In this document: piece after piece, positions 1 to 64,000 of the stretch
Layout: every line of letters begins with the position of its first letter
Position numbering within the stretch: position 1 is the first letter of the stretch
Source of the DNA: Porphyromonas pasteri
GTDB taxonomy: Bacteria; Bacteroidota; Bacteroidia; Bacteroidales; Porphyromonadaceae
Direction of reading: 5' to 3'
Assembly (NCBI RefSeq): GCF_014647755.1
Contig: NZ_BMPU01000002.1
Span: 186,001-250,000, forward strand
Length of the DNA: 64,000 nt
Translations under genes and position numbers: made by a program
The notes under the pieces: model-generated
What the model saw: the letters and a program-made list of their open reading frames with translations, nothing else
Databases searched by the model: none
What the model was told of the DNA's origin: nothing

Positions 1-368
1 TCGTGGGCGGGGCGGCGCTCGACGCGGACGCGGGGGAAGGGCTCGTGGCGGATGACGACCTCGGGATAGGTCTTGTCGTCCTTGAGAAGGATGTTGTAGC
101 GGGGCTGGTGCTCCTTGATGAGGGAGTTCTCGAGGATAAGGGCCTCAGCTTCGGAGCCCACGACGACGTACTCGATACCGCGGATCTGGCGCACCAGAAG
201 GCGGGTCTTCGAGCTGGGTACGTCGCGCTGGAAGTAGCTACTGACGCGGCGACGCAGGTTCTTCGCCTTCCCGACGTAGATGATCGTGCCCTCCTGGCCG
301 ATGTACTTGTAGCAGCCGGGGGCTTCGGGGAGCGTAGGGAGGATCTTGCGTATTTCGTCGAGCGTCAT
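1..368 (-). CDS. uvrC: Excinuclease ABC subunit C (UvrC), N-terminal part, cut by window edge
   Basis: Reverse-strand reading from the ATG at 366-368 gives 122 codons that run off the left edge without a stop. They form the GIY-YIG nuclease domain of UvrC: the opening MTLDEIRKILPTLPEAPG, then GTIIYVGKAKNLRRRVSSYF, the IEYVVVGSEAEALILENSLI segment and KEHQPRYNILLKDDKTYP, all in family order. UvrC makes the 3' incision (GIY-YIG) and 5' incision (C-terminal domain, outside this window) in nucleotide excision repair. A TATCTTTG promoter-like element lies 46 bp upstream. Identification is very secure; only the length is unknown. Confidence 0.96.
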   Translation of the reverse strand, partial: MTLDEIRKILPTLPEAPGCYKYIGQEGTIIYVGKAKNLRRRVSSYFQRDVPSSKTRLLVRQIRGIEYVVVGSEAEALILENSLIKEHQPRYNILLKDDKTYPEVVIRHEPFPRVRVERRPAH

Positions 369-413
369 CGTGTCTTATCTGAGGGAGGTGGGGCAAAGTC
401 GCCCCCATTACAA

Positions 414-421
414 CAAAGATA
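414..421 (-). promoter_or_regulatory. Candidate -7 promoter element of uvrC
   Basis: The forward strand reads CAAAGATA, so the reverse strand reads TATCTTTG, matching the Bacteroidetes -7 consensus TAnnTTTG. It lies 46 bp upstream of the uvrC start. I see no clear -33 partner. Inferred from motif and position only. Confidence 0.5.
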
Positions 422-572
422 AGGGAAAGATGGTGCGCTCCCGCTCGCGCGCAAGCCGTCAGCTCGTGAAGTGGCTAAAGGTGGGGCTTCTTCGCCGTAA
501 GATTAGCCCTTTCGGCGGGGAGTACGGCGGGGCGCAGAGGCGCCCTAGAATGCGGGCTTGCGGAGGGAGGCA

Positions 573-655
573 TATCACTACTCGTTCGTAGTGCAGACCT
601 ATAGTGGTTCGCGCGTCGACCTATATAGGTCGCGACCTTTAAACCAATAGAGGCA
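573..655 (-). repeat. Partial single iteron array (copy A) of the RACC-N6-GGTY family
   Basis: Elements start at 573 (degenerate, core ACTACT), 596 (GACCTATAGTGGTT), 618 (GACCTATATAGGTC) and, weakly, 642, so the spacing is 23, 22 and 24 bp. The 573-617 part matches array F at 7195-7239 nearly base for base. The third element carries the TATATA core of the compound copies, so this array mixes core types. It lies 150 bp upstream of the uvrC promoter element. The flank at about 461-540 resembles the flanks of copies B, C and D but lacks their CAAAGTTA motif. The stretch 369-709 has no convincing gene. Confidence 0.8.
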
Positions 656-709
656 CAACTCTATGCATTTCACTGGACTTTCTTCTCCCTTTTTTATTGC
701 GGAAGTACA

Positions 710-967
710 CTATTTAACATTGCGACTTTCCTCTATTAGCCTTTCTTTTGATGGCAACTTCTCCACGTTAAGAACAAAGGCTGTGGTATCATCATACACT
801 ATAGTTAAGTATCCCTTATGTTCCCACACCTTTAAGACAGGAAGTATTCTTTCTCTTTCCCTATATATAATAGGAGGAAAGGCATCCCATGTATAAGTAG
901 GACTATAGGCAAATGGATCATGGCAAATATAAGTTGCCAACAAACGAATGATCTTTATCCTCTTCAT
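710..967 (-). CDS. Small hypothetical protein (85 aa), AT-rich
   Basis: I do not recognise this 85-residue reading frame. It starts MKRIKIIRLLATYICHDP and ends in a charged segment, with no signal peptide, membrane segment or known motif. Its bases are visibly AT-richer than the flanking genes, as in the orphan gene at 7364-7909, which suggests transfer. It sits between iteron arrays A (573-655) and B (1103-1407). A TAACTTTG promoter-like element (1023-1030) lies 56 bp upstream on the same strand. It may be a gene remnant rather than an intact gene; the promoter is the main reason to keep it. Confidence 0.45.
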   Translation of the reverse strand: MKRIKIIRLLATYICHDPFAYSPTYTWDAFPPIIYRERERILPVLKVWEHKGYLTIVYDDTTAFVLNVEKLPSKERLIEESRNVK

Positions 968-1022
968 TTTACTTAAATGTTATTACCTCTCCTGTTTTAA
1001 GGTAGTCCCCCCAATTTGTGGT

Positions 1023-1030
1023 CAAAGTTA
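1023..1030 (-). promoter_or_regulatory. Repeat-flank -7 promoter element (TAACTTTG)
   Basis: CAAAGTTA on the forward strand is TAACTTTG on the reverse strand, a match to TAnnTTTG. It is embedded in a conserved flank (TCAAAGTTAGCC) that recurs at 8002-8009 and 18726-18733, each time 73-74 bp from the edge of an iteron array. It points at the small gene at 710-967. Confidence 0.5.
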
Positions 1031-1102
1031 GCCCTTTCGGCGGGAGTACGGCGGGGGAGCTACGGGAGGGACAGGTGCGGGCTTGTGGATGGGGGTAGTG
1101 TG

Positions 1103-1410
1103 AACCTATATTGGTCGGCGGGCTGACCTATATAGGTCGTCATCGCGACCTATATAGCTTCGTCGTCGGACCAATATAGGTCAGCCCGCCGACCTATATA
1201 GGTTGATTTATCTTCCTGCGGTAGGGTGGTGGTGCAAGCGGTGTCTATCATAGATAGAGCTATAGCGAAAAGCTACCACGACAAGAAGAGGAGGGGGATA
1301 TGCGAACCAGTACTGGTCGCCGAAGTGACCAGTACTGGTAACTGATATCAACTAGTACTACTTCGCGCTGCGACCAGTACTGGTCAGCCGAGTGACCAGT
1401 ACTGGTTACT
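1103..1410 (-). repeat. Compound iteron repeat, copy B (two five-unit arrays)
   Basis: Array 1 (1103-1204) has 14-bp elements starting at 1103, 1125, 1147, 1169 and 1191, exactly 22 bp apart, with TATATA-like cores. Array 2 (1305-1407) has elements at 1305, 1327, 1350, 1372 and 1394 with AGTACT cores. Perfect elements read RACC-N6-GGTY; the middle element of each array is degenerate (GACCTATATAGCTT and AACTAGTACTACTT). Units 1-2 and 4-5 of array 1, spacers included, form a 36-bp inverted repeat with two mismatches. A conserved linker of about 100 bp containing GGTAGGGTGGTGGTGCAAGC joins the arrays. Homology to copy C continues to about 1530, past a GAGAAAAAGAAA run. No gene is visible in 968-1547. 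Confidence 0.92.
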
Positions 1411-1547
1411 TTCCCATCCTTGTACGGGGTGCGGTATGGGGTTGTAGTACAGAGCGTTGTGATATGTTCGCTCGGAGAGCCTTTTCCCAGCTGAGAAAAA
1501 GAAACCTCCCCGAGGAGCGGGATCGTCGGCTTGGTGTGAGGTGGAGG

Positions 1548-2390
1548 CTACTCCAGCTCGATGGGATTGAAGGGGATCGTCCAGGAGAGTGCTTCGGCTT
1601 TCGTCAGGAAATTCCCCTGCGCATCCTGTGGATATACCCGCTGGCCATTGGCCTCAAAGGTCTGTATCGGGTGCTTGTGTAGTCGCTGATAGTAGTCCCT
1701 GAACTGTGCACGACTGACCGACTTCACCAAGCGAATCTTCCACTCCACGATGTCCGCACTACGCTGACATAGGGCGTCGAGTACGAAGTGATGCGCTCCA
1801 TCCATGCTGTGCAGCTCGAGGATCAGCCCAGGGAGGCCGCCAAAGAAGTTCGGGCCAGCGGAGATCGGGATGCTGGGAGTAAACCAAGCTTCGTAGCTTC
1901 TCCCGCGGAACTGGCACGTGGCACGCTGTGCCTCGTAGCCAGAGATGACCTTCTTCTTACCTGTCAGCGTCCATGAGAACGTCGGGGTGTCGGTGTACTT
2001 CAGCGTGGGGCCTGAGAGAGGCGTCCTGTAGTAGACCTGCGTCGTACCATTGGTCAGATCGCGGTAGTAGCAGAAGGGAGACAGACCTTCATCTGGTATT
2101 TTTACCTGGGCGTATTTATTGGCATCATGAGTAAGAGCAGAGTCTGCCTGCCAGAGTCTGTAGCTGTAGGACTTGACAAGCGCCTTGCCCAGCTCCACGC
2201 GGATGATGTCTTCTTGGAAGTCTTTACTCTCGGCAGGTGTCTTGTGGCGGTAGGTGTAGTCCACGAAGTACTCGGACTTCCCGAGGATCTTCCCTGCTTG
2301 CAGGCGCATCTGTATAGTAGGGAACTGTGCGAGCAGGCCGAGGGGGCTCATGCTCACGAAGGTGAGTAAGAGGAGAAAGAGGTTTCGCAT
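1548..2390 (-). CDS. GLPGLI family secreted protein
   Basis: A 280-residue protein with an N-terminal signal peptide (MRNLFLLLLTFVSMSPLGLLAQ) and the family-defining GGLPGLILEL motif near residue 190. The block before it is typical of the family: WTLTGKKKVISGYEAQ, then FRGRSYEAWFTPSIPIS. The usual Cys after Gly-Tyr (present in the paralogue at 5991-6836) is Glu here. GLPGLI proteins are Bacteroidota exported proteins of unknown biochemical function, often beside TonB-type receptors, as here. It is last in a reverse-strand run of three GLPGLI genes around one receptor. Confidence 0.9.
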   Translation of the reverse strand: MRNLFLLLLTFVSMSPLGLLAQFPTIQMRLQAGKILGKSEYFVDYTYRHKTPAESKDFQEDIIRVELGKALVKSYSYRLWQADSALTHDANKYAQVKIPDEGLSPFCYYRDLTNGTTQVYYRTPLSGPTLKYTDTPTFSWTLTGKKKVISGYEAQRATCQFRGRSYEAWFTPSIPISAGPNFFGGLPGLILELHSMDGAHHFVLDALCQRSADIVEWKIRLVKSVSRAQFRDYYQRLHKHPIQTFEANGQRVYPQDAQGNFLTKAEALSWTIPFNPIELE

Positions 2391-2423
2391 AAGGCAGTCT
2401 GATATGATGTGTTATCCCATTAG

Positions 2424-3260
2424 CTACTCCAGCTCGATGGGGTTGTAGTAGAAGGTCGGGTTTTTGATTTGGATGCCTGCGCCAGGGAACGCTGTCGTGA
2501 GCGTCTGCACGATATTGGCATGCATGCGCCTACATAGATCACGGACTTTGCTCCGATCTGTGCGCTTGTAGTTGTCTTTATACTTGACGATGGGCAAGGC
2601 CTTGGGGAGCTGTGAGACACTTGTTGCCTCGAAGATGTACTCCCTCTTGGCATCATAAGCCTCCAAGATCAGGCCAGGAGCGTCACCCAAGAGCCACGGG
2701 CCATTGGAGATGGGGATATCCGTCGCTACCCAAGCGGTATAGTCACGGCCTCGGAAGCGTGCCGTAGCCTTCTGACATGAATAGCCGAGTACGTCCTTGC
2801 GCTCATCGGTGAGTGTCCATGACTGGGGGTGTAGCTCATCAGTGTAGATGAGGGTATATCGGTAGGAGTAGACGAAGAGTCTAAAGGTAAGCTCGCTGTA
2901 GGGCTTGGTGCCACTCAGATACTTATAGACCTCCATACCTCCCATTCCCCGCGCCTCGATACCAGGTCCAGCCTCTTGGCTCTCTGCTGCGATAAGCTCC
3001 TGCTGGTTGTCGAGGACGCAGACGTGTCCGAACTTCGAGATCTTCCGCCCGACGAGGAGGTACATCTCGTTCGTCACCTTGTCGTGCTTCTTCGGGTCGA
3101 GGAGGCAGGTCGTCTTGTAGTCAATGCGATAGTTCGCTGAGTCCAGGACGGTGTATTTCCTGATATCGAAGGGATGTATACTGCCGATAGGGCTCTGAGC
3201 ATGGGAGGAGAGGCTTAGTCCGAGGCTCAGTAATAGTGCATAGAGCGCTATTGACTTCAT
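2424..3260 (-). CDS. GLPGLI family secreted protein, divergent motif
   Basis: A 278-residue protein. I chose the ATG at 3260 (MKSIALYALLLSLGLSLSSHAQ) because it begins a clean signal peptide; the frame stays open upstream to 3458 but that part overlaps the receptor gene at 3305 and is not signal-like. The ATG at 3278 (MKDTIS) is an alternative. The family block is present: WTLTDERKDVLGYSCQKA, FRGRDYTAWVATDIPIS, then GDAPGLILEA where most members have GLPGLIL. It lies 33 bp from the neighbouring GLPGLI gene and 44 bp from the receptor, consistent with one transcript. Function unknown. Confidence 0.88.
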   Translation of the reverse strand: MKSIALYALLLSLGLSLSSHAQSPIGSIHPFDIRKYTVLDSANYRIDYKTTCLLDPKKHDKVTNEMYLLVGRKISKFGHVCVLDNQQELIAAESQEAGPGIEARGMGGMEVYKYLSGTKPYSELTFRLFVYSYRYTLIYTDELHPQSWTLTDERKDVLGYSCQKATARFRGRDYTAWVATDIPISNGPWLLGDAPGLILEAYDAKREYIFEATSVSQLPKALPIVKYKDNYKRTDRSKVRDLCRRMHANIVQTLTTAFPGAGIQIKNPTFYYNPIELE

Positions 3261-3304
3261 AGAGATGGTGTCCTTCATTCGTCTGTGGGATCTTGCTATG
3301 CGTA

Positions 3305-5953
3305 TTAGAAGAGCTTGAATCGCGCCTTGAGCATTATGGCTGAGGGACGTATGTCGTAGTAGCTGTGCGAGGCGACGAGGTCGGAGAGCGTCCCCGAGCT
3401 GTAGAGGCGTGCACCGAGGATGTTCGTCCAGTCGAGGGTGAGGCGCACCTTCCGCCACGTGTAGGCGAGTCCAAGGTCAGCGAGTGTGAAGTGCCTCCCT
3501 TGAGTCACTGCATCGTTGTAGTAGTGCTCGGCGGTGAGCTTGATAGCGACATCCTCGAGGACATTCACGTGCGAGATGACCTTGTGACTGAGGCTCTGTA
3601 TCGGTGTGAGCCAGCTCCTATGCTCGAGGCGACTGCGGTGCAGACCCCAGGCGACGTTGTACTCCATCGTGAGCCACGGTAGCGGCTTGAGGGAGCACCT
3701 CCCGCTGGCGCTGGCCCACTGACTCGTATAGCCGAGGAGCTTCCCTTCGAGGTAGCTCTTACCCTCGCTCTGGCCGAGGGCTGCATCCCCAGAGACCGAG
3801 AGGGAGATCCAGTCATAGCCTTTGCTGAAGCGTGCATTGGCCGAATAGCTCTGCCCCGAGTGCGGCAGGGGAAGGCGCTCTACGACGGTGAGTGGAGGCT
3901 CGATCTTCAGCGAAGAGATGGCTTCACTGCGGTGGTGGCTGTAGCTGACCCCCGCGCTGAGGAAGAGCATCGAGAAGATATCCTTGTAGCTGAGGGTAAG
4001 CCCAGTGCTGGCCGTGCGCGAGCTGAACTGACGCATCTCGTGACGCGTCAGGCTGCGGTAGCTCTGCATGATATACCCTGCGTAGAGCGAGCTGAGGCTG
4101 GGCTGTGTGAGGGCTATCGAGCCGTTCAGCTTGAGCGTGAAGTCCGAGGCGAACTTATAGCTCACCCAGCCCCGCGGCTCGAAGTATAGCTTCCCCTCCG
4201 AGAGCCTTTCGCTTGGGCGGAAGCCGTCCTGCATCAGCGTGTGGTAGTAGAAGAGCGGGAGTACGGCGTCGAGGCTGAAGACCTCGGACTTGTAGCTCAG
4301 CTCATGCCCCAGCCCAGCGCCAAGGCGAGTGAAGCTGATCCCGTTGTGCATATCCCGCGAGGGGAGAGGCTGGTAGGTGCCCGTGAGGCTCGTCGCTCCC
4401 AGCTCGGTATCCAGCGCCTGATGCTGGGCTTGGAGGAAGAGCCGTGGGCTGATCCGTAGCTCCCCGATATGCCATGCGGAGAGCAGGGCGAGCTCGGCGA
4501 AGCTGAGGAAGGCGCGGTGCCGTACGTCTTGCGTGAGCTCGGCATAGGGCGCTCCGCTATTGATGCGGGGAGCATAGAGCCCTGGCTGGATGCTTAGACG
4601 GTGCGGGGAGGTCGCTACGGCATTGCGCCAGAGGATCTCACCGCCCTTGCCGTCTGCCTTCGTCCGTACCCAGTGTGAGGTATTGGTCGCTGAGAGGTAG
4701 CGCTGGCGCATCTGCTGTGTGAGGTCCTCTCCCGCTGAGACGATGCCGTGCTCTTGCTCCCACGAGGCCTTGAGCTCGAGGAGGTTGTTGAAGTAGAGCT
4801 GCTCCTTATTGATGTTGTAGCGTAGCTCGCCCTCGAGCTGATCGATCGTACCGCGATTGCGCAGGTCTTCGCTGATGACCTTCGTGCCCTCGGGGAGGAA
4901 GTAAGTCGTCTGCGAGGCGCCATGTGTGCGCTCTCGGTCGTGGAAGAAGATGAGGTTGGCGTTCAGCTCCGCTTCATTCTTCAGCTTGTAGAGGTTGTTG
5001 GAGGAGAAGGCGTGCGTGTCGTTGTCATAGTAGCGAGGGCGAGAGATGCGGGGCTCGTCGGGCTGCTGTAGCGAGGTCATCGTGAGGCTGGGTAGGGGAG
5101 AGCCCCCGGTGAAAGAGCGCAGCTCGCGGCGTATGTCCTCCCCGTTATCATTGCTCTTGGCGGTCAAGACGTGCTGTCGCAGCTTGGCGAAGTATAGCCC
5201 GATCAGCTCTTCGCTGCGCCTCACCCTACCGTCATAGCCGAGGCCGAGCTGTGCCGTCATGCTGAAGGTGCCCTTGACTTCGTCCTTCAGCTTGAGGTTG
5301 ATGGCGGCCTCGCTGCTGGGCTGGGTCTTCTCGAGCGCCTTGACGGGCTGGTGGTTCTCGAGGACCTGCACAGTGGCGACGTCTTTGGCCGATATGTTGT
5401 TCGTCGCGATGCCGTAGCGCCCTTGCAGGGCATCCAGCCCCTCGATGTAGAACTTATTGATCGGTTTCCCCTGGTACTTGATGAAGCCGTCCACCGAGAC
5501 CTCTATATTCGGGAGCTTACGCAGGACGTCGGCGATGACTACATCATTCTTCCCGATGAAGGCGCCGACGGAGTAATTGACCGTGTCCTTCTTCCCCCAG
5601 ATCTTACGAGCCTTCACCTGTACCTCTCTTAGGAGGGTGCGTGACTCCTTGACTCGGAAGTCGCAGGTCTGACTGACGTTCTCCACGCGGCGGTCCATAC
5701 GCTCGATCTCCATACTCGCTACGCTGATGAGGAGCTGGGGCTGCGTGCTGCTGACGCTTAGGCGGTAGCTGCCGAGGGCATCGGTGAAGGTGTAGGCTAA
5801 GATCGTGCTGTCCGTCGGCACTAAGGCCAGCACACGGGCGTACTCTACGGGCGCCCCTTGGAGGGTGCGTACGTGCCCCGTGATGATACTCTGCCCGTAG
5901 GAGGATGATAGGCTGAGTAGGAGGGCGAGGAGGAAGAGGATGTATCGCTTCAT
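3305..5953 (-). CDS. TonB-type outer-membrane receptor with carboxypeptidase-regulatory-like domain, linked to GLPGLI genes
   Basis: An 882-residue protein. The start at 5953 gives a signal peptide (MKRYILFLLALLLSLSSSYG); the frame is open further upstream but that part overlaps the next gene. Residues about 22-100 form a carboxypeptidase-regulatory-like (CarboxypepD_reg) domain starting ITGHVRTLQGAPVEYARV. Residues about 130-230 resemble a plug (VADVLRKLPNIEVSVDG, then NKFYIEGLDALQGRYG), and the rest is beta-barrel-like, ending in Phe. It is flanked on both sides by GLPGLI genes, a common arrangement in Bacteroidota. The substrate is unknown. No standard TonB box was identified, so it may be a barrel without TonB dependence. 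Confidence 0.85.
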   Translation of the reverse strand: MKRYILFLLALLLSLSSSYGQSIITGHVRTLQGAPVEYARVLALVPTDSTILAYTFTDALGSYRLSVSSTQPQLLISVASMEIERMDRRVENVSQTCDFRVKESRTLLREVQVKARKIWGKKDTVNYSVGAFIGKNDVVIADVLRKLPNIEVSVDGFIKYQGKPINKFYIEGLDALQGRYGIATNNISAKDVATVQVLENHQPVKALEKTQPSSEAAINLKLKDEVKGTFSMTAQLGLGYDGRVRRSEELIGLYFAKLRQHVLTAKSNDNGEDIRRELRSFTGGSPLPSLTMTSLQQPDEPRISRPRYYDNDTHAFSSNNLYKLKNEAELNANLIFFHDRERTHGASQTTYFLPEGTKVISEDLRNRGTIDQLEGELRYNINKEQLYFNNLLELKASWEQEHGIVSAGEDLTQQMRQRYLSATNTSHWVRTKADGKGGEILWRNAVATSPHRLSIQPGLYAPRINSGAPYAELTQDVRHRAFLSFAELALLSAWHIGELRISPRLFLQAQHQALDTELGATSLTGTYQPLPSRDMHNGISFTRLGAGLGHELSYKSEVFSLDAVLPLFYYHTLMQDGFRPSERLSEGKLYFEPRGWVSYKFASDFTLKLNGSIALTQPSLSSLYAGYIMQSYRSLTRHEMRQFSSRTASTGLTLSYKDIFSMLFLSAGVSYSHHRSEAISSLKIEPPLTVVERLPLPHSGQSYSANARFSKGYDWISLSVSGDAALGQSEGKSYLEGKLLGYTSQWASASGRCSLKPLPWLTMEYNVAWGLHRSRLEHRSWLTPIQSLSHKVISHVNVLEDVAIKLTAEHYYNDAVTQGRHFTLADLGLAYTWRKVRLTLDWTNILGARLYSSGTLSDLVASHSYYDIRPSAIMLKARFKLF

Positions 5954-5990
5954 AATAGCGCTGGTAGTAAGGTGAGCGAAGGGCGGGGAG

Positions 5991-6836
5991 CTACTCTGCC
6001 TCCAGCCACAGCCAAGGGAAGGAGAAGTCTCGATTCTTATTGGTATTCCCAATGTGTAGATTCTTGCCGAGTGTTTGCTCGCAGAAGAGGACCGGCTGCT
6101 TGTGCATACGTAGGATGGTCGCGCGTAGCTTCTCACGCGTAGACTTGATGTGCGGGTAGGTCCAGAAGCGGATCGGTGTGCTCTTATTCTCAACGCCTAT
6201 GCAGGTGAAGACAAAGTATGCCTCCGTATCTTCTACCGCCAGGATGAGCCCCGGCAGTCCGCAGAACTTCCACGGGCCGTCAGAGAGGGGAATATCTGAG
6301 GTGAACCAAGCGATGTACTTCCTCCCACGGAATTCCCCGAGGGCTTTCTGACACGTGTAGCTGAGGATCTTCTTGGTCTCCGACTGGATCTGCCACTTGA
6401 AGTCGGGCAATGCCTCGGTATATTGCCCGTAGCCCGCGCCGAGGAAGAGGCGGTAGGAGGTCGTCAGTACACCTGGCTTGGGGTAGCCCTTGAAGACATC
6501 TTCGGGGAAGGTAATATCACTAAAGCTATCGACCGTCTTCGCACCCTGCTTTATCTCGGCATCCGCTTTCTCGCGGGCTTTTAGGATATCACGGCTATAG
6601 GTCGCAGAGATACGCTTGCCGATGAGTAGCGTCTGCGTGTCCTTATAGGCGACGTAGCTATACTTAGGGTTGGGGTTGAGCTTGGCTGCGATCTGATAGG
6701 TGATCTCATACTTGGCGGTATCGACTACTTGGTACTTATCCGATGGCCCGTAGGAGGTCGGGAATATGTACATCTGGGCAGACAGCGTCAAGGCTTGCAT
6801 TGATAAGCACAGCAAGAAGGCTTTTACGAGTCTCAT
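5991..6836 (-). CDS. GLPGLI family secreted protein, first gene of the cluster
   Basis: A 281-residue protein with signal peptide MRLVKAFLLCLSMQALTLSAQ. The full family signature is present: the KKILSYTCQKALGEFRGRKY block, WFTSDIPLSDGPW and CGLPGLILAVED, around residues 160-210. It is the first gene of the reverse-strand cluster, 37 bp from the receptor start. A promoter-like element with both -7 and -33 parts lies about 200 bp upstream, with iteron array F just beyond. Biochemical role unknown for the family. Confidence 0.92.
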   Translation of the reverse strand: MRLVKAFLLCLSMQALTLSAQMYIFPTSYGPSDKYQVVDTAKYEITYQIAAKLNPNPKYSYVAYKDTQTLLIGKRISATYSRDILKAREKADAEIKQGAKTVDSFSDITFPEDVFKGYPKPGVLTTSYRLFLGAGYGQYTEALPDFKWQIQSETKKILSYTCQKALGEFRGRKYIAWFTSDIPLSDGPWKFCGLPGLILAVEDTEAYFVFTCIGVENKSTPIRFWTYPHIKSTREKLRATILRMHKQPVLFCEQTLGKNLHIGNTNKNRDFSFPWLWLEAE

Positions 6837-7035
6837 AGTTTCTGATGGGGTAGGGTGATCGTGGGTTAGCGTGGTATGGGGTGGCCCTCATCGTGGCGCA
6901 CCTTAGGCGGTTGTATCGTGGTGTATTGTCTTTGAGGTATGAGGGTGTGAGGCCCTTCGTGCGGCAGGGGAGGCGGGTGATGCGTTAGGTAAAGCCTCTC
7001 GAGCCGAAGGATCGCTCGGACTCAGTTATCTACCA

Positions 7036-7064
7036 CAAACTTAGTAAAAAAACACCACTGCAAA
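7036..7064 (-). promoter_or_regulatory. Candidate promoter of the GLPGLI/receptor cluster
   Basis: On the reverse strand TAAGTTTG (7036-7043) matches the -7 motif, and TTTG (7061-7064) lies 17 bp upstream as a -33 element. It sits 200 bp upstream of the first GLPGLI start and 86 bp from the near edge of iteron array F. Confidence 0.5.
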
Positions 7065-7077
7065 TGCGCAAAGAAAG

Positions 7078-7117
7078 AGCCCCCTGACACACGGCTATCC
7101 GCATACGTCAGGGGGCT
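7078..7117 (-). terminator. Probable rho-independent terminator
   Basis: AGCCCCCTGAC (7078-7088) and GTCAGGGGGCT (7107-7117) are perfectly complementary. On the reverse strand the hairpin is followed by CTTTCTTTG, so it could end transcription coming from 7364-7909. It lies just upstream of the cluster promoter and would insulate it. Confidence 0.55.
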
Positions 7118-7149
7118 TGCTGGCTATACTTATGGTAGGGTGGGATGCA

Positions 7150-7253
7150 AACCACTACTTGTTCGTAGTGCAAACCAATAGTGGTACGGGTGCAAACCAC
7201 TACTCGTTCGTAGTGCAGACCTATAGTGGTTCACGCGTCGACTAATAGTGGTC
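7150..7253 (-). repeat. Single iteron array (copy F) with AATAGT/TATAGT cores
   Basis: Five 14-bp elements start at 7150, 7173, 7195, 7218 and 7240 (spacing 23, 22, 23, 22). Units 1 and 3 are AACCACTACTYGTT, units 2 and 4 are AACCAATAGTGGTA and GACCTATAGTGGTT, and unit 5 is GACTAATAGTGGTC. Each odd unit also makes a small hairpin, ACTAC..GTAGT. The lead-in GGGATGC resembles the GATGCG lead-in of the second array in the compound copies. No gene is visible in 6837-7363. Confidence 0.85.
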
Positions 7254-7363
7254 GCTACTACCTCCTCACGGTGGTGGAAGTGATGGACGTGGTCGCCTCG
7301 GTCTGCGGTCGCACCTGCGCCTTTAGCCGCCATTCCTTTCGGTAGATATGCAGGGTAATCAAA

Positions 7364-7909
7364 TCATTTGGCGATCTTCTCAAATTCATACTTCCCTCCG
7401 ACTATAGAATGACGTTTCTCTATTTGGCTGGATATCATCTTCTTTATCTCTTCATCTTTTGTTTCGGAGAGCAGATATTCTAATGCACACAGACTTTCGG
7501 GTTGCGGTTGAGCACCAATAGCATAGATAATATTTTGAAGGTATGAACGCTTTATTGCGCTGTCTTGTGAGATATACAGAGGAATATGTCTGAATATCTT
7601 TAGTAGAAAATCTATGTTTTCTTGTTTCTTATTGAAGATACACTGGAATACACGGATTAAATCTTCATGCTCAGAATGCCAATCTTCTGTCAGTAAGACT
7701 TTCCAAATCTCTTCCAATTGTTCATTCTCATACACAGGCAACATTCTCAGATAGCATAATTTCTCTCTATCTTTTTTAGTAATCACATCCTCATATAGCC
7801 TTGATACACAGTCTATATCAGAATACCATGGTAGCAATGAATATAACTCATCTCTAGTTATCTCCCCAGATGCAAACTGGGCTATTATTTTTCTTTCAGT
7901 AGTTGTCAT
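7364..7909 (-). CDS. Hypothetical AT-rich orphan protein (181 aa)
   Basis: I do not recognise this protein. I start it at the ATG at 7909 (MTTTERKIIAQFASGEITRDEL); the longer frame to 8122 reads through iteron sequence and is rejected. It looks all-helical and acidic, without signal peptide or membrane segment, and with helical-repeat character in the second half (DEEIKKMISSQIEKR). The bases are much AT-richer than the neighbours, suggesting transfer. Size and helical, acidic character would fit an immunity-type or regulatory protein, but no motif supports that and no toxin gene is adjacent. A TAACTTTG element lies 93 bp upstream and copy C of the iteron repeat beyond it. Confidence 0.7.
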   Translation of the reverse strand: MTTTERKIIAQFASGEITRDELYSLLPWYSDIDCVSRLYEDVITKKDREKLCYLRMLPVYENEQLEEIWKVLLTEDWHSEHEDLIRVFQCIFNKKQENIDFLLKIFRHIPLYISQDSAIKRSYLQNIIYAIGAQPQPESLCALEYLLSETKDEEIKKMISSQIEKRHSIVGGKYEFEKIAK

Positions 7910-8001
7910 AAGCTTGATCTCCGACTTGGTTGAATAGTGTAATCTGCTTGTGCACGAGCCGTTGGCTCGCGAAGCGGCTAAAGACGGGGCTTCTTCGCTA
8001 T

Positions 8002-8009
8002 CAAAGTTA
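8002..8009 (-). promoter_or_regulatory. Repeat-flank -7 promoter element (TAACTTTG)
   Basis: The same TCAAAGTTAGCC flank as at 1023-1030, here 93 bp upstream of the gene at 7364-7909 and 73 bp from the near edge of the iteron repeat. Between promoter and start codon the transcript could form a small hairpin, CGAGCCAACGGCTCG. Confidence 0.5.
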
Positions 8010-8081
8010 GCCCTTTCGGCGGGGAGTATGGCGGGGGAGCTATGGGAGGGAAGGATACGTCTTGGGGAAGGGGGTGGTGTG

Positions 8082-8389
8082 AATCTATATTGGTCGGCGG
8101 GCTGACCTATATAGGTCGTCATCGCGACCTATATAGCTTCGTCGTCGGAGCAATATAGGTCAGCCCGCCGACCAATATAGGTCGATTTATCACCCTGTAG
8201 TAGGGTGGTGGTGCAAGCGGCGTCTATCGCAAATATAGCTATAGCGAAAGGCTGCCACGACAAGAAGAGGAGAGGGATATGCGAACCAGTACTGGTCGCC
8301 GACGTGACCAGTACTGGTAACTGATATCAACCACTACTACTTCGCGCTGCGACCAGTACTGGTCAGCCGAGTGACCAGTACTGGTTACT
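8082..8389 (-). repeat. Compound iteron repeat, copy C
   Basis: Same length (308 bp) and layout as copy B. Array 1 spans 8082-8183 and array 2 spans 8284-8386, each with five elements at 22 or 23 bp. Unit 1 of array 1 is degenerate (AATCTATATTGGTC), and unit 4 reads GAGC where copy B has GACC, so array 1 is more decayed than array 2. The middle unit of array 2 reads AACCACTACTACTT, the same core as the odd units of array F. Homology with copy B extends on the right to about 8500. No gene is visible in 7910-8557. Confidence 0.92.
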
Positions 8390-8482
8390 TTTCCCTCCTT
8401 GTGCGGGTGTGCGGTATGGGGCTGTAGTACAGCACGTTGTGGTGTGCTCACTTGGAGCGCCTTTCCCTGCTGAGAAAAAGAA

Positions 8483-8520
8483 ATCTCCCCGAGGAGCGGG
8501 AGGCGCATCCTCGGGGAGAT
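8483..8520 (-). terminator. Rho-independent terminator after the lipoprotein gene at 8558
   Basis: ATCTCCCCGAGGA (8483-8495) pairs with TCCTCGGGGAGAT (8508-8520). On the reverse strand the hairpin is followed by TTCTTTTTCTC. It lies 37 bp past the stop of the gene at 8558-9850. A decayed version stands at the same place beside copy B (about 1505-1530). Confidence 0.8.
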
Positions 8521-8557
8521 CCTAAAAACACAAGTAAGAAGTGAGCCTATCAGAGGG

Positions 8558-9850
8558 CTACTTCGTGGGGCGGGGGCGAATGACGCTCAAGAGGCTGATG
8601 TCAGAGGCGTAATGGAGGTCGAAGGTGCGTAGCTCCTTCACGCTCTCGCTGGGGGTCGTGGGGAGCTGGAGCAGGAGGAGCTTCGTCAGGTCGTGCAGGA
8701 GGGGGCCCGAGCGGCCTTGGTCGAGGTAGGAGACCATCAGCGCCTTGAGGTCAGGGAGATAGCCTACCTGCATCTTGAAGCCTTGGCGATTGTCCGCCTC
8801 GGTGCGCCCTGCGATGGTGTAGAGGAGCTGGGAGGTGAGGCCCTGTACTTCGCTTGCGGGACGGCTGGTGTCAATGGTAGCGGTGTAGACACTGCGCTCC
8901 TTGGCCTCGGCGCCGTTGAGATTGGGCGTGCCACCCGAGTAATAGATGTGGTGCGTGGCGGGGTCAATGGTGACGCTGCGGCCGATGGGTTCGCTGAGCG
9001 TGAAGACAGCGAGGAGCTTCTCTGCAGCGAGGTCGAAGAGGTAATAGCGGTTCGCCGTGTCGCGCAGGATGACCTGAGCGCCCATACGGAAGATATCCTT
9101 GATCTGCGCTCCCGAGAGGGCAATGGGTACCTTGCGAGCGGCGGTGCTTCCCTTGTCAAAGGCGAAGGCCGCGGACTCATAGCGCACGAAGAAGTAGCCC
9201 TTATCCTGCCAAGATGCTGCGCCCGTGGGGTAGCCGAAGATGCCCGTGAGGGCGGTCATCTTCCCCGTCTCGGGGTCGAGGCGGTAGAAGTGCTTCTTGT
9301 CGAAGGAGAGGTAAGTCGTGCCGTCGTCGAAGGTGAAGGAGTGGCGCACCCATTCATCGCCGTCGGGCTGGGTGATGCGTAGGTTCTTCGTGAGGCGCAT
9401 CGTCCTGCGGTCGAAGAGGAGGAGACGTGAGGCGTGCTCGCTGTCGTCGGTGAAGTCGTACTTTGCCAGGTAGGCCAGATAGTCGCCCGCTTCGCTCAGC
9501 GTGCCTTCGCAGAGGTAGCCTTGGCCGTCGTACTCCTTATTCAGCGGGGTGGCCTTGTCAGAGAAGACGGGGAGGAGGGTCTTCGCCTCACGGTCGAGGA
9601 GGCTTAGGCTGGAGGCCACGCCCACGCCATCGGGCTGGCTCGTCAGGACGGAGGCAAGTCCTTGGTTGAAGATCAGGGTATAGCCCTCATAGTCCTTGTA
9701 GGCAGGCGGTGTGGGCTCTGGTGTCGGTGTGGGTACAGGCGTTGGCGTCGGTGTCGGTGTCGGCGTCGGCTGGGGGAGGGGCGTAGGCTTATCACCGCAG
9801 GCCGTGAGGAGGCTGAGGGCAAGGGCTACGCTGTAGATGCGGTAGTTCAT
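8558..9850 (-). CDS. Surface lipoprotein with Pro/Thr linker, probable beta-propeller
   Basis: A 430-residue lipoprotein: signal MNYRIYSVALALSLL with lipobox LLTACG, then a PTPTPTP-rich linker to about residue 50. The remainder is repetitive in beta-type segments (LLLFDRRTMRL, HFYRLDPETGKMTAL, RYYLFDLAAEKLLAV, HHIYYSGGTPN), the look of a propeller such as those of the YncE/BtuG kind. No exact family is claimed. It lies at the downstream end of the BtuB-like locus, but terminators at 9883-9922 and 11457-11498 suggest it is also transcribed separately. A role in ligand capture at the cell surface is inferred from its neighbours. Confidence 0.75.
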   Translation of the reverse strand: MNYRIYSVALALSLLTACGDKPTPLPQPTPTPTPTPTPVPTPTPEPTPPAYKDYEGYTLIFNQGLASVLTSQPDGVGVASSLSLLDREAKTLLPVFSDKATPLNKEYDGQGYLCEGTLSEAGDYLAYLAKYDFTDDSEHASRLLLFDRRTMRLTKNLRITQPDGDEWVRHSFTFDDGTTYLSFDKKHFYRLDPETGKMTALTGIFGYPTGAASWQDKGYFFVRYESAAFAFDKGSTAARKVPIALSGAQIKDIFRMGAQVILRDTANRYYLFDLAAEKLLAVFTLSEPIGRSVTIDPATHHIYYSGGTPNLNGAEAKERSVYTATIDTSRPASEVQGLTSQLLYTIAGRTEADNRQGFKMQVGYLPDLKALMVSYLDQGRSGPLLHDLTKLLLLQLPTTPSESVKELRTFDLHYASDISLLSVIRPRPTK

Positions 9851-9882
9851 AGTCGGCGTGTATCTAAGGGTCGGAGAGGAAG

Positions 9883-9922
9883 AAAGGCGAGGCAGCCACG
9901 GGTGTGGTACTGCCTCGCCTTT
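9883..9922 (-). terminator. Rho-independent terminator after the BspA-type LRR gene
   Basis: AAAGGCGAGGCAG (9883-9895) pairs with CTGCCTCGCCTTT (9910-9922), a perfect 13-bp stem, followed on the reverse strand by CTTCCTCTC. It separates the gene at 9936-11429 from the one at 8558-9850. Confidence 0.75.
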
Positions 9923-9935
9923 GCTTATAGGGGGA

Positions 9936-11429
9936 TTACTTCAGTTCCTTGACGGTGAAGCCGTGCCACTTGCCGTCAGTGAGGGTATAGGTCTTGAGGT
10001 GCTCAGGGGTGACGTAGAGGACGGGGCTCTTCAGCTGACCGAAGGCTACGAAGCCCTCCTGAGGATAGTCCTCATAGGCCTTGGTGTTCACCTCTGGCTG
10101 TGCGCCGAGGATGAAGGTCACACCAGAGTGCTTGTAGTTGCCGTGGAAGGCCCCGCTACCGATCTTCTTAGCAGCAGGGATACTGACGTAGGTGATCTTC
10201 AGGCCATTGCCACTGAAGTTAGCGCCACCCGTGAAGCAGACATCACCGATCTCCTCGAGGAGGGGGAAGTTCACAGCCGTGAGCGAAGCGTTGTCGGTGA
10301 AGACTGCTTCGCCGAGCTTCTTCAGCTTGGGCAGGTGAGCGAAGTTGAGGCTACCCGTCTCATTGAAGGCGAAGCTACCGACCTCCGTCACTCCTTCGGC
10401 ATAGATCGCCTTGAAGTTCTGGAATCTCTGCGTGAAGACGCTATTGTCGATACGCGTGATGCTTGAGGGGAGGACGAGGACACCATTGCGGCCCTGACCA
10501 GCGAGGTAGCTCTGACCAGCACTCGTGATGTCCGTCAGCACGCCGCCCTTGACCTTAAAGTACTTGCCGTCGAGGCTCTCGGGGATAGTGATGCCGTCGA
10601 GCTTAGCGAAGTGGTGGCGTGCGATGAACTCGAAGTACTGCAGGAAGTTCGGGCTCTTGCTCTCATCGAAGACGAGGACCTTCTCCTCGGGCGTACCCCA
10701 GAAGGCATCTTCAGCCGTGCCGTAGGTCTTGTCGGTCTCATCGATAGCCAGCGGAGGACGCTGTGCACCACCGAAGTCAACGGTCATAAGAGCGGAGCAG
10801 TTCTTGAAGGCTGCCTTACCGATCTTCTTCACACCAGGGGCGTGGATAGCCGTGAGCTTCGTATTGTCGAGGAAGACGCCATCAGCGATCTCCGTGACGG
10901 TAGCCTCGAGGGTGACGATACCGTCTGCGGGGGTCTTGTCGATAGGATAGGTGACGAGGACGCCATCCTTGATCTCAATCTCGGTGCCAGGGATGGGCGC
11001 ACCGTTGATGGTCTTGAAGTGGTGCTTCTTCGCGAAGTCAGCGAAGTCAGCGACCTTGTCTGCGGGGACGATGAGGTCCTTCTCTTCGGACGTGCCTTCG
11101 AAGGCATTATCGCTCGTCGTGGGGACGGTCGCGCCGAGCTCGAGGCTGGTGAGTGCCGAGCCCTTGAAGGCAGCATCACCGATCTTCGTGAGCTTGGGTG
11201 CCTTGACGGTCTTCAGCGTCTTGTAGCCCTCGAAGACCTTGGCCGAGATCTCGGTGACTTCGGGGAGGGAGACGAGGCCCGTAGCAGCGATTTCCTTCTC
11301 TGGATAGGCTGAGAGGACGCCGCTCGTGATCGTGATACCGCTCTGAGGTACGACGGGCGTGTCGGTCTTGCTACATGAGGCGAGACCCAGGGTGAGGGTT
11401 AAGGCAAGGGGGAGAAATTTCTTAATCAT
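9936..11429 (-). CDS. BspA-type leucine-rich repeat lipoprotein
   Basis: A 497-residue lipoprotein, signal MIKKFLPLALTLTLGLASC with Cys at 19. The body carries BspA-type (LRR_5) repeats with the pattern L-x-x-I-G-x-x-A-F: LTKIGDAAFKGSALTSLEL, VKKIGKAAFKNCSALMTV, VTEVGSFAFNETGSL, LKKLGEAVFTDNASLTAV and AKKIGSGAFHGNYK. Two longer blocks, each ending in a DGVL or GGVL turn, divide the protein into thirds and suggest internal duplication. Such proteins often bind host or matrix proteins; the role here is inferred. It stands between two hairpin terminators, so it may be its own transcript within the locus. Confidence 0.88.
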   Translation of the reverse strand: MIKKFLPLALTLTLGLASCSKTDTPVVPQSGITITSGVLSAYPEKEIAATGLVSLPEVTEISAKVFEGYKTLKTVKAPKLTKIGDAAFKGSALTSLELGATVPTTSDNAFEGTSEEKDLIVPADKVADFADFAKKHHFKTINGAPIPGTEIEIKDGVLVTYPIDKTPADGIVTLEATVTEIADGVFLDNTKLTAIHAPGVKKIGKAAFKNCSALMTVDFGGAQRPPLAIDETDKTYGTAEDAFWGTPEEKVLVFDESKSPNFLQYFEFIARHHFAKLDGITIPESLDGKYFKVKGGVLTDITSAGQSYLAGQGRNGVLVLPSSITRIDNSVFTQRFQNFKAIYAEGVTEVGSFAFNETGSLNFAHLPKLKKLGEAVFTDNASLTAVNFPLLEEIGDVCFTGGANFSGNGLKITYVSIPAAKKIGSGAFHGNYKHSGVTFILGAQPEVNTKAYEDYPQEGFVAFGQLKSPVLYVTPEHLKTYTLTDGKWHGFTVKELK

Positions 11430-11456
11430 AGTTGTGGGTTGGGGTGAAATATAGAG

Positions 11457-11498
11457 GCACGCCCGCCCTCGTGCTGCGAGAGCTAAGGGCGGGTGTGC
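11457..11498 (-). terminator. Rho-independent terminator after the LTGTIP-type LRR gene
   Basis: GCACGCCCGCCCT (11457-11469) pairs with AGGGCGGGTGTGC (11486-11498) with one mismatch, followed on the reverse strand by CTCTATATTTC. It directly follows the stop of the gene at 11507-12850. Confidence 0.7.
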
Positions 11499-11506
11499 GG
11501 GAGGAG

Positions 11507-12850
11507 TTACTTAGGCTCGTTAGAGAAGCCGTAGCCAGCCTGCTGAGGCAGGAGGAGCTGCAGCGTCTTGGGATAAGCGAGGTATTCAGCGGGGATCTTG
11601 CCCGTGAGCTTATTGCCCGAGAGGACGAACATCGTGTAGCCGTAGTCGGGCAGACCATGCAGGCCAGCGTACTTAGCTGCATCGGGCAGATAGCGCTTGA
11701 TGCGTGCGGGGATCGTGCCCGTGAGATCGTTGTCGCTCAGGTCTACCGAGATGAGCAGGCTCTGCTGTGCGCCACCGAGGTCCGTGGGGATCGTGCCTGA
11801 GAGCTTGTTGCCCTTGAGGTCGATGACGTAGATACCCGTGAGGTGTGCGAGCTCAGCAGGGATCGTGCCCGTGAGCTGGTTGCCTGCGAGGTTGAGCTGC
11901 TGGAGCGTCTTCAGCGCACCGAGAGAGGCGGGGATAGCGCCCGTGAGCTTGTTGCCCGAGATGTGGATCTCGCGGATGCTCTTCAGCGAACCGAGGGAGG
12001 CGGGGAGGCTTCCCGAGAACTCATTGAGGCCTGCGGAGAAGTACTCGAGCTGAGCGAGTGCGCCGAGAGAGGCAGGGAGCTCACCTGAGAAGTGACAGCC
12101 ATATAGAGAGAGGTACTTAGCGCTCTTCAGTGCGCCGATCTCCGTGGGGAGCGTACCCGTGAAGCCCTGGAAGGAGAGGTCGATATAGCGTGCCTTCGTC
12201 AGCTGACCGATCTCGCGGGGGAGCGAGCCGGTGAGGGTCTTCCCGTTGGGGCGGTGCTCCTTCGCGGTAGCGGGATCACCATTCCACCACATGCTGAGGT
12301 CGTAGCGGCTATTGCTGAGGTCGAGGGTATCGAGCTCGGTGAGCTTGCCGATGGCGGGAGATACCTCGCCCGTCAGGCTCGTGAAGCGCAGACGCAGCGA
12401 GCGCAGGTGGGTCAGCTGATAGAGCTCGGCGGGGATGGTACCCGTGAGCTCGCGGTTGTACTGCAGCTGGAGCGAACGCAGAGCGGTGAGCTGTCCGATG
12501 CTCTTAGGCAGGGTGCCACGGAGCTTGTTGCCGCCGAGGTAGAGGGCGGTGACACGAGGTGCGCCTGCGACGTCGCTTACCTGGACGCCTGCCCAAGTAG
12601 CTACGGGGCGAGAGCTATTCCAGTTGTTGGAGTGCGACCAGTTCATCCCGTCGAGGCTCTTGTAGAGGTCTACAAGGGCAAGGCTGTCGGTCTGGATCGA
12701 CCCCGTGATCGTCTCGCCTGCGGGGAGCTCCGTAGTACGAGCGCTGGTGTTGCCAGCGGGCTGAGGCGCATCCTTCTGCTCCTTGCCGCAGCTGGTGACG
12801 ACTCCACCGAGGGCGATAAGCGCGAGGGTAGAGAGGAGAGTTTTCTTCAT
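11507..12850 (-). CDS. Leucine-rich repeat lipoprotein, plant-type LTGTIP repeats
   Basis: A 447-residue lipoprotein, signal MKKTLLSTLALIALGGVVTSC. The region from about residue 60 resembles the N-cap of plant-type LRRs (LYKSLDGMNWSHSNNW, then VTALYLGGNKLRGTLP), followed by about a dozen 24-residue repeats of the form L-x-x-L-x-L-x-x-N-x-L-x-G-x-I-P: LTGTIPAELYQLTHLRSL, LTGAIPASLGALKTLQQL and others. This LRR class differs from the BspA type of the next gene, so two unrelated LRR scaffolds stand side by side. Surface adhesion or ligand binding is inferred; the protein is 35 bp downstream of a propeller lipoprotein. Confidence 0.9.
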   Translation of the reverse strand: MKKTLLSTLALIALGGVVTSCGKEQKDAPQPAGNTSARTTELPAGETITGSIQTDSLALVDLYKSLDGMNWSHSNNWNSSRPVATWAGVQVSDVAGAPRVTALYLGGNKLRGTLPKSIGQLTALRSLQLQYNRELTGTIPAELYQLTHLRSLRLRFTSLTGEVSPAIGKLTELDTLDLSNSRYDLSMWWNGDPATAKEHRPNGKTLTGSLPREIGQLTKARYIDLSFQGFTGTLPTEIGALKSAKYLSLYGCHFSGELPASLGALAQLEYFSAGLNEFSGSLPASLGSLKSIREIHISGNKLTGAIPASLGALKTLQQLNLAGNQLTGTIPAELAHLTGIYVIDLKGNKLSGTIPTDLGGAQQSLLISVDLSDNDLTGTIPARIKRYLPDAAKYAGLHGLPDYGYTMFVLSGNKLTGKIPAEYLAYPKTLQLLLPQQAGYGFSNEPK

Positions 12851-12885
12851 TTTAGGTGAATATTAAGTGAACTAATTAGGATAAA

Positions 12886-14238
12886 TCATCGGTTGGCCCC
12901 CGTGCGGCTGGCCGCATTGGGGATGAAGAAGAAGCCTGCGGGGAAGGAGTTTACCTTCTCCTTCAGAAGGAGCTTCGTGCCGTCAGCCTTGAGGACCATC
13001 GTCACGTTCTTCTTGTTGTAGGTGCTGAAGTCCTCGAAGGCTGCGTAGTAGAGTTCGCCCGTAGCAGGGTCGACGCCGAGGCTGTTGTAGTACATATTAG
13101 CGGACGTACCTACGCCATCGATCGTCTTGACATCGATGACCTGAGAGGTCTTGCTCGTAGCGAAGTCGTGGCAGTAGATGACGGAGCTTTGGCCCGTGAA
13201 GTAGAGCTTGTCGCCGTGAGCGAAGAAGGCGGAGGAAGCAGACCAACCCGAGGAAATGGACTTGTCGAGGATGTGCCTGTCGAGGGCGACGAAGTTGTCA
13301 GGGGTGGGGTCTACCTTGAGGATCGCATTGGGGCTCGTCGTAGATACCCAGAGCTTACCATCGTGGCTGACGGCGATACCCGAGGGCTTGGCGGGGGTGA
13401 GGTCCAGCTCACGGACGACCTGAGTACCCTGGATCATCAGCATCTTGCTGTCGGAGGTGAGGGCGAAGAGGCGCTCACCGATCTGTGCCATACGCAGCTT
13501 CTTGGCCTTGCTCGTACCTGGGATGGAGACGAAGCCGCCATCAGCCGTGCCGCGGTAGATCCCATTGCGGTCGGTGCGCAGGTAGATCTGGTCGCGCAGG
13601 ACAGCGATGTGCGTAGGCCACTGCTGTGCGAGAGCCTCGTCGTTGTAGACCTTGACCTTCTCGAGGGAGTTGCTACGGGCGATAGTTAGTAGGCCTTCAC
13701 CGCCGTTCTTGGGGCCGTTCTGCGAGATGATATAGACCTGGTCATTCCCGAAGGCGAGGTCTTGGCAGACATTCCCGAGCTTCGTGCCATTGATGTGGAA
13801 GTAAGCCTGATCGATGACGAGCTTCTTGGAGGGATGGATGTAGGTCAGTGAGCCCGTCTCATTGCCGAAGTTCCCTTCGTTGAGGAGGAAGACGCCTTCG
13901 GAGAAGCGGGGAGCGACGGTGTAGGTGTGCTTAGCGCTCTTGCCGTCGACAGTGAGCGTGACTTCATACTTACCTGGGTGAGCGGTGGTGAAGTCGAAGG
14001 TAGCACCTTCGGCAGCCTTCGCGCCGTTCACTGCCCATACGGCTTTGGCAGCAGCGTCCTTCGCTACACCAGCGACGCTCAGGTGAGCGGTGTCGAGCTG
14101 GTAGAACTCTAAGGTGCTTGCCACTCCATCGATCGTCAGACCCGAGGGAGGATTAGGGCTTGGCGTGGGGTCATCCTTCTTACAGGAGGCGAGGCCAGCG
14201 ATGAGAGCGAGGCTGGCGATGAGAATCTTCTTGTACAT
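12886..14238 (-). CDS. BtuG-like (DUF5074-type) beta-propeller surface lipoprotein
   Basis: A 450-residue lipoprotein, signal MYKKILIASLALIAGLASC. Residues about 20-110 form an Ig/PKD-like domain (VNGAKAAEGATFDFT, GKYEVTLTVDGKSA). The propeller follows, opening with the recognisable VFLLNEGNFGNETGSLTYI and LGNVCQDLAFGNDQVYIIS. This opening is typical of BtuG/DUF5074 proteins, which sit on TonB receptors for corrinoids in Bacteroidota and bind ligand very tightly (established for Bacteroides BtuG). It is in the same run as the BtuB-like receptor at 16515-18530, 20 bp from the preceding gene. Ligand specificity here is inference. Confidence 0.82.
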   Translation of the reverse strand: MYKKILIASLALIAGLASCKKDDPTPSPNPPSGLTIDGVASTLEFYQLDTAHLSVAGVAKDAAAKAVWAVNGAKAAEGATFDFTTAHPGKYEVTLTVDGKSAKHTYTVAPRFSEGVFLLNEGNFGNETGSLTYIHPSKKLVIDQAYFHINGTKLGNVCQDLAFGNDQVYIISQNGPKNGGEGLLTIARSNSLEKVKVYNDEALAQQWPTHIAVLRDQIYLRTDRNGIYRGTADGGFVSIPGTSKAKKLRMAQIGERLFALTSDSKMLMIQGTQVVRELDLTPAKPSGIAVSHDGKLWVSTTSPNAILKVDPTPDNFVALDRHILDKSISSGWSASSAFFAHGDKLYFTGQSSVIYCHDFATSKTSQVIDVKTIDGVGTSANMYYNSLGVDPATGELYYAAFEDFSTYNKKNVTMVLKADGTKLLLKEKVNSFPAGFFFIPNAASRTGANR

Positions 14239-14258
14239 AGTGGAGGAGGTTAGTGAAG

Positions 14259-15314
14259 TTAGTTAGGGATGTCTTCCTTGAGGACGTGGAGGTCATTGAC
14301 GCCAGCGATCTCGGTGGAGCATTCGCCGAGCCAGCCGTTCTCCTGATTTACGCCCGTATATATCTTGATGAAGTCGACACCTGGGAGGTGGACCTTACGG
14401 CCCTTCTTGTCTACGGCCCAGTCGATGTCGATGGCGGAGTCCTTGCGGTCGTTCAGTTCGTTGTCGGCATAGCCGTAGCGGAACTTATACAGCACATAGT
14501 ACGTGCCGACGCCGCTCTGGTCTTGGGAGTTCTGTGGGAGGCGCGTACCGCGGAAGGTGAGCTTGTCGCCCTTGACCCACTGTGGGAAGTAGGGCTGTGC
14601 GTGCCACTGGTTCTTGACCTTGTAGCCGGAGTTGCCCTTGTTGTCCTCCCAGCGGATGTAGGTGCCCCAGCCGTCCTTGGACTCGGGCTCCTTGGCGGGG
14701 CGGTGGTAGGTCATCTCGAAGTCGCGGTAGAAGTTGAGGTCTGCACCAGGGACCTTCGTCTTGACGAGGGCGTACCAAGGCTCCTTGGTGTGGTCGACGT
14801 GGGCGCTACCCTCGATCTCGTACCATTCGTCTTCGTCGGGGCGGCCATTGCGGTTCGCATCGTAGGCGACCATAATGATACCAGGCTCACAGCTCCCGCC
14901 CTCGTAGGCCTCCTTGTTGTTGTTGCCGAAGAAGGCGTTGCCAAGGACGCGGAAGTCACGCTTGCCAGGGACATTGAGGATCGTGTGGTCGAAGCCCACG
15001 ATGATGTAGCCACCCCAGCCTCCGAGGGTGACGAGGCCGCGCTGGTTATCCTTGAGGTACTCGAGGGCCTTGCGGTTCATATCCTCCTGCGTGTCACCCG
15101 CCTCATATTCGGGGAGGGTGTTGGTGAACTGGCCGACAGCAGGCAGGTACTCGAGGACACGGGTGACGTAGGGCGTCGCATTGGGATTGACGTCGGGCTT
15201 GGGGAAGACCGGCTGTGGCTGCGGCGTGGGGGTATCGCTCTTACATGCTGCGAGGGTGAGCGAGGCGACGAGGGTGAGCGCCATGAAGGCGCGCTGGATA
15301 TACTGAGGTCTCAT
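14259..15314 (-). CDS. Surface lipoprotein of the BtuB/BtuG-type locus
   Basis: A 351-residue lipoprotein, signal with lipobox LTLAAC. The central block is a conserved cell-surface family seen beside DUF5074 proteins: VTLGGWGGYIIVGFDHTI, FRVLGNAFFGNNNKEAYEGG, then EPGIIMVAYDANRNGRPDED, where the Asp/Asn-rich loop looks like a calcium-type site. The last 40 residues describe a closed beta domain (GVDFIKIYTGVNQENGWLG). Its start codon overlaps the stop of the upstream gene (TAATG), implying translational coupling. It probably joins the propellers and the receptor in capture of a ligand; no direct evidence of the ligand. Confidence 0.78.
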   Translation of the reverse strand: MRPQYIQRAFMALTLVASLTLAACKSDTPTPQPQPVFPKPDVNPNATPYVTRVLEYLPAVGQFTNTLPEYEAGDTQEDMNRKALEYLKDNQRGLVTLGGWGGYIIVGFDHTILNVPGKRDFRVLGNAFFGNNNKEAYEGGSCEPGIIMVAYDANRNGRPDEDEWYEIEGSAHVDHTKEPWYALVKTKVPGADLNFYRDFEMTYHRPAKEPESKDGWGTYIRWEDNKGNSGYKVKNQWHAQPYFPQWVKGDKLTFRGTRLPQNSQDQSGVGTYYVLYKFRYGYADNELNDRKDSAIDIDWAVDKKGRKVHLPGVDFIKIYTGVNQENGWLGECSTEIAGVNDLHVLKEDIPN

Positions 15315-16501
15315 TACTGTTGTGGCGTTTGGGGTTTGAGGGGCTGGAGTTCGTATCGGGTGAAGGCGAAGTGTGCAGGGATGTCACCCGTCTTGACGGA
15401 CCACTTGCGTGTACCGGTCTTGAGGTCATAGCAGTGGAGTCTGCCTGGGGTGACGTAGTTCTTAGCGTCGGTGACATAGAATTCACCACGCTCACGATTG
15501 GTAGCGATGCCGTAGGGGATCTTGATATCCTTAGCTGTGCCGTCCTTGATGAAGTCTCGGTCGATGACCTTCTGAGTCTTGGTATCGATGACGGTATAGC
15601 TGATGGTATTCTCCCCAGTGAGGTAGCTCCACTCGGTGCTGTAGACGAAGAGGGAGTCTCCGGAGAGGGTCATGTTGGAGCACGAGACATCGAGGGTCTT
15701 GGTCACCTTCTCGGTCTTGGGGTCGAAGACGAACATCTTCGAGGGGACATGATAGTAGTCCCCACGAGAGGATACCCAGATCTTCCCATAGTTGTCGAGC
15801 TCTAGGCGGTGGAGGTTGATCGCCACATCGACCTTCTTCAGCTCGGTGAAGGTCTTCAGGTCGATGATGGAGATGGTCTTGTCGTAGTTGGGGACGCGGT
15901 AGCCACCCGAGTTGGCGACATAGAGCTTATCTCCGTGGATGACGAGCTCGTCGGGCTGGTAGCCTACGGGGCACTCCGCTACGACTTTGAGGGTAGCGGT
16001 ATCGACCTTGGCGACGTAGCCCAGACGGGCATTGGGGTCGATCTTCACAGGGCCAGCGTAGGAGCTGACATAGGCAAAGCCATCCTTGAAGACGATGTAG
16101 CGGCAGTTGGGGATGGAGATCTTCCCGATGTGCTTGGCTGTATTTACGTCCATGACCTCGATGAGGTGGGAGACGTTGATGACGGCATAGAGGCGGTTGC
16201 CATAGATCTGTAGGTCGTTACCTACATCACCGAGCTCCTTGACGACATTGGGATTGCGCTCGGCGTAGATATTGCGGGTGTACTTACCGGTCTCGTAGTC
16301 GTAGTAGTCGAGGGTGGACTTATTGGAGCCCATGTTCGCCTCGTTGAGGAGGAAGAAGCCCTTAATCGGGCCAGCAGGTTCTGGCTTCCCCCCTTGCTCT
16401 TCGGTAGAGGGGATGATCTCATCCTCCTTGCGACAGGAGGATAGGGAGAAGGCAAAGATGCTTACCCAGAGGAGTAAGCGGGTGATGGATGAAGTCTTCA
16501 T
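15314..16501 (-). CDS. YncE/BtuG-like seven-bladed beta-propeller lipoprotein
   Basis: A 395-residue lipoprotein, signal MKTSSITRLLLWVSIFAFSLSSC. It opens with FFLLNEANMGSNKSTLDYYD, the same N-terminal pattern as the paralogue at 12886-14238, then runs through blades with the YncE-type rhythm: ISIPNCRYIVFKDGFAYVSS, ELVIHGDKLYVANSGGY, TISIIDLKTFTELKKV, KIWVSSRGDYYHVPSKMFVF. It directly follows the receptor gene (13 bp gap), the position of BtuG in corrinoid uptake loci. Having two such propellers in one locus is unusual. Corrinoid binding is inferred. Confidence 0.83.
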   Translation of the reverse strand: MKTSSITRLLLWVSIFAFSLSSCRKEDEIIPSTEEQGGKPEPAGPIKGFFLLNEANMGSNKSTLDYYDYETGKYTRNIYAERNPNVVKELGDVGNDLQIYGNRLYAVINVSHLIEVMDVNTAKHIGKISIPNCRYIVFKDGFAYVSSYAGPVKIDPNARLGYVAKVDTATLKVVAECPVGYQPDELVIHGDKLYVANSGGYRVPNYDKTISIIDLKTFTELKKVDVAINLHRLELDNYGKIWVSSRGDYYHVPSKMFVFDPKTEKVTKTLDVSCSNMTLSGDSLFVYSTEWSYLTGENTISYTVIDTKTQKVIDRDFIKDGTAKDIKIPYGIATNRERGEFYVTDAKNYVTPGRLHCYDLKTGTRKWSVKTGDIPAHFAFTRYELQPLKPQTPQQ

Positions 16502-16514
16502 AGCTAGCTGGTGG

Positions 16515-18530
16515 TCATAGTGTGTATTCGATCTTGACCTTGGCGTGGGCGCCAGGCATAGGGTAGGAGCGCACGACCTCGTACTGCTGGTCGAAGATGT
16601 TGCTTACTTCAGCCGTCAGGCGTAGGCTGTGGCCACGGAGAGAGAAGGGGCGAGATAGTGTAAGGTCGCTGGTGTACCAGGGGCGGATATAGTTCTCGCG
16701 GATGTTGGCACTGGCATCATAGCGCTCGCCCGTGTAGATGAAGCTGTAGTTCAGCTCCCAGCCACGCCAGCCGAGGGTGACGATGGCTGATCCGCTGTGC
16801 CAAGGGATATAGGGTATCTGTCCTCCATAGTAGCTGTCGGAGGGATCGGTGAGGTCTTGGGCCTTCTGATAGGTATAGGTGAGGCGTGTCGAGGCGGTGA
16901 CGGCACCCAGCAGCCACTGCGTCTCGAGGGCGAGGTCGATACCGCGGATGCGGACGTGCCCGAGGTTGACCATCGTCCACTGGAACTGGTTCGAGGTCGG
17001 CATGGCGATGATCTTGTCATCGACATAGTTCAGATAGCCATCTGCCTGCACCTCCATACGGCGCAGGGCTCCGTGCTGGAAGGCCTTCGTGTAGACCACG
17101 CCGAGGTCGTACTGCGTGGTGTACTCGGGGCGGAGGTACTTATTCCCGATGAAGGTATAGTACAGGTCGTTGAAGGTCGGCATACGGAAGATCCGCTTGT
17201 AGAAGCCGCGCAGGCTGAGGTAGTGCTGACTCAGGGGCTTGTAGCTGGCGATGAGGGTGGGTGTCCACTCGCTCTTCTCAGGGGCTTGGCCGTCCTTGGC
17301 CTTCGTCCAGTCGTGGACGTAGGTGTGAAGGAGGCTGGCCTGTGCCTTCAGCCCGCCATGGCTGTAGTCGGCAGCCGCTGCGGTGAGGAGTGTGAGGCGG
17401 GTGGGGTAGGCGAAGGCGTAGAGGTCGGCCGTGAGGCTATTGTACTGCGCATCGGAGGCCAGTGCCACGCGCCAGTCGTCGCCGAGGCTGAGCTGGTGGG
17501 CGGTGGAGAGATAGCCCTCCTGCTGGTGGTAGTGATTGTCGACGTACATCGTCGTCACATCCAGCCGTGGGTCGGAGAGGTAGTGGAGGTAGTCGTAGGC
17601 GTACTTCGCATTCGCCAGCAGGGTGTACTGCCCGAAGGTCTTGCGCAGTGTACCCTGCGCCATCACGTCGGTATCCCACTGACGGTCCTCATGCTTGAAC
17701 TTCCCCGGCTCTTCGCGCACGAAGGCTCCGGGGTAGCCACGCTCCGAGCGATAGAGATAAGCCTTGGCGCGCCACTCACCTTCGTCAAGTCGTCCGAAGA
17801 GCCCCGTCTCGAGGCGCAGGGAGTGGACGTCGCCATTGTGGCGAACGGACGTCGTGTCGTAGCCGTCCTTCTTCTTGTAGGAGAAGCGGTAGCGCCCCGA
17901 GGTATAGAGGTATTCGCCACTCATCGAGAGGTCGAGGGTGGGGGAGAGGCGCTGCTCGTAGAGGAGGGAGGGATTGATGGTGGAGAAGGAGCCTGCCTTG
18001 AGAGCGGCCTTGAGATTGGTCCTACGCTGGGTGGCGAAGGTAGGGCGGCGCGTCGTCATGTAGAGCGCGGCTGCCGAGGAGAAGCTCTTCGCAGGCTGGA
18101 GGATGGTGCTACGCTGACCATTATATATGGAGACGGTCTCCATATTGTCGAGGGAGAAGCGTCCGAGGTCTATCTGCCCGTTCTGCGCATTGCCCAGTTG
18201 CAGGCCATCATAGAAGACCCCCACGTGCTGGGAGCCCATACTGCGCACGTTCACCGTCTTCAGCCCCCCGATGCCGCCGTAGTCCTTGATCTGGACACCT
18301 GCGAAGTAGCGTAAGGCATCAGCTACGCTCACGGCACTAAGGCGCTGGAGGTCGCGCCCGCCCAAGACTTGTGCGGGTATGACATCCTTCGGGATCAAGC
18401 GCTCCGTGACGACCACGCCCTCGAGGACGTGGATACTGTCAATATGCCCAGCAGCCCAAGCCTTGGTCAGGGGAAGGAGCAGGAGGCACAAGAGCAGGAG
18501 CGCACGCTGTCTGCTATGATGAAGTTTCAT
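16515..18530 (-). CDS. BtuB-like TonB-dependent outer-membrane receptor
   Basis: A 671-residue receptor with a signal peptide ending AWA. The plug runs from about residue 40 (VVVTERLIPKDVIPAQ, SVADALRYFAGVQIKDYGG, VNVRSMGSQHVGVFYDGLQL), and the barrel ends with IFDQQYEVVRSYPMPG and a terminal EYTL. Size and plug sequence fit small TonB receptors for cobalamin/siderophore-type ligands. It heads a reverse-strand run followed by BtuG-like propellers, which is the reason for the cobalamin-type call. A TACCTTTG promoter element lies 74 bp upstream. I looked for a cobalamin riboswitch between 18531 and 19397 and found none, which weakens the corrinoid assignment. Confidence 0.82.
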   Translation of the reverse strand: MKLHHSRQRALLLLCLLLLPLTKAWAAGHIDSIHVLEGVVVTERLIPKDVIPAQVLGGRDLQRLSAVSVADALRYFAGVQIKDYGGIGGLKTVNVRSMGSQHVGVFYDGLQLGNAQNGQIDLGRFSLDNMETVSIYNGQRSTILQPAKSFSSAAALYMTTRRPTFATQRRTNLKAALKAGSFSTINPSLLYEQRLSPTLDLSMSGEYLYTSGRYRFSYKKKDGYDTTSVRHNGDVHSLRLETGLFGRLDEGEWRAKAYLYRSERGYPGAFVREEPGKFKHEDRQWDTDVMAQGTLRKTFGQYTLLANAKYAYDYLHYLSDPRLDVTTMYVDNHYHQQEGYLSTAHQLSLGDDWRVALASDAQYNSLTADLYAFAYPTRLTLLTAAAADYSHGGLKAQASLLHTYVHDWTKAKDGQAPEKSEWTPTLIASYKPLSQHYLSLRGFYKRIFRMPTFNDLYYTFIGNKYLRPEYTTQYDLGVVYTKAFQHGALRRMEVQADGYLNYVDDKIIAMPTSNQFQWTMVNLGHVRIRGIDLALETQWLLGAVTASTRLTYTYQKAQDLTDPSDSYYGGQIPYIPWHSGSAIVTLGWRGWELNYSFIYTGERYDASANIRENYIRPWYTSDLTLSRPFSLRGHSLRLTAEVSNIFDQQYEVVRSYPMPGAHAKVKIEYTL

Positions 18531-18603
18531 TAAGTCGGTTTCAGTTAGTAGTCAGAGGGGGAGCTTGTTATGGTAGCGTCTCTCTGACACCAGCTATTGA
18601 GTA

Positions 18604-18611
18604 CAAAGGTA
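18604..18611 (-). promoter_or_regulatory. Candidate -7 promoter element of the BtuB-like locus
   Basis: CAAAGGTA on the forward strand is TACCTTTG on the reverse strand, identical to elements before the genes at 37568 (reverse), 45655 and 56464 (forward). It is 74 bp upstream of the receptor start. A second TAACTTTG at 18726-18733 is the repeat-flank element. Confidence 0.55.
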
Positions 18612-18806
18612 AGGCTTTTGGTGGGCTTGCCCGCGAACGTGATGATGCGAGGGCTGACGGTCAATCTCGCCAGCTGCGCCAGCCGTTGGCTCACGAAGCG
18701 CCTAAAGACGGGGCTACTTTGCTATCAAAGTTAGCCTTTTCAGCGGGGAGTGCAGCGGGGGGGCAAGATCGGTGAGGATGCCGTCTTGGGGAAGGGGGGT
18801 GGTGTG

Positions 18807-19107
18807 AACCTATATTGGTCGGCGGGCTGACCTATATAGGTCGTCATCGCGACCTATATAGCTTCGTCGTCGGAGCAATATAGGTCAGCCCGCCGACCTA
18901 TATAGGTCGATTTATCTCCCTGTAGTGGGGTGGTGCAAGCGTCGTCTATCATAGGTATAGCTATAGCGAAAAGCAGTCACGACAAGAAGGGGGGGGATGC
19001 GAACCAGTACTGGTCACCGACGTGACCAGTACTGGTAACAGATATCAACCACTACTACTTCGCGCTGCGACCAGTACTGGTCAGACGAGTGACCAGTACT
19101 GGTTACT
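18807..19107 (-). repeat. Compound iteron repeat, copy D
   Basis: Array 1 spans 18807-18908 and array 2 spans 19002-19104, each with five units at 22/23 bp as in copy B. The linker between them is a few bases shorter. Array 1 units read AACCTATATTGGTC, GACCTATATAGGTC, GACCTATATAGCTT (degenerate centre), GAGCAATATAGGTC and GACCTATATAGGTC. The left flank (about 18682-18806) matches that of copy C and holds the TAACTTTG element at 18726-18733 (reverse strand). The copy lies between the divergent btuB-like and glycogen synthase genes. No gene is visible in 18531-19397. Confidence 0.92.
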
Positions 19108-19316
19108 TTTCCGCCTTCGTAGGCTCTTGAGAAAGAGCACGATACGAAGTACCTCTTGCGAGTCGTGAGAAGTAGCTCAAGTGATGGGTGCTCTTCGTGC
19201 TGATGGCACTGGTGTAGAGCGCGTTGCGCACGATAGGGTAGGGTGCTCCCCGTGGGTGGGTTGGGGCTTGCTAAGGAAATGTAAAAAGGAGATGTGGTAA
19301 TTTGGGGGCGAATGCT

Positions 19317-19324
19317 TAACTTTG
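19317..19324 (+). promoter_or_regulatory. Candidate -7 promoter element of glycogen synthase
   Basis: TAACTTTG matches TAnnTTTG and lies 73 bp upstream of the start at 19398. The TTTG at 19301-19304 is too close (12 bp) to be a good -33 element. Confidence 0.45.
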
Positions 19325-19397
19325 AGACAAAGGTTACAGCCTGGCTGGCTGGGACCTCACGGCAAGATACATTCATTACCTTCACTGTACTACGATT

Positions 19398-21020
19398 ATG
19401 ATCCTCGAGACCAGTTGGGAAGTCTGCAATAAGATGGGAGGGATCTATACCGTCCTCTCCTCACGTGCAGACGTGATGACCCAGCACCACCCCGCACAGG
19501 TATGCTTTATCGGGCCACTCCTCGCCGACGAAGGTGCGGCGTTGCCCCTTGACTTCACCCCCGGAGATATCCCCGAGCTCCAAGGCTGGCTGCGAGAGGT
19601 CCTCCCGAGCCTCGGTCTGCGTGTCGTAGCAGGCCGCTGGGGTATCGAGGGTGAGCCCCCCGTACTCCTCGTGGACTTCAAGCCCCTGTGGAGGGAGAAG
19701 GATGATCTCTACTTCGAGCTGTGGAAGGCCTATGGCCTCGAGAGCGACAAGGGCTATGGGGACTATGACGAGAGCAGTCTCTTCAGTATCGCCGCCGCAC
19801 GCCTCATGGCCAGTATCGCCGCCTGGCGCAGCGATGAGCGTACCATCGCTATCTTCAACGAGTGGCAGACCGCCATGGGTCTCCTCTACCTGCGACAGCA
19901 AGCCCCCAGCGTCCGCACGCTCTTCATCACCCACGCCACGACCGTCGGCCGCTCTATCGCAGGGAATGACAAGGAACTCTACACCTATATGGATGCCTAT
20001 GATGGCGACCAGATGGCACGCGAGCTCGGTGTCGAAGCCAAGCACGAGGTAGAGAAGCTCGCCGCGCACAAGGCTGACGTCTTCGCTACCGTCAGCAAGC
20101 TCACCGCCCGCGAAGCCAAGCAGCTCCTCGGGCGCGAACCCGTCGTCTTGCCCAATGGCTTCCACGTCGGGACCTCCCCCCTCGCTGCCCCCATGCTCTC
20201 GAAGCGCCGTAAGTCACGCCGTCTCCTTGCTACTGTGGCTTCGCGCCTCTACGGGCAGCACATCGATCCTGCACGCTCCTTCTTCATCTCTCTCGGCGGG
20301 CGCTATGAGTACCGCAATAAGGGGATCGACCTCTTCATCGAGTCCCTGCACCACTTCGCCGAGAGCTATACGGGTGACTGCGACATCGTGGCCTTCCTCC
20401 TCGTGCCTGCATGGCAGGCTGGCCCCCGTGCCGACCTGCAGTACCTCCTCTCACATCCGCAGGACGAGCAGGAGAGCCCCCTGCAGTACCCTATGCTCAG
20501 CCACTGGCTGTACAATACCGAGCATGACCGTGCCGTCTGCCACATCCGTCATCGTGGCCTCGACCGCACCGACCGCCGTGTGAAGGTCGTCTTCGTGCCC
20601 TGCTACCTCAATGGGCTCGACGGTATCCTCGATCAGAGCTACTACGACCTCCTCGTGGGTATGGACCTGACCATCTACCCCAGCTACTACGAGCCCTGGG
20701 GCTATACGCCGCTGGAGAGTGTGCGCTATGGCGTGCCTACGATCACGACGACGCTGGCGGGCTTCGGCCTGTGGGCTGAGGAAGAGCAGACGAAGAAGCC
20801 CTTCGCCTCCGCCCCTCACAAGCCCGTGCATATCGTCGAGCGCACGGATACCAACATCCCCGAGACCATCGAGGCGATCTCCCGTCTCATCGGCGAGCAG
20901 CTTGCACTGACGCCCGACGAGCAGAAGGCCCAGCGCAAGAAAGCCTACGAGCTGGCGCGCTGTGCTGACTGGAAGCTCTTCTATCAGCACTACGAGGACG
21001 CCTACGCCCTCATGCCGTAG
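19398..21020 (+). CDS. Glycogen synthase, GT3-type glycosyltransferase
   Basis: A 540-residue enzyme. It begins MILETSWEVCNKMGGIYTVL, the hallmark of GT3 (animal/fungal-type) glycogen synthases, which Bacteroidota use instead of the GT5 bacterial enzyme. Further landmarks are NEWQTAMGLLYLR, THATTVGRSIAGNDKELY, ATVSKLTAREAKQLLGREP and, in the sugar-nucleotide domain, YYEPWGYTPLESVRYGVPT near residue 430. It extends alpha-1,4-glucan from UDP- or ADP-glucose in the cytosol. Relatives usually have about ten more residues before the ILETSWE motif; the frame is open upstream to 19323 but has no ATG, so a non-ATG start is possible. Confidence 0.9.
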   Translation: MILETSWEVCNKMGGIYTVLSSRADVMTQHHPAQVCFIGPLLADEGAALPLDFTPGDIPELQGWLREVLPSLGLRVVAGRWGIEGEPPVLLVDFKPLWREKDDLYFELWKAYGLESDKGYGDYDESSLFSIAAARLMASIAAWRSDERTIAIFNEWQTAMGLLYLRQQAPSVRTLFITHATTVGRSIAGNDKELYTYMDAYDGDQMARELGVEAKHEVEKLAAHKADVFATVSKLTAREAKQLLGREPVVLPNGFHVGTSPLAAPMLSKRRKSRRLLATVASRLYGQHIDPARSFFISLGGRYEYRNKGIDLFIESLHHFAESYTGDCDIVAFLLVPAWQAGPRADLQYLLSHPQDEQESPLQYPMLSHWLYNTEHDRAVCHIRHRGLDRTDRRVKVVFVPCYLNGLDGILDQSYYDLLVGMDLTIYPSYYEPWGYTPLESVRYGVPTITTTLAGFGLWAEEEQTKKPFASAPHKPVHIVERTDTNIPETIEAISRLIGEQLALTPDEQKAQRKKAYELARCADWKLFYQHYEDAYALMP

Positions 21021-21113
21021 CCTATACCTATTATATATAAGGAACTGGGCGCGTGCGCACGCGATAGAACGCGGGGAGGGCGCTGCTTATGTTACTTCTT
21101 CAAAGAGAATACA

Positions 21114-21122
21114 TATCTTTGC
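21114..21122 (+). promoter_or_regulatory. Candidate -7 promoter element of the S4-protein operon
   Basis: TATCTTTGC is a full match to TAnnTTTGC and sits 22 bp upstream of the start at 21144. It would give a very short leader. Confidence 0.5.
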
Positions 21123-21143
21123 TGTAATTATATACGACAAAGC

Positions 21144-21563
21144 ATGGGAGAAGTACGCGTCGATAAGTGGCTCTGGGCCGTCCGCATATTCAAGACCCGT
21201 TCGCTGGCCACAGACGCGTGCAAGAAAGGGCGTGTCAGCATCGGCGGGGTGACAGTCAAGCCCTCACGTACCCTCCAGCGAGGTGACATCGTCTCGGTGC
21301 GTAAGCCTCCGGTCGAATACTCCTTTCGAGTGGTAGAGCTCCTCGCGAGCCGTGTCGGCGCTAAGCGTGTGCCTGAGTTTATGGAGAACGTCACGCCCGC
21401 CGCACAGTATGAGCTGCTCGAGCTGCAGCGTATCTCGGGCTTCGTCGATCGAGCTAAGGGTCTTGGGCGTCCTACGAAGAAGGATCGCCGCGATCTGGAT
21501 CAGTTCGCCGAGGATATGCCTGAGGATCTCGACCTCTTCGACTGGGATGAGGACTGGGATTAG
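21144..21563 (+). CDS. S4-domain RNA-binding protein (Hsp15-like)
   Basis: A 139-residue protein. The N-terminal 60 residues are an S4 RNA-binding fold (RVDKWLWAVRIFKTRSLAT, then VSIGGVTVKPSRTLQRGD), as in Hsp15/HslR, which rescues nascent-chain-bearing 50S subunits in E. coli. The C-terminus is very acidic (DMPEDLDLFDWDEDWD), a tail seen in Bacteroidota members. It precedes the PqqD-type gene by 41 bp and may share its transcript, though the functional link is unclear. Family assignment is firm; exact role is inferred. Confidence 0.88.
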   Translation: MGEVRVDKWLWAVRIFKTRSLATDACKKGRVSIGGVTVKPSRTLQRGDIVSVRKPPVEYSFRVVELLASRVGAKRVPEFMENVTPAAQYELLELQRISGFVDRAKGLGRPTKKDRRDLDQFAEDMPEDLDLFDWDEDWD

Positions 21564-21604
21564 CTACCCCTACAGACGACTAAATGACAAACGTATCACA
21601 GATA

Positions 21605-21871
21605 ATGAGAATTAAAGACCACATCTCTCTACGTAAGATTGCGGATGAGTACATCATGATCGCAGGCTCGGGAGATAGCTTGGACTACACGCAGGCGGTG
21701 AGCCTCAACGATAGTGCAGCCTACCTCATCGAGAGCGTGCGTGAGCGCGACTTCACCCTTGAGGACTGGGTCGAGCTACTCACCGACCGCTATGAAGTGA
21801 GCCAGGAGCAGGCACGTGCAGACGTCGAGCTCCTTTCGCAAATGCTCAAAGAGGCCGGGATCATCTGTTGA
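21605..21871 (+). CDS. PqqD family protein (RiPP recognition element type)
   Basis: An 88-residue PqqD-like protein. The start MRIKDHISLRKIADEY fits the family length; an in-frame ATG at 21584 would add seven residues. The fold is visible as an N-terminal beta segment (ISLRKIADEYIMIAG), the SLNDSAAYLIES helix characteristic of PqqD, and a C-terminal helix (DVELLSQMLKEAGII). PqqD-type domains bind peptide substrates of modifying enzymes. The gene overlaps the next gene and begins a tightly coupled trio with a nucleotidyltransferase-like protein and an ABC exporter. No precursor peptide gene was recognised nearby. Confidence 0.88.
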   Translation: MRIKDHISLRKIADEYIMIAGSGDSLDYTQAVSLNDSAAYLIESVRERDFTLEDWVELLTDRYEVSQEQARADVELLSQMLKEAGIIC

Positions 21872-23010
21872 GCCAAATAGCCCCGCTCTCGCATGATGAG
21901 GAGCTATTCCTCAAGCTCCTGAGCTGTGCCCTACACTCAGAGCTCCCCGAGGCTCGTGACTTCACGGGTCTGGAGGAAGCGTCGTGGCGTAGGATCCACC
22001 GCTTAGCGACATCGCATGCAGTGCCGGCCTTCGTCGGGGACCGTATACTTACCCTGCCGAAGGAAGCCCTGCCCAACCGCGACATGCGCCTGATGATCTT
22101 CTCCGAGATCGAGCTCACACGGCGGGGTAATGCCTATCTAACCAAAGCCTTAGGCCAGCTACAGAAGACCTACGAAGCCGCAGGCCTGCCCTTCATCTTA
22201 CTCAAGGGGCTGAGTCTTGGCTGCTTCTATCCCGATGCCGCACTCCGCTCTGGAGGCGACTTGGATGTCCTCTTCTATTCGGATGCCGACTACGAGCGGG
22301 GCAATGAGCTCCTGCGCAAGGCCGGTCACAAGCTCCACGATGACTCCGAGGTGCGCTATGGCCATACGGCCTTCACCTACGGTCGTACCATCGTGGAGAA
22401 CCACGCTCGTGCCGTCTTCTTCGACCACAAGCGCCACAATAGACACTTCGATGCCCTCGTCCAAGAGGCTATCAGCAGTGGGAGTCTCATCACCCAGCAC
22501 CATGGGGACTACACCATCAAGACGCTCCCCCACGAGCTGAATGTCGTCTATATCTTCATCCATCTCTTCTTCCATTGGCTTCACTGGGGCGTTGGCTTCC
22601 GTCAGTACAGCGACTGGCTGCTGATGATGACTAAGCTCAAGGGCCAGCTCGACGAAGAGAAGATCCTCAGCATGGCGAAGGATCTCGACATCCTCTACCC
22701 CATGCAGCTCTTCGCGCAGGCCGCTATCCGCTACCTGCGTGTCTCGCCGGAGATCTTCCCCTTCCCCCTGCTGCTTCAGGACGATCCGCACACCGAGCAG
22801 ATCATCCGTGACGTGATGCATAGTGGGAACTTCGGCTTCGCCCAGCGCCCTATTAAGGCGCAGAATAAGTGGGTGACCAACTGGCGTAAGTTCCGCTTCA
22901 AGACGCGCCGCTCACGTCAACTCTACGCCATCACGCCGACCCATGCCTCGCGCATCATCTGGGGCTCTGTCTTTGGGCACCTCATGCTCATGATCCGTCG
23001 GCGGAGATGA
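21868..23010 (+). CDS. Nucleotidyltransferase family protein (NTP_transf_5 type)
   Basis: A 380-residue protein starting at a TTG (21868) that overlaps the PqqD stop codon; the first in-frame ATG is about 70 residues in and would remove conserved sequence, so TTG is preferred. The core is GLPFILLKGLSLGCFYPDAALRSGGDLDVLFYSD, with the G-G-D-L-D metal-binding pair of the nucleotidyltransferase fold, and later HELNVVYIFIHLFFHWLHWGVGFRQYSDW. Its stop overlaps the ABC gene start (ATGA). These proteins recur beside PqqD-type and ABC-exporter genes in Bacteroidota; the substrate (peptide, lipid or other) is unknown. Confidence 0.85.
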   Translation: MSQIAPLSHDEELFLKLLSCALHSELPEARDFTGLEEASWRRIHRLATSHAVPAFVGDRILTLPKEALPNRDMRLMIFSEIELTRRGNAYLTKALGQLQKTYEAAGLPFILLKGLSLGCFYPDAALRSGGDLDVLFYSDADYERGNELLRKAGHKLHDDSEVRYGHTAFTYGRTIVENHARAVFFDHKRHNRHFDALVQEAISSGSLITQHHGDYTIKTLPHELNVVYIFIHLFFHWLHWGVGFRQYSDWLLMMTKLKGQLDEEKILSMAKDLDILYPMQLFAQAAIRYLRVSPEIFPFPLLLQDDPHTEQIIRDVMHSGNFGFAQRPIKAQNKWVTNWRKFRFKTRRSRQLYAITPTHASRIIWGSVFGHLMLMIRRRR

Positions 23011-24617
23011 TCGACCTCGTACGCTTCATACTTAGAGGACATAAGTGGGGCATCCTGCTGATCCTCCTCTTTGGCTTGGGGACCGTCTCCACCAACCTGA
23101 TCTTCATCTGGCTATCGAAGTGCGTCATTGATATCGCCGCACACCAGCGCGGTGGCTCCATACACACCTATTCGGTAGCGCTCATCCTCACACTCGCTCT
23201 GCAGGTCCTCTGCCGAGTCATCACCGTCCGTCTCTCGAACTATACCGCTGCACGCATGAGCAATGCCGTGCAGTCGAAGGTCTTTGCACACCTGCTCTAC
23301 ACGCGCTGGTCACATCTCGGGCAGATGCACAGCGGTGATATGGTCGTGCGCATGCTCAAGGACACCGATAGCCTCGTCGCCCTCTTCGTCACGTCCCTGC
23401 CGTCGGCTCTCATCGCCTTAGCACAGCTCATCGGCGCTCTCTGTCTCCTGTATTACTTCAGCCCTCCGCTGGCTCTTATCCTCGGTGTGGGGATGCCGCT
23501 GCTCGCAGTCTTCAGCAAGGTCTACTACAAGCGCATGCGTCGCTACACCGATGAGATGAAGCAGTCGGAGAGCGAGATCACGGCGCACATCCAGGAGTCG
23601 CTGCTGAACCAGACCGTCATCCGTACCTTCGAGCACCAAGCCTCCTCCATCGACCATCTGGCGATGCGCCAAGGGCAGTACCTCGGTGCGGTGAAGCGCC
23701 AGACCTTCGTCTCGGTCTTCGCGAACCTCATCATGCAGGGAGCCTTCTCGTGTGGCTACCTCGTGGCCTTCCTTTGGAGTGCTCGCGGGCTGTATGGTGG
23801 CACGATCTCCTTCGGACTTATGACGTCGTTCCTCCAGCTCGTGGCACGCATCCAGAGTCCGCTGACGACGCTTATCAGCCTCCTGCCGACACTTATCTCT
23901 GCGAAGAGCTCGCTGGATCGTCTGGCGCATCTCCTCGAGTTCAAGACCGAGCAGATCGGTCGCAGTGTCCAGCTCACCAGCCCTATCCGCCTCGCTGTCG
24001 AGGATATGGGCTTCCACTATCCCGACGGCGAAGAGTGGATCTACCGCCACTTCTCCCTCGAGGCTTCGACGGGCGAGATGGTGGCGCTTATGGGGCGTAC
24101 GGGCGCTGGGAAGACCACGCTCCTGCGTCTACTGCTCGGCCTTGTCGCGCCAGTCGAGGGGGCTATCCGCCTCTACTCGGGTGGCAGTAGCTATGTGGTG
24201 AGCGAGACGACGCGCTCCAACTTCGTCTATGTCCCGCAGGGCGGCTCGCTCTTCAGCGGGACGATCCGTGAGAATCTCCTCCTCGGCGATGAGTTCGCTA
24301 CGGAGGCCGACCTGCATAAGGTGCTGCATTTGGCTATCGCGGACTTCGTGCTCGAGCTACCGAAGGGCCTTGATACGACCATCGGTGAGCGCGGGCTGGG
24401 CCTCTCCGAAGGGCAGGCACAGCGTATCGCTATCGCTCGCGCGCTCCTTCGTCCTGGGCGTATCCTCCTCCTCGACGAAGCCACCTCGGCGCTTGACCAA
24501 GCCACGGAAGCGCAGTTCCTCAAGAACCTCCGTGAGCACGCCTCCGACCGCCTTATCATCTTCATCACCCACCATCCTGACGTCGCCGCGGCCTGTGACC
24601 GCACGCTACAGCTGTAG
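23007..24617 (+). CDS. ABC exporter, fused membrane and ATPase domains
   Basis: A 536-residue half-transporter. The N-terminal ~300 residues carry about six membrane helices (MIDLVRFILRGHKWGILLIL, LIALAQLIGALCLLYYF) of the type I exporter fold. The ATPase has Walker A GRTGAGKTT, a Q-loop, signature LSEGQAQR and Walker B ILLLDEATSALD, then a switch His in FITHHPD. It lacks an N-terminal peptidase domain, so any leader peptide would have to be cleaved elsewhere. It is translationally coupled to the nucleotidyltransferase-like gene and probably exports that pathway's product. Ligand unknown. Confidence 0.9.
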   Translation: MIDLVRFILRGHKWGILLILLFGLGTVSTNLIFIWLSKCVIDIAAHQRGGSIHTYSVALILTLALQVLCRVITVRLSNYTAARMSNAVQSKVFAHLLYTRWSHLGQMHSGDMVVRMLKDTDSLVALFVTSLPSALIALAQLIGALCLLYYFSPPLALILGVGMPLLAVFSKVYYKRMRRYTDEMKQSESEITAHIQESLLNQTVIRTFEHQASSIDHLAMRQGQYLGAVKRQTFVSVFANLIMQGAFSCGYLVAFLWSARGLYGGTISFGLMTSFLQLVARIQSPLTTLISLLPTLISAKSSLDRLAHLLEFKTEQIGRSVQLTSPIRLAVEDMGFHYPDGEEWIYRHFSLEASTGEMVALMGRTGAGKTTLLRLLLGLVAPVEGAIRLYSGGSSYVVSETTRSNFVYVPQGGSLFSGTIRENLLLGDEFATEADLHKVLHLAIADFVLELPKGLDTTIGERGLGLSEGQAQRIAIARALLRPGRILLLDEATSALDQATEAQFLKNLREHASDRLIIFITHHPDVAAACDRTLQL

Positions 24618-24688
24618 CAAGATGTCCGTTTCCCCACGTTAATTGTTTATACTACGGGGGAGCCTTACCCTCCCCTCAACGAATATTT

Positions 24689-25018
24689 ATGGAAGAAGAA
24701 TTAGAGAACGAATACCTCCGTATAGAGGAAGATATAGTAGCTGCACTACGCACCGTCTACGACCCCGAGATCCCCGTGAATGTCTACGACCTCGGGCTGA
24801 TCTACTGCGTGGAGCTCACCGATGAGAAGTTCGTCACCATCACGATGACCCTCACGGCACCCAACTGTCCCGCCGCCGACTTCATCCTCGAGGACGTGCG
24901 TATGAAGGTCGAGGACGTCGAGGGCGTCACGGGTGTCGAGATACAGCTCACCTTCGAGCCCGAGTGGAACAAGGATATGATGAGCGAAGAGGCGATGCTG
25001 GAGTTAGGCTTCCTTTAG
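24689..25018 (+). CDS. SufT-like (DUF59/MIP18) iron-sulfur assembly protein
   Basis: A 109-residue protein whose core is VYDPEIPVNVYDLGLIY followed by MTLTAPNCPAAD, the signature of the DUF59/MIP18 family (SufT, PaaD-like). Members help mature Fe-S proteins; the conserved Cys is present in TAPNC. It lies 71 bp after the ABC exporter and 5 bp before lpxH. Family call firm, role by homology. Confidence 0.92.
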   Translation: MEEELENEYLRIEEDIVAALRTVYDPEIPVNVYDLGLIYCVELTDEKFVTITMTLTAPNCPAADFILEDVRMKVEDVEGVTGVEIQLTFEPEWNKDMMSEEAMLELGFL

Positions 25019-25023
25019 TAGCG

Positions 25024-25821
25024 ATGAGCGAGCGCAAGAAGGTCTTTTTCACCAGCGATGCCCACCTGGGGTCGGGCTATCATGCGGATCCTCGTGCTGT
25101 AGAGCAGCGCTTGGTGCGCTGGCTGCGGAGCATTGAGGATGAGGCGCGTGCGGTCTACTTCCTGGGGGATATGTTCGACTACTGGTTCGAATACCGTGCG
25201 GTCGTCCCCCGTGGGCACGTGCGCTTCCTGGGGCAAGTCGCTGAGATGAGCGACCGTGGTATCGAGATCCACTTCTTCGCGGGCAACCACGATGTGTGGT
25301 TCGCCGACTATATGCAGACGGAGCTGGGGGCGCAGGTCCACCACCACGCCGAGGTCATCGAGCTCGATGGCAAGACCTTCCGTCTGGCGCATGGCGACGA
25401 GGAGTACTGTGGCTACCGCCGCATGGATAAGTTCCTCTACCGCCTCTTCCGCTGCCGTCTGGCGCAGGTGCTCTATGCCGCTGTCCATCCACGCTGGACG
25501 GTAGGCTTCGCTCTCTCCTGCTCGCTGCGTAGCCGAAAGAAGGGCCTCAAGCGTGCCACCCTCGGCGAGGTGCCCCACGCCTATCAGAATGATTACTTCG
25601 ACGTCGAGAAGGAGTGGCTGGTGCGCTGGACCAAGGCCTATGCTGCCGAGCACCCCGAGATCGACTACTACCTCTTCGGGCATCGTCACCTCTTGATCGA
25701 CCTGGCGCTGCGTGGCGACAAGCGTATCGTCATCCTCGGCGACTGGCTCCAGTACAATTCGTTTGCGGTGTGGGACGGCACGTCGCTCTTCGTGGATCAG
25801 TTCATCGAAGACGAAGCGTAG
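25024..25821 (+). CDS. lpxH: UDP-2,3-diacylglucosamine diphosphatase (LpxH-type)
   Basis: A 265-residue metallophosphoesterase. I start it at ATG 25024 (MSERKKVFFTSDAHLGSGY); the longer frame from 24964 overlaps the upstream gene. Metal-binding motifs are in order: SDAHLG, FLGDMFDYW, GNHDVWF, LAHGDEEY and LFGHRH. LpxH cleaves UDP-2,3-diacylglucosamine to lipid X in lipid A biosynthesis at the inner membrane. The spacing of motifs and the length fit LpxH better than general phosphodiesterases. It is last in the forward run and is followed by a strong terminator. Confidence 0.87.
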   Translation: MSERKKVFFTSDAHLGSGYHADPRAVEQRLVRWLRSIEDEARAVYFLGDMFDYWFEYRAVVPRGHVRFLGQVAEMSDRGIEIHFFAGNHDVWFADYMQTELGAQVHHHAEVIELDGKTFRLAHGDEEYCGYRRMDKFLYRLFRCRLAQVLYAAVHPRWTVGFALSCSLRSRKKGLKRATLGEVPHAYQNDYFDVEKEWLVRWTKAYAAEHPEIDYYLFGHRHLLIDLALRGDKRIVILGDWLQYNSFAVWDGTSLFVDQFIEDEA

Positions 25822-25844
25822 CCCCGCCCTTCACCGCTCCCACC

Positions 25845-25892
25845 AAAGCGCCACGGGCTCGGTAGCCGATGCTACCGAGCCCGTGGCGCTTT
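25845..25892. terminator. Bidirectional terminator, perfect 22-bp stem
   Basis: A perfect inverted repeat: left arm 25845-25866 (starting AAAGCGCCACGG), loop CGAT, right arm 25871-25892. The arm ends supply A and T tracts, so it can end both the forward lpxH transcript and the reverse transcript from 25986-28295. Confidence 0.9.
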
Positions 25893-25985
25893 GTATGTTT
25901 ATGGCTCATACGGTGAGAGCTAAAAGCGCTTGCCCTCTCTGCTGGTCTTCTTGTTGCAATACAAGCTCTGGGCGCGTCTTTACGA

Positions 25986-28295
25986 TCATAGAGTCAGCAG
26001 TCCGGAGTCGGTGTCGCGGTTGTTTGCTTTGGGTCTTTGCTCTTGAGCCTTTCGTCCCATATTTAGCTGGATACTGAGCTTTAGGTAGATTGTATTCATC
26101 AGGGTCGGAGTAACCTGCCAGCTGTTAGAAGAAAGGATTGCAGACCGATCCGTTGAATTGCCATAGCCATCGGTTTCCATGAATAAGTATTTTCCTCCTA
26201 CTCCAAACATAAGCGCAGGGTTCAGACGGTAGCACAGCTCAGCAGCATTATAGGCTGGACTATGAAGGATAAACTGGCCATCTAATATCTTCCGGCGACT
26301 TTGGATGAAAAGAAATCCCACCCAGTGCGTTGTGTTCAGGTTAAGACTCGCAAAGAGACGCCCCGATAAATTAAAGCTGTTTTCGGGCTTTATATAGAAT
26401 GCTTGCTGGTACAGATCACCCTCTAATGTAAGTACTAGACGTGGATCTCCCCAAGGCATTACGTTTACCTTCCCGCTACCTCCCAAGAGCGCTTTAGAAT
26501 CAATGTTTTTATATGATTTGACGATGTATTCACTTCGCTCCTCCAGATAAGGTACGATCGCATTACTCGTATGGGAGTAGAAAAGTCCTACCTGTCCCGA
26601 GACGTACGACGTGCGCATATTAAAGGAAAGGAATAGATTGTGTCCAGCTGACGGAGTAAGCTTCGGATTGCCTATATACACATAGTGCGGAGCGTTAGGA
26701 ATAGGTGTATTGCTCAGCATTGATATTGTAGGAGCTGTGACACGGTGTTGATACGAAAGGCTCAGTGATGTCCCCGCCCTGATCACCCACGTGCTACGCA
26801 GCAGCGGCGTGAAGTGTAGGCTTTCGAACGATTGATATAGCTGAGGGCTACGAGAACTGTTATACTCGAGCCCAAGTATTGCTTGATGCCTGAATGCACC
26901 TTTCATCCACGAGATATCACCATAGCCGCGTATGTTCCTACGGAATGATTCGATTAGTTTGTTTTGAGGAAGAAGGAGCTGCTGTGCATTGTACTCAAAA
27001 AGACCTTTAGCTCCAATCGAAGTACTAAACATTTGGGAAGAGTAGCGATATTGTGCGTCAGCGATAAAGGACTTCTTATGCCCGTCCATATCTGTTTGCT
27101 TCCGATAGCTGAGAGCGTTGTAGTAGGCATCGACCTTTGTTGTGTAATCCGTGTAGTGTAGATTGCACAGCAGCGAATGTTCCTTTGCCAATACCTTTTC
27201 ACCGTAAAGATCCACAGCATACATTGTATATCTATTGCCATTCCCTTTGCTGATTTTGCTTCCGGAGAGACTTCCGTCAGAGACGATCTGATCTGTCCGA
27301 AGGTCCTGTCGATAGTGATGCAGTAGGAGCGATGAGCTAAGTAGATAATTCTTGGGAACACTATAGCTGCAGCTTAGTTGCAACTCATTGTTATCTCGTC
27401 CACCTGGAGCTACGATACCGGTCTTCTTCTGATAGTAATCTTGCCCTAAGAAACGATAGCGTATTTCTTCATCTTCGCTGGCTTTATAGCGCCAATAAAT
27501 ATTGCTGTATGTAGCATTCAGGCGCAGCCGATCGATGGTGTAGTTAATCCCCAAGCGATTTTTCCCATCCCAGGCTGTTACCGCATCATTGGCCTCTAGA
27601 TATAAGTTTCCTCCCCGTATCTTCTCTTTGGTGATGACATTGATTAGCGCGCCGATACCTGCAGTAGCGAAGCGCGCCGGAGGTGTATCATAAAGCTCAA
27701 CGCTCTTGACATCTTCCGCTGCCAGCGCAGCAAGGGCCGTCTGTGTAGACTTTACGCCATTGATCAAGATAATGACTTCTCCCCCATTCGTTGCCTTAAG
27801 TTCTCGGCTTGTATCTAAGCTAAGAGCTGGGATAAGAGTTAAGGACTCAAGGAAGTTGGAGAAAAGCTTTGCCTTCTTCAAATCAATCCTATAGGTACTA
27901 TGTGAAGAAAATTCCCGGACCATACTTGCGTTGACCTCGACCTCCTGAAGCTGGTGCACATCATCGCGGAGCATCAGCGTACCGAGCTCCGTCTGATGAT
28001 AGGCGCCCTCCAGTGTTTGGTAGCCAATGCAGCTGACCTTAAGGCGAAAAGGCACAAAGCACTCCGAAGGCAACTTTAATACAAATTGCCCTGTACTATC
28101 GCTAATTGTCCGCCCTAGCAGCGTTTGATCAGCCAGGCGATAAAGACTAATGGACGCTCTTTCCACAGGCTGTGCTTGAGCGTTTACAATACGTGCGCTT
28201 ATCACAACGCTATCTTGAGCGTGCAGGACGGCACTATTAAAAATAAGCGCCCAAAGAAAGCACACAATCACAGAAATTCTCTTTGCAGACATCAT
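25986..28295 (-). CDS. TonB-type outer-membrane receptor, AT-rich, substrate unknown
   Basis: A 769-residue protein with a signal peptide ending LHAQ, a CarboxypepD_reg-like domain (ISARIVNAQAQPVERASISL) in the first 100 residues, a plug-like region (FSNFLESLTLIPALSL, VIILINGVKSTQTALAAL, RFATAGIGALINVITK) and an outer-membrane barrel. The C-terminal 20 residues are polar and extend past the last strand (IYLKLSIQLNMG), which is atypical since receptors usually end in an aromatic residue. The bases are clearly AT-richer than in the other receptors here, suggesting acquisition. It stands beside a damaged lipoprotein gene and the iteron copy E. Confidence 0.83.
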   Translation of the reverse strand: MMSAKRISVIVCFLWALIFNSAVLHAQDSVVISARIVNAQAQPVERASISLYRLADQTLLGRTISDSTGQFVLKLPSECFVPFRLKVSCIGYQTLEGAYHQTELGTLMLRDDVHQLQEVEVNASMVREFSSHSTYRIDLKKAKLFSNFLESLTLIPALSLDTSRELKATNGGEVIILINGVKSTQTALAALAAEDVKSVELYDTPPARFATAGIGALINVITKEKIRGGNLYLEANDAVTAWDGKNRLGINYTIDRLRLNATYSNIYWRYKASEDEEIRYRFLGQDYYQKKTGIVAPGGRDNNELQLSCSYSVPKNYLLSSSLLLHHYRQDLRTDQIVSDGSLSGSKISKGNGNRYTMYAVDLYGEKVLAKEHSLLCNLHYTDYTTKVDAYYNALSYRKQTDMDGHKKSFIADAQYRYSSQMFSTSIGAKGLFEYNAQQLLLPQNKLIESFRRNIRGYGDISWMKGAFRHQAILGLEYNSSRSPQLYQSFESLHFTPLLRSTWVIRAGTSLSLSYQHRVTAPTISMLSNTPIPNAPHYVYIGNPKLTPSAGHNLFLSFNMRTSYVSGQVGLFYSHTSNAIVPYLEERSEYIVKSYKNIDSKALLGGSGKVNVMPWGDPRLVLTLEGDLYQQAFYIKPENSFNLSGRLFASLNLNTTHWVGFLFIQSRRKILDGQFILHSPAYNAAELCYRLNPALMFGVGGKYLFMETDGYGNSTDRSAILSSNSWQVTPTLMNTIYLKLSIQLNMGRKAQEQRPKANNRDTDSGLLTL

Positions 28296-28402
28296 CGTGA
28301 TCTATAATCTAAGTTCTCTATCTATAGAATGTGGACATCGAGGATCTGGATAGTTATCATTTCCCTTTCCATATACCTTTATAACATCAACATAGCAAAC
28401 CT

Positions 28403-28793
28403 TTAATAGCGCCCTGACTCGAAGTCGAGCTGATAGCTATACATGTAGCCGACATCACGCTTACTATGAGTGCCCGTGCTCTTTACGAGGGTGAAGCTCG
28501 GCGAAGCGGCGATGATGGTGTCTTGGGTCGAGTGGCATTCCTTGAGAATGGAGGCGATATACGCTGCCCGCTCCTTCGGTAGCGCGTCCTTGTTCAGTGC
28601 AAGTTGCTCCTCCTTGAGGTTCAGTGCCGAGGTAGCGACCTTGAAGATGGGTTTGTCGTTGACCTGGATGGTGTTGGTGCTTGGGTCAAGGGTGGTGCGT
28701 TGGGCAAAGTGGAGGGCCCGCTGGCTACCGCATGAGGCGAGGGCGCTCACACACACACAGCCGAAAAGGGCTTGAAGGGCTTCGCTTCTTCAT
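28403..28793 (-). pseudogene. Small lipoprotein, out of frame within its signal peptide at a (TG)6 run
   Basis: The body frame (stop at 28403) reads ALASCGSQRALHFAQRTTLD and on for about 110 residues with a lipobox-like LASC, but has no ATG; the nearest upstream in-frame codon is a TGA. The ATG at 28793 (MKKRSPSSPFRLCVC) is in the other frame. Between them lies (TG)6 on the coding strand at 28748-28759. Adding one TG unit joins the two into a lipoprotein signal peptide. A TACATTTG promoter element stands 38 bp upstream of this ATG. It is either a phase-variable gene in its off state, a recent frameshift, or a GTG-started protein. Body function unknown. Confidence 0.6.
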
Positions 28794-28830
28794 AATGGTA
28801 TCGTGAGTTATGTTAAGACGATTGCTATCA

Positions 28831-28838
28831 CAAATGTA
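28831..28838 (-). promoter_or_regulatory. Candidate -7 promoter element of the out-of-frame lipoprotein
   Basis: CAAATGTA forward, TACATTTG reverse, matching TAnnTTTG; 38 bp upstream of the ATG at 28793 and 110 bp from the near edge of iteron copy E. Confidence 0.5.
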
Positions 28839-28947
28839 GCAAGAAATCAATCACGGCAACAAGGGGGGGAGAAGGTGCTTCCCACGGCGCTGGGCTTCAG
28901 CCTGCTACGGGCGTGGTGGATGCCGTCTTGCGGATGGGGGTGGTATG

Positions 28948-29256
28948 AACCTATATTGGTCGGCAGGTTGACCTATATAGGTTGTCATCGAGACCTATAT
29001 AGCTTCGTCGTCGGACCAATATAGGTCAACCCGCCGACCAATATAGGTTGATTTATCACCCTGTGGTAGGGTGGTGGTGCAAGCGGTGTCTATCATAGAT
29101 AGAGCTATAGCGAAAGGCTACCACGACAGGACGGAGGAGGGGGGGATGCGAACCAGTACTGGTCGCCGAAGTGACCAGTACTGGTAACTGATATCAACCA
29201 CTACTGCTTCGCGCTGCGACCAGTACTGGTCAGACGAGTGACCAGTACTGGTTACT
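28948..29256 (-). repeat. Compound iteron repeat, copy E
   Basis: Array 1 spans 28948-29049 and array 2 spans 29151-29253, with five units each. Array 1 reads AACCTATATTGGTC, GACCTATATAGGTT, GACCTATATAGCTT, GACCAATATAGGTC, GACCAATATAGGTT. Its first and fourth spacers (GGCAGGTT and AACCCGCC) differ from those of copies B-D (GGCGGGCT and AGCCCGCC), including one paired change that keeps complementarity. The copy lies between the out-of-frame lipoprotein and gap. Nothing else is recognised in 28839-29441. Confidence 0.92.
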
Positions 29257-29441
29257 TTTTACCCTTCGAGAAGGCGCATAGGCAAAGGGCTGGTGAAGGG
29301 GAGCGAAGGAACATCGGGGAGCGGGTCGTCGGCAGGTCGTTGGTGGGGCTTTATGGGGTGGTTTGCGGGGCAAAATGGGCGGTAAGGGCGCACTTACCAA
29401 AATATTTTCGGAAATAAACCATAGGTGTGGATAAATTTCTG

Positions 29442-29449
29442 TAATTTTG
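29442..29449 (+). promoter_or_regulatory. Candidate -7 promoter element of gap
   Basis: TAATTTTG matches TAnnTTTG and lies 94 bp upstream of the gap start. No clear -33 partner. Confidence 0.5.
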
Positions 29450-29508
29450 TACTGCGAGATGTTCCCCTCACCAAGGGGCTATCATCCAGCAACAGAGAGA
29501 TTCAGTAA

Positions 29509-30540
<1,032 letters not shown>

Positions 30541-30567
30541 TCCCCCGACCGAGTTCATAAAGCTCTT

Positions 30568-30608
30568 ATCAGCCCCCCGCTATGCCTATGGTATGGTGGG
30601 GGGCTGAT
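30568..30608 (+). terminator. Rho-independent terminator of gap
   Basis: ATCAGCCCCCC (30568-30578) pairs with GGGGGGCTGAT (30598-30608), followed by CTCTTACT. It overlaps the apparent upstream extension of the next reading frame, which supports that gene starting at 30654. Confidence 0.8.
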
Positions 30609-30653
30609 CTCTTACTATCTACCCTCTACTACCACACAGACCTCGACCTAACT

Positions 30654-32135
30654 ATGACCTTTCGCTCCTTCATGACGCGCACGCACCGCTTCCTCGGTGC
30701 GCTGATGAGCGTCCTCTTCGTGGCCTGGTTCGTCTCAGGCCTTGTCCTTATCTACCACGCCTATCCCAAGTACTCGCTGGACGAGGAGCTGAAGCACAGT
30801 GCCCGTCTGCCCGAGAGCTTGCCCACGACAGATAGCCTGCACGCCCTCTTCACCTCCCTCCAGCTTGACACGGTGCCGCTGGAGCGCCTGAAGATCTCTG
30901 GCGGGACGTATGCCGACAGCCGTGCGCGTCTCGTCATCCGCCCTGTAGAGGGGGAGCGCCGTGAGCTGGCCTTCGATGGCGACAGCCTGCGCACGCTCCA
31001 GCTTGATAGAGCGTATCTGGAGACCATCGCCGCTCGCTGGGGGCAGCGCATCGAGCGCATCGACACCATCACGGAGCTTGACCAGTGGACGCCCTTCTCG
31101 AGCCTTCGGGAGGATCTCCCCTTCTACCGCCTCCTTCTCACCGGTGGTGCGGGGCATGAGGTCTACGTCTCGAGCGTGACGGGCGACGTGCTGCAGGAGT
31201 CCACCCGCAGCGAGCGCCTCTGGTCGTGGGCTGGTGCTATCCCGCACTGGATCTACTTCACCTACATCCGCTCGCGTGCCGACCTCTGGCGCTGGGTCAT
31301 CATCGTCCTCGGCGCTATCGGTACGTTCATGGCGCTGACGGGCTTCTACCTCGGCATCGTGCACTACCGTAGCCGTGCGAAGAAGAAGGCGGCGAAGCTC
31401 TTCTCGCCCTTCCCCCGCAAGCGCTACCAGTGGCACCACTTCTTCGGCACCGTCGGCGGTGTGCTCATCATCGCATGGGTGCTGACGGGGCTCCTCTCCG
31501 TCGTGCACTTCCCCCATACCGAGACGACGGACTACCCCGTGGAGCAGCTCGAGGGAAGACCGCTCGGCATGACGGACTACTGCACCGACCTCACGGCCCT
31601 GCGTCAGGCAGAGCCCGAGCTACGCGCCCTGACCTTCACCTCGCTGGGGCATATCCCCGTGTTGAAGGCTGATGGGCAGGAGGCGCACTACTATGATGGT
31701 CGCTCCGTAGCACCCAAGCGCCTCAGCCTCGATAGCGCCGAGATCGTCACCGAGATCCGCACGGTCTTCGGCGAAGGGCACCACTACACGGCCGAGCTGA
31801 TGGACAAGTACGACACGTACTACATCCACCGCGCTGGCAAGCTCCCCTTGCCCGTCTGGCGCATCGCCATCGACACGAAGGACCACCATACCTACTACGT
31901 CGATCCCAAGACGGGTATGTGGCGTATGTATGCGGATAGTGAGCGCATCGATGCGTGGATGTTCATGAAGCTCCACCGCCTGCAGTTCGCTCCCTTGGTG
32001 AATACCCCAGGGGCATGGCCCGTCGTGATGTGGGCATTTATGATCATCGGGCTTATCACCTCGCTGACGGGGCTGATGCTCGCCTTCGACTATGTGCGCC
32101 GTCTCCTGCGTCGTCGTGGGAAGAAGAAGCACTAA
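30654..32135 (+). CDS. PepSY-associated membrane protein
   Basis: A 493-residue inner-membrane protein; I use the ATG at 30654 (MTFRSFMTRTHRFLGALMSV) because the frame upstream runs through the gap terminator. About four membrane helices: residues ~12-35 (ALMSVLFVAWFVSGLVLIYH), ~210-240 (WVIIVLGAIGTFMALTGFYL), ~275-300 (FGTVGGVLIIAWVLTGLLSV) and ~455-480 (VVMWAFMIIGLITSLTGLML). This is the layout of PepSY_TM proteins, with paired His near the helices (RTHRFLG, YQWHHFFG, MKLHRLQF). Relatives often act with siderophore or iron systems, possibly as reductases. It precedes, head to tail, the reverse-strand importer locus. Confidence 0.86.
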   Translation: MTFRSFMTRTHRFLGALMSVLFVAWFVSGLVLIYHAYPKYSLDEELKHSARLPESLPTTDSLHALFTSLQLDTVPLERLKISGGTYADSRARLVIRPVEGERRELAFDGDSLRTLQLDRAYLETIAARWGQRIERIDTITELDQWTPFSSLREDLPFYRLLLTGGAGHEVYVSSVTGDVLQESTRSERLWSWAGAIPHWIYFTYIRSRADLWRWVIIVLGAIGTFMALTGFYLGIVHYRSRAKKKAAKLFSPFPRKRYQWHHFFGTVGGVLIIAWVLTGLLSVVHFPHTETTDYPVEQLEGRPLGMTDYCTDLTALRQAEPELRALTFTSLGHIPVLKADGQEAHYYDGRSVAPKRLSLDSAEIVTEIRTVFGEGHHYTAELMDKYDTYYIHRAGKLPLPVWRIAIDTKDHHTYYVDPKTGMWRMYADSERIDAWMFMKLHRLQFAPLVNTPGAWPVVMWAFMIIGLITSLTGLMLAFDYVRRLLRRRGKKKH

Positions 32136-32156
32136 GCGCCCTCACCCACCTATATA

Positions 32157-32203
32157 CACGTATCCCCCACGACCCGAGCGGATCGTGGGGGATACGTGCT
32201 TTT
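32157..32203. terminator. Bidirectional terminator
   Basis: A 16-bp perfect stem, 32157-32172 (CACGTATCCCCCACGA) with 32183-32198, followed by CTTTT forward. It stands between the convergent genes ending at 32135 and 32228. Confidence 0.85.
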
Positions 32204-32227
32204 AGGGGAAGTCCTTAGCAGGGGGGC

Positions 32228-34333
32228 TTAGAACTGGTAGCTAAGCTTGAAGCGTACCGTGCGGCCAGGCATGTGGTAGCCGTCCTTCTCGGTGTAGTGC
32301 TCATCGTAGAGGTTGTCTACATTGACCCCCAGACCGAGGCGCTGCTTGATGGTGTAGTGCAGCGAAGCACCGAAGATCAGTGCCGAGGGGTGCTGGAGAC
32401 GACCGCCCCAGTCGGGCTGCTCAGCAGCTACGCGTGCAGCGAGCCCCGTGCGGATATTGGAGTAGTAGCTGAACCAGTTGTCCTCCCAGCGCTGGCCGAT
32501 GTAGCGACCCGAGAGGCCGAACTGCAGGCCTTCGCGCGTAGTGAAGTCGAGGCCGAAGGTGATGTTCTGCGAGCGCACATACTTGATAGGCGTCCAGTCG
32601 CTGGCGGCAGCGAGCTTCATCTTCGAGTGGAGGAGGAGCGTAGCGTTGGCGTAGGCCTTCAGTGAGAAGGCGTAGTCCACGAGGCTACCGAAGTCATAGG
32701 CGGCCAGCAGCTCGAGGCCGTGCATGCGCGCCTTGTTGCTATTGACGAAGGTCTTCGTAGCCGTCTTGTCGGGATTCGTCGTGACCTTGTCGATGATCAT
32801 ATCCTTGTGGTCGGTGTAGAAGTACGTAGCGTCGAGGTCGATACCCTTCTCATAGTTGGTATAGCCGATCCCCCCGTCGATGGTCAGCGAGCTCTCGGGG
32901 CGCAGGTCGCGATTCCCTACGGTCGTCGTCTTGCCGTTGGTGTACTGACCCGCCTTGCGGTAGGCGTCAGGAGCAGCGAAGGACGTCCCAGCAGAGGCGT
33001 GCAGACGTAGGCCACGGGCGAGCTCATACTTCAGGCCGAGGTTGGGGCTGAAGACGAGGTGCTGCTCGTGCTTAGCTTCGCTATTGAGACGGCTATCGGC
33101 GCTGAGGTCGAAGCGCATGAGGTCGAGGCGTGCACCCGCCGAGACGATGAAGCGCTCGGTGACGCTGAGGTTCGTCTGGGCGAAGAAGCCGAGGCTGGAG
33201 GTCGAGTAGTCGGGGTTGTAGCTCGCCTTCTGGGCGCCCGTAGCGTCGAAGGACTTGGTCTTCGTGTCGCTCTTCTTGTAGTCGGCACCGAGGGTCAGGC
33301 GGTGTGCGCCGAGGGTCATGTCGTCCTGCAGGATAGCCCCGTAGTCCTGACCATTGCGGCGGTAGGTGATGATGGCATCGCTACCAGCCTTGTTGTAGTT
33401 CTGCGACACCTCGAAGGAGTAGTAGGGGCGCAGTGCGAGGCGATGGATGCCGACCTGCCCGAGGACTTCGAGCGAAGTGAGTGAGCGCGTGACGTCCTTC
33501 TGCGAGAGGCCGTAGACACCGTAGATGCTACCGCCCGTGCGGATAGCGTCGCCGATGAAGAGGTTCTCGTAGGCGTTCACCGACCAGTTAGGAGAGAAAT
33601 CATAGCCGAGGCGAAGGCTACCGGTGTAGACACCATGGGTGCTACCTGGCATCGTAGCGCCACGCGTCTCGGGGTCTACGATAGCCTTGGCGAGGCTGTT
33701 GTGACGGAGGATATCGTTGTTACCCGCCTTGTAGTTCGTGTGCTCGCTGGTATAGCCAGCGCTGAGGTCGAAGGACAGGCCCGAGACGATGCGCCCACCG
33801 AGAGCGAGCGTACCGGCGTAGGTGTCGTAGCTACCAGCCGTAGCAGAGACGCGGCCCGTGAGCTGCTCCTTGTGCTGTACGGTGACGATGTTGATGACAC
33901 CGCCCATAGCATTCGTGCCATAGACCGAGGAGAAGGGACCCTTGAGGATCTCTATCTGTGCGATGTCCGAGAGGGCGATGGTGGAGATGTTCTCCGACGC
34001 CGTGGGGATCCCGTTGATGAGCACGGTGGTATAGGCCTTACCTGGCTTGAAGCCACGGATACCGACGGTAGCGTTGAAGCCAGGGTACTGGATGATGTCG
34101 ACGCTGCTGTGGTTCTTCAAGAGGTCGGGCAGGCTCGTGAAGCCCGAGCGCTGGATGGTCTCGGCGCTGATGACCTCGATCTTGCTGGGCACCTTCTTCA
34201 GGGGAAGGATGGAGCGCGTACCGTAGACGAGGACCTCGTCAATATTGGCAGTACGGAGGCTGTCCGTGGTGCTTGCTGATAGCGGGAGGGCCAGTGAGAC
34301 CGCCGCGATGAGAAGCGTTAGCTTTTGTTTCAT
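32228..34333 (-). CDS. TonB-dependent siderophore/heme-type receptor
   Basis: A 701-residue receptor with signal MKQKLTLLIAAVSLALPLSA. The plug (residues ~30-150) contains IDEVLVYGTRS, VEGF-like GIRGFKPGKAYTTVLINGIP and ILKGPFSSVYGTNAMGGVIN, all standard for TonB receptors. The barrel ends NLYDEHYTEKDGYHMPGR and terminal SYQF. It is the last gene of a reverse run with a binding lipoprotein, permease and ATPase, so it supplies their substrate to the periplasm. Iron chelate, heme or corrinoid are all possible; nothing in the sequence fixes the ligand. Confidence 0.9.
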   Translation of the reverse strand: MKQKLTLLIAAVSLALPLSASTTDSLRTANIDEVLVYGTRSILPLKKVPSKIEVISAETIQRSGFTSLPDLLKNHSSVDIIQYPGFNATVGIRGFKPGKAYTTVLINGIPTASENISTIALSDIAQIEILKGPFSSVYGTNAMGGVINIVTVQHKEQLTGRVSATAGSYDTYAGTLALGGRIVSGLSFDLSAGYTSEHTNYKAGNNDILRHNSLAKAIVDPETRGATMPGSTHGVYTGSLRLGYDFSPNWSVNAYENLFIGDAIRTGGSIYGVYGLSQKDVTRSLTSLEVLGQVGIHRLALRPYYSFEVSQNYNKAGSDAIITYRRNGQDYGAILQDDMTLGAHRLTLGADYKKSDTKTKSFDATGAQKASYNPDYSTSSLGFFAQTNLSVTERFIVSAGARLDLMRFDLSADSRLNSEAKHEQHLVFSPNLGLKYELARGLRLHASAGTSFAAPDAYRKAGQYTNGKTTTVGNRDLRPESSLTIDGGIGYTNYEKGIDLDATYFYTDHKDMIIDKVTTNPDKTATKTFVNSNKARMHGLELLAAYDFGSLVDYAFSLKAYANATLLLHSKMKLAAASDWTPIKYVRSQNITFGLDFTTREGLQFGLSGRYIGQRWEDNWFSYYSNIRTGLAARVAAEQPDWGGRLQHPSALIFGASLHYTIKQRLGLGVNVDNLYDEHYTEKDGYHMPGRTVRFKLSYQF

Positions 34334-34348
34334 ACGTTGTTTGCTTGG

Positions 34349-35383
34349 TTAATATACCGGTGCACTGCGCTCTCCGAGGGCGGAGAGGAGCGCGGTGATA
34401 GAGTGATGCTGGGTAGTGATCCCCGTAGGGGTGCGGAGCATCCAGCCCGCTTCGCTGATGGTGATGCTGCTGGTCTCGGGAGGTAGGTCGCCAGAGATGA
34501 TGCCGTAGCCGAGGCGGTGAAGCGCACGGCACGTCCAGCTGTAGCGTAGGCCTTCGCCCGTGAGATGGATCTGCTGACCTGGCTCTTCGGCGATGGAGAA
34601 CTCCCCTCGCTCCTGGTCGAAGCGCAGGCGTGGGTCACCGAAGACACGCTCAATATCGCCATCGAGGATGAGGTCTTCGGGTGCCTTGGCTGTGATAGCT
34701 CCCGAGCGGTCGAGGAGCCAGATGGTATCCGCCCAGCCGAGGGCCAGATCCAGCTCGTGCGTGGAGATGAGGATGCTCTTGCCGAGCTTGTGGGCGAGCG
34801 TGCGGAGCATCGTCGTCACCTCCAGACGGGAGGGGAGGTCGAGGTGCGCCGTGGGCTCGTCGAGGAGGATGAGTGGAGTCTCTTGTGCTAAGGCACGGGC
34901 GATCATCACGCGCTGCTTCTCGCCGTCACTCAGCGTGTCGAAGATACGCTCACGCAGCTCCGTGAGACGGCACGTGGCGAGCGCCTCTTCGCAGATGCGC
35001 TTGTCCTCGGCACTGAGCACACCACGGAAGCCCGTATAGGGGTAGCGACCGATGGTGACGACCTCCCAGACGTCCATATTACCGGCGGGGATGCGCTCGG
35101 TGAGCACGAGGCTCAGCTGACGAGCGACCTCCTTCATCGTGAGGCTGGAGAGGGGCTTTTCGCCCAGCTGCACTTCGCCTGCAAGGGGTGGAAGCAGGCC
35201 TGCCATGGTGTGCATGAGCGTGGACTTCCCACTGCCGTTGGGACCCATGAGCATGACGATCTCGCCAGGACGAATGGAGAGGCTGAGGTCGGGGGAGATG
35301 ACGACGCTACGGCGACGCTCCGTGTAGCCTGTGCGGAGGTGGCGGAGCTCGATCGTGAGGTGCTGTGTCTTACTTGAAGGCAT
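34349..35383 (-). CDS. FecE/BtuD-type ABC importer ATPase with C-terminal extension
   Basis: A 344-residue ATPase: Walker A GPNGSGKST, Q-loop in LVLTERIPAG, signature TLSDGEKQR, Walker B LILLDEPTAHLD and switch His ISTHELDLAL. Residues ~1-255 are a normal iron-chelate/B12 importer ATPase; the last ~85 residues form an extra domain (RYSWTCRALHRLGYGIISGD, ISEAGWMLRTPTG) that is not part of FecE or BtuD of enterobacteria. It overlaps the permease gene by 14 bp and lies 15 bp before the receptor. The extension may sense ligand or redox state; that is speculation. Confidence 0.92.
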   Translation of the reverse strand: MPSSKTQHLTIELRHLRTGYTERRRSVVISPDLSLSIRPGEIVMLMGPNGSGKSTLMHTMAGLLPPLAGEVQLGEKPLSSLTMKEVARQLSLVLTERIPAGNMDVWEVVTIGRYPYTGFRGVLSAEDKRICEEALATCRLTELRERIFDTLSDGEKQRVMIARALAQETPLILLDEPTAHLDLPSRLEVTTMLRTLAHKLGKSILISTHELDLALGWADTIWLLDRSGAITAKAPEDLILDGDIERVFGDPRLRFDQERGEFSIAEEPGQQIHLTGEGLRYSWTCRALHRLGYGIISGDLPPETSSITISEAGWMLRTPTGITTQHHSITALLSALGERSAPVY

Positions 35384-36404
35384 CGCGCTTACGCTTATTA
35401 CCCAGGACGACGAGGATGACTACGGGGGCGCCGAGGAGCGAGGTGATCGCATTGATCGGGAGGACAAACTGATGGCCTGGGGCCTGCGTCAGGAGGTCAC
35501 ACACGAGGAGGAGGAAGGAGCCCGAGAGGATCGTCGCTGGGACGAGGATATGATGGTCGGCCGTGCGGAAGAGTAGACGCACGAAGTGCGGGACGGCCAT
35601 GCCGAGGAAGGCAATAGGCCCCGTGAAGGCCGTGATACAGCCCGTGATGATGCTGGTGATGACGATGAGCAGGCGACGTACCAGACGGATGTTCGTCCCG
35701 ACGGAGCGCGCATAGTTCTCCCCGAGGCCGAGGGCATTCATCTGCTTCGGCATGAGGAGGGCTGCGATGAGCCCGACGAGGACGACGGGGAGCATGAGCT
35801 GCAGCTGGCGCCAGGTCGTGCCCGCCACGCTACCGAAGCTCCAGATGAGGTAGGTCTTCAGCGTCTCTTCGTCACTGAAGTACTGCAGGATGGAGATGAC
35901 GCTCGAGGAGAGGAAGCCGATCATCACCCCGACGATCAGTACCGAGACGATGTCGTGCAGACGGCTCGAGACGGCGGAGATCATCAAGAGGATGCTGAGG
36001 GCGCCGATGCAGGCGGCGAGGATGATGCCCCACGTGTCCGCCACGCCTGCCGTAGAGAGGAGCGAGGGGAAGAGCGTGTAAGCCATCGTATAGATCGCTA
36101 CGCCCACGCCTGCACCGCTATTGATCCCGAGGATCGAGGTATCGGCCAGGGGGTTGCGGAAGAGCGTCTGCATCTGCAGGCCTGCGATAGAGATCCCTGC
36201 GCCAGCGATGAGCGAGGTGAGCGCCTTCGGCAGGCGGAAGTTCAGGACGACGTAGCTCGTCGTCGTATGCTCACCACGTCCGAGGAGCGTGTCGATGACG
36301 TCGCTCGCAGGCAGAGAGACGCTGCCCCACATGATGTCGAGCACGAAGGCCACGACGATGCCGAGCGAGATGAGGAGGAAGAGGATCGAGTGACGTGCGC
36401 GCAT
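35370..36404 (-). CDS. FecCD-type ABC importer permease
   Basis: A 344-residue permease with about ten membrane helices. Family landmarks are NFRLPKALTSLIAGAGISIAG near residue 55, then LQMQTLFRNPLADTSILGINSGAGVG, and GPIAFLGMAVPHFVRLLF near residue 270, typical of BtuC/FecD-type importers of iron chelates, heme or cobalamin. It starts 3 bp after the binding-protein gene and overlaps the ATPase gene, so the three are co-translated. Confidence 0.94.
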   Translation of the reverse strand: MRARHSILFLLISLGIVVAFVLDIMWGSVSLPASDVIDTLLGRGEHTTTSYVVLNFRLPKALTSLIAGAGISIAGLQMQTLFRNPLADTSILGINSGAGVGVAIYTMAYTLFPSLLSTAGVADTWGIILAACIGALSILLMISAVSSRLHDIVSVLIVGVMIGFLSSSVISILQYFSDEETLKTYLIWSFGSVAGTTWRQLQLMLPVVLVGLIAALLMPKQMNALGLGENYARSVGTNIRLVRRLLIVITSIITGCITAFTGPIAFLGMAVPHFVRLLFRTADHHILVPATILSGSFLLLVCDLLTQAPGHQFVLPINAITSLLGAPVVILVVLGNKRKRDAFK

Positions 36405-36407
36405 GGG

Positions 36408-37568
36408 CTACTGTAGCTTGACCCAGTAGGTCGTCTCGTAGTCGGGGAGGAGGTGCGGACGCGTGATCTTGATGAGGTCCTTCAGGATGAGGTGCGGGTT
36501 GTAGGGTCCACTCTCCCAGTAGTCATTACCCCCGTACTCATTGACGCGCTTGCGGTCGATCCACACGTTGCCCGCCTTGGCTGCGTCGAAGTGCTGGTAG
36601 CGCTCGTTCATCGAGAGGAAGTCCTTCAGGGTGATGTCCTTGCCGACCATCATGCTGAGCCATACGGGGGCGTGGCGGTGACGGCTGAAGACGTATTCGA
36701 AGCTCATGGGCTTATTCGCTACCTGCCCAGGGATGAAGTCATACTTGATGTGCGCGTCGGTGAGCATCGAGGTGACGTAGGAGTATTCGCCAGGGACGTA
36801 CCATGAGCCCTTGTAGTCCTGCCCGTAGAGGACGGGGAGGAAGTCGGGCTCTTGCGCAGCGATCTTCTTCGCCTCGAGGTACTCACGCTCGATGCGCTGG
36901 AAGGTCTCTTCGGCACGGACATTGCGCCCGAAGAGCATCCCGACGAACTTCATCCACTCGGCACGCCCGAGGAGGCTCTGCTCCTTCCAGTTGTTGAAGA
37001 AGACGATCTCGATGCCCGAGGCGCGGATGTCCTCGTCCTTGGCATCGGACTCCTGCAGACCCTGCATGATGATCTCGGGGTGGGTGGCGATGATCTGCTC
37101 GACATTGCGCCCCATGCCACGGCCGATCTCAGCGATCTCGCCACGGCGCGTGCGCTCGGCGAGGATGCTGTCATTGATGTTGCGCGGGTCGCTACATGCC
37201 ACGAGGACGTCACGCAGGTCGAGGAGCGTCAGCGCCCCGATCTCCGTCGTGGAGAGCGTACCCATGGTGCGCACGGGTACAGCGATGAAGCGTGCGCCAG
37301 GGGCAGTCACCTCGGGCTTATGGTCGCGAGGATAGAGGATGTAGCGGGCGAGGGTATCGGGCTCGTCGGGGGTGAAGATGAGCACCTCCTTGTAGCCAGG
37401 ATGGTTAGCTACTTGGATGCCCTTGGCATGGTCGAAGTGCACGGCATGCGCGAAGTCCGCACTGTCGGCGACGATGCTATCTGTGGCAGCCGTACGCTGG
37501 CTGGAGTGTCCTGTGCAGCTCCCCAAGAGCATAAGGAGGCACGCAAGGAGAAGTAAAGGCTTGGTCAT
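36408..37568 (-). CDS. Periplasmic-binding lipoprotein of the FecCD-type importer
   Basis: A 386-residue lipoprotein, signal MTKPLLLLACLLMLLGSC. It has the two-lobe binding-protein organisation: IQVANHPGYKEVLIFTP, VRTMGTLSTTEIGALTLLDL, then IGRGMGRNVEQIIATHPEIIMQGL with the long connecting helix near residue 170, and VLYGQDYKGSWYVPGEYSY. A full-length paralogue lies at 58843-60015 beside cobN. It is the first gene of the importer operon, with TACCTTTG 62 bp upstream. It delivers the ligand to the permease; ligand not fixed by sequence. Confidence 0.92.
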   Translation of the reverse strand: MTKPLLLLACLLMLLGSCTGHSSQRTAATDSIVADSADFAHAVHFDHAKGIQVANHPGYKEVLIFTPDEPDTLARYILYPRDHKPEVTAPGARFIAVPVRTMGTLSTTEIGALTLLDLRDVLVACSDPRNINDSILAERTRRGEIAEIGRGMGRNVEQIIATHPEIIMQGLQESDAKDEDIRASGIEIVFFNNWKEQSLLGRAEWMKFVGMLFGRNVRAEETFQRIEREYLEAKKIAAQEPDFLPVLYGQDYKGSWYVPGEYSYVTSMLTDAHIKYDFIPGQVANKPMSFEYVFSRHRHAPVWLSMMVGKDITLKDFLSMNERYQHFDAAKAGNVWIDRKRVNEYGGNDYWESGPYNPHLILKDLIKITRPHLLPDYETTYWVKLQ

Positions 37569-37629
37569 GCGTAATTACATTAGGATAGGTGTGCCTCCAA
37601 AGAGGCGAGGGGAACCGAAATTCCCGCTA

Positions 37630-37637
37630 CAAAGGTA
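37630..37637 (-). promoter_or_regulatory. Candidate -7 promoter element of the importer operon
   Basis: CAAAGGTA forward, TACCTTTG reverse; 62 bp upstream of the binding-protein start. Identical to the element of the BtuB-like locus at 18604. Confidence 0.55.
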
Positions 37638-37830
37638 CAAGAAGAATACCGCTTCTTCATATAGAGCGCTTTGCGCCCCTCATCTAATGCCCCGCATACC
37701 TCCCCGCCGCACGGCTCTTCCGCTACGATGACGGGGTAGCGAGCTATACAGCCCTTTCCCCCGAAGAGTAGAAGAAAAACGGCCGTCCCCGTAGTGCTAT
37801 AAGTCGGCTCCTATACAGCTTTTCCTTCGT

Positions 37831-37906
37831 CTTGGTGCGTGGATTTATAATCTTGGTACGTACATCCTATCATCCACGTGCGTAGTCCTAAGATCTACGT
37901 GCGTGG
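37831..37906. repeat. CTACGTGCGTGG array, copy 1
   Basis: Four near-palindromic units with anchor positions 37836 (TGCGTGG), 37857 (TACGTAC), 37879 (TGCGTAG) and 37900 (TGCGTGG), so spacing is 21, 22 and 21 bp. The best units are CCACGTGCGTAG (37874) and CTACGTGCGTGG (37895); spacers are AT-rich (TCCTAAGAT). To the right is a flank GTTTTCGGC..GCTTTTTCTCGTAGAGCTC shared with copy 3. The interval 37569-37995 contains no gene. Confidence 0.8.
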
Positions 37907-37995
37907 ACAAAGTTTTCGGCGTAGTGCTACGCCGCTTTTTCTCGTAGAGCTCGGGGCATTTCCTCGCAGAAGACGTACAGCCATCATATAATGAA

Positions 37996-38026
37996 CGGCG
38001 GCAGCCCCCATCGGAGACTGCCGCCG
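37996..38026 (-). terminator. Rho-independent terminator after the lipoprotein at 38054
   Basis: CGGCGGCAG (37996-38004) pairs with CTGCCGCCG (38018-38026), followed on the reverse strand by TTCATTATATG. It ends the 42887-38054 operon. Confidence 0.7.
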
Positions 38027-38053
38027 CTCGCTTATGGAGTGGGGTCGATCGGA

Positions 38054-39163
38054 CTAATAGAACATACCGCCCGTCTTCTCGTTGGCGCGGGGAGCTACAG
38101 CGTTGTCCGTGAAGTCAGGGCCGATATTCGCCCAGGGCTTGCCGAGGATCTTCTCGAGGCGATAAGCCGCAGCCTTCGCCAGAGGCACTTCCTTACCCTC
38201 TGGGTCTTCATCTTCTACAACCCCAGCGGTGAAGTCCTCAATGGGGCGCAGCGGATGCTTGATATCATTCGTCGAGGCGTACTGCTTGATCGAGTAGGGG
38301 CCGTAGATGTAAAGGGGGATGCTGAGGTGGAGGAGACGATTACCAGCCTTCACCGTCGCATTAGGGGCGTAGACGGGGGAGGCGTTTCCGCCCTCGAGCT
38401 TACCCTTCGTGGTAGCGTAGAGGTCGAAGTTCAGCGTCATCTGTGAGCCGAGCTTTGGGAAGATAGCGTAGCCCTTGAGGTTGACGGGGTCCTTTTCGTC
38501 ACGGAACTTCGTCTGACCGTGGTGAGCCGACTTCGTGAAGTCCTCCGTGTCGAGGTTCGTGTACTCGAAGACATCGGAGAAGTCCGACTTGGTCGTGATG
38601 GCCGACTGGCTGTCGTAGTCCTTGACGTCGGAGGGGTAGATGAAGAGCTGGTAGGCGCCCTTAGCGGAGAGCTGCTTGTCGAGGAGCTCGCCCTTCGAGT
38701 TGTAGCACTCGAAGAGGATGCCGTACTGAGGGTAGTCGCTACCCGAGATATCGCCCGTGAAGGGGTTCTCACGGCGTGTGTCGCTCCAGCGCAGGGCGAG
38801 GAGCTTATCGAGCGTATAAGTCACGGTCTGTGTGCCGATCTTCGCCGTGCTCTCGCTGAGCTTCCACTGGCCTCCCTGCTTGGTGTAGGTGACGACCTGC
38901 TCATCCTGCAGGTTGCGGTTCTCGAGGTCAGCCTCGGAGGGGAGATAGTGGAAGCTCTTCTTGCCGTGAAGGTGGCCGATCTGTAGGCGGATGACGACCT
39001 TGGCGATGTCGAGGTCAGAGCTGGGGGTGACAGGGGAAGGTGTGGGCGTGGGTGCCGGAGGTACGACGGGTTCGTTATTGGACTTACCGGAGCAGGCCGT
39101 AGCGACGAGGCTGAGGGCTGCGATACCAGCGAAGGCAAAAGCCTTGAGACGGTTCGTTGTCAT
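38054..39163 (-). CDS. Lipoprotein with His-rich motif, last gene of a receptor locus
   Basis: A 369-residue lipoprotein with lipobox VATAC and a PAPTPTPSP linker. A His motif follows: IGHLHGKKSFHYLPSEAD near residue 65. The remainder is beta-rich (YGILFECYNSKGELLDKQL, YQLFIYPSDVKDY, LKGYAIFPKLGSQMTLNFDL). It resembles the next gene (39182-39994) in the region LKGYAIFP / FKGLIRFT and in overall order, so the two are probably paralogues. Position behind a TonB receptor and the His pattern suggest metal binding; the family is not recognised with certainty. Confidence 0.75.
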   Translation of the reverse strand: MTTNRLKAFAFAGIAALSLVATACSGKSNNEPVVPPAPTPTPSPVTPSSDLDIAKVVIRLQIGHLHGKKSFHYLPSEADLENRNLQDEQVVTYTKQGGQWKLSESTAKIGTQTVTYTLDKLLALRWSDTRRENPFTGDISGSDYPQYGILFECYNSKGELLDKQLSAKGAYQLFIYPSDVKDYDSQSAITTKSDFSDVFEYTNLDTEDFTKSAHHGQTKFRDEKDPVNLKGYAIFPKLGSQMTLNFDLYATTKGKLEGGNASPVYAPNATVKAGNRLLHLSIPLYIYGPYSIKQYASTNDIKHPLRPIEDFTAGVVEDEDPEGKEVPLAKAAAYRLEKILGKPWANIGPDFTDNAVAPRANEKTGGMFY

Positions 39164-39181
39164 AAGTGTCTGAGGGATTAA

Positions 39182-39994
39182 TTAGTTAGAAGAAGCTTCT
39201 TCGCGACCCGTGAGGTCGGTGGTGCCGGCGTCGACGACGAAGGTGACGTTCAGCGAGATATCCGACTCTTGGTCAATGGGATAATAGAGGTTGTTGTAGA
39301 AGGGCATCGCCTGACCGTTGTAGATCTTCGGCTGGTGCGCATGCATGAGCATGATCGTCAAGAGGAACTTCCAGTCGGCACGCGTGAAGCGGATGAGGCC
39401 CTTGAAGCCCATGGGATTGCTTGTGCCCGTGAACTTGCTCTCGGGCGCATTGTAGGGCTGATTCCACGGCGTGACGTCGACGTAGCGATAGTCATAGCCG
39501 AGCTCTTCGGGCTCCTTGACGGCGTAGGTGCGCCACTTGCCACGGATGAACTCACGGGTGAAGCGCTCGAAGAAGTGCTGGTGGATGCGGTCTTGGCCGT
39601 TCTCGATGAACTGTCCGTTCATCAGCTCACGGCGCGCATCGAGGTAGTCGATCTCGAGGAGGTAGACGACATCCGACTCAGTATCGGTGCTCTTGACGGA
39701 GAACTGCGATACGCCCTGCTCTTCGCTGGCAAGGAAGCCCTTACTGGTGAGTGAGAGAGTCATCTTCTCCTCACGGCCCGTGAGGGTGATATCGGCGAGT
39801 GTGGGCTCAGCATCCCAGCGGGTGGGGTCGTTGAGCTTGGCTTCCTTGAGCGTGAAGATCACGTAGGAGGGATTATCGTGGCGCTTATTCAGTAGCTCGT
39901 TGGTCGGCTCCTTGGGGTCGCAAGACGTGAGGAGTGGGACGAGCGCAAAGAGCAGCAGGAGGAGCGAGCCTCTGCATAGCTGTCGTAGAGTCAT
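39182..39994 (-). CDS. Lipoprotein of the receptor locus, paralogue of 38054-39163
   Basis: A 270-residue lipoprotein. I start it at ATG 39994 (MTLRQLCRGSLLLLLFALVP, lipobox LLTSC); the frame upstream overlaps the receptor gene. Visible segments are YVIFTLKEAKLNDPTRWDAE, EIDYLDARRELMNGQFIENG, GFKGLIRFTRADWKFLLTIM and MHAHQPKIYNGQAMPFYNNL, the last with a His-x-His. It lies 18 bp before the paralogue and 25 bp after the receptor, so it is co-transcribed. Function unknown; a partner of the receptor is inferred. Confidence 0.75.
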   Translation of the reverse strand: MTLRQLCRGSLLLLLFALVPLLTSCDPKEPTNELLNKRHDNPSYVIFTLKEAKLNDPTRWDAEPTLADITLTGREEKMTLSLTSKGFLASEEQGVSQFSVKSTDTESDVVYLLEIDYLDARRELMNGQFIENGQDRIHQHFFERFTREFIRGKWRTYAVKEPEELGYDYRYVDVTPWNQPYNAPESKFTGTSNPMGFKGLIRFTRADWKFLLTIMLMHAHQPKIYNGQAMPFYNNLYYPIDQESDISLNVTFVVDAGTTDLTGREEASSN

Positions 39995-40019
39995 AGGATG
40001 AGAGAGATAAGCGAGGTGA

Positions 40020-42353
40020 TCAGAACTTCCACAGGAGTGAGGCGCGGATATCGCGACCCGCTTCGTGGGCGTAGTAGCGAGCGCGGTTCGTGTACTCCTT
40101 GTATTCGGCATTGAGGAGGTTGTCGCTCGTGAGGAGGAGGCGCAGGGACTGGCCATTCTTCAGCGTCTTCGAGAGCTCGACTTCGGCACCCCATACCCCG
40201 TAGGCGGGCGGTGCGTCAGCGATGTCGATAGCGGAGTCGAAGCGCGTCTGGCGAGCGACGAAGAGGTGATTGAGCGTGACCTTACCCGAGAAGCCCCCGC
40301 CGAGCTTAGGGCTCCAGCTGAGGTGCTGACCGAGGTGGAAGGAGGGGATATAGGGGAAGAGTTGGCCCGTGCCACGCTCGTTAGCCCATACCATAAAGCT
40401 CTTCACCCCGTACTCGATATCCTGCGGGAAGCGGTATGATGCGTCGATGTCAAAGCCACGGAAGAAGGCATCACGCTGCTGATAGGTGAAGAAGGGATAT
40501 TCGCCCGAGAGCGTCGTGTGCATCGTGTGTGTCGGCGCATCGAAGATATAGCCGTCAATCCACTGCAGATAGCCATCGGCACGCACATGTAGGCGCTCAC
40601 CCGAGTGCTCTACGGAGGTGATCCACTTGTAGCCGCGCTCACTCTTGAGGTTGCGGTTCCCACGGATGTAGATCGCCGAGCCGTGCTGATTCCCTTCGCT
40701 GTAGAGCTCGTGGACGTGGGGCGCGCGGAAGGCTGCCCCGAGGTTCGTCGTCACGTGCCATAGGGGCGAGAGGTGGTAGTGCCCGCCGATGCTGTAGGTG
40801 AGGTTCGTGAAGCGCTTCGTGTCCTTGAAGAGCTGCTGATAGATGTCGTAGCCAGCTACCTTGAGCGTCATCTGGTCGAGACGCAGGCCGACCTCAGCAC
40901 CCCAGCGCTCGGCTTGGTACTTCTGCAGGAGGTGTGCTGCACCCGTGACCTCGGTGTAGTTCGGGATGATGGGCACGACACCCGTACCAGGGCGGTTGTA
41001 GTTCTCCGTGCCGACGAAGTGCAGGCCCAGCTCCGTATCCCAGCGGTGGTAGTGCTTGCGCCAAGCAGCATCCGCCTGGAAGCTCTTCAGGTCGAGCGCC
41101 AGCGTGGGGAAGGAGGAGCGGTCATTGCGGCGGATGTTGTACTCATCTCGGCGGTCGGTCTGTAGCGAGGTCTGCAGGGTGAAGGTGCCGAGATGCTCAT
41201 CATCATAGCGCCCCTTGATGCTCCACAGGCGGTGTAGGACGTCGTGGTGGGGATAGTCGATATGGCGGGAGAAGGGGCGGAAGGTCAGCGGACGACCACG
41301 CTCGATGAGCGCCTCGATCTCGTTGGCATTCTTGAGGTGACCCGAGGGAAGAAGCCCCGTCTTATTCTGATACTGGCTGAAGTAGCTCTCGAGAGAGAGG
41401 TGCTCACCACGCCAACCGAGGGCGAGTGAGTAGTCCAGCTCCTTGACGCCCGTATTGGTGAGGAGATACTTCGCCGTCGAGCGGTCACCTGCATTGGTGT
41501 AGGAGAACTGCGCACGCCAAGCAAGCGAAGGCAGGAAGGGCAGAGCGCCTTCGAGCTTCGCGACCTCGGTAAAGCGACGGCCGTTGGTGGCGAAGCTCGT
41601 CGCCAGCGTCCCCTGCAGGGCGCGTCCACGATAGGGGAGTGCGCTCTGCCCGAGGATGATGACGCCCGCGAGGGCTTCGGAGCCGTGTGCTACCGCTTCG
41701 GCGCCCTTGACGACGTGGACCTGGTCGTTGGCATCGACGCTGACCTCGGGGGCGTGGTCGTCGCCCCACTGCTGGCCCGACTGGCGGACGCCATTATTGA
41801 CGATGAGCACACGCGTGCCGTACATGCCGTGGATGACGGGCTTCGCTGTCGTCGTGCCCGTCTGCAGGCTCGTGACACCGCTGACCTCGGTGAGGAGGGA
41901 GGCGAGGTTGCGCCCGAGGTTACGCTCGATGCGCTCGGTGGAGACCTTTGAGGAAACGACGTTGGCAGAGACAGGACGGCGGTTGCCGACGACCTTCACC
42001 GAAGAGAGGTCGCGCTCCTCAGGGCGCAGACGCAGGGTGAAGGGGCTGGGGGTGCTGCGGAGCTTGTCCAGAGGGATGAAGCCTTCGTGATAGCCGACGA
42101 GATGGACGTGCAGACCGTCCTCCTCGCTCCCCGTGAGGGCGAGGGTCAGCTGGCCCTTGAGGTCGGTCTGCATGGAGTGACGGCCGATGTGGCCGACGGC
42201 GCCTGGGAGAGGCTCTCCAGTTCGATCGTCGAGGACCTGGATGATGAGGCTACGGCTCTGGGCATGCACAGGGCATGCACCCAGGGCAAGGGCGAGGAGC
42301 ATCCCCAGAGATAGGAGGACGCCGCGCCATCTTGCCAGTGATAGATAGCACAT
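40020..42353 (-). CDS. TonB-dependent receptor, metal (ZnuD-like) type
   Basis: A 777-residue receptor; ATG 42353 (MCYLSLARWRGVLLSLGMLL) gives a signal peptide ending VHAQ. A CarboxypepD_reg-like domain (VLDDRTGEPLPGAVGHI) precedes the plug. The plug has RVLIVNNGVRQSGQQWGDDH and APEVSVDANDQVHVVKGAEA, close to the D-H-x-P pattern of ZnuD-type zinc receptors, then AHGSEALAGVI. The barrel ends with SLLWKF. Its partners (a CxxCH membrane protein and His-bearing lipoproteins) support a metal substrate, zinc or copper. That assignment is inference. Confidence 0.87.
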   Translation of the reverse strand: MCYLSLARWRGVLLSLGMLLALALGACPVHAQSRSLIIQVLDDRTGEPLPGAVGHIGRHSMQTDLKGQLTLALTGSEEDGLHVHLVGYHEGFIPLDKLRSTPSPFTLRLRPEERDLSSVKVVGNRRPVSANVVSSKVSTERIERNLGRNLASLLTEVSGVTSLQTGTTTAKPVIHGMYGTRVLIVNNGVRQSGQQWGDDHAPEVSVDANDQVHVVKGAEAVAHGSEALAGVIILGQSALPYRGRALQGTLATSFATNGRRFTEVAKLEGALPFLPSLAWRAQFSYTNAGDRSTAKYLLTNTGVKELDYSLALGWRGEHLSLESYFSQYQNKTGLLPSGHLKNANEIEALIERGRPLTFRPFSRHIDYPHHDVLHRLWSIKGRYDDEHLGTFTLQTSLQTDRRDEYNIRRNDRSSFPTLALDLKSFQADAAWRKHYHRWDTELGLHFVGTENYNRPGTGVVPIIPNYTEVTGAAHLLQKYQAERWGAEVGLRLDQMTLKVAGYDIYQQLFKDTKRFTNLTYSIGGHYHLSPLWHVTTNLGAAFRAPHVHELYSEGNQHGSAIYIRGNRNLKSERGYKWITSVEHSGERLHVRADGYLQWIDGYIFDAPTHTMHTTLSGEYPFFTYQQRDAFFRGFDIDASYRFPQDIEYGVKSFMVWANERGTGQLFPYIPSFHLGQHLSWSPKLGGGFSGKVTLNHLFVARQTRFDSAIDIADAPPAYGVWGAEVELSKTLKNGQSLRLLLTSDNLLNAEYKEYTNRARYYAHEAGRDIRASLLWKF

Positions 42354-42554
42354 AGGCAGGAAAAGGATGATATGGATGAAGGGTCGGGAAGAGGCTATGG
42401 CATAGCGGTCCTCTTCGCGTATATAGCCAGCGGTAGCCACGAGCTACACGGCTATGCGTAGCACTCCCATACAGACAGGGAGCACGCTATAAGTGATACA
42501 TAGGGGGTAGAGGCAGGGCAAAGATTACCCTACAAGTGGCCTCTGGTGAGTGAT

Positions 42555-42887
42555 TTAGGCGAAGGTGGGAGGTGCCCGTAGCTGTACCGCATCCCTGCGG
42601 ATCGAGTGGGCAAGACGCACCAGGCGCACCCCGAGGAGGCACACGCCGAGAGCCACTGCTGCGAGCAGCGTGCCGATGGCGAGAGCTAAGAACGGGGTAT
42701 GGACGAAGTGACAGATCGAGCAGTCGGTCTTCGTCACGTGGGAGGTGTAGCCCTCTGTAGACACGACGTCCTGCACGGCGTCAGCGCGGTGGCTGAAGTC
42801 GTGGAGGCTGACCATCGCCAGGAGACTCAGGAAGAGCCCGAGGAAGAGGGTCGCCAGCCGGCGGGTATATCGCTCGTTGGTCTGCAT
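42555..42887 (-). CDS. Small two-helix membrane protein with CSICH motif
   Basis: A 110-residue protein with membrane helices at residues ~11-29 (LATLFLGLFLSLLAMVSLHD) and ~65-92 (FLALAIGTLLAAVALGVCLL). Between them is an outward-facing loop with HDFSH and KTDCSICHFVH, which looks able to bind a metal. Similar small Cys/His proteins precede metal receptors in other bacteria (compare DUF2946-type proteins); the exact family was not identified. It is the first gene of the locus, with TATATTTGC 27 bp upstream and a 201-bp gap to the receptor. Confidence 0.75.
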   Translation of the reverse strand: MQTNERYTRRLATLFLGLFLSLLAMVSLHDFSHRADAVQDVVSTEGYTSHVTKTDCSICHFVHTPFLALAIGTLLAAVALGVCLLGVRLVRLAHSIRRDAVQLRAPPTFA

Positions 42888-42913
42888 AATCTTGTGCGAG
42901 GTGCTACTGCCTG

Positions 42914-42921
42914 CAAATATA
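42914..42921 (-). promoter_or_regulatory. Candidate -7 promoter element of the metal-type receptor locus
   Basis: CAAATATA forward, TATATTTG reverse followed by C, a full TAnnTTTGC match; 27 bp upstream of the start at 42887. Confidence 0.55.
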
Positions 42922-43025
42922 ACGAATTCAGACCGAAGGCTTATATCAAGGGAAGCGTGTCCGCCTGAGAAAAAGTGGTATTTGCGTGGAGAAAAAAGCA
43001 GCTTCCCATAGTGATCTTCCTCTGT

Positions 43026-43101
43026 CTACGCACGTGGTCTTAAAGACTACGCACGCAAATCCTAAGGACTGCGCACGTAGATATTAGAGCCACGCACGTA
43101 G
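43026..43101. repeat. CTACGTGCGTGG array, copy 2
   Basis: Units at 43026 (CTACGCACGTGG), 43047 (CTACGCACGCAA), 43069 (CTGCGCACGTAG) and 43090 (CCACGCACGTAG), spacing 21, 22, 21 bp, with AT-rich spacers such as TCTTAAAGA. Array positions and spacing match copies 1 and 3 exactly. A related right flank (GCTTTTCTTCGTACGG) follows. It lies 105 bp upstream of the reverse promoter at 42914. The interval 43102-43506 before groES holds no recognisable gene or promoter. Confidence 0.82.
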
Positions 43102-43506
43102 ATTAAGCTTATCTACCATAGGTTCGCAGCTTTTCTTCGTACGGATAGGAGGGCATTCCACTATTGTTTCTTGCTTTTTCCTGCGAAGAGGCGAGGCTCA
43201 AGGTCGCACTGCTATGCGCTGCGTAGCGTACGGCACGGTGCAAGCGTCTTGTAATGGATGGGGGCGGTATCCCTGCTCTTCGGTCCTTTGCTCGCCCATT
43301 CCTTCGTGCGCTCGATATATATAATGTCGTACACGCTGACAGCGGCAGGTGGGGGCGGTGTGTCATATTGGCAGGAGGTGAGTAGAATGGGGCTTCACTG
43401 GGCTTTGGCACGCTCCTTGCTCGGTAGAAGACGAGGGTGGGGGGGCTTATGCCCCAGCCCCAAGCGAAACGAAGAATATAAAACAACACATATAACTACT
43501 TAGATC

Positions 43507-43776
43507 ATGAGCATTAAGCCCCTGGCAGACCGCGTACTCATTCGCCCCGCTGCCCAAGAAGAGAAGACCGTGAGCGGTATCATCATCCCCGATTCAGCTA
43601 AGGAAAAGCCCCTGCGTGGCGAAGTCATCGCCGTAGGTGGTGGCACGAAGGACGAAGAGATGGTCCTCAAGGCTGGCGACGTCGTCCTCTATGGCAAGTA
43701 CGCTGGCACCGAGATCGAGCACGAAGGTGAGAAGTACCTCATCATGCGTCAGTCCGACGTCCTCGCTACGATCTAA
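43507..43776 (+). CDS. groES: Co-chaperonin GroES
   Basis: An 89-residue protein, [20 protein letters not shown], with the mobile loop [16 protein letters not shown] and the conserved [20 protein letters not shown]. GroES forms the heptameric lid of the GroEL chamber. It lies 41 bp before groEL, the usual operon. I see no CIRCE element or clear TAnnTTTG promoter upstream. Confidence 0.98.
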
Positions 43777-43790
43777 TCCCTTCTCGCTAA

Positions 43791-45455
<1,665 letters not shown>

Positions 45456-45485
45456 GCCGTTCCCGCGACACTCCAAGTACATATA

Positions 45486-45523
45486 GCTACGCCCCGCTTT
45501 CGTCCAACGAAGGCGGGGCGTAG
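45486..45523 (+). terminator. Rho-independent terminator of groESL
   Basis: CTACGCCCCGC near 45487 pairs with GCGGGGCGTAG ending at 45523 through a 17-bp stem with one mismatch and a short CCA loop. It separates groEL from the KAP-type gene. Confidence 0.8.
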
Positions 45524-45588
45524 TGCGTTTATCACCAAGGTCTAATACCCTGTATGCGTGCGCTCTCCAAGACCCAGCGCTAATTCTT

Positions 45589-45597
45589 TACCTTTGC
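45589..45597 (+). promoter_or_regulatory. Candidate -7 promoter element of the KAP-type NTPase
   Basis: TACCTTTGC is a full match to TAnnTTTGC. It lies 58 bp upstream of the ATG at 45655, and inside the longer open frame beginning at 45523, supporting the shorter start. Confidence 0.6.
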
Positions 45598-45654
45598 AAT
45601 ACAGCATCCCCGCTTGATGCTACAACCTCAATACCAACTCACTTATCCCAGCGT

Positions 45655-48507
45655 ATGAGTAAAACGACTACTACTTCTTTCTTCTCTTGGCGTGGAGCTT
45701 TCCAAATAGCCCTTGCCGTTGCAGCCTTCTTGATGGTAGATCCGTATATACGGAAGCTCTTGTCCTTCGTGCAGGAGCATTGTATCGCAGAGCTATCTCC
45801 GCACTGGTTTGGAGCTTTCGTCTGTCTGTTAGTGGTCTGTTGCTGCTACATATTGCCTAGGCGATATAAGAGAACGTACATACCCGTACAGCTCCGTTGG
45901 GGATTACTCCTTTTGGCGGCAGCTTACCTATACTATAGGCTAAGCCCCGAGTTTTACTTCTGGAGAATACCATTAGGAGATTGGATGGTATTCCGTGCAA
46001 CTTGGACGGACCTCCTATTCTTACCATGGCTATACGTAATGGGATGGCGTGGTGTTTTACGCTATCTAAGCTCAAACAGACGGTGTATGAGGATGCTTCG
46101 TGTATTTTGGATGCGAAGGATATGGTCAAAGCCAATACGACTATATAAGAAGACCGTGGAAGTTGAGCTATGTAACTTGATATTAAAGCAAGCAAGGAGA
46201 TGTGCCAGGAAACTTCGGGTGTTATGGACTAGAAGGATATGGTCAAAGCTAAAACGACTGTGCGAGCAGAAAGCGGAGGTCGGACATCAAGAAAAACAGG
46301 CGACTTCAGGTCCCATTGAGCATGCTGAGGATGATAAGTTGGGCTTTAACTCCAAGGTTTGCGAACTGGCGAAGGAGCTAAGGGGACTAGACTTAAAGGA
46401 GCGATCTACTTGCTATGGTATCATTGCTCCTTGGGGCTATGGGAAGACTTCATTTCTTAACCTCTTGTCAAACGAGTTATCTGCAGATGGGGTCGTGGTT
46501 ACTTTCAATCCTCGCTCAGCCAAGTCTGTAGAGCATATTCAGGAGGATTTCTTTGCGAAGCTTGCTCAAGAGCTCTCACGATATTATTGGGGAGCGAGCC
46601 TTATAGTGACTCGATATGCAGAGCAGATAGGGCTACTGAATAATTTCTCAAAGGCACGCCTACTTGCAGATGTCTTACGCTTACTCTGTGTCAAGGGAGA
46701 TAAGGCTACTGTTAGCACTGCGATTGAGAAGATTGGTAAGAGACTATATATCATCTTGGATGATTTGGATCGTCTTGAGGGTGAGGAGCTATTGGAGACG
46801 ATTAAGCTGATTGATGTCAATGCTGACTTCAAGAATACGGTCTTCCTCGTCGCATGTGATAAGAAGTATGCAAATGATGTATTTCAGAAGTATCTAGGAG
46901 TTAACCCTAGCCAGGGGTACTTAGATAAGTATATTACTCGAGAGGTTCATCTATCTAGCTATGTTGAAGAAAAGCTTGCAGAGGTTATGGTGAAGTCCCT
47001 TGAGGAGAAGCTGGGGGATGGAGAATTGATCACAAAGCAAGTCGTTTTGCAGGGCTGGCATGAAATAGCCCCATATATTGTCTCTCACTTAGGTTCCATG
47101 AGGCATCTCAAGCGCTATCAAGAGATATTTATTTCGGACTTCTCCCTCGAAATATCGCAGAGATATAAAGTACAGGATTATGTAGATCCGATAGACTTCT
47201 TCTTGCTCACACTTCTGAAGTATAAGGATCCAGGAGTGTATGATGCTGTGAAGTATAGAATATGCTTTGATGACAATGGTCCCTTCTATTCCTTGGATCC
47301 AGAGAATCGCTGGGCTCGCAAGAATCCTTTTTCCAAGCGGAATATTGCTAGTGGCTCTTCTGACGATACTTCGCAAGAAGACTCTGGCTCCATGCTGTCA
47401 GATCACATAAGTCCAGTTGTTCAAGCGGCTCAGTGGGCCGCTTCTACAGAGGTCGTTTCTGCGCTGTTTGAGGGGCGAGACAATGTTGTAAGCGGACAAT
47501 CTTCCAAAGGGCTACCAGGTATAGGAGTCAATTCTTTGATTCAGGATAGAAGAGGTTTTACTTCTTATTTCCCAGACCTAGAAGATGAGGATAGAGAATC
47601 GTGGTGTCAAGATGTATTAGCATTAGTGCAGTGTAAGGATGACGAATCGGGGTGCGAGGTGCTTGATAGGCGCTATCGTATGGGTGATAGAAAAGCCATG
47701 ATTCGTTTGCTTGATAAGATGATAGAATCACGCCCCCTTCCTAATGAAGACCGCATAAGAACATGGAAGTTTATCGCGTATATGGCTGATAAGTGCGGTG
47801 CCGAAGAGCTTGAGAATAGTCTGAGGTTTTGTTTGCGGAGAGGTACTTATACTTGCTACGAGGATTGGGGCATTGTAGCGAGAGGTAAGTGTAATGACTT
47901 TAAGATGAGGTTGTTTGACTGGGTTATAGCTGAGTATCCAGCTCTTGCATACAGGTGCTTCTGCATCATGAGAGGCTTGCGGCGACAAGATATTGCTACA
48001 TATATATATACAAAGGCAGAGGTAGAAGACCATCTGAAGGACGTATTTAACTCGTGTTTCAAGCGGTATGAGCATCTGTTGCAGTGTGAGGACTATACCT
48101 ATGGTGGGGGCTGGGGTGATGAATTTATCCTCAACCAGGTGATGAACTTGCAGAGTGTTGTATATGGTTTGTTTTGCCAAGATATAGGCACACGAGAAGT
48201 CATTACAGAGACACTTGTACCCTGGATTAAAGCATATCCGGAGCACAGTATTTGGCTATTTCTAACAAAGTATGATGAGCCTTCTTCTGCGATCTTTAGA
48301 GAAAAGATGCTGAATGGACTCGATGATGCTGGGCTATCTGTTGAAGCCTGGATTGAACTGATGACTACTTCGGAAATGCAGGAGGTCTTAAACTTAATAG
48401 TGAAAGAGCCCGATATTAGAACTCTACTTAAGTGGTTGCCGAGGTCTATTCCTGGGCTTTGGAATCTGCTAAAATCATCCAAAGCTACCGACAAGTGTAA
48501 CAACTAA
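45655..48507 (+). CDS. KAP-family P-loop NTPase with N-terminal membrane segments
   Basis: A 950-residue protein. Residues ~10-140 hold about four hydrophobic segments (FQIALAVAAFLMV, FGAFVCLLVVCCCYIL, GLLLLAAAYLYY, LLFLPWLYVMGW). The P-loop domain follows from about residue 240: Walker A IIAPWGYGKTSF, then RLYIILDDLDRLEGEELLET as Walker B plus the extended D, the KAP pattern. The C-terminal half (~600-950) is unassigned and helical. Around residues 143-215 a 39-codon block is duplicated (RRIWSK occurs twice, at 46084 and 46201 start points). Bases are AT-rich and codon use differs sharply from groEL and rnfA, which suggests transfer. Some KAP proteins act in phage defence; that is only a possibility here. 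Confidence 0.85.
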   Translation: MSKTTTTSFFSWRGAFQIALAVAAFLMVDPYIRKLLSFVQEHCIAELSPHWFGAFVCLLVVCCCYILPRRYKRTYIPVQLRWGLLLLAAAYLYYRLSPEFYFWRIPLGDWMVFRATWTDLLFLPWLYVMGWRGVLRYLSSNRRCMRMLRVFWMRRIWSKPIRLYKKTVEVELCNLILKQARRCARKLRVLWTRRIWSKLKRLCEQKAEVGHQEKQATSGPIEHAEDDKLGFNSKVCELAKELRGLDLKERSTCYGIIAPWGYGKTSFLNLLSNELSADGVVVTFNPRSAKSVEHIQEDFFAKLAQELSRYYWGASLIVTRYAEQIGLLNNFSKARLLADVLRLLCVKGDKATVSTAIEKIGKRLYIILDDLDRLEGEELLETIKLIDVNADFKNTVFLVACDKKYANDVFQKYLGVNPSQGYLDKYITREVHLSSYVEEKLAEVMVKSLEEKLGDGELITKQVVLQGWHEIAPYIVSHLGSMRHLKRYQEIFISDFSLEISQRYKVQDYVDPIDFFLLTLLKYKDPGVYDAVKYRICFDDNGPFYSLDPENRWARKNPFSKRNIASGSSDDTSQEDSGSMLSDHISPVVQAAQWAASTEVVSALFEGRDNVVSGQSSKGLPGIGVNSLIQDRRGFTSYFPDLEDEDRESWCQDVLALVQCKDDESGCEVLDRRYRMGDRKAMIRLLDKMIESRPLPNEDRIRTWKFIAYMADKCGAEELENSLRFCLRRGTYTCYEDWGIVARGKCNDFKMRLFDWVIAEYPALAYRCFCIMRGLRRQDIATYIYTKAEVEDHLKDVFNSCFKRYEHLLQCEDYTYGGGWGDEFILNQVMNLQSVVYGLFCQDIGTREVITETLVPWIKAYPEHSIWLFLTKYDEPSSAIFREKMLNGLDDAGLSVEAWIELMTTSEMQEVLNLIVKEPDIRTLLKWLPRSIPGLWNLLKSSKATDKCNN

Positions 48508-48527
48508 TTATTAAGCCCTTCATATAT

Positions 48528-48569
48528 AACAGCCCCCAGCTCTACCCGATGGTAGTGCTGGGGGCTGTT
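48528..48569. terminator. Bidirectional terminator between the KAP gene and rnfA
   Basis: AACAGCCCCCAGC (48528-48540) pairs with GCTGGGGGCTGTT (48557-48569), with inner CTACC..GGTAG pairing. It serves the convergent genes ending at 48507 and 48599. Confidence 0.85.
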
Positions 48570-48598
48570 GTATGTGAGGGAGTATGGGCTTGTGCTTC

Positions 48599-49180
48599 TT
48601 ACATCTTCACTATGCCGCTGAAGCCCATGAAGGCCATGGCGAGGATGCCGGCGGAGATGAGGGCGATGGGAATGCCCTTCATTGAGGCGGGGAGCTCAGT
48701 GCGAGAGAGTTGCTCACGGATGCCAGCGAAGACCACGAGGGCGAGCGTGAAGCCGATAGCGATGGAGATCGCGTAGACGACACTCTCCAGCAGCGTGTAT
48801 TCCTTCTGGATGACGAGGATAGCGACCCCGAGGACGCAGCAGTTCGTCGTGATGAGCGGGAGGAAGACGCCGAGGGCTTGGTAGAGTGCAGGGGATACCT
48901 TCTTCAGGATGATCTCGACCATCTGCACGAGAGCGGCGATGACGAGGATGAAGGAGATGGTCTGCATATAGACCATGTCGAAGGGCTCGAGGACGAACTT
49001 CTGCAGGAGGAAGGTGCACATCGTCGAGAGCGCGAGGACGAAGGTCACCGCAGCGCCCATGCCGATAGCCGTGTCTACCTTCTTCGAGACGCCGAGGAAG
49101 GGACAGATACCGAGGAACTGCGAGAGGACGACATTGTTGACGAATACCGCCGCAACGAAGAGGAGGAGATAGTGAGTCAT
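48599..49180 (-). CDS. rnfA: Rnf complex subunit A
   Basis: A 193-residue membrane subunit with six helices: [20 protein letters not shown], then [20 protein letters not shown] near residue 20, [20 protein letters not shown] and [20 protein letters not shown]. RnfA and RnfE form the inverted membrane pair with a buried 2Fe-2S centre held by conserved Cys (here in ICPFLG and NCCVLG). It is the last gene of the Rnf operon, which couples ferredoxin:NAD electron transfer to ion pumping (NQR-like). Confidence 0.95.
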
Positions 49181-49185
49181 GAGAT

Positions 49186-49773
49186 TTACTTCTTTGCGCT
49201 CAGCTTATTCTTCAGAGCAATGAGATAACCCAAGACGAGGAACGCCCCAGGAGCGAGGACGAAGAGCAGGGCGCCGTACTGCTTGGGGAGGACTTGGAGG
49301 GTGAAGATAGAGCCGCTACCGAGGAACTCACGGACGAAGCCCAGCAGCGTCAGCGAGAGGGTGAAGCCGAGGCCAATGCCCACGCCGTCGAGTGCGCTGT
49401 GGAGCACGCCCTGCTTAGCAGCTACGGCTTCGGCACGCCCGAGGACGATACAGTTCACCACGATCAGCGGGATGAAGAGGCCGAGAGAAGCGTAGAGCGA
49501 GGGGACGAAGGCCTGCATGAGCATCTGCACGATGGTCACGAAGCCAGCGATGACGACGATGAAGCTCGGGATACGCACGGCGTCGGGGACGAGGTGCTTG
49601 ATGAGCGAGATAGCGGTATTGGAGCAGATGAGCACGAACATCGTGGCCAGACCCATCGCCAGCCCGTTGAGCGCGGAGGTCGTGGTCGCCAGCGTGGGGC
49701 ACATCCCCAGGAGGAGTACGAAGGTCGGGTTCTCCGTTGCGATCCCGTTGCGAATGATATCGAGTGGTTTCAT
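49186..49773 (-). CDS. rnfE: Rnf complex subunit E
   Basis: A 195-residue membrane subunit; start at ATG 49773 ([20 protein letters not shown]), preceded by a Shine-Dalgarno-like CCTCC, because the longer frame overlaps rnfG. Typical RnfE segments are [20 protein letters not shown] and [20 protein letters not shown], with the paired Cys for the shared Fe-S centre in MCPTLA and NCIVLG. It lies 8 bp after rnfG and 5 bp before rnfA. Confidence 0.95.
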
Positions 49774-49781
49774 AGGAGGGA

Positions 49782-50414
49782 CTATTCTTGAGAGTTCGTA
49801 GCTGGTGCTGTGGCGGTGCCTTCGAGGGAGGAGAAGGTACGCCAAGCGCGGTTCACAGCGTCGAGGAAGGCGCGGCTACTGATGGTGGCTGCGGTGATGG
49901 CGTCTACCTTCCCCCCGTCCTTCGAGACGGTGAGCGGTGCCGATGCCTTCATATCAAGGCCACGCATGTCACGTATGCCGCCCGTCTCGCTCTTCTCGTG
50001 GTACCACTCGGGGATACGCGAGCCAAGGCCTGGGCTCTCGGAGTGCTGGAGGACGGAGAAGTCTACGAGGCGCCCTTCGGCATCGAAGCCGACCATCACA
50101 CGGATGAGGCCGCTAAAGCCCTTCTGCGTGTAGCTCTCGATAGCGAAGCCGACGAGTGCGCTACCCTTCTTCGCGGGGTAGACGGTGAGGCTGTCGGTCT
50201 CGCCTTCGGGCAAGACCATGAGCTTCTCAGCGAAGGGATTGTTGTCGAAGGCAGGTGCTACGGCACGTATTGCCTCGACCTTCGCCCGCATCTCTGCCTC
50301 GGCGATAGGCGCGGTCGTGACCTTGTTGACTACGGCGAGGATCCCAGAGACCAGGACGCAGATGCCCCCGAGCGAGAGGAGCATGTTGGGGAGTGTCGAA
50401 CTGAGCTTCTTCAT
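49782..50414 (-). CDS. rnfG: Rnf complex subunit G, FMN-binding
   Basis: A 210-residue protein with one N-terminal helix (MLLSLGGICVLVSGILAVVN) and a periplasmic FMN-binding domain. The covalent flavin site is the Thr in KVDAITAATISSRAF near residue 175, with SESPGLGSRIPEWYHE upstream, as in RnfG/NqrC. The start is 4 bp after the rnfD stop. Confidence 0.95.
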   Translation of the reverse strand: MKKLSSTLPNMLLSLGGICVLVSGILAVVNKVTTAPIAEAEMRAKVEAIRAVAPAFDNNPFAEKLMVLPEGETDSLTVYPAKKGSALVGFAIESYTQKGFSGLIRVMVGFDAEGRLVDFSVLQHSESPGLGSRIPEWYHEKSETGGIRDMRGLDMKASAPLTVSKDGGKVDAITAATISSRAFLDAVNRAWRTFSSLEGTATAPATNSQE

Positions 50415-50418
50415 AGCA

Positions 50419-51396
50419 TTAGCGCCCGCCGAAGTGCTTCGGACGGATATACATATTGATCAGAGGAGTGAAGCTATTCATGATGAGGATGGCGAAAGAC
50501 ATCCCCTCGGGATAGCTACCGAAGAGTCGGATGAGGATCGTCAGGAGCCCGATGAGTGCACCATAGAGGAGCTGACCGCGGGCGCTCATGGGGCTGGTCA
50601 CGTAGTCCGTAGCCATGAAGATCGCCCCGAGCATCATACCACCTGTGAGGAGCTGGAAGAGCGGTGCGGGGTAGAGAGCGGGGTTGACGAGGTGCATGAT
50701 CCCGCCGAAGACGAACGCTGTAGCGAGGATCGACACGGGGATATGCCAAGTGATGACGCGGCGGTAGAGCAGGAAGCCGAGACCAAGGAGCAGCGCCAGC
50801 GCACTGACTTCGCCGAGGCTACCTCCGTGGATGCCGAAGAGCAGGTCAGAGGTCGCAGGTATCTGATCCCAGCTCATGCCAGGCGTGCCAGCTTGTATGC
50901 CCTTGGCGATGCCCAGAGGCGTGGCGCTCGTGACGGCGTCGGTATAGCTGAAGTACTGCCCAGCCTTGGGCCACAGCGTCATCTGTGCGGGGTAGGCGAT
51001 GAGGAGGAAGACACGGCCTACGAGCGCGGGATTAAAGATGTTCCCACCGAGCCCGCCGAAGCTCATCTTACCTACGCCGATAGCGACGATGGCACCGATG
51101 ACGATGATCCACCAGGGGAGACTCGAGGGGAGGTTCATCCCGAGGAGAAGCCCCGTGAGGATAGCCGAGCCATCACCGATGGTGGAGGGCTGCTTGTAGA
51201 GGTACTTCGTGATGACCCATTCGGTGAGGACGCAGGCCAGCACGCTCACGGCGAGCACGATGAAGGCGCCGAGGCCGAAGGTCACCAGTGAGACGAGGCA
51301 CGCTGGAGCAAGTGCGATGAGCACAGCGTACATGTTGCGCTCGACGCTGTCACCGCTGTGGATGTGGGGGGAAGGAGATATAATGAGGCGATCCAT
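50419..51396 (-). CDS. rnfD: Rnf complex subunit D
   Basis: A 325-residue membrane subunit with about nine helices (SVERNMYAVLIALAPACLVS, LVTFGLGAFIVLAVSVLACV). The covalent FMN site is the Thr in YTDAVTSATPLGIAKG near residue 155. GGNIFNPALVGRVFLLIAYP and YVTSPMSARGQLLYGALIGL are characteristic. It follows rnfC by 9 bp. Confidence 0.95.
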   Translation of the reverse strand: MDRLIISPSPHIHSGDSVERNMYAVLIALAPACLVSLVTFGLGAFIVLAVSVLACVLTEWVITKYLYKQPSTIGDGSAILTGLLLGMNLPSSLPWWIIVIGAIVAIGVGKMSFGGLGGNIFNPALVGRVFLLIAYPAQMTLWPKAGQYFSYTDAVTSATPLGIAKGIQAGTPGMSWDQIPATSDLLFGIHGGSLGEVSALALLLGLGFLLYRRVITWHIPVSILATAFVFGGIMHLVNPALYPAPLFQLLTGGMMLGAIFMATDYVTSPMSARGQLLYGALIGLLTILIRLFGSYPEGMSFAILIMNSFTPLINMYIRPKHFGGR

Positions 51397-51405
51397 AGGG
51401 CAGGG

Positions 51406-52746
51406 TTAGCTTTTGCGTGCACGGATGAGGGCGGATACCTTCTGCTTGCCGGTGCGGATGTAGTCGAGTAGGGGGCGGTTGGCAGGGCAGGTGTAGCTGC
51501 ACGAGCCGCACTCGATACAGTCGACGATGTAGCCCTTCTCGGTAGCATTCCAGTCGGCATACTGGACGTCGCGCATGAGGAAGGCGGGGTTCAGTCCCAT
51601 GGGGCAGACGGTGACGCACTTGGCGCAGCGGATGCAGTTGCGCATGGGGCGGCGTGTCGACTCCTCACGAGGGAGGATGAGGATGCCCGACGTACCCTTG
51701 GTCACAGGGATGTCCGTGGAGAGAAGTGCCTTACCCATCATAGGGCCACCACCGATGATCTTACCCGTGTCCTCGGGCAGGCCGCCTGAGGCGGTGATGA
51801 GGTGGCCGATAGGCGTACCGATACGGGCGCGGTAGTTCGAGGGGGTCTCGAGGTGCTTGCCCGTGACGGTCGTGATACGCTCGACGAGGGGCTTATTCTT
51901 CTGTACAGCTTCGTAGACAGCGAAGACGGTACCTACATTCTGTACGACAGCGCCAGCGGAGATAGGTAGGGCACCGCTCTTGACCTGCTTGCGCAGGACT
52001 GCATCGATGAGCTGCTTCTCACCGCCCTGAGGGTACTGCACCTTGAGGGGCATTACCTCGGTGCCAGGGTAGTCCATGGCGATCTGCGAGAGGCGAAGGA
52101 TGGCGTCCTTCTTATTGTTCTCCACACCGATGACGGCACGGCTCACGCCGAGGGCACGCTTGAGGATCTCGACGCCGACGAGGATCTCGTCGGACTTGCT
52201 CATCATCAGGGCGTGGTCGCTGGTGAGGTAAGGCTCACACTCGACGGCATTGATGATGAGGACCTCAGCCTTCGCCCCTGGGGGAGGGGAGAGCTTGACG
52301 TGCGTGGGGAAGGTCGCACCGCCGAGGCCTACGATACCTGCGGCACTGATGCGGTCGATGATCTCCTTGGGCTCGAGGGTGCACTCCTTGACGAGGGTCG
52401 TGGAGCGATCGATGCCCTCTTCCCACTGCTCCTCTTCGCCCTGTGTGACGGCGATGACGATGGCGGGGCGCTTGTAGCCACCCGCATCGAAGAAGCTATC
52501 GATCTTCGTGACCTTGCCAGTGACGGAGGAGTGGATGTTGGCCGATACGAAGCCAGACGTCTTGGCGATGATAGTGCCTACCTTGACGAGGTCGCCCTTC
52601 TGGACGATGGGGGTGGCAGGTGCGCCGATGTGCTGGCCGATGGGTATGATGACCTCACGAGGCAGTGGGAGCTCCTCGATGGGGCGCTTAGCTGAGAGCT
52701 TGTTTTCGGGTGGGTGAATCCCCCCGAGGCGGAATGTGCGAAGCAT
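51406..52746 (-). CDS. rnfC: Rnf complex subunit C, NADH/ferredoxin-binding
   Basis: A 446-residue soluble subunit. The start at 52746 (MLRTFRLGGIHPPENK) matches the family opening; the longer frame overlaps the rnfB tail. Landmarks are GGATFPTHVKLSPP, INAVECEPYLTSDHALMM, and two 4Fe-4S sites: CIRCAKCVTVCPMGLNP and CIECGSCSYTCPANRP. It takes electrons at the cytosolic face of the complex. Confidence 0.96.
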   Translation of the reverse strand: MLRTFRLGGIHPPENKLSAKRPIEELPLPREVIIPIGQHIGAPATPIVQKGDLVKVGTIIAKTSGFVSANIHSSVTGKVTKIDSFFDAGGYKRPAIVIAVTQGEEEQWEEGIDRSTTLVKECTLEPKEIIDRISAAGIVGLGGATFPTHVKLSPPPGAKAEVLIINAVECEPYLTSDHALMMSKSDEILVGVEILKRALGVSRAVIGVENNKKDAILRLSQIAMDYPGTEVMPLKVQYPQGGEKQLIDAVLRKQVKSGALPISAGAVVQNVGTVFAVYEAVQKNKPLVERITTVTGKHLETPSNYRARIGTPIGHLITASGGLPEDTGKIIGGGPMMGKALLSTDIPVTKGTSGILILPREESTRRPMRNCIRCAKCVTVCPMGLNPAFLMRDVQYADWNATEKGYIVDCIECGSCSYTCPANRPLLDYIRTGKQKVSALIRARKS

Positions 52747-52765
52747 AAACGTGTATGGCTGAGGT

Positions 52766-53680
52766 CTACGATTGGGCGGGAGTGGGAGTCTCTGTAGGCG
52801 TAGGTGCTGCAGGCGCCGGAGTAGGTGTGGGGGCTTCGGCCTCCTTCTTTGGAGCCTCTTCCTTGGGCTTGGGAGGGGGGAAGCCGATCTCATGGATAGC
52901 GTTGGTCGGGCAGACGGAGACGCACTTACGACAGAGGCGGCACTTGGTGTGGTCGATGTAGGATAGGTTGTCGGCTATGGTGATGGCCTCGAACTTACAC
53001 TCCTTGAAGCAGAGCGAGCAGCCGATACAGGCATTGCCGCAGGCCTTCTTGGCGACCCCACCTTTATCCTTGTTGACGCAGCTGACGAAGATACGGCGGC
53101 TCTTGGGACCCTTCTTACGCAGCTCGATGATGTACTTCGGGCAAGCCTTGACGCAGGCACCACAGGCTACGCACTTGTCCTCGAGGATGACCGGCAGGCG
53201 CGTCTCGGGGTCCATATACATAGCGTCGAAGTTACACGAGTGGACGCAGTCGGCCAGGCCCAGACAGCCCCAGCTACAGTCGGTGTCGCCCTTGTAGAGC
53301 GCGGCTGCGATGGTACAGCTGCTGGCACCGTCATAGATGTTCGTACGTGGGCGCGCGTCGCAGGTACCATTACAGCGCACGACAGCGACCAGCGGATCCT
53401 GCTTCTGGGCGGCGACACCGAGGATGCCTCCGACCTTCTCCATGACGGGCGTACCGCCGACGGGGCAGAAGAGCCCTTCGAGGGTCTCACTCTTACAGCA
53501 GGCGCCAGCGAAGGCGGCGCATCCAGGGAAGCCACAGCCCCCGCAGTTGGCCTGGGGGAGGACTTCAGCGACCTCCGCGATGCGGGGGTCTTCCTTGACC
53601 TCGAACTTGCGTGATACGACGTACAGCAAGCCGGCGCCGATCACACCGATGAGGGTCAGGACGATGATCGTGATATACAT
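52766..53680 (-). CDS. rnfB: Rnf complex subunit B, polyferredoxin with C-terminal tail
   Basis: A 304-residue subunit: membrane anchor MYITIIVLTLIGVIGAGLLY, the Fe-S domain CGGCGFPGCAAFAGACC near residue 47, and several 4Fe-4S motifs including CVACGACVKACP, CIGCSLCFKECK and CRLCRKCVSVCP. It ends in a Pro/Thr/Ala-rich tail (residues ~270-304, PTPTPAPAAPTPTETP) with no known role. It lies 12 bp after the RseC-like gene. Confidence 0.95.
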   Translation of the reverse strand: MYITIIVLTLIGVIGAGLLYVVSRKFEVKEDPRIAEVAEVLPQANCGGCGFPGCAAFAGACCKSETLEGLFCPVGGTPVMEKVGGILGVAAQKQDPLVAVVRCNGTCDARPRTNIYDGASSCTIAAALYKGDTDCSWGCLGLADCVHSCNFDAMYMDPETRLPVILEDKCVACGACVKACPKYIIELRKKGPKSRRIFVSCVNKDKGGVAKKACGNACIGCSLCFKECKFEAITIADNLSYIDHTKCRLCRKCVSVCPTNAIHEIGFPPPKPKEEAPKKEAEAPTPTPAPAAPTPTETPTPAQS

Positions 53681-53692
53681 AGGGGTAGGGTG

Positions 53693-54136
53693 CTATTCGT
53701 GGTGTGGGGTGACGGGCTCCACCATGAGGACGAGGCGCCCCTCGAGGCGATGGCGCTGGGTGTAGAGCACGAGGTAGTAGAGGCTGAGTAGGCCGACGGC
53801 GACGAGCACAGCCACAGCCTCGCTGAGGGCGAGGAGCGTCTGTGCGATACTCAGCGTAAGGACGAGGAGGAGAAGGGGCAGGACGAAGGCCAGGAGGACT
53901 GCCAGGCGTCCTACGCTCCGGCGGGCCACGACGAGGACCTGCTCTCCGATAGAGAAGTGCTGTCCGTAGGTCTTCAGCTGGAGCAGATGCTCACGGCACT
54001 CCGAGCTCACGCACAGGTCGCGTGCGTGGCAGCCGCTGCAGGCGCTCTGCTGCTGGATCTGGACGGTCACGATGTCGGGGGATATAGCTGTGACGACCCC
54101 CGGGCGCTGCTCCGTCCCGTTAATAGTTCCGTTCAT
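53693..54136 (-). CDS. RseC/MucC-family membrane protein (SoxR-reducing type)
   Basis: A 147-residue protein with an N-terminal domain carrying Cys pairs (ACSGCHARDLCVSSECREHL) and two membrane helices (VLLAFVLPLLLLVLTLSIAQ, ALSEAVAVLVAVGLLSLYYL). RseC-like genes precede rnfB in many Bacteroidota, and RsxC/RseC help reduce SoxR in E. coli, giving a plausible redox role. It is the first gene of the Rnf operon. Confidence 0.9.
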   Translation of the reverse strand: MNGTINGTEQRPGVVTAISPDIVTVQIQQQSACSGCHARDLCVSSECREHLLQLKTYGQHFSIGEQVLVVARRSVGRLAVLLAFVLPLLLLVLTLSIAQTLLALSEAVAVLVAVGLLSLYYLVLYTQRHRLEGRLVLMVEPVTPHHE

Positions 54137-54262
54137 GTGGTGAAGTCTTGATGGGTGAGGGGTCGTAGTTATCGACCCAAATTCTTCGGTGGCTTCCCCC
54201 TGTCGCGTGCATCGGCATAAGGCGCAGGGAGTGTGGCTTCCGAGCCATTCTATTCACTGAAA

Positions 54263-54294
54263 CAAATGTATGTAATCACGGACAAAAGTGCAAA
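54263..54294 (-). promoter_or_regulatory. Candidate promoter of the Rnf operon
   Basis: Reverse strand TACATTTG (54263-54270) as -7 and TTTG (54291-54294) as -33, spaced 20 bp, the best two-part match in the window. The leader to the RseC start would be about 120 bp. Apart from this and the terminator at 54386, the interval 54137-54464 is empty. Confidence 0.6.
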
Positions 54295-54385
54295 CGAGAC
54301 TATACCCGTGCGCGTGTACGCTGTATGCTTAATATGCACGCTGTGAGCGGGGTAGAGGGTATGTGCATCGCAGGGTAAAGGTAAA

Positions 54386-54429
54386 AAGCATCGCTCCACG
54401 GCAGGGGATCCTACCGTGGAGCGATGCTT
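54386..54429 (-). terminator. Rho-independent terminator of the NYN-domain gene
   Basis: AAGCATCGCTCCACGG (54386-54401) pairs perfectly with CCGTGGAGCGATGCTT (54414-54429), and on the reverse strand it is followed by TTTACC. It lies 35 bp past the stop at 54465. Confidence 0.85.
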
Positions 54430-54464
54430 AAATATTTTAGGAAGGTCGGAGCTGTGCGCTGCGA

Positions 54465-55646
54465 CTATTCTTCGATGAGGGCTACATCCGAGGCGACGAG
54501 CTGATCCTTCTCGCTGCGGCCGAGGCGTGCCTCGACGATATCCCCGACGAGGAGGTCGTTGAAGTTGATGCCGTTGAGGCTCTTATAGTGGAAGAAGGCG
54601 TTCTCCTTTACACCGACGTCGATGAAGCCAAAGCCTGCCTTGAGGGCATTGATCTGGCCACGGACGAGGCCGTCATGCAGCTCTTCGCCGAGGACGAGGG
54701 CGGGCTTGTGCTCGGGTAGATCGATATGACCGATGACCTTCACCTCGGGCGTCTCGAGCGAGTCGTGTACGCTCAGCGTGATCTCTGGCTCGGGGCCAGT
54801 AGCGAGCTGTACGGTCTCGGTGGTCGTGGCGGGAGCATCAGTCTCTGCCTTGACGAGGGCTGTGGGCTCCTCGGCGCTCTTCACCGTAGCAGGGTCAATG
54901 GGGCGTGTACGCGCCTGTGGGGCTTGGTAGGGGCGACCCTTGACCTCACGATTGCGCTCCTCGCTCTGACCCTTGTTGACAAAGAGACCATTGACGATGG
55001 GGTCGCTACGGAAGGCTCGGCTATCGATCAGCTCATTCATCATCACGGGGTAAGTCGCTTCCTCGAGGAGCTCGTATGACGTGTAGGTCGTCGTGTTGTC
55101 TCGGCGGCCGTCACCTTCGTGCTCGAGATCCCAGCCGAGGACCATCACACGGGTGCCGAGGGCGTGGAGCTTACGTACCAAGGGGATATAGTCTCCATCG
55201 GCGGCGATGAGTACGACGACGTCAAACTGATTCTGCAATGCACGCTCATAAGCCTCCAGAGCAAAGAGCACATCGACGCCCTTCTCCTTCTTCTTATTGC
55301 CCTTGCCCGTGCGGGAGAGGGGCAGATGGTGCATCATCACACCCTCCGAGTTCAGGACATCGTCAAAGAGGCGCTCATAGAAGAGCACATCGCCCGAAGC
55401 CTTCGCGGCCTCGGCTGCTGACAGACGTCCACGGAAGTAATGCGCATCTACGATCTTGCACAGCTCGGGAGAGGTCCCCTCGAGTTGGGCGATCTGATAC
55501 TTCAGGAAGCGGTGTAGCCCCCCGACGCTCAGACGGCTTTTTCGTTCGTGGAACTGATAATAGAAGGTACTGACGTGCCAGAAATAGTTGCCGTCATAGA
55601 ATATCCCGATGCGGGTGAGATGTGGATTTTTTTCTTTTGGTGCCAT
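54465..55646 (-). CDS. NYN-domain (LabA/DUF88) protein with C-terminal cold-shock domain
   Basis: A 393-residue protein. Residues ~10-190 are a NYN/PIN-like domain with acidic residues expected for a nuclease: IGIFYDGNYFWHV, KEKGVDVLFALEAYERAL, VVVLIAADGDYIPLVRKLH. A variable linker rich in Thr/Glu/Pro follows (~210-310). Residues ~325-393 form a cold-shock-type OB fold (VRGQINALKAGFGFIDVGVK, NAFFHYKSLNG). Nuclease plus RNA-binding domain suggests RNA processing or decay. It is monocistronic with a terminator. Confidence 0.87.
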   Translation of the reverse strand: MAPKEKNPHLTRIGIFYDGNYFWHVSTFYYQFHERKSRLSVGGLHRFLKYQIAQLEGTSPELCKIVDAHYFRGRLSAAEAAKASGDVLFYERLFDDVLNSEGVMMHHLPLSRTGKGNKKKEKGVDVLFALEAYERALQNQFDVVVLIAADGDYIPLVRKLHALGTRVMVLGWDLEHEGDGRRDNTTTYTSYELLEEATYPVMMNELIDSRAFRSDPIVNGLFVNKGQSEERNREVKGRPYQAPQARTRPIDPATVKSAEEPTALVKAETDAPATTTETVQLATGPEPEITLSVHDSLETPEVKVIGHIDLPEHKPALVLGEELHDGLVRGQINALKAGFGFIDVGVKENAFFHYKSLNGINFNDLLVGDIVEARLGRSEKDQLVASDVALIEE

Positions 55647-56413
55647 AATAATTTATATAATTTAAAAAATTAAGCGAGTTAATGTGCGAAGTTACCATTT
55701 TCCTCCGAAATAATAACATAGCTCTCAGCAATATGTTCGCTTTTTTAGTGACTTTATTCCGCGGATTTTGCGAATGTACTTCCTGTAATTATCATTGTGA
55801 TCCTCCCGTTGGCCCATAGAGTGGGGATTTTTATCTCAGGAGGAGGGGATGTGTAACAGCGCTGTAAACTCTTGAATGATCGCTCTATATAAATTAGTGT
55901 CTTTGGCTTGAAGAAGGTTTAATCTTATGGTGCTCCCAGGTGCCATCCTATAGAAGAAGTTTTTTTGCTGCGTACGAGAAAACTTGCGTTTGTCTAAGGA
56001 AATAACAGGTGAAGGAGTATGGATTTTAATAAATCTACGTGCGTGGTCTTAAAATCCACGTACGAGGATTCTAAGATCTACGTGCCTGGAGCTAAAGACT
56101 ACGTACGTGGACGAAGGTTTTGCTCTATGTGATCAGAGTTTTTCTCGTGCAGCTCTGGGCTTATTCTCGTATTGTCTTAGTGAATAGGTCGTGGTGGAAT
56201 GGGGCTCCTCCCCGTAGTGCGAGGGGGCATATAGCTCGGGAGGATGCTGTTCCTTATTATAGTGGTGTATATCGGTGTCTCGTGGGAGATATACTTTCTC
56301 TGATAGGTACGAAGCTGGGGGAGTGGTGCGTTTTAGTGGAGCTTGTGGCGCGCGATTTTTGGAGAAAGTACTGCCGATATGACGAAGGTATACGCTTATT
56401 TGTGAAATAATCT
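55647..56413. other. AT-rich intergenic region without a convincing gene
   Basis: No gene is recognised. The 96-codon forward frame at 56120-56410 has no family features and begins in the flank of the repeat, so it is discounted. The only structure is the CTACGTGCGTGG array at 56035-56110 and its right flank GTTTTGCTC..GTTTTTCTCGTGCAGCTC, shared with copy 1. Confidence 0.6.
56035..56110. repeat. CTACGTGCGTGG array, copy 3
   Basis: Units at 56035 (CTACGTGCGTGG), 56056 (CCACGTACGAGG), 56078 (CTACGTGCCTGG) and 56099 (CTACGTACGTGG), spacing 21, 22, 21 bp, with spacers TCTTAAAAT, ATTCTAAGAT and AGCTAAAGA. Same unit number and spacing as copies 1 and 2. Confidence 0.82.
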
Positions 56414-56422
56414 TACCTTTGC
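56414..56422 (+). promoter_or_regulatory. Candidate -7 promoter element of the DHOD-like gene
   Basis: TACCTTTGC, a full TAnnTTTGC match, 41 bp upstream of the ATG at 56464. It argues against the longer frame that begins at 56419. Confidence 0.55.
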
Positions 56423-56463
56423 TTGGACGCTATGTTCATATTTGTTCACAATTCGGACTTGCT

Positions 56464-57450
56464 ATGATGGTCGATTTAAGCACTTCGTTTGCTGGGCTCA
56501 CACTGCAGAGCCCTCTCATTCTCGGGAGCTCTGGGCTTACCCGCAACGTGGATCGTACGTGCGCCTTGGTAGAGGCTGGCGTGGGTGCTGTCATCCTCAA
56601 GTCGCTCTTCGAAGAGCAGATCTTGATGCAGACAGGTCACCTCGTCGCTAAGAATGACTACCCCGAGGCTAATGACTATATCTCCTCCTATGTGCGGAGC
56701 GAAGCTATCGAGGACTATATACGTATCGTGCGTGAGGCGAAGGCTAAGCTCACTGTGCCGGTCATCGCCAGTATCAACTGCACCGAGGCGGGTAGCTGGG
56801 TCGAGTTTGCAGAGCGTCTGCGTGATGCAGGGGCAGATGCCCTGGAGGTCAATGTGATGCGCCTCGAGACGGAGCTCTTCGCAGATCCGGCTAAGATTGA
56901 GGCTTACTACGTCTCTATCGTCACGGCACTCGCGGGTAAGGGGCTTCCAATCATCGTGAAGCTCTCGCGCTACCACACGAATCTGCCGATGCTCGTCGAT
57001 AAGCTCCGTGCTGCAGGTGCTGCCGCTGTGACGCTCTTCAATCGCTCCTACCAGATCGACATTGATCTGAATCGCGAGCAGCTCATCGGCGGTGAGGTCT
57101 TCTCTCACGAGGGCGACTTCACCGAGACGCTCCGCTTCACGGGCGTGATCCGTGGCTGCGTCCCCAATGTAGGTATCTCTGCTTCGACGGGGGTCTACAC
57201 TTGGGAGGAGCTGACGAAGGTGCTCTTGGCAGGTGCTGATACGGCACAGATGTGTACGGCAGTCTATAAGCAGGGTGCCACTGCTATCGCAGAGGCGCTG
57301 AAGGGTCTTCGCCACTGGATGCTCGAGCACGGCTATCAGAGCCTCTCGGAGCTGCGTGGTCGTCTGAGCTACGGAGCCGTAGCTGACCCAAGTCTTTTTG
57401 AGCGAATTCAGTTTATGAAGTATTTCAATGCCCGCGCCGCTCAGGACTAA
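56464..57450 (+). CDS. Dihydroorotate dehydrogenase-like protein
   Basis: A TIM-barrel protein of 328 residues from ATG 56464 (MMVDLSTSFAGLTLQSPLIL; the next ATG at 56467 is equally possible). It has the FMN-enzyme features of the PyrD class: GSSGLTRNVDRTCALVEAGV, VPVIASINCTEAGSWVEFAE, ADALEVNVMRLETELFADP, IIVKLSRYHTNLPMLVDKL and VGISASTGVYTWEEL. Relatives annotated as DHOD-like lack parts of the pyrimidine-specific site, so the true substrate is open. It is monocistronic by position. Confidence 0.85.
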   Translation: MMVDLSTSFAGLTLQSPLILGSSGLTRNVDRTCALVEAGVGAVILKSLFEEQILMQTGHLVAKNDYPEANDYISSYVRSEAIEDYIRIVREAKAKLTVPVIASINCTEAGSWVEFAERLRDAGADALEVNVMRLETELFADPAKIEAYYVSIVTALAGKGLPIIVKLSRYHTNLPMLVDKLRAAGAAAVTLFNRSYQIDIDLNREQLIGGEVFSHEGDFTETLRFTGVIRGCVPNVGISASTGVYTWEELTKVLLAGADTAQMCTAVYKQGATAIAEALKGLRHWMLEHGYQSLSELRGRLSYGAVADPSLFERIQFMKYFNARAAQD

Positions 57451-57504
57451 GAGCAAAGGTGTCGGTCAGCGAAACAGAATTAAATTAATAAGTAGTATAT
57501 AATT

Positions 57505-58176
57505 ATGAAGAAGCAATCTCTCGCGGCAGCCTTCCTGGCTGGCGCACTCGTCCTCTCAAGCTGTGGTGCAAGCAACGCTGTCAAGGGTGCTGGTATCGGT
57601 GCCGCTGGTGGTGCTGCTATCGGTGCTGGTATCGGTCGCGTACTTGGTAATACTGCTGTCGGTGCTGTCATCGGTGGTGTCGTAGGTGGTACGGCTGGTA
57701 CGCTCATCGGTAAGAAGATGGACAAGCAGAAGAAGGAACTGGAGCGCGACGTCAAGGACGCTAAGATCGAGTCCGTCAACGACGGTCAGGCTATCCGCGT
57801 CACCTTCGATAGCGGTATCCTCTTCGCTACGGGTTCGGCTACGCTGAGCTCTACGTCACAGGCTACTCTGCGTAAGTTCGCTGCTAACCTCTCTGAGCAC
57901 AGCGATACGGACCTGATGATCATCGGTCACACCGACAACACGGGTACGGACCGCGTGAACAACCCCCTCTCTTACAACCGTGCTGCAAGCGTCCGCTCTT
58001 TCCTCGCTGGTCAGGGTGTCTCTTCTTCGCGTATGAAGGTCGAGGGTAAGGGTAGCTACGAGCCTGTCGCTGACAACTCTACCGCTGCTGGCCGTCGCGA
58101 AAACCGCCGTGTCGAAGTCTACATCCTCCCCAGCAAGGCGATGGTGAAGGCTGCTCACGACGGTACGCTAAAGTAG
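57505..58176 (+). CDS. OmpA-family lipoprotein with glycine-zipper region
   Basis: A 223-residue lipoprotein, signal MKKQSLAAAFLAGALVLSSC. Residues ~25-70 are a glycine-zipper stretch (GAGIGAAGGAAIGAGIGRVL, GGVVGGTAGTLIGKKM), as in YmgG/SmpA-type envelope proteins. Residues ~95-210 are an OmpA peptidoglycan-binding domain (FATGSATLSSTSQATL, IIGHTDNTGTDRVNNPLSYN, RRENRRVEVYI). It probably ties the outer membrane to peptidoglycan. Highly biased codons suggest abundance. Confidence 0.92.
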   Translation: MKKQSLAAAFLAGALVLSSCGASNAVKGAGIGAAGGAAIGAGIGRVLGNTAVGAVIGGVVGGTAGTLIGKKMDKQKKELERDVKDAKIESVNDGQAIRVTFDSGILFATGSATLSSTSQATLRKFAANLSEHSDTDLMIIGHTDNTGTDRVNNPLSYNRAASVRSFLAGQGVSSSRMKVEGKGSYEPVADNSTAAGRRENRRVEVYILPSKAMVKAAHDGTLK

Positions 58177-58241
58177 TCCTGACTGTCAGTCCGCTGTGCT
58201 GAGGGAACTTAGTACAGCGCACGCCGCCCCTCAGGGGAAAA

Positions 58242-58285
58242 GCAGGAGGCTACCTCAGAGAAATCGCTCTGAGGTAGCCTCCTGC
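58242..58285 (+). terminator. Rho-independent terminator of the OmpA lipoprotein
   Basis: A 19-bp perfect stem: left arm 58242-58260 (GCAGGAGGCTACCTCAGAG), loop AAATCG, right arm 58267-58285, followed by CTTGTATTACTCTT. Confidence 0.88.
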
Positions 58286-58402
58286 CTTGTATTACTCTTA
58301 TCTGTGGTGTGTTTCGTTGACTCGATGAGAATATGTATCATAGCAGTGCATTAGCGAGGTGAAGTCGTTGACTTTTTCCTTGTGCAATAGGCTCCTTTTA
58401 TT

Positions 58403-58411
58403 TAATTTTGC
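58403..58411 (+). promoter_or_regulatory. Candidate promoter of the cobalamin-riboswitch operon
   Basis: TAATTTTGC, a full TAnnTTTGC match, about 40 bp upstream of the riboswitch. Confidence 0.6.
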
Positions 58412-58449
58412 GAGCATACCTGACGGGAAGATGCCCTGTCTTAGGTGTG

Positions 58450-58640
58450 TATGCTGAAGGTTCTACCCTCGCTCTGCATTATGTTGCGAGGGCAGATTAA
58501 AAGGGAAGCTGGTGTAAAACCAGCGCTATCCCCGTAGCCGTAAGGTCATCATGGTGCTACTATGAGCCACTGCCCTATACAGGGGTGGGAAGGCGTAGCG
58601 CTTTGGACTGAGCCGGAAGACCTGCCTCCAGCCTTTAAGC
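58450..58640 (+). ncRNA. Cobalamin (B12) riboswitch
   Basis: The conserved blocks are present in order: AAAGGGAAGCTGGTG with TAAAACCAGCGCTATCCCCG (58499-58533), the B12 box GCCACTG (58566-58572), GGGAAGGCG (58588-58596) and GAGCCGGAAGACCTGCC (58610-58626). A hairpin CCCTCGC..GCGAGGG precedes the core. It lies about 200 bp upstream of the binding-protein start; adenosylcobalamin binding normally lowers expression of downstream genes. The 5' and 3' edges are approximate. A 61-codon frame that runs through it (58562-58744) is not a gene. Confidence 0.92.
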
Positions 58641-58842
58641 TTAATAAAGCGTGGGCGGCCAGCGATTGTCTGTGTCTTCGCCTACTCTACGGACTCTCGG
58701 GTAGAAGAGCTGGAGCTTGGTACATGATAATACCATTAGGGTAATGGGGCTTCTCGCGAAGTGACCTGATACAGCTTACCCTTCCTCTATGCCTATACTC
58801 GCAGATCAATGTAATTTGTCTTGCGGCAGCATTTGGCATAGT

Positions 58843-60015
58843 ATGAAACTCAGTACATCCATTTTTATCGGGATACTTTCCCTATTCGTTAGCTTTACCT
58901 CCTGTGGACGAGGTCAGCAGCACACGCAGCAGGGTGATACGATCTTGGAGCGTGATTCCATAGATTTCAATTTCCCTGTCACTGTGGAGTATGCGCACGG
59001 ATTCACCGTAGCCAATCACCCCGACTATAAGGAGCTCGTCATGTATAAGCCTGGTACGCGTGATACCGTCGCCGACTACATCCTTTATCTTCGCAGCCGT
59101 GAGCAGCCCAGAGTGGCGCATCCCCAAGCGGTATATATTCCTGTCCCAGCGCGTAATCTGGCGACGAGCTCTTCCCCCCATGTGGGGGCAGTCGCTGTCT
59201 TGGGCTTGCAGGAGGTACTTGTCGCCGTGTCTGATCCTGAGAAGGTCAATGACAGCCTGACGCGTCGCCGTATCCAAGAAGGTAAGGTGCAGCGTATAGG
59301 ACGTGGAATGAGTAAGGATATAGAGCGTATCATCGGTTTGCATCCAGACGTTTTTCTACAAGACTTGTATAGTGGTACGGAGAAGGATACGGATCTGGTG
59401 GCATCAGGGATCAATATCGTCTACTTCAATAACTGGAAGGAACAGGATCTGCTCGGACGAGCAGAATGGCTTAAGGTCATAGGCTTGCTCTACGGACGCA
59501 ACGCTGTGGCTGACTCCGCCTTCCGTCAAATGGCATCCAACTATCAGATAGCAGCCAAGCAGGCTAAGGGGACTTCTCGAATCGTACCTGTCATGTATGG
59601 GTTGGACTATAAGGGCGTCTGGTATGTACCAGGCGAATACTCATACATTGTCAAAGCCTTCTCTGATGCTGCCATTAGCTGTGACTTCATACCGGGACAA
59701 ATAGATAGTCGTCCCAGCAGCTTCGAATATGTCTTTCGGCGCAATCAGCATAAGAAGATATGGCTTTGCTTGATGACGGGTAAGCTGGATAAGCTCTCGG
59801 ACTTCCTTGCGCTCAATGAGCGCTATATTCATTTCGATGCTGTACGTGAGGGGGAAGTATGGGTAGACCGCAAGACGCTCAATTCAGAGGGTGGGAATGA
59901 TTTCTGGGAGAGTGGACCCTACCATCCTGATTTAGTCCTCAAGGACTTCATCAAGATAGCTCACCCCGAGCTTCTCCCGGGCTATGAGACTCGCTACTGG
60001 ATGCGCCTTAGGTAG
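58843..60015 (+). CDS. Substrate-binding lipoprotein of a cobalamin-regulated locus
   Basis: A 390-residue lipoprotein; start at ATG 58843 (MKLSTSIFIGILSLFVSFTS, lipobox FTSC) rather than the upstream start at 58789. It parallels the protein at 36408-37568 over its whole length: FTVANHPDYKELVMYKPG, VPARNLATSSSPHVGAVAVL, IGRGMSKDIERIIGLHPDVF, YGLDYKGVWYVPGEYSYIV and FWESGPYHPDLVLKDFIKIA. No permease or ATPase is adjacent within the window. The B12 riboswitch upstream and cobN downstream point to cobalt or corrinoid handling, though it could use the permease at 35370. Confidence 0.9.
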   Translation: MKLSTSIFIGILSLFVSFTSCGRGQQHTQQGDTILERDSIDFNFPVTVEYAHGFTVANHPDYKELVMYKPGTRDTVADYILYLRSREQPRVAHPQAVYIPVPARNLATSSSPHVGAVAVLGLQEVLVAVSDPEKVNDSLTRRRIQEGKVQRIGRGMSKDIERIIGLHPDVFLQDLYSGTEKDTDLVASGINIVYFNNWKEQDLLGRAEWLKVIGLLYGRNAVADSAFRQMASNYQIAAKQAKGTSRIVPVMYGLDYKGVWYVPGEYSYIVKAFSDAAISCDFIPGQIDSRPSSFEYVFRRNQHKKIWLCLMTGKLDKLSDFLALNERYIHFDAVREGEVWVDRKTLNSEGGNDFWESGPYHPDLVLKDFIKIAHPELLPGYETRYWMRLR

Positions 60016-60080
60016 CCACGTACAATGCACTTCATCGTTCTGGCCTTTAATCCGTCTCCATCCACGATACTTCGCAAATA

Positions 60081-63000
60081 ATGTCCTCTCAGCCCTATCG
60101 TATCCTTTATATTCTGGATGCACATACAGCTGTCGCCCCCTCGGAAGATGATCCCCGACTCCAGGTAGACCGCATCGCTATCTCTCGCCTCAATGCGGGA
60201 GATGACCGCGCTTGGGCCCTTACGGAGCAGGCGCACTTCATCCTCGTACTGACTCATGGATCGGTCTCTTGCTTCAGAGGCCTGCAGCGACTCATCTCAG
60301 GCATGCGGATGGAGCAGACACTCTTCGTCCATAATAATATGGAGGATGAGTGTACGGCCCTGATGCCGCAGCTGCGCCTGAGTGCTGCTGACTACCTCAC
60401 GATACAGCGCTATGTCAAGTGCTATGATAGGGCTAATGCCACACAACTACATCGCTTCCTGGCGGCGCGCTTTGGGGGATTCGATTGGGCTTATGCGCCA
60501 GCGCAATATCCTCGCTGGCATGGGCTCTATGGTTATAGCGAAGAGGAAGAGCCTCAGCGCTTAGCTGAGGTCGTAGAGGCTCGGAGAGCAGGGCGGAGCA
60601 TCATCGGGGTGATTATCCCCTTCTACCTCTATCGATCCGATAATCTCCGTCATGTGGATGCTTTGCTCGCGGCGCTACAGCATTTGGGAGTCGAGCCACA
60701 TGCTTTGTTTTCCACGGGAGCGGAAGACGCTGTGACGGGTGAGCAAGGGATTAGCTATGCGCTGGATAGTTACTTCCGTAGTGAAGGAGAGGTCTTACCT
60801 CACTGCATCATCAATCTGATGCCTTATGCTTTGGGCATCTTTGAGCGTAGTGGTGCGATTTATACTCAGCCAGAAGATGCCTCTACAGGTATCCTCCGTC
60901 AGCTGGCGCTTCCCGTCCTGCAGACTTATGCAACGAACTATAGTGCAGAGGAGTACCATAGTCGTGTAGATGGACTGGATACCATTGGCCTGATCTCCAG
61001 TGTTTGCTATCCCGAACTTGATGGACAGGTAGATGCCTACCCCATTGCCACACGCGAGCTGAACGAGGAGGGTCTGCCTTACTTTGCTCCGCTCGATGAC
61101 GAACTCCAATGGGTCGCCAGGCTGTCTGTACGCTGGGCGCAACTACAACGTAAGCCTCAGGAGAAGAAGCGCATTGCTATTATCTTCCACAATATGCCTC
61201 CGCGCAACGATAGTATAGGTTGTGCTGCGGGCTTGGATAGTCCAGCCTCGGTCTACCACCTCATCAATAGGCTACGTGAAGAGGGCATAGACCTACCGCA
61301 CCATTATGCTGATGGAGATGATATCATTAGGCAGATTATCCGTGCGGTGACGAATGATCACTCTTGGCTGGATCCTCGAGAGGTGATAAGACGTGCTGTG
61401 GATCGTATTCCCTCGAAGCTTTATGAAGGATGGTTCGATGCACTCACTCCAGAGGTACAGCAGCGCTTGGTCGCCTCTTGGGGAGAAGCCCCAGGGACAT
61501 TTCATGTCGTGGAGGGAGAGATGCCTGTGCCTGGGATGATCAATGGAAACGTCTTCATCGGCTTGCAACCACCTCGAGGCTATGAGGAGCATGCTGAAGC
61601 CATCTACCACAGTACGGATATAGTCTGTCCCCATTACTACATAGCTTTCTATCGCTGGATACGCTATGTCTTCCAGGCTGATCTCTTCATCCATGTCGGT
61701 ACGCATGGGTCGCTGGAGTGGCTACCAGGTAAGGAAAAGGCTCTCTCTTGCTCCTGCTTTCCCCAGCTCAATACGCTGGATATGCCCCACCTATATATCT
61801 ACCATACGGCAGTCATAGGCGAAGCTATTCAGGCGAAGCGTCGCTCGGCAGCCGTCTTGCTCCATCATATGGAGCCGGCAATGCGCGAAGGGGGAGCTTA
61901 TGGCCCCTTGGCAGAATTTGATGTACGACTCAATAGCTACATCAGTGGAGCTGTCGCCGAGAGTCAACGTCCTATACTACGTGAAGCCCTCCTTGAAGAA
62001 GCACGCTCCTTAGAGCTGCATCAAGACCTTGGCTATTCACGAGAAGGCGATGTCGAAGAGAGTTTCTTCATTGAGCTTCATAACTGGCTCGCGGATCTCA
62101 AAGCCTCTATGGTGCGTGATGGCTTGCACATCTTCGGTCAGCCCCCTATGGAGGAGCGGATGGAGGCGAGCATACGTATGCTGCTCCGCTTGCCGCACGG
62201 ATCGGTGACGACCTTGTTGGATGGTCTGGCTCGATACTATGGCTATACAGAGGAGTCTTTATTAATGGAGCTCGATGCTAAGATAAGCCCAACGCATACG
62301 GCGTCGATGATGATCGATGAACTGACGGAACGAGGGCAACAGCTTATTGAAGCTATGCTTGCGGATGGCTTTATAGCACAGCCTGCAGGCGAGCTGTTAC
62401 AGACGATACTTGGTGATTGTCTCGGAGAGGAGAAGTCTTTGCGAGGCGTCTTACAGCTTGCGATAGATGGGGTCTATCCACGTCTCTGTCGCATCACCGA
62501 GGAGTTGGATCACTGTGCCCTCGGCGTGCGTGGGGGCTTTGTCCCGCCTTCTAAGGGAGGTAGTCCGAGCAGAGGTCAGTTGGAGATTCTCCCCACAGGG
62601 CGCAATATGTATGCGATCGATCCCAGTGAGATCCCCTCACATGCGGCCTATCAGATAGGTGTGCGGCTTGGTCAGCAGCTCTTGGAGAAGCATCTTAATA
62701 CCTCTGGAAGTCTACCTGAAAGCACTGCTTTTGTTCTCTATTCAGGTGACCAAATGCGTACCCATGGCGAAGATATTGGTGAGATACTTTGGTTGATGGG
62801 GCTACGTCCTCAGTGGCTCAGTGAGCACTCCGATAAGGTCATCGGTCTGGAGGTTATCCCCTTGTCAGAGCTCGGACGTCCTCGTCTGGATGTCGTGTCA
62901 CGTATCTCAGGGCTCCTTCGTGATACTTTCCCGACACTGATCACGCTACTTGACGAGGCGGTTCAGCTTGTGCTCTCCCTTGATGAGCCTATAGAAGCGA

Positions 63001-63812
63001 ACTGGGTGAAAAAGCACTATGAGGAGGAAGTGGCTGAGCTTCGAGCTGCAGGGATAGATCCAGGGACAGCACGCCAAGAAGCTAAGCTCCGAGTCTTCGG
63101 TTGTCCTCCAGGTACCTATGGTGGGGGGGTAGCTGTTTTGGTAGAGACGAAGCAATGGCAGAGTAGTGATGATCTTGGTGAGACGGCTATTACCTGGGGG
63201 TGTCATGCTTATAGCCAAGAGCTACACGGCCGTGTATCTCGAGGGGCTTTTGAGCGTAAGCTTGCTCGGGTCGAGGCGACGGTCAAGAATCAGAATATCA
63301 TTGGCTTTGATCTCTATGATATTGATGACGAATACATCTATCACGGAGGAATCATCGCTGCCGTAAAGAAGCTACGGGGTCAGGCTCCTATGTCCTATTA
63401 TGGTAATACCTCTGATCCGCGGCATAGTGTCGTGCGTACGCTTTCTGAAGAGTCGGCACGGGTGCTGCGCTCCCGCCTTCTTAACCCGCTATGGATCGAG
63501 GGACTTAAGCGCCATGGATATCGTGGGGCCTATGATGTGGCATACAATATGGATAATGTCTTTGGGTGGGATGCGACTGCGGACAGTGTCTTAGATTGGA
63601 ACTACGAAGCCCTTGCCTCACATTTTCTGGGAGATCCCTCCAATAGGGAGTGGCTCAAGTCTGCCAATCCTTGGGCACTCTATGAGATAGCTCAGCGTCT
63701 CTTGGAAGCTGCTCAGCGAGGTATGTGGCAAGCCAAGCCTGAGACGATAGAGATGATTACTGAGATATACCTCTCCTGTGAGGGGGTGCTGGAGGAGGGT
63801 AGTTCGGGATAA
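60081..63812 (+). CDS. cobN: CobN-type cobaltochelatase large subunit
   Basis: A 1243-residue CobN/ChlH-family protein with the expected landmarks: VIIPFYLYRSDNLRHVDALL, IAIIFHNMPPRNDSIGCAAG, LFIHVGTHGSLEWLPGKEKA near residue 545, NLADL-like HNWLADLKASMVRDGLHIFG, LRVFGCPPGTYGGGV and YDVAYNMDNVFGWDATAD. CobN inserts cobalt into the corrin ring using ATPase partners. In Porphyromonas, a CobN homologue (HmuS) instead works in heme handling, but the riboswitch here favours the cobalt/corrinoid role. It lies 65 bp after the binding-protein gene, and a chlI-type gene follows. Confidence 0.92.
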   Translation: MSSQPYRILYILDAHTAVAPSEDDPRLQVDRIAISRLNAGDDRAWALTEQAHFILVLTHGSVSCFRGLQRLISGMRMEQTLFVHNNMEDECTALMPQLRLSAADYLTIQRYVKCYDRANATQLHRFLAARFGGFDWAYAPAQYPRWHGLYGYSEEEEPQRLAEVVEARRAGRSIIGVIIPFYLYRSDNLRHVDALLAALQHLGVEPHALFSTGAEDAVTGEQGISYALDSYFRSEGEVLPHCIINLMPYALGIFERSGAIYTQPEDASTGILRQLALPVLQTYATNYSAEEYHSRVDGLDTIGLISSVCYPELDGQVDAYPIATRELNEEGLPYFAPLDDELQWVARLSVRWAQLQRKPQEKKRIAIIFHNMPPRNDSIGCAAGLDSPASVYHLINRLREEGIDLPHHYADGDDIIRQIIRAVTNDHSWLDPREVIRRAVDRIPSKLYEGWFDALTPEVQQRLVASWGEAPGTFHVVEGEMPVPGMINGNVFIGLQPPRGYEEHAEAIYHSTDIVCPHYYIAFYRWIRYVFQADLFIHVGTHGSLEWLPGKEKALSCSCFPQLNTLDMPHLYIYHTAVIGEAIQAKRRSAAVLLHHMEPAMREGGAYGPLAEFDVRLNSYISGAVAESQRPILREALLEEARSLELHQDLGYSREGDVEESFFIELHNWLADLKASMVRDGLHIFGQPPMEERMEASIRMLLRLPHGSVTTLLDGLARYYGYTEESLLMELDAKISPTHTASMMIDELTERGQQLIEAMLADGFIAQPAGELLQTILGDCLGEEKSLRGVLQLAIDGVYPRLCRITEELDHCALGVRGGFVPPSKGGSPSRGQLEILPTGRNMYAIDPSEIPSHAAYQIGVRLGQQLLEKHLNTSGSLPESTAFVLYSGDQMRTHGEDIGEILWLMGLRPQWLSEHSDKVIGLEVIPLSELGRPRLDVVSRISGLLRDTFPTLITLLDEAVQLVLSLDEPIEANWVKKHYEEEVAELRAAGIDPGTARQEAKLRVFGCPPGTYGGGVAVLVETKQWQSSDDLGETAITWGCHAYSQELHGRVSRGAFERKLARVEATVKNQNIIGFDLYDIDDEYIYHGGIIAAVKKLRGQAPMSYYGNTSDPRHSVVRTLSEESARVLRSRLLNPLWIEGLKRHGYRGAYDVAYNMDNVFGWDATADSVLDWNYEALASHFLGDPSNREWLKSANPWALYEIAQRLLEAAQRGMWQAKPETIEMITEIYLSCEGVLEEGSSG

Positions 63813-63907
63813 TTCATCGGATGCCTTCTCCTTGAGCTGTTCCATTCGACTGCACTCCAGCCCGTGACTCATTAGCTTTTACTCGTCCTCACAATACCTC
63901 TCTCATT

Positions 63908-64000
63908 ATGTCTTCTTGCACAGCTTCTGTGGACTCGATCACTCATCCTTATTATTTCCCCTTCTCTGCTATCGTAGGGCAGGAGAAGATGAAGCGAGCC
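63908..64000 (+). CDS. ChlI/BchI-type chelatase ATPase, N-terminal fragment, cut by window edge
   Basis: The first 31 codons read MSSCTASVDSITHPYYF, then PFSAIVGQEKMKRA, the standard opening of magnesium/cobalt-chelatase AAA+ ATPase subunits. It starts 95 bp after cobN and runs off the right edge. The small ATPase subunit would drive metal insertion by CobN, supporting a complete chelatase. Only the N-terminus is seen. Confidence 0.82.
   Translation, partial: MSSCTASVDSITHPYYFPFSAIVGQEKMKRA

Follow-up and report, generated by a model that had tools for sequence, protein, structure and literature searches.

The window, by which we mean the whole 64,000-nucleotide stretch analysed here (G000:C2:186001-250000, in a genome of 2.17 Mb on nine contigs), holds four intergenic copies of a compound repeat, each built from two arrays of short palindromes, and the four copies can be aligned end to end. 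The first array of each copy starts at 1104, 8083, 18808 and 28949 and runs for 100 bp in steps of 22-22-22-22, while the second starts at 1306, 8285, 19003 and 29152 and runs for 101 bp in steps of 22-23-22-22. The former are T-type arrays with TATATA-like cores (1104..1203, 8083..8182, 18808..18907 and 28949..29048) and the latter G-type arrays with AGTACT cores (1306..1406, 8285..8385, 19003..19103 and 29152..29252); this assignment of cores, and the one 23-bp step in the second array, were already given in the initial annotation and are confirmed. In the G-type array at 1306..1406, with elements at 1306, 1328, 1351 (degenerate), 1373 and 1395, that single step contains an AT-containing 11-bp spacer. 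The T-type array of the third copy is flanked by genes for a TonB-dependent receptor (-) and glycogen synthase (+), and that of the fourth by genes for an outer-membrane protein (-) and GAPDH (+).

The initial annotation described four copies of two five-element arrays, and both the copies and the arrays are real, but the third element is worn in every one of them (ACCTATATAGCT in the first array; ACTAGTACTACT, ACCACTACTACT or ACCACTACTGCT in the second), leaving four good elements, sometimes fewer, around a worn centre. Two further arrays had been overlooked, a short mixed array of three elements (TATAGT, TATATA and AATAGA cores) at 597..654 and a C-type array of five elements in 22-23 bp steps (ACTACT/AATAGT/TATAGT cores) at 7151..7252. 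A conserved flank, GGGGGTAGTGTGA, occupies 1080..1103 with a worn palindrome 22 bp, or one step, outside the array, and many copies in the rest of the genome have the same type of flank, mirrored, at their opposite end as well. The compound copies, taken with their flanks (1020-1480, 8001-8460, 18725-19112 and 28904-29258), are ~90% alike over 350-460 bp. This cluster of four, on one strand and within 28 kb, appears to have arisen by recent duplication on the spot, which sets it apart from the other arrays. Two paralogues with a Porph_ging domain, at 1548-2390 and 5991-6836 (-), each stand beside arrays; both match PNGase_F-II_N, the one at 1548-2390 below the cut-off.

The window contains 46 occurrences of the motif ACCNNNNNNGGT, a count reached by none of 100 shuffles (11.6 ± 3.5). 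The four compound copies account for 29 of these sites and the two further arrays for 4, which leaves 13 outside arrays, the number expected by chance (11.6). It had been proposed that the six-base core is exchanged as a block between constant arms. Free swapping is not seen: TA is central in essentially every element, with only A or T at positions 4 and 9. The refined motif that follows, ACCWNTANWGGT (ACC-WNTANW-GGT), has 47 matches in the window with at most one mismatch, against 3.9 expected. These observations bear on the suggestion that ACC-N6-GGT is a restriction-modification site, the arrays serving as methylation or restriction decoys. The motif does have the form of a bipartite Type II site, and ACC-N6-GGT is the specificity of the enzyme HgiEII, but the N6 core is not free, lone sites in the window are neither avoided nor enriched, and in relatives the arms of the palindromes are separated by 7 or 8 bp or have another sequence altogether. 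We regard this explanation as very improbable.

The arrays extend well beyond the window. Pairs of ACC-N6-GGT exactly 22 bp apart number 200 genome-wide, against 1 for the reversed pattern; pairs of the refined motif at that distance number 196, against 0 for the reversed-pattern control and 0 in 25 other members of the genus. Across all 85 thousand GTDB species the motif pair of this genome is found at only 14 scattered loci. Our array statistics are drawn from targeted or sampled stretches together with genome-wide searches of this kind: 88 chains of at least two elements were extracted from 353 kb of sequence, most of which surrounds places already known, and an unbiased 200 kb held 7 arrays with at least three elements, or ~76 per genome. 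Combining the latter figure with the 196 pairs, at ~2 exact pairs per array, gives roughly 75-110 arrays in the genome, all intergenic by gene calls made here with a simple codon-usage script that is subject to some wrong-strand errors. The typical array is ~100 bp long with five nominal elements, and a single intergenic gap often holds arrays of two or three types. Three types are recognized. The T type has TATATA cores and steps of 22-22-22-22; the G type has AGTACT cores and one spacer of 11 bp, usually with an AT-rich stretch in it; and the C type has AATAGT/ACTATT cores at 22-23 bp.

The placement of the arrays is ordinary. Co-oriented genes flank 45 arrays, divergent genes 20 and convergent genes 7, close to the shares among gaps of at least 250 bp (71, 39 and 12), and in co-oriented gaps no array comes closer than 71 bp to the start of the next gene. 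G arrays do have an orientation, but one independent of the genes (4 same, 9 opposite). A promoter or terminator role was rejected on this lack of bias. An origin in phages or plasmids was likewise set aside, as phage and plasmid records hold no array matches and viral contigs hold two scattered single ones.

What is conserved within the arrays is the palindrome. Across 18 T arrays, identity is 86-96% in the palindromes, 58-61% in the outer spacers and 34-40% in the inner spacers, and falls to 26%, the level of chance, in DNA 25-60 bp outside. The best-kept elements are those at the array ends and the worst-kept those at the centre, with mean mismatches from first to fifth element of 0.06, 0.28, 0.50, 0.22 and 0.22 in T arrays and of 0.14, 0.29, 1.10, 0.76 and 0.10 in G arrays. 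Outside the ends lies a flank rich in G (GGGGTGGTGTGA in T arrays, GGAGGAAAAACGA in G arrays) followed ~22 bp out by a worn palindrome in register, often mirrored at the opposite end; mirror symmetry about the centre is seen in complete T arrays and in many flanks, as would be expected of a strip with two equal ends. Within elements, half-sites pair as AG-AG, as TA-TA or TA-AA, and as AA-AC, with AA/AA almost absent. In mixed arrays this coupling amounts to 0.53 bits across the core against 0.28 across the spacer (shuffle maxima 0.14 and 0.18), so that the core-centred palindrome is the unit; a dimer site centred on the spacer, a model prompted by the constant 10-bp gap, was rejected for the same reason. 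The arrays present dyad sites at fixed spacing under sequence constraint, as expected of a cooperative protein-binding array.

The spacing itself is nearly, but not rigidly, fixed. The nearest exact elements are 22 bp apart in 100 cases and 23 bp apart in 10, with multiples at 44-45 and 66-67. In this species and in one congener (G014) the gap from GGT to the next ACC is 10 bp, and palindromes of 12, 13 and 14 bp give pitches of 22, 23 and 24 bp. The initial annotation had argued that a period of two helical turns places every element on the same face of the DNA, but this does not hold in general: the pitch in G014 is exactly 24 bp (32 of 32 neighbouring pairs) and that of another array family there 23 bp, and a 24-bp pitch makes successive sites shift round the helix.

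Palindromes in tandem may also pair with one another, and the arrays might act as RNA or single-stranded DNA, folding back into a ~100-nt hairpin that would serve as an mRNA end, an RNase III substrate or a structural RNA. The predicted folds are very stable (-64 to -83 kcal/mol, z -6 to -11), but stable folding is common to any set of repeated palindromes, and native arrays gain nothing over chimeras with swapped spacers (-66.9 versus -70.9 kcal/mol for T, -68.5 versus -70.7 for G). Some compensatory changes are found between the outer spacers, 1 and 4, where 31 cells are changed on both sides against 20.0 ± 3.7 in shuffles and 1 of 500 shuffles is as high, whereas the inner spacers and the flanks show less pairing than shuffled ones and cores such as AATAGT break the internal pairing. 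The arrays have no preferred orientation relative to genes, and Rfam returns no match to them. The sole Rfam match in the window is a cobalamin riboswitch (RF00174, 109 bits) at 58441-58643 (+), upstream of genes at 58789-60015 and 60081-63812. The foldback hairpin is weakly supported at best, and we consider it improbable, although the change in the outer arms is not predicted by a pure binding-site model and counts against one.

The initial annotation held that occurrence of the arrays in this assembly alone would refute its reading, and a scan of the genus shows that this is so for the sequence and not for the architecture. Relatives within the genus and family were sampled as 20-kb stretches totalling 1.35 Mb, in which self-similarity unrelated to codon periodicity peaks at a lag of 22 (52 regions), with 18 regions at 23 and 32 at 44; the other non-codon lags below 43 have 0-5 regions each, about 1 per comparable lag. 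The palindromes concerned include GTCCTTTATAAAGGAC, AACTATATAGTT, GAAACTNNAGTTTC, CCACGTGG, GATTTATATATAAATC, TGCGGAATNNATTCCGCA and others. The control for palindromicity was not clean, since p <0.05 is reached by 64% of the 22/23 repeats but also by 40% of other periods, and the case for palindromes in the relatives therefore rests on the sequences themselves and on genome-wide counts. The counts bear out species privacy. At a pitch of 24 bp, CCCATNNATGGG occurs 66 times in G014, once in G011 and in none of the other 24 genomes; CCTACNGTRGG at 23 bp occurs 136 times in G014 and nowhere else in the genus set; and TTCCACNNGTGGAA at 22 bp occurs 15 times in G025 and nowhere else in that set. 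We take G025 to be Porphyromonas gingivalis on the strength of its 107 copies of the BrickBuilt repeat (PMC4596501), and its 22-bp arrays carry TTTCCACNNGTGGAAA and GATTTATATATAAATC.

At three orthologous gaps (C1:416219, one near C1:584480, and C2:204808, where the window copy at 18807 lies) ACC-N6-GGT arrays are found here and CCTACNGTAGG or CCCATNNATGGG in G014, the gap at 18807 being one in which G014 carries a CCTACNGTAGG array. In two other orthologous gaps G014 has no array, and with only 14 testable gaps the association is not significant; we give rewriting of the palindrome in place as an example rather than as an established rule. A few conserved proteins had made G014 seem a very near relative, but its median amino-acid identity is 84%, and we accordingly make no claim on the speed of palindrome change. 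Outside the family, arrays at 22-23 bp are rarer and still present (6 regions in 364 kb, 23 stretches). A genome from another family of the order (G048; L192-L196) has adjacent, clearly palindromic 22-bp arrays of ACC-N6-GGT and CTCTTCACGNNGAGT, and the build may be older than the Porphyromonadaceae. In a distant member of the Bacteroidales (G096, L211:13626-13892) we also observed a near-perfect 22-bp tandem repeat, ACCTTGGTAGCCATATATACTC, in ~9 copies.

On a mobile-element explanation, the arrays would be parts or remnants of MITE-like elements, the palindromes binding or target sites of a transposase, and the copy number a product of selfish spread. BrickBuilt, a 23-nt minisatellite carried by a P. 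gingivalis MITE of IS5 type (PMC4596501), shares this build, with TCTCATATGAGA every 23 bp, and the present genome has a MITE-like family of its own, ~325 bp long, with 20 copies in about 0.55 Mb, an GAGACTGTTGC end and an internal CCACGTACGTAG array at a pitch of about 22 bp. Examples are found at L082 (about 2640-3000), L008 (about 1560-1900) and ~18 other places in the genome, and the 7 copies in the unbiased 200 kb correspond to roughly 75 per genome. The end is of the type described for ISPg4 and MITEPgRS (IS5) in PMC4596501. In about half of the 20 copies the junction shows a half-palindrome, ACCTATA or ACCAATA, as though the element had gone into a T-array palindrome, and the genome has three matches to DDE_Tnp_1 (PF01609), one of them interrupted by stops. 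Short arrays of another palindrome (CTACGTGCGTGG / CTACGTACGTGG, 21-22 bp) were seen in the window at 37833-37907 and 56031-56110; their palindrome is the motif found inside the MITE-like repeat, here without the rest of it.

This family indicates that mobile elements use, carry or derive from arrays, and its palindrome array, by keeping a mobile origin possible, counts against a docking function. Yet no target-site duplication was found at any boundary or offset of 45 T and G arrays, and, apart from one worn palindrome, most arrays lack a leader, a tail and a terminal repeat. The arrays do not have the fixed ends with terminal inverted repeats by which a MITE is defined; flank conservation fades after the worn palindrome ~22 bp out, with no common end. 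A copied unit, moreover, should keep its spacers, and here the spacers have diverged almost to chance and the palindromes have not. We judge selfish spread unlikely, if well worth keeping in view. REP/BIME-type repeats moved by a Y1 (RAYT) transposase would also be high-copy, intergenic, palindromic and species-specific; however, the Y1 transposase (PF01797) is absent from this genome and from most array-carrying members of the genus, and the array alignments show perfect 12-bp dyads with no GTAG/CGTC-tagged stem-loop, not hairpins of 20-40 nt. Such an origin seems extremely unlikely.

We tentatively favour, at somewhat less than an even chance, the reading that the arrays are cooperative docking strips for a putative fast-evolving dimeric DNA-binding protein. 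Each strip would offer about five palindromic sites of dimer type at a fixed gap, to be filled side by side and cooperatively by one genome-encoded protein or a small set of paralogues. The palindrome would be the recognition unit and the spacer would set only distance; the outermost sites would matter most, with the centre tolerant of change. If the sequence preference of the protein shifts fast, a species would keep the build and rewrite the palindrome throughout its genome. The output would probably be felt at the level of the chromosome, as a domain boundary, in compaction or by insulating adjacent transcription units, rather than in one set of genes. The conservation of palindromes over spacers, the kept ends, the coupling across the core and the near-fixed spacing all support docking, as do the mirror symmetry, the lack of any native gain in folding, the exclusivity of this palindrome and of three from other species, and the ordinary location in long gaps. 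The cooperative protein-binding array of the initial annotation survives as the best reading, the tested sequence-level predictions borne out, but it is weakened in that no gene family recurs among the neighbour genes and no candidate binding protein was found. It is also strained by the three core types in one genome, which one protein may not serve, and by pitches of 22, 23 or 24 bp, which are hard to fit to one rigid oligomer on one face of the DNA.

Several known systems resemble these arrays in part. Plasmid iterons and phage operator arrays have ~3-7 sites at ~22-24 bp with cooperative occupancy, those of the RK2 type being spaced 22-23 bp, but they lie at one or a few loci beside their own initiator or repressor gene, whereas the present arrays form roughly 75-110 strips with no linked gene. 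CRISPR was rejected on the spacers, which are 10-11 bp long here and would have to be unique and 25-45 bp long. REP/BIME elements (PMC3733652) likewise consist of many intergenic palindromes in species-private families; the arrays differ from them in having no Y1 transposase or tag, a fixed pitch of 22-24 bp and several near-identical palindromes per site. The initial annotation knew of no named element with this structure, and this was nearly right: species-private palindromes at fixed pitch are undescribed in the open-access literature searched, an absence that does not prove novelty, and the related accounts found there are the BrickBuilt paper (PMC4596501) and general papers on P. gingivalis repeats.

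BrickBuilt comes closest, having the same build with another palindrome. It is intergenic and dispersed, belongs to the same genus (PMC4596501) and has a 23-bp tandem unit that holds the 12-bp palindrome TCTCATATGAGA. Its consensus, AGAYCATARTATCCTCTCRTRTG, has 0 copies in the present genome, 107 in G025 and 10 in a relative (G009), and is here limited to these two, which fits the same pattern of private palindromes. The palindrome, perfect over 12 bp, spans the unit junction in both genomes (L217-L219) and goes unmentioned in the portions of PMC4596501 consulted. BrickBuilt differs in that its units are near-identical, spacer included, run to ~23 copies and are framed by a leader, a tail and IS5-type ends (PMC4596501), whereas the arrays described here have diverged spacers and ~five units, without such ends or target duplications. 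Tandem direct repeats of 22, 23 and 41 nt are on record for the genome of P. gingivalis W83 (cited in PMC4596501), and these probably include the P. gingivalis members of the array class (TTTCCACNNGTGGAAA, GATTTATATATAAATC). In the text of that source consulted they are reported as tandem repeats only, with palindromy, fixed spacing and species privacy undescribed.

Most repeats are conserved in their sequence. These keep their geometry and have a sequence private to each species, a combination which points towards a reader of rapidly changing specificity and which groups BrickBuilt with the unexplained 22-bp P. gingivalis repeats as one class. It is possible, if rather doubtful, that the Porphyromonadaceae, and perhaps other Bacteroidales, carry in this way a previously undescribed class of genome-wide landmarks driven by a fast-evolving DNA-binding protein, in which 3-7 palindromes at 22-24 bp keep their build and are rewritten in each species, as a bacterial counterpart of PRDM9 hotspots or centromere satellites.
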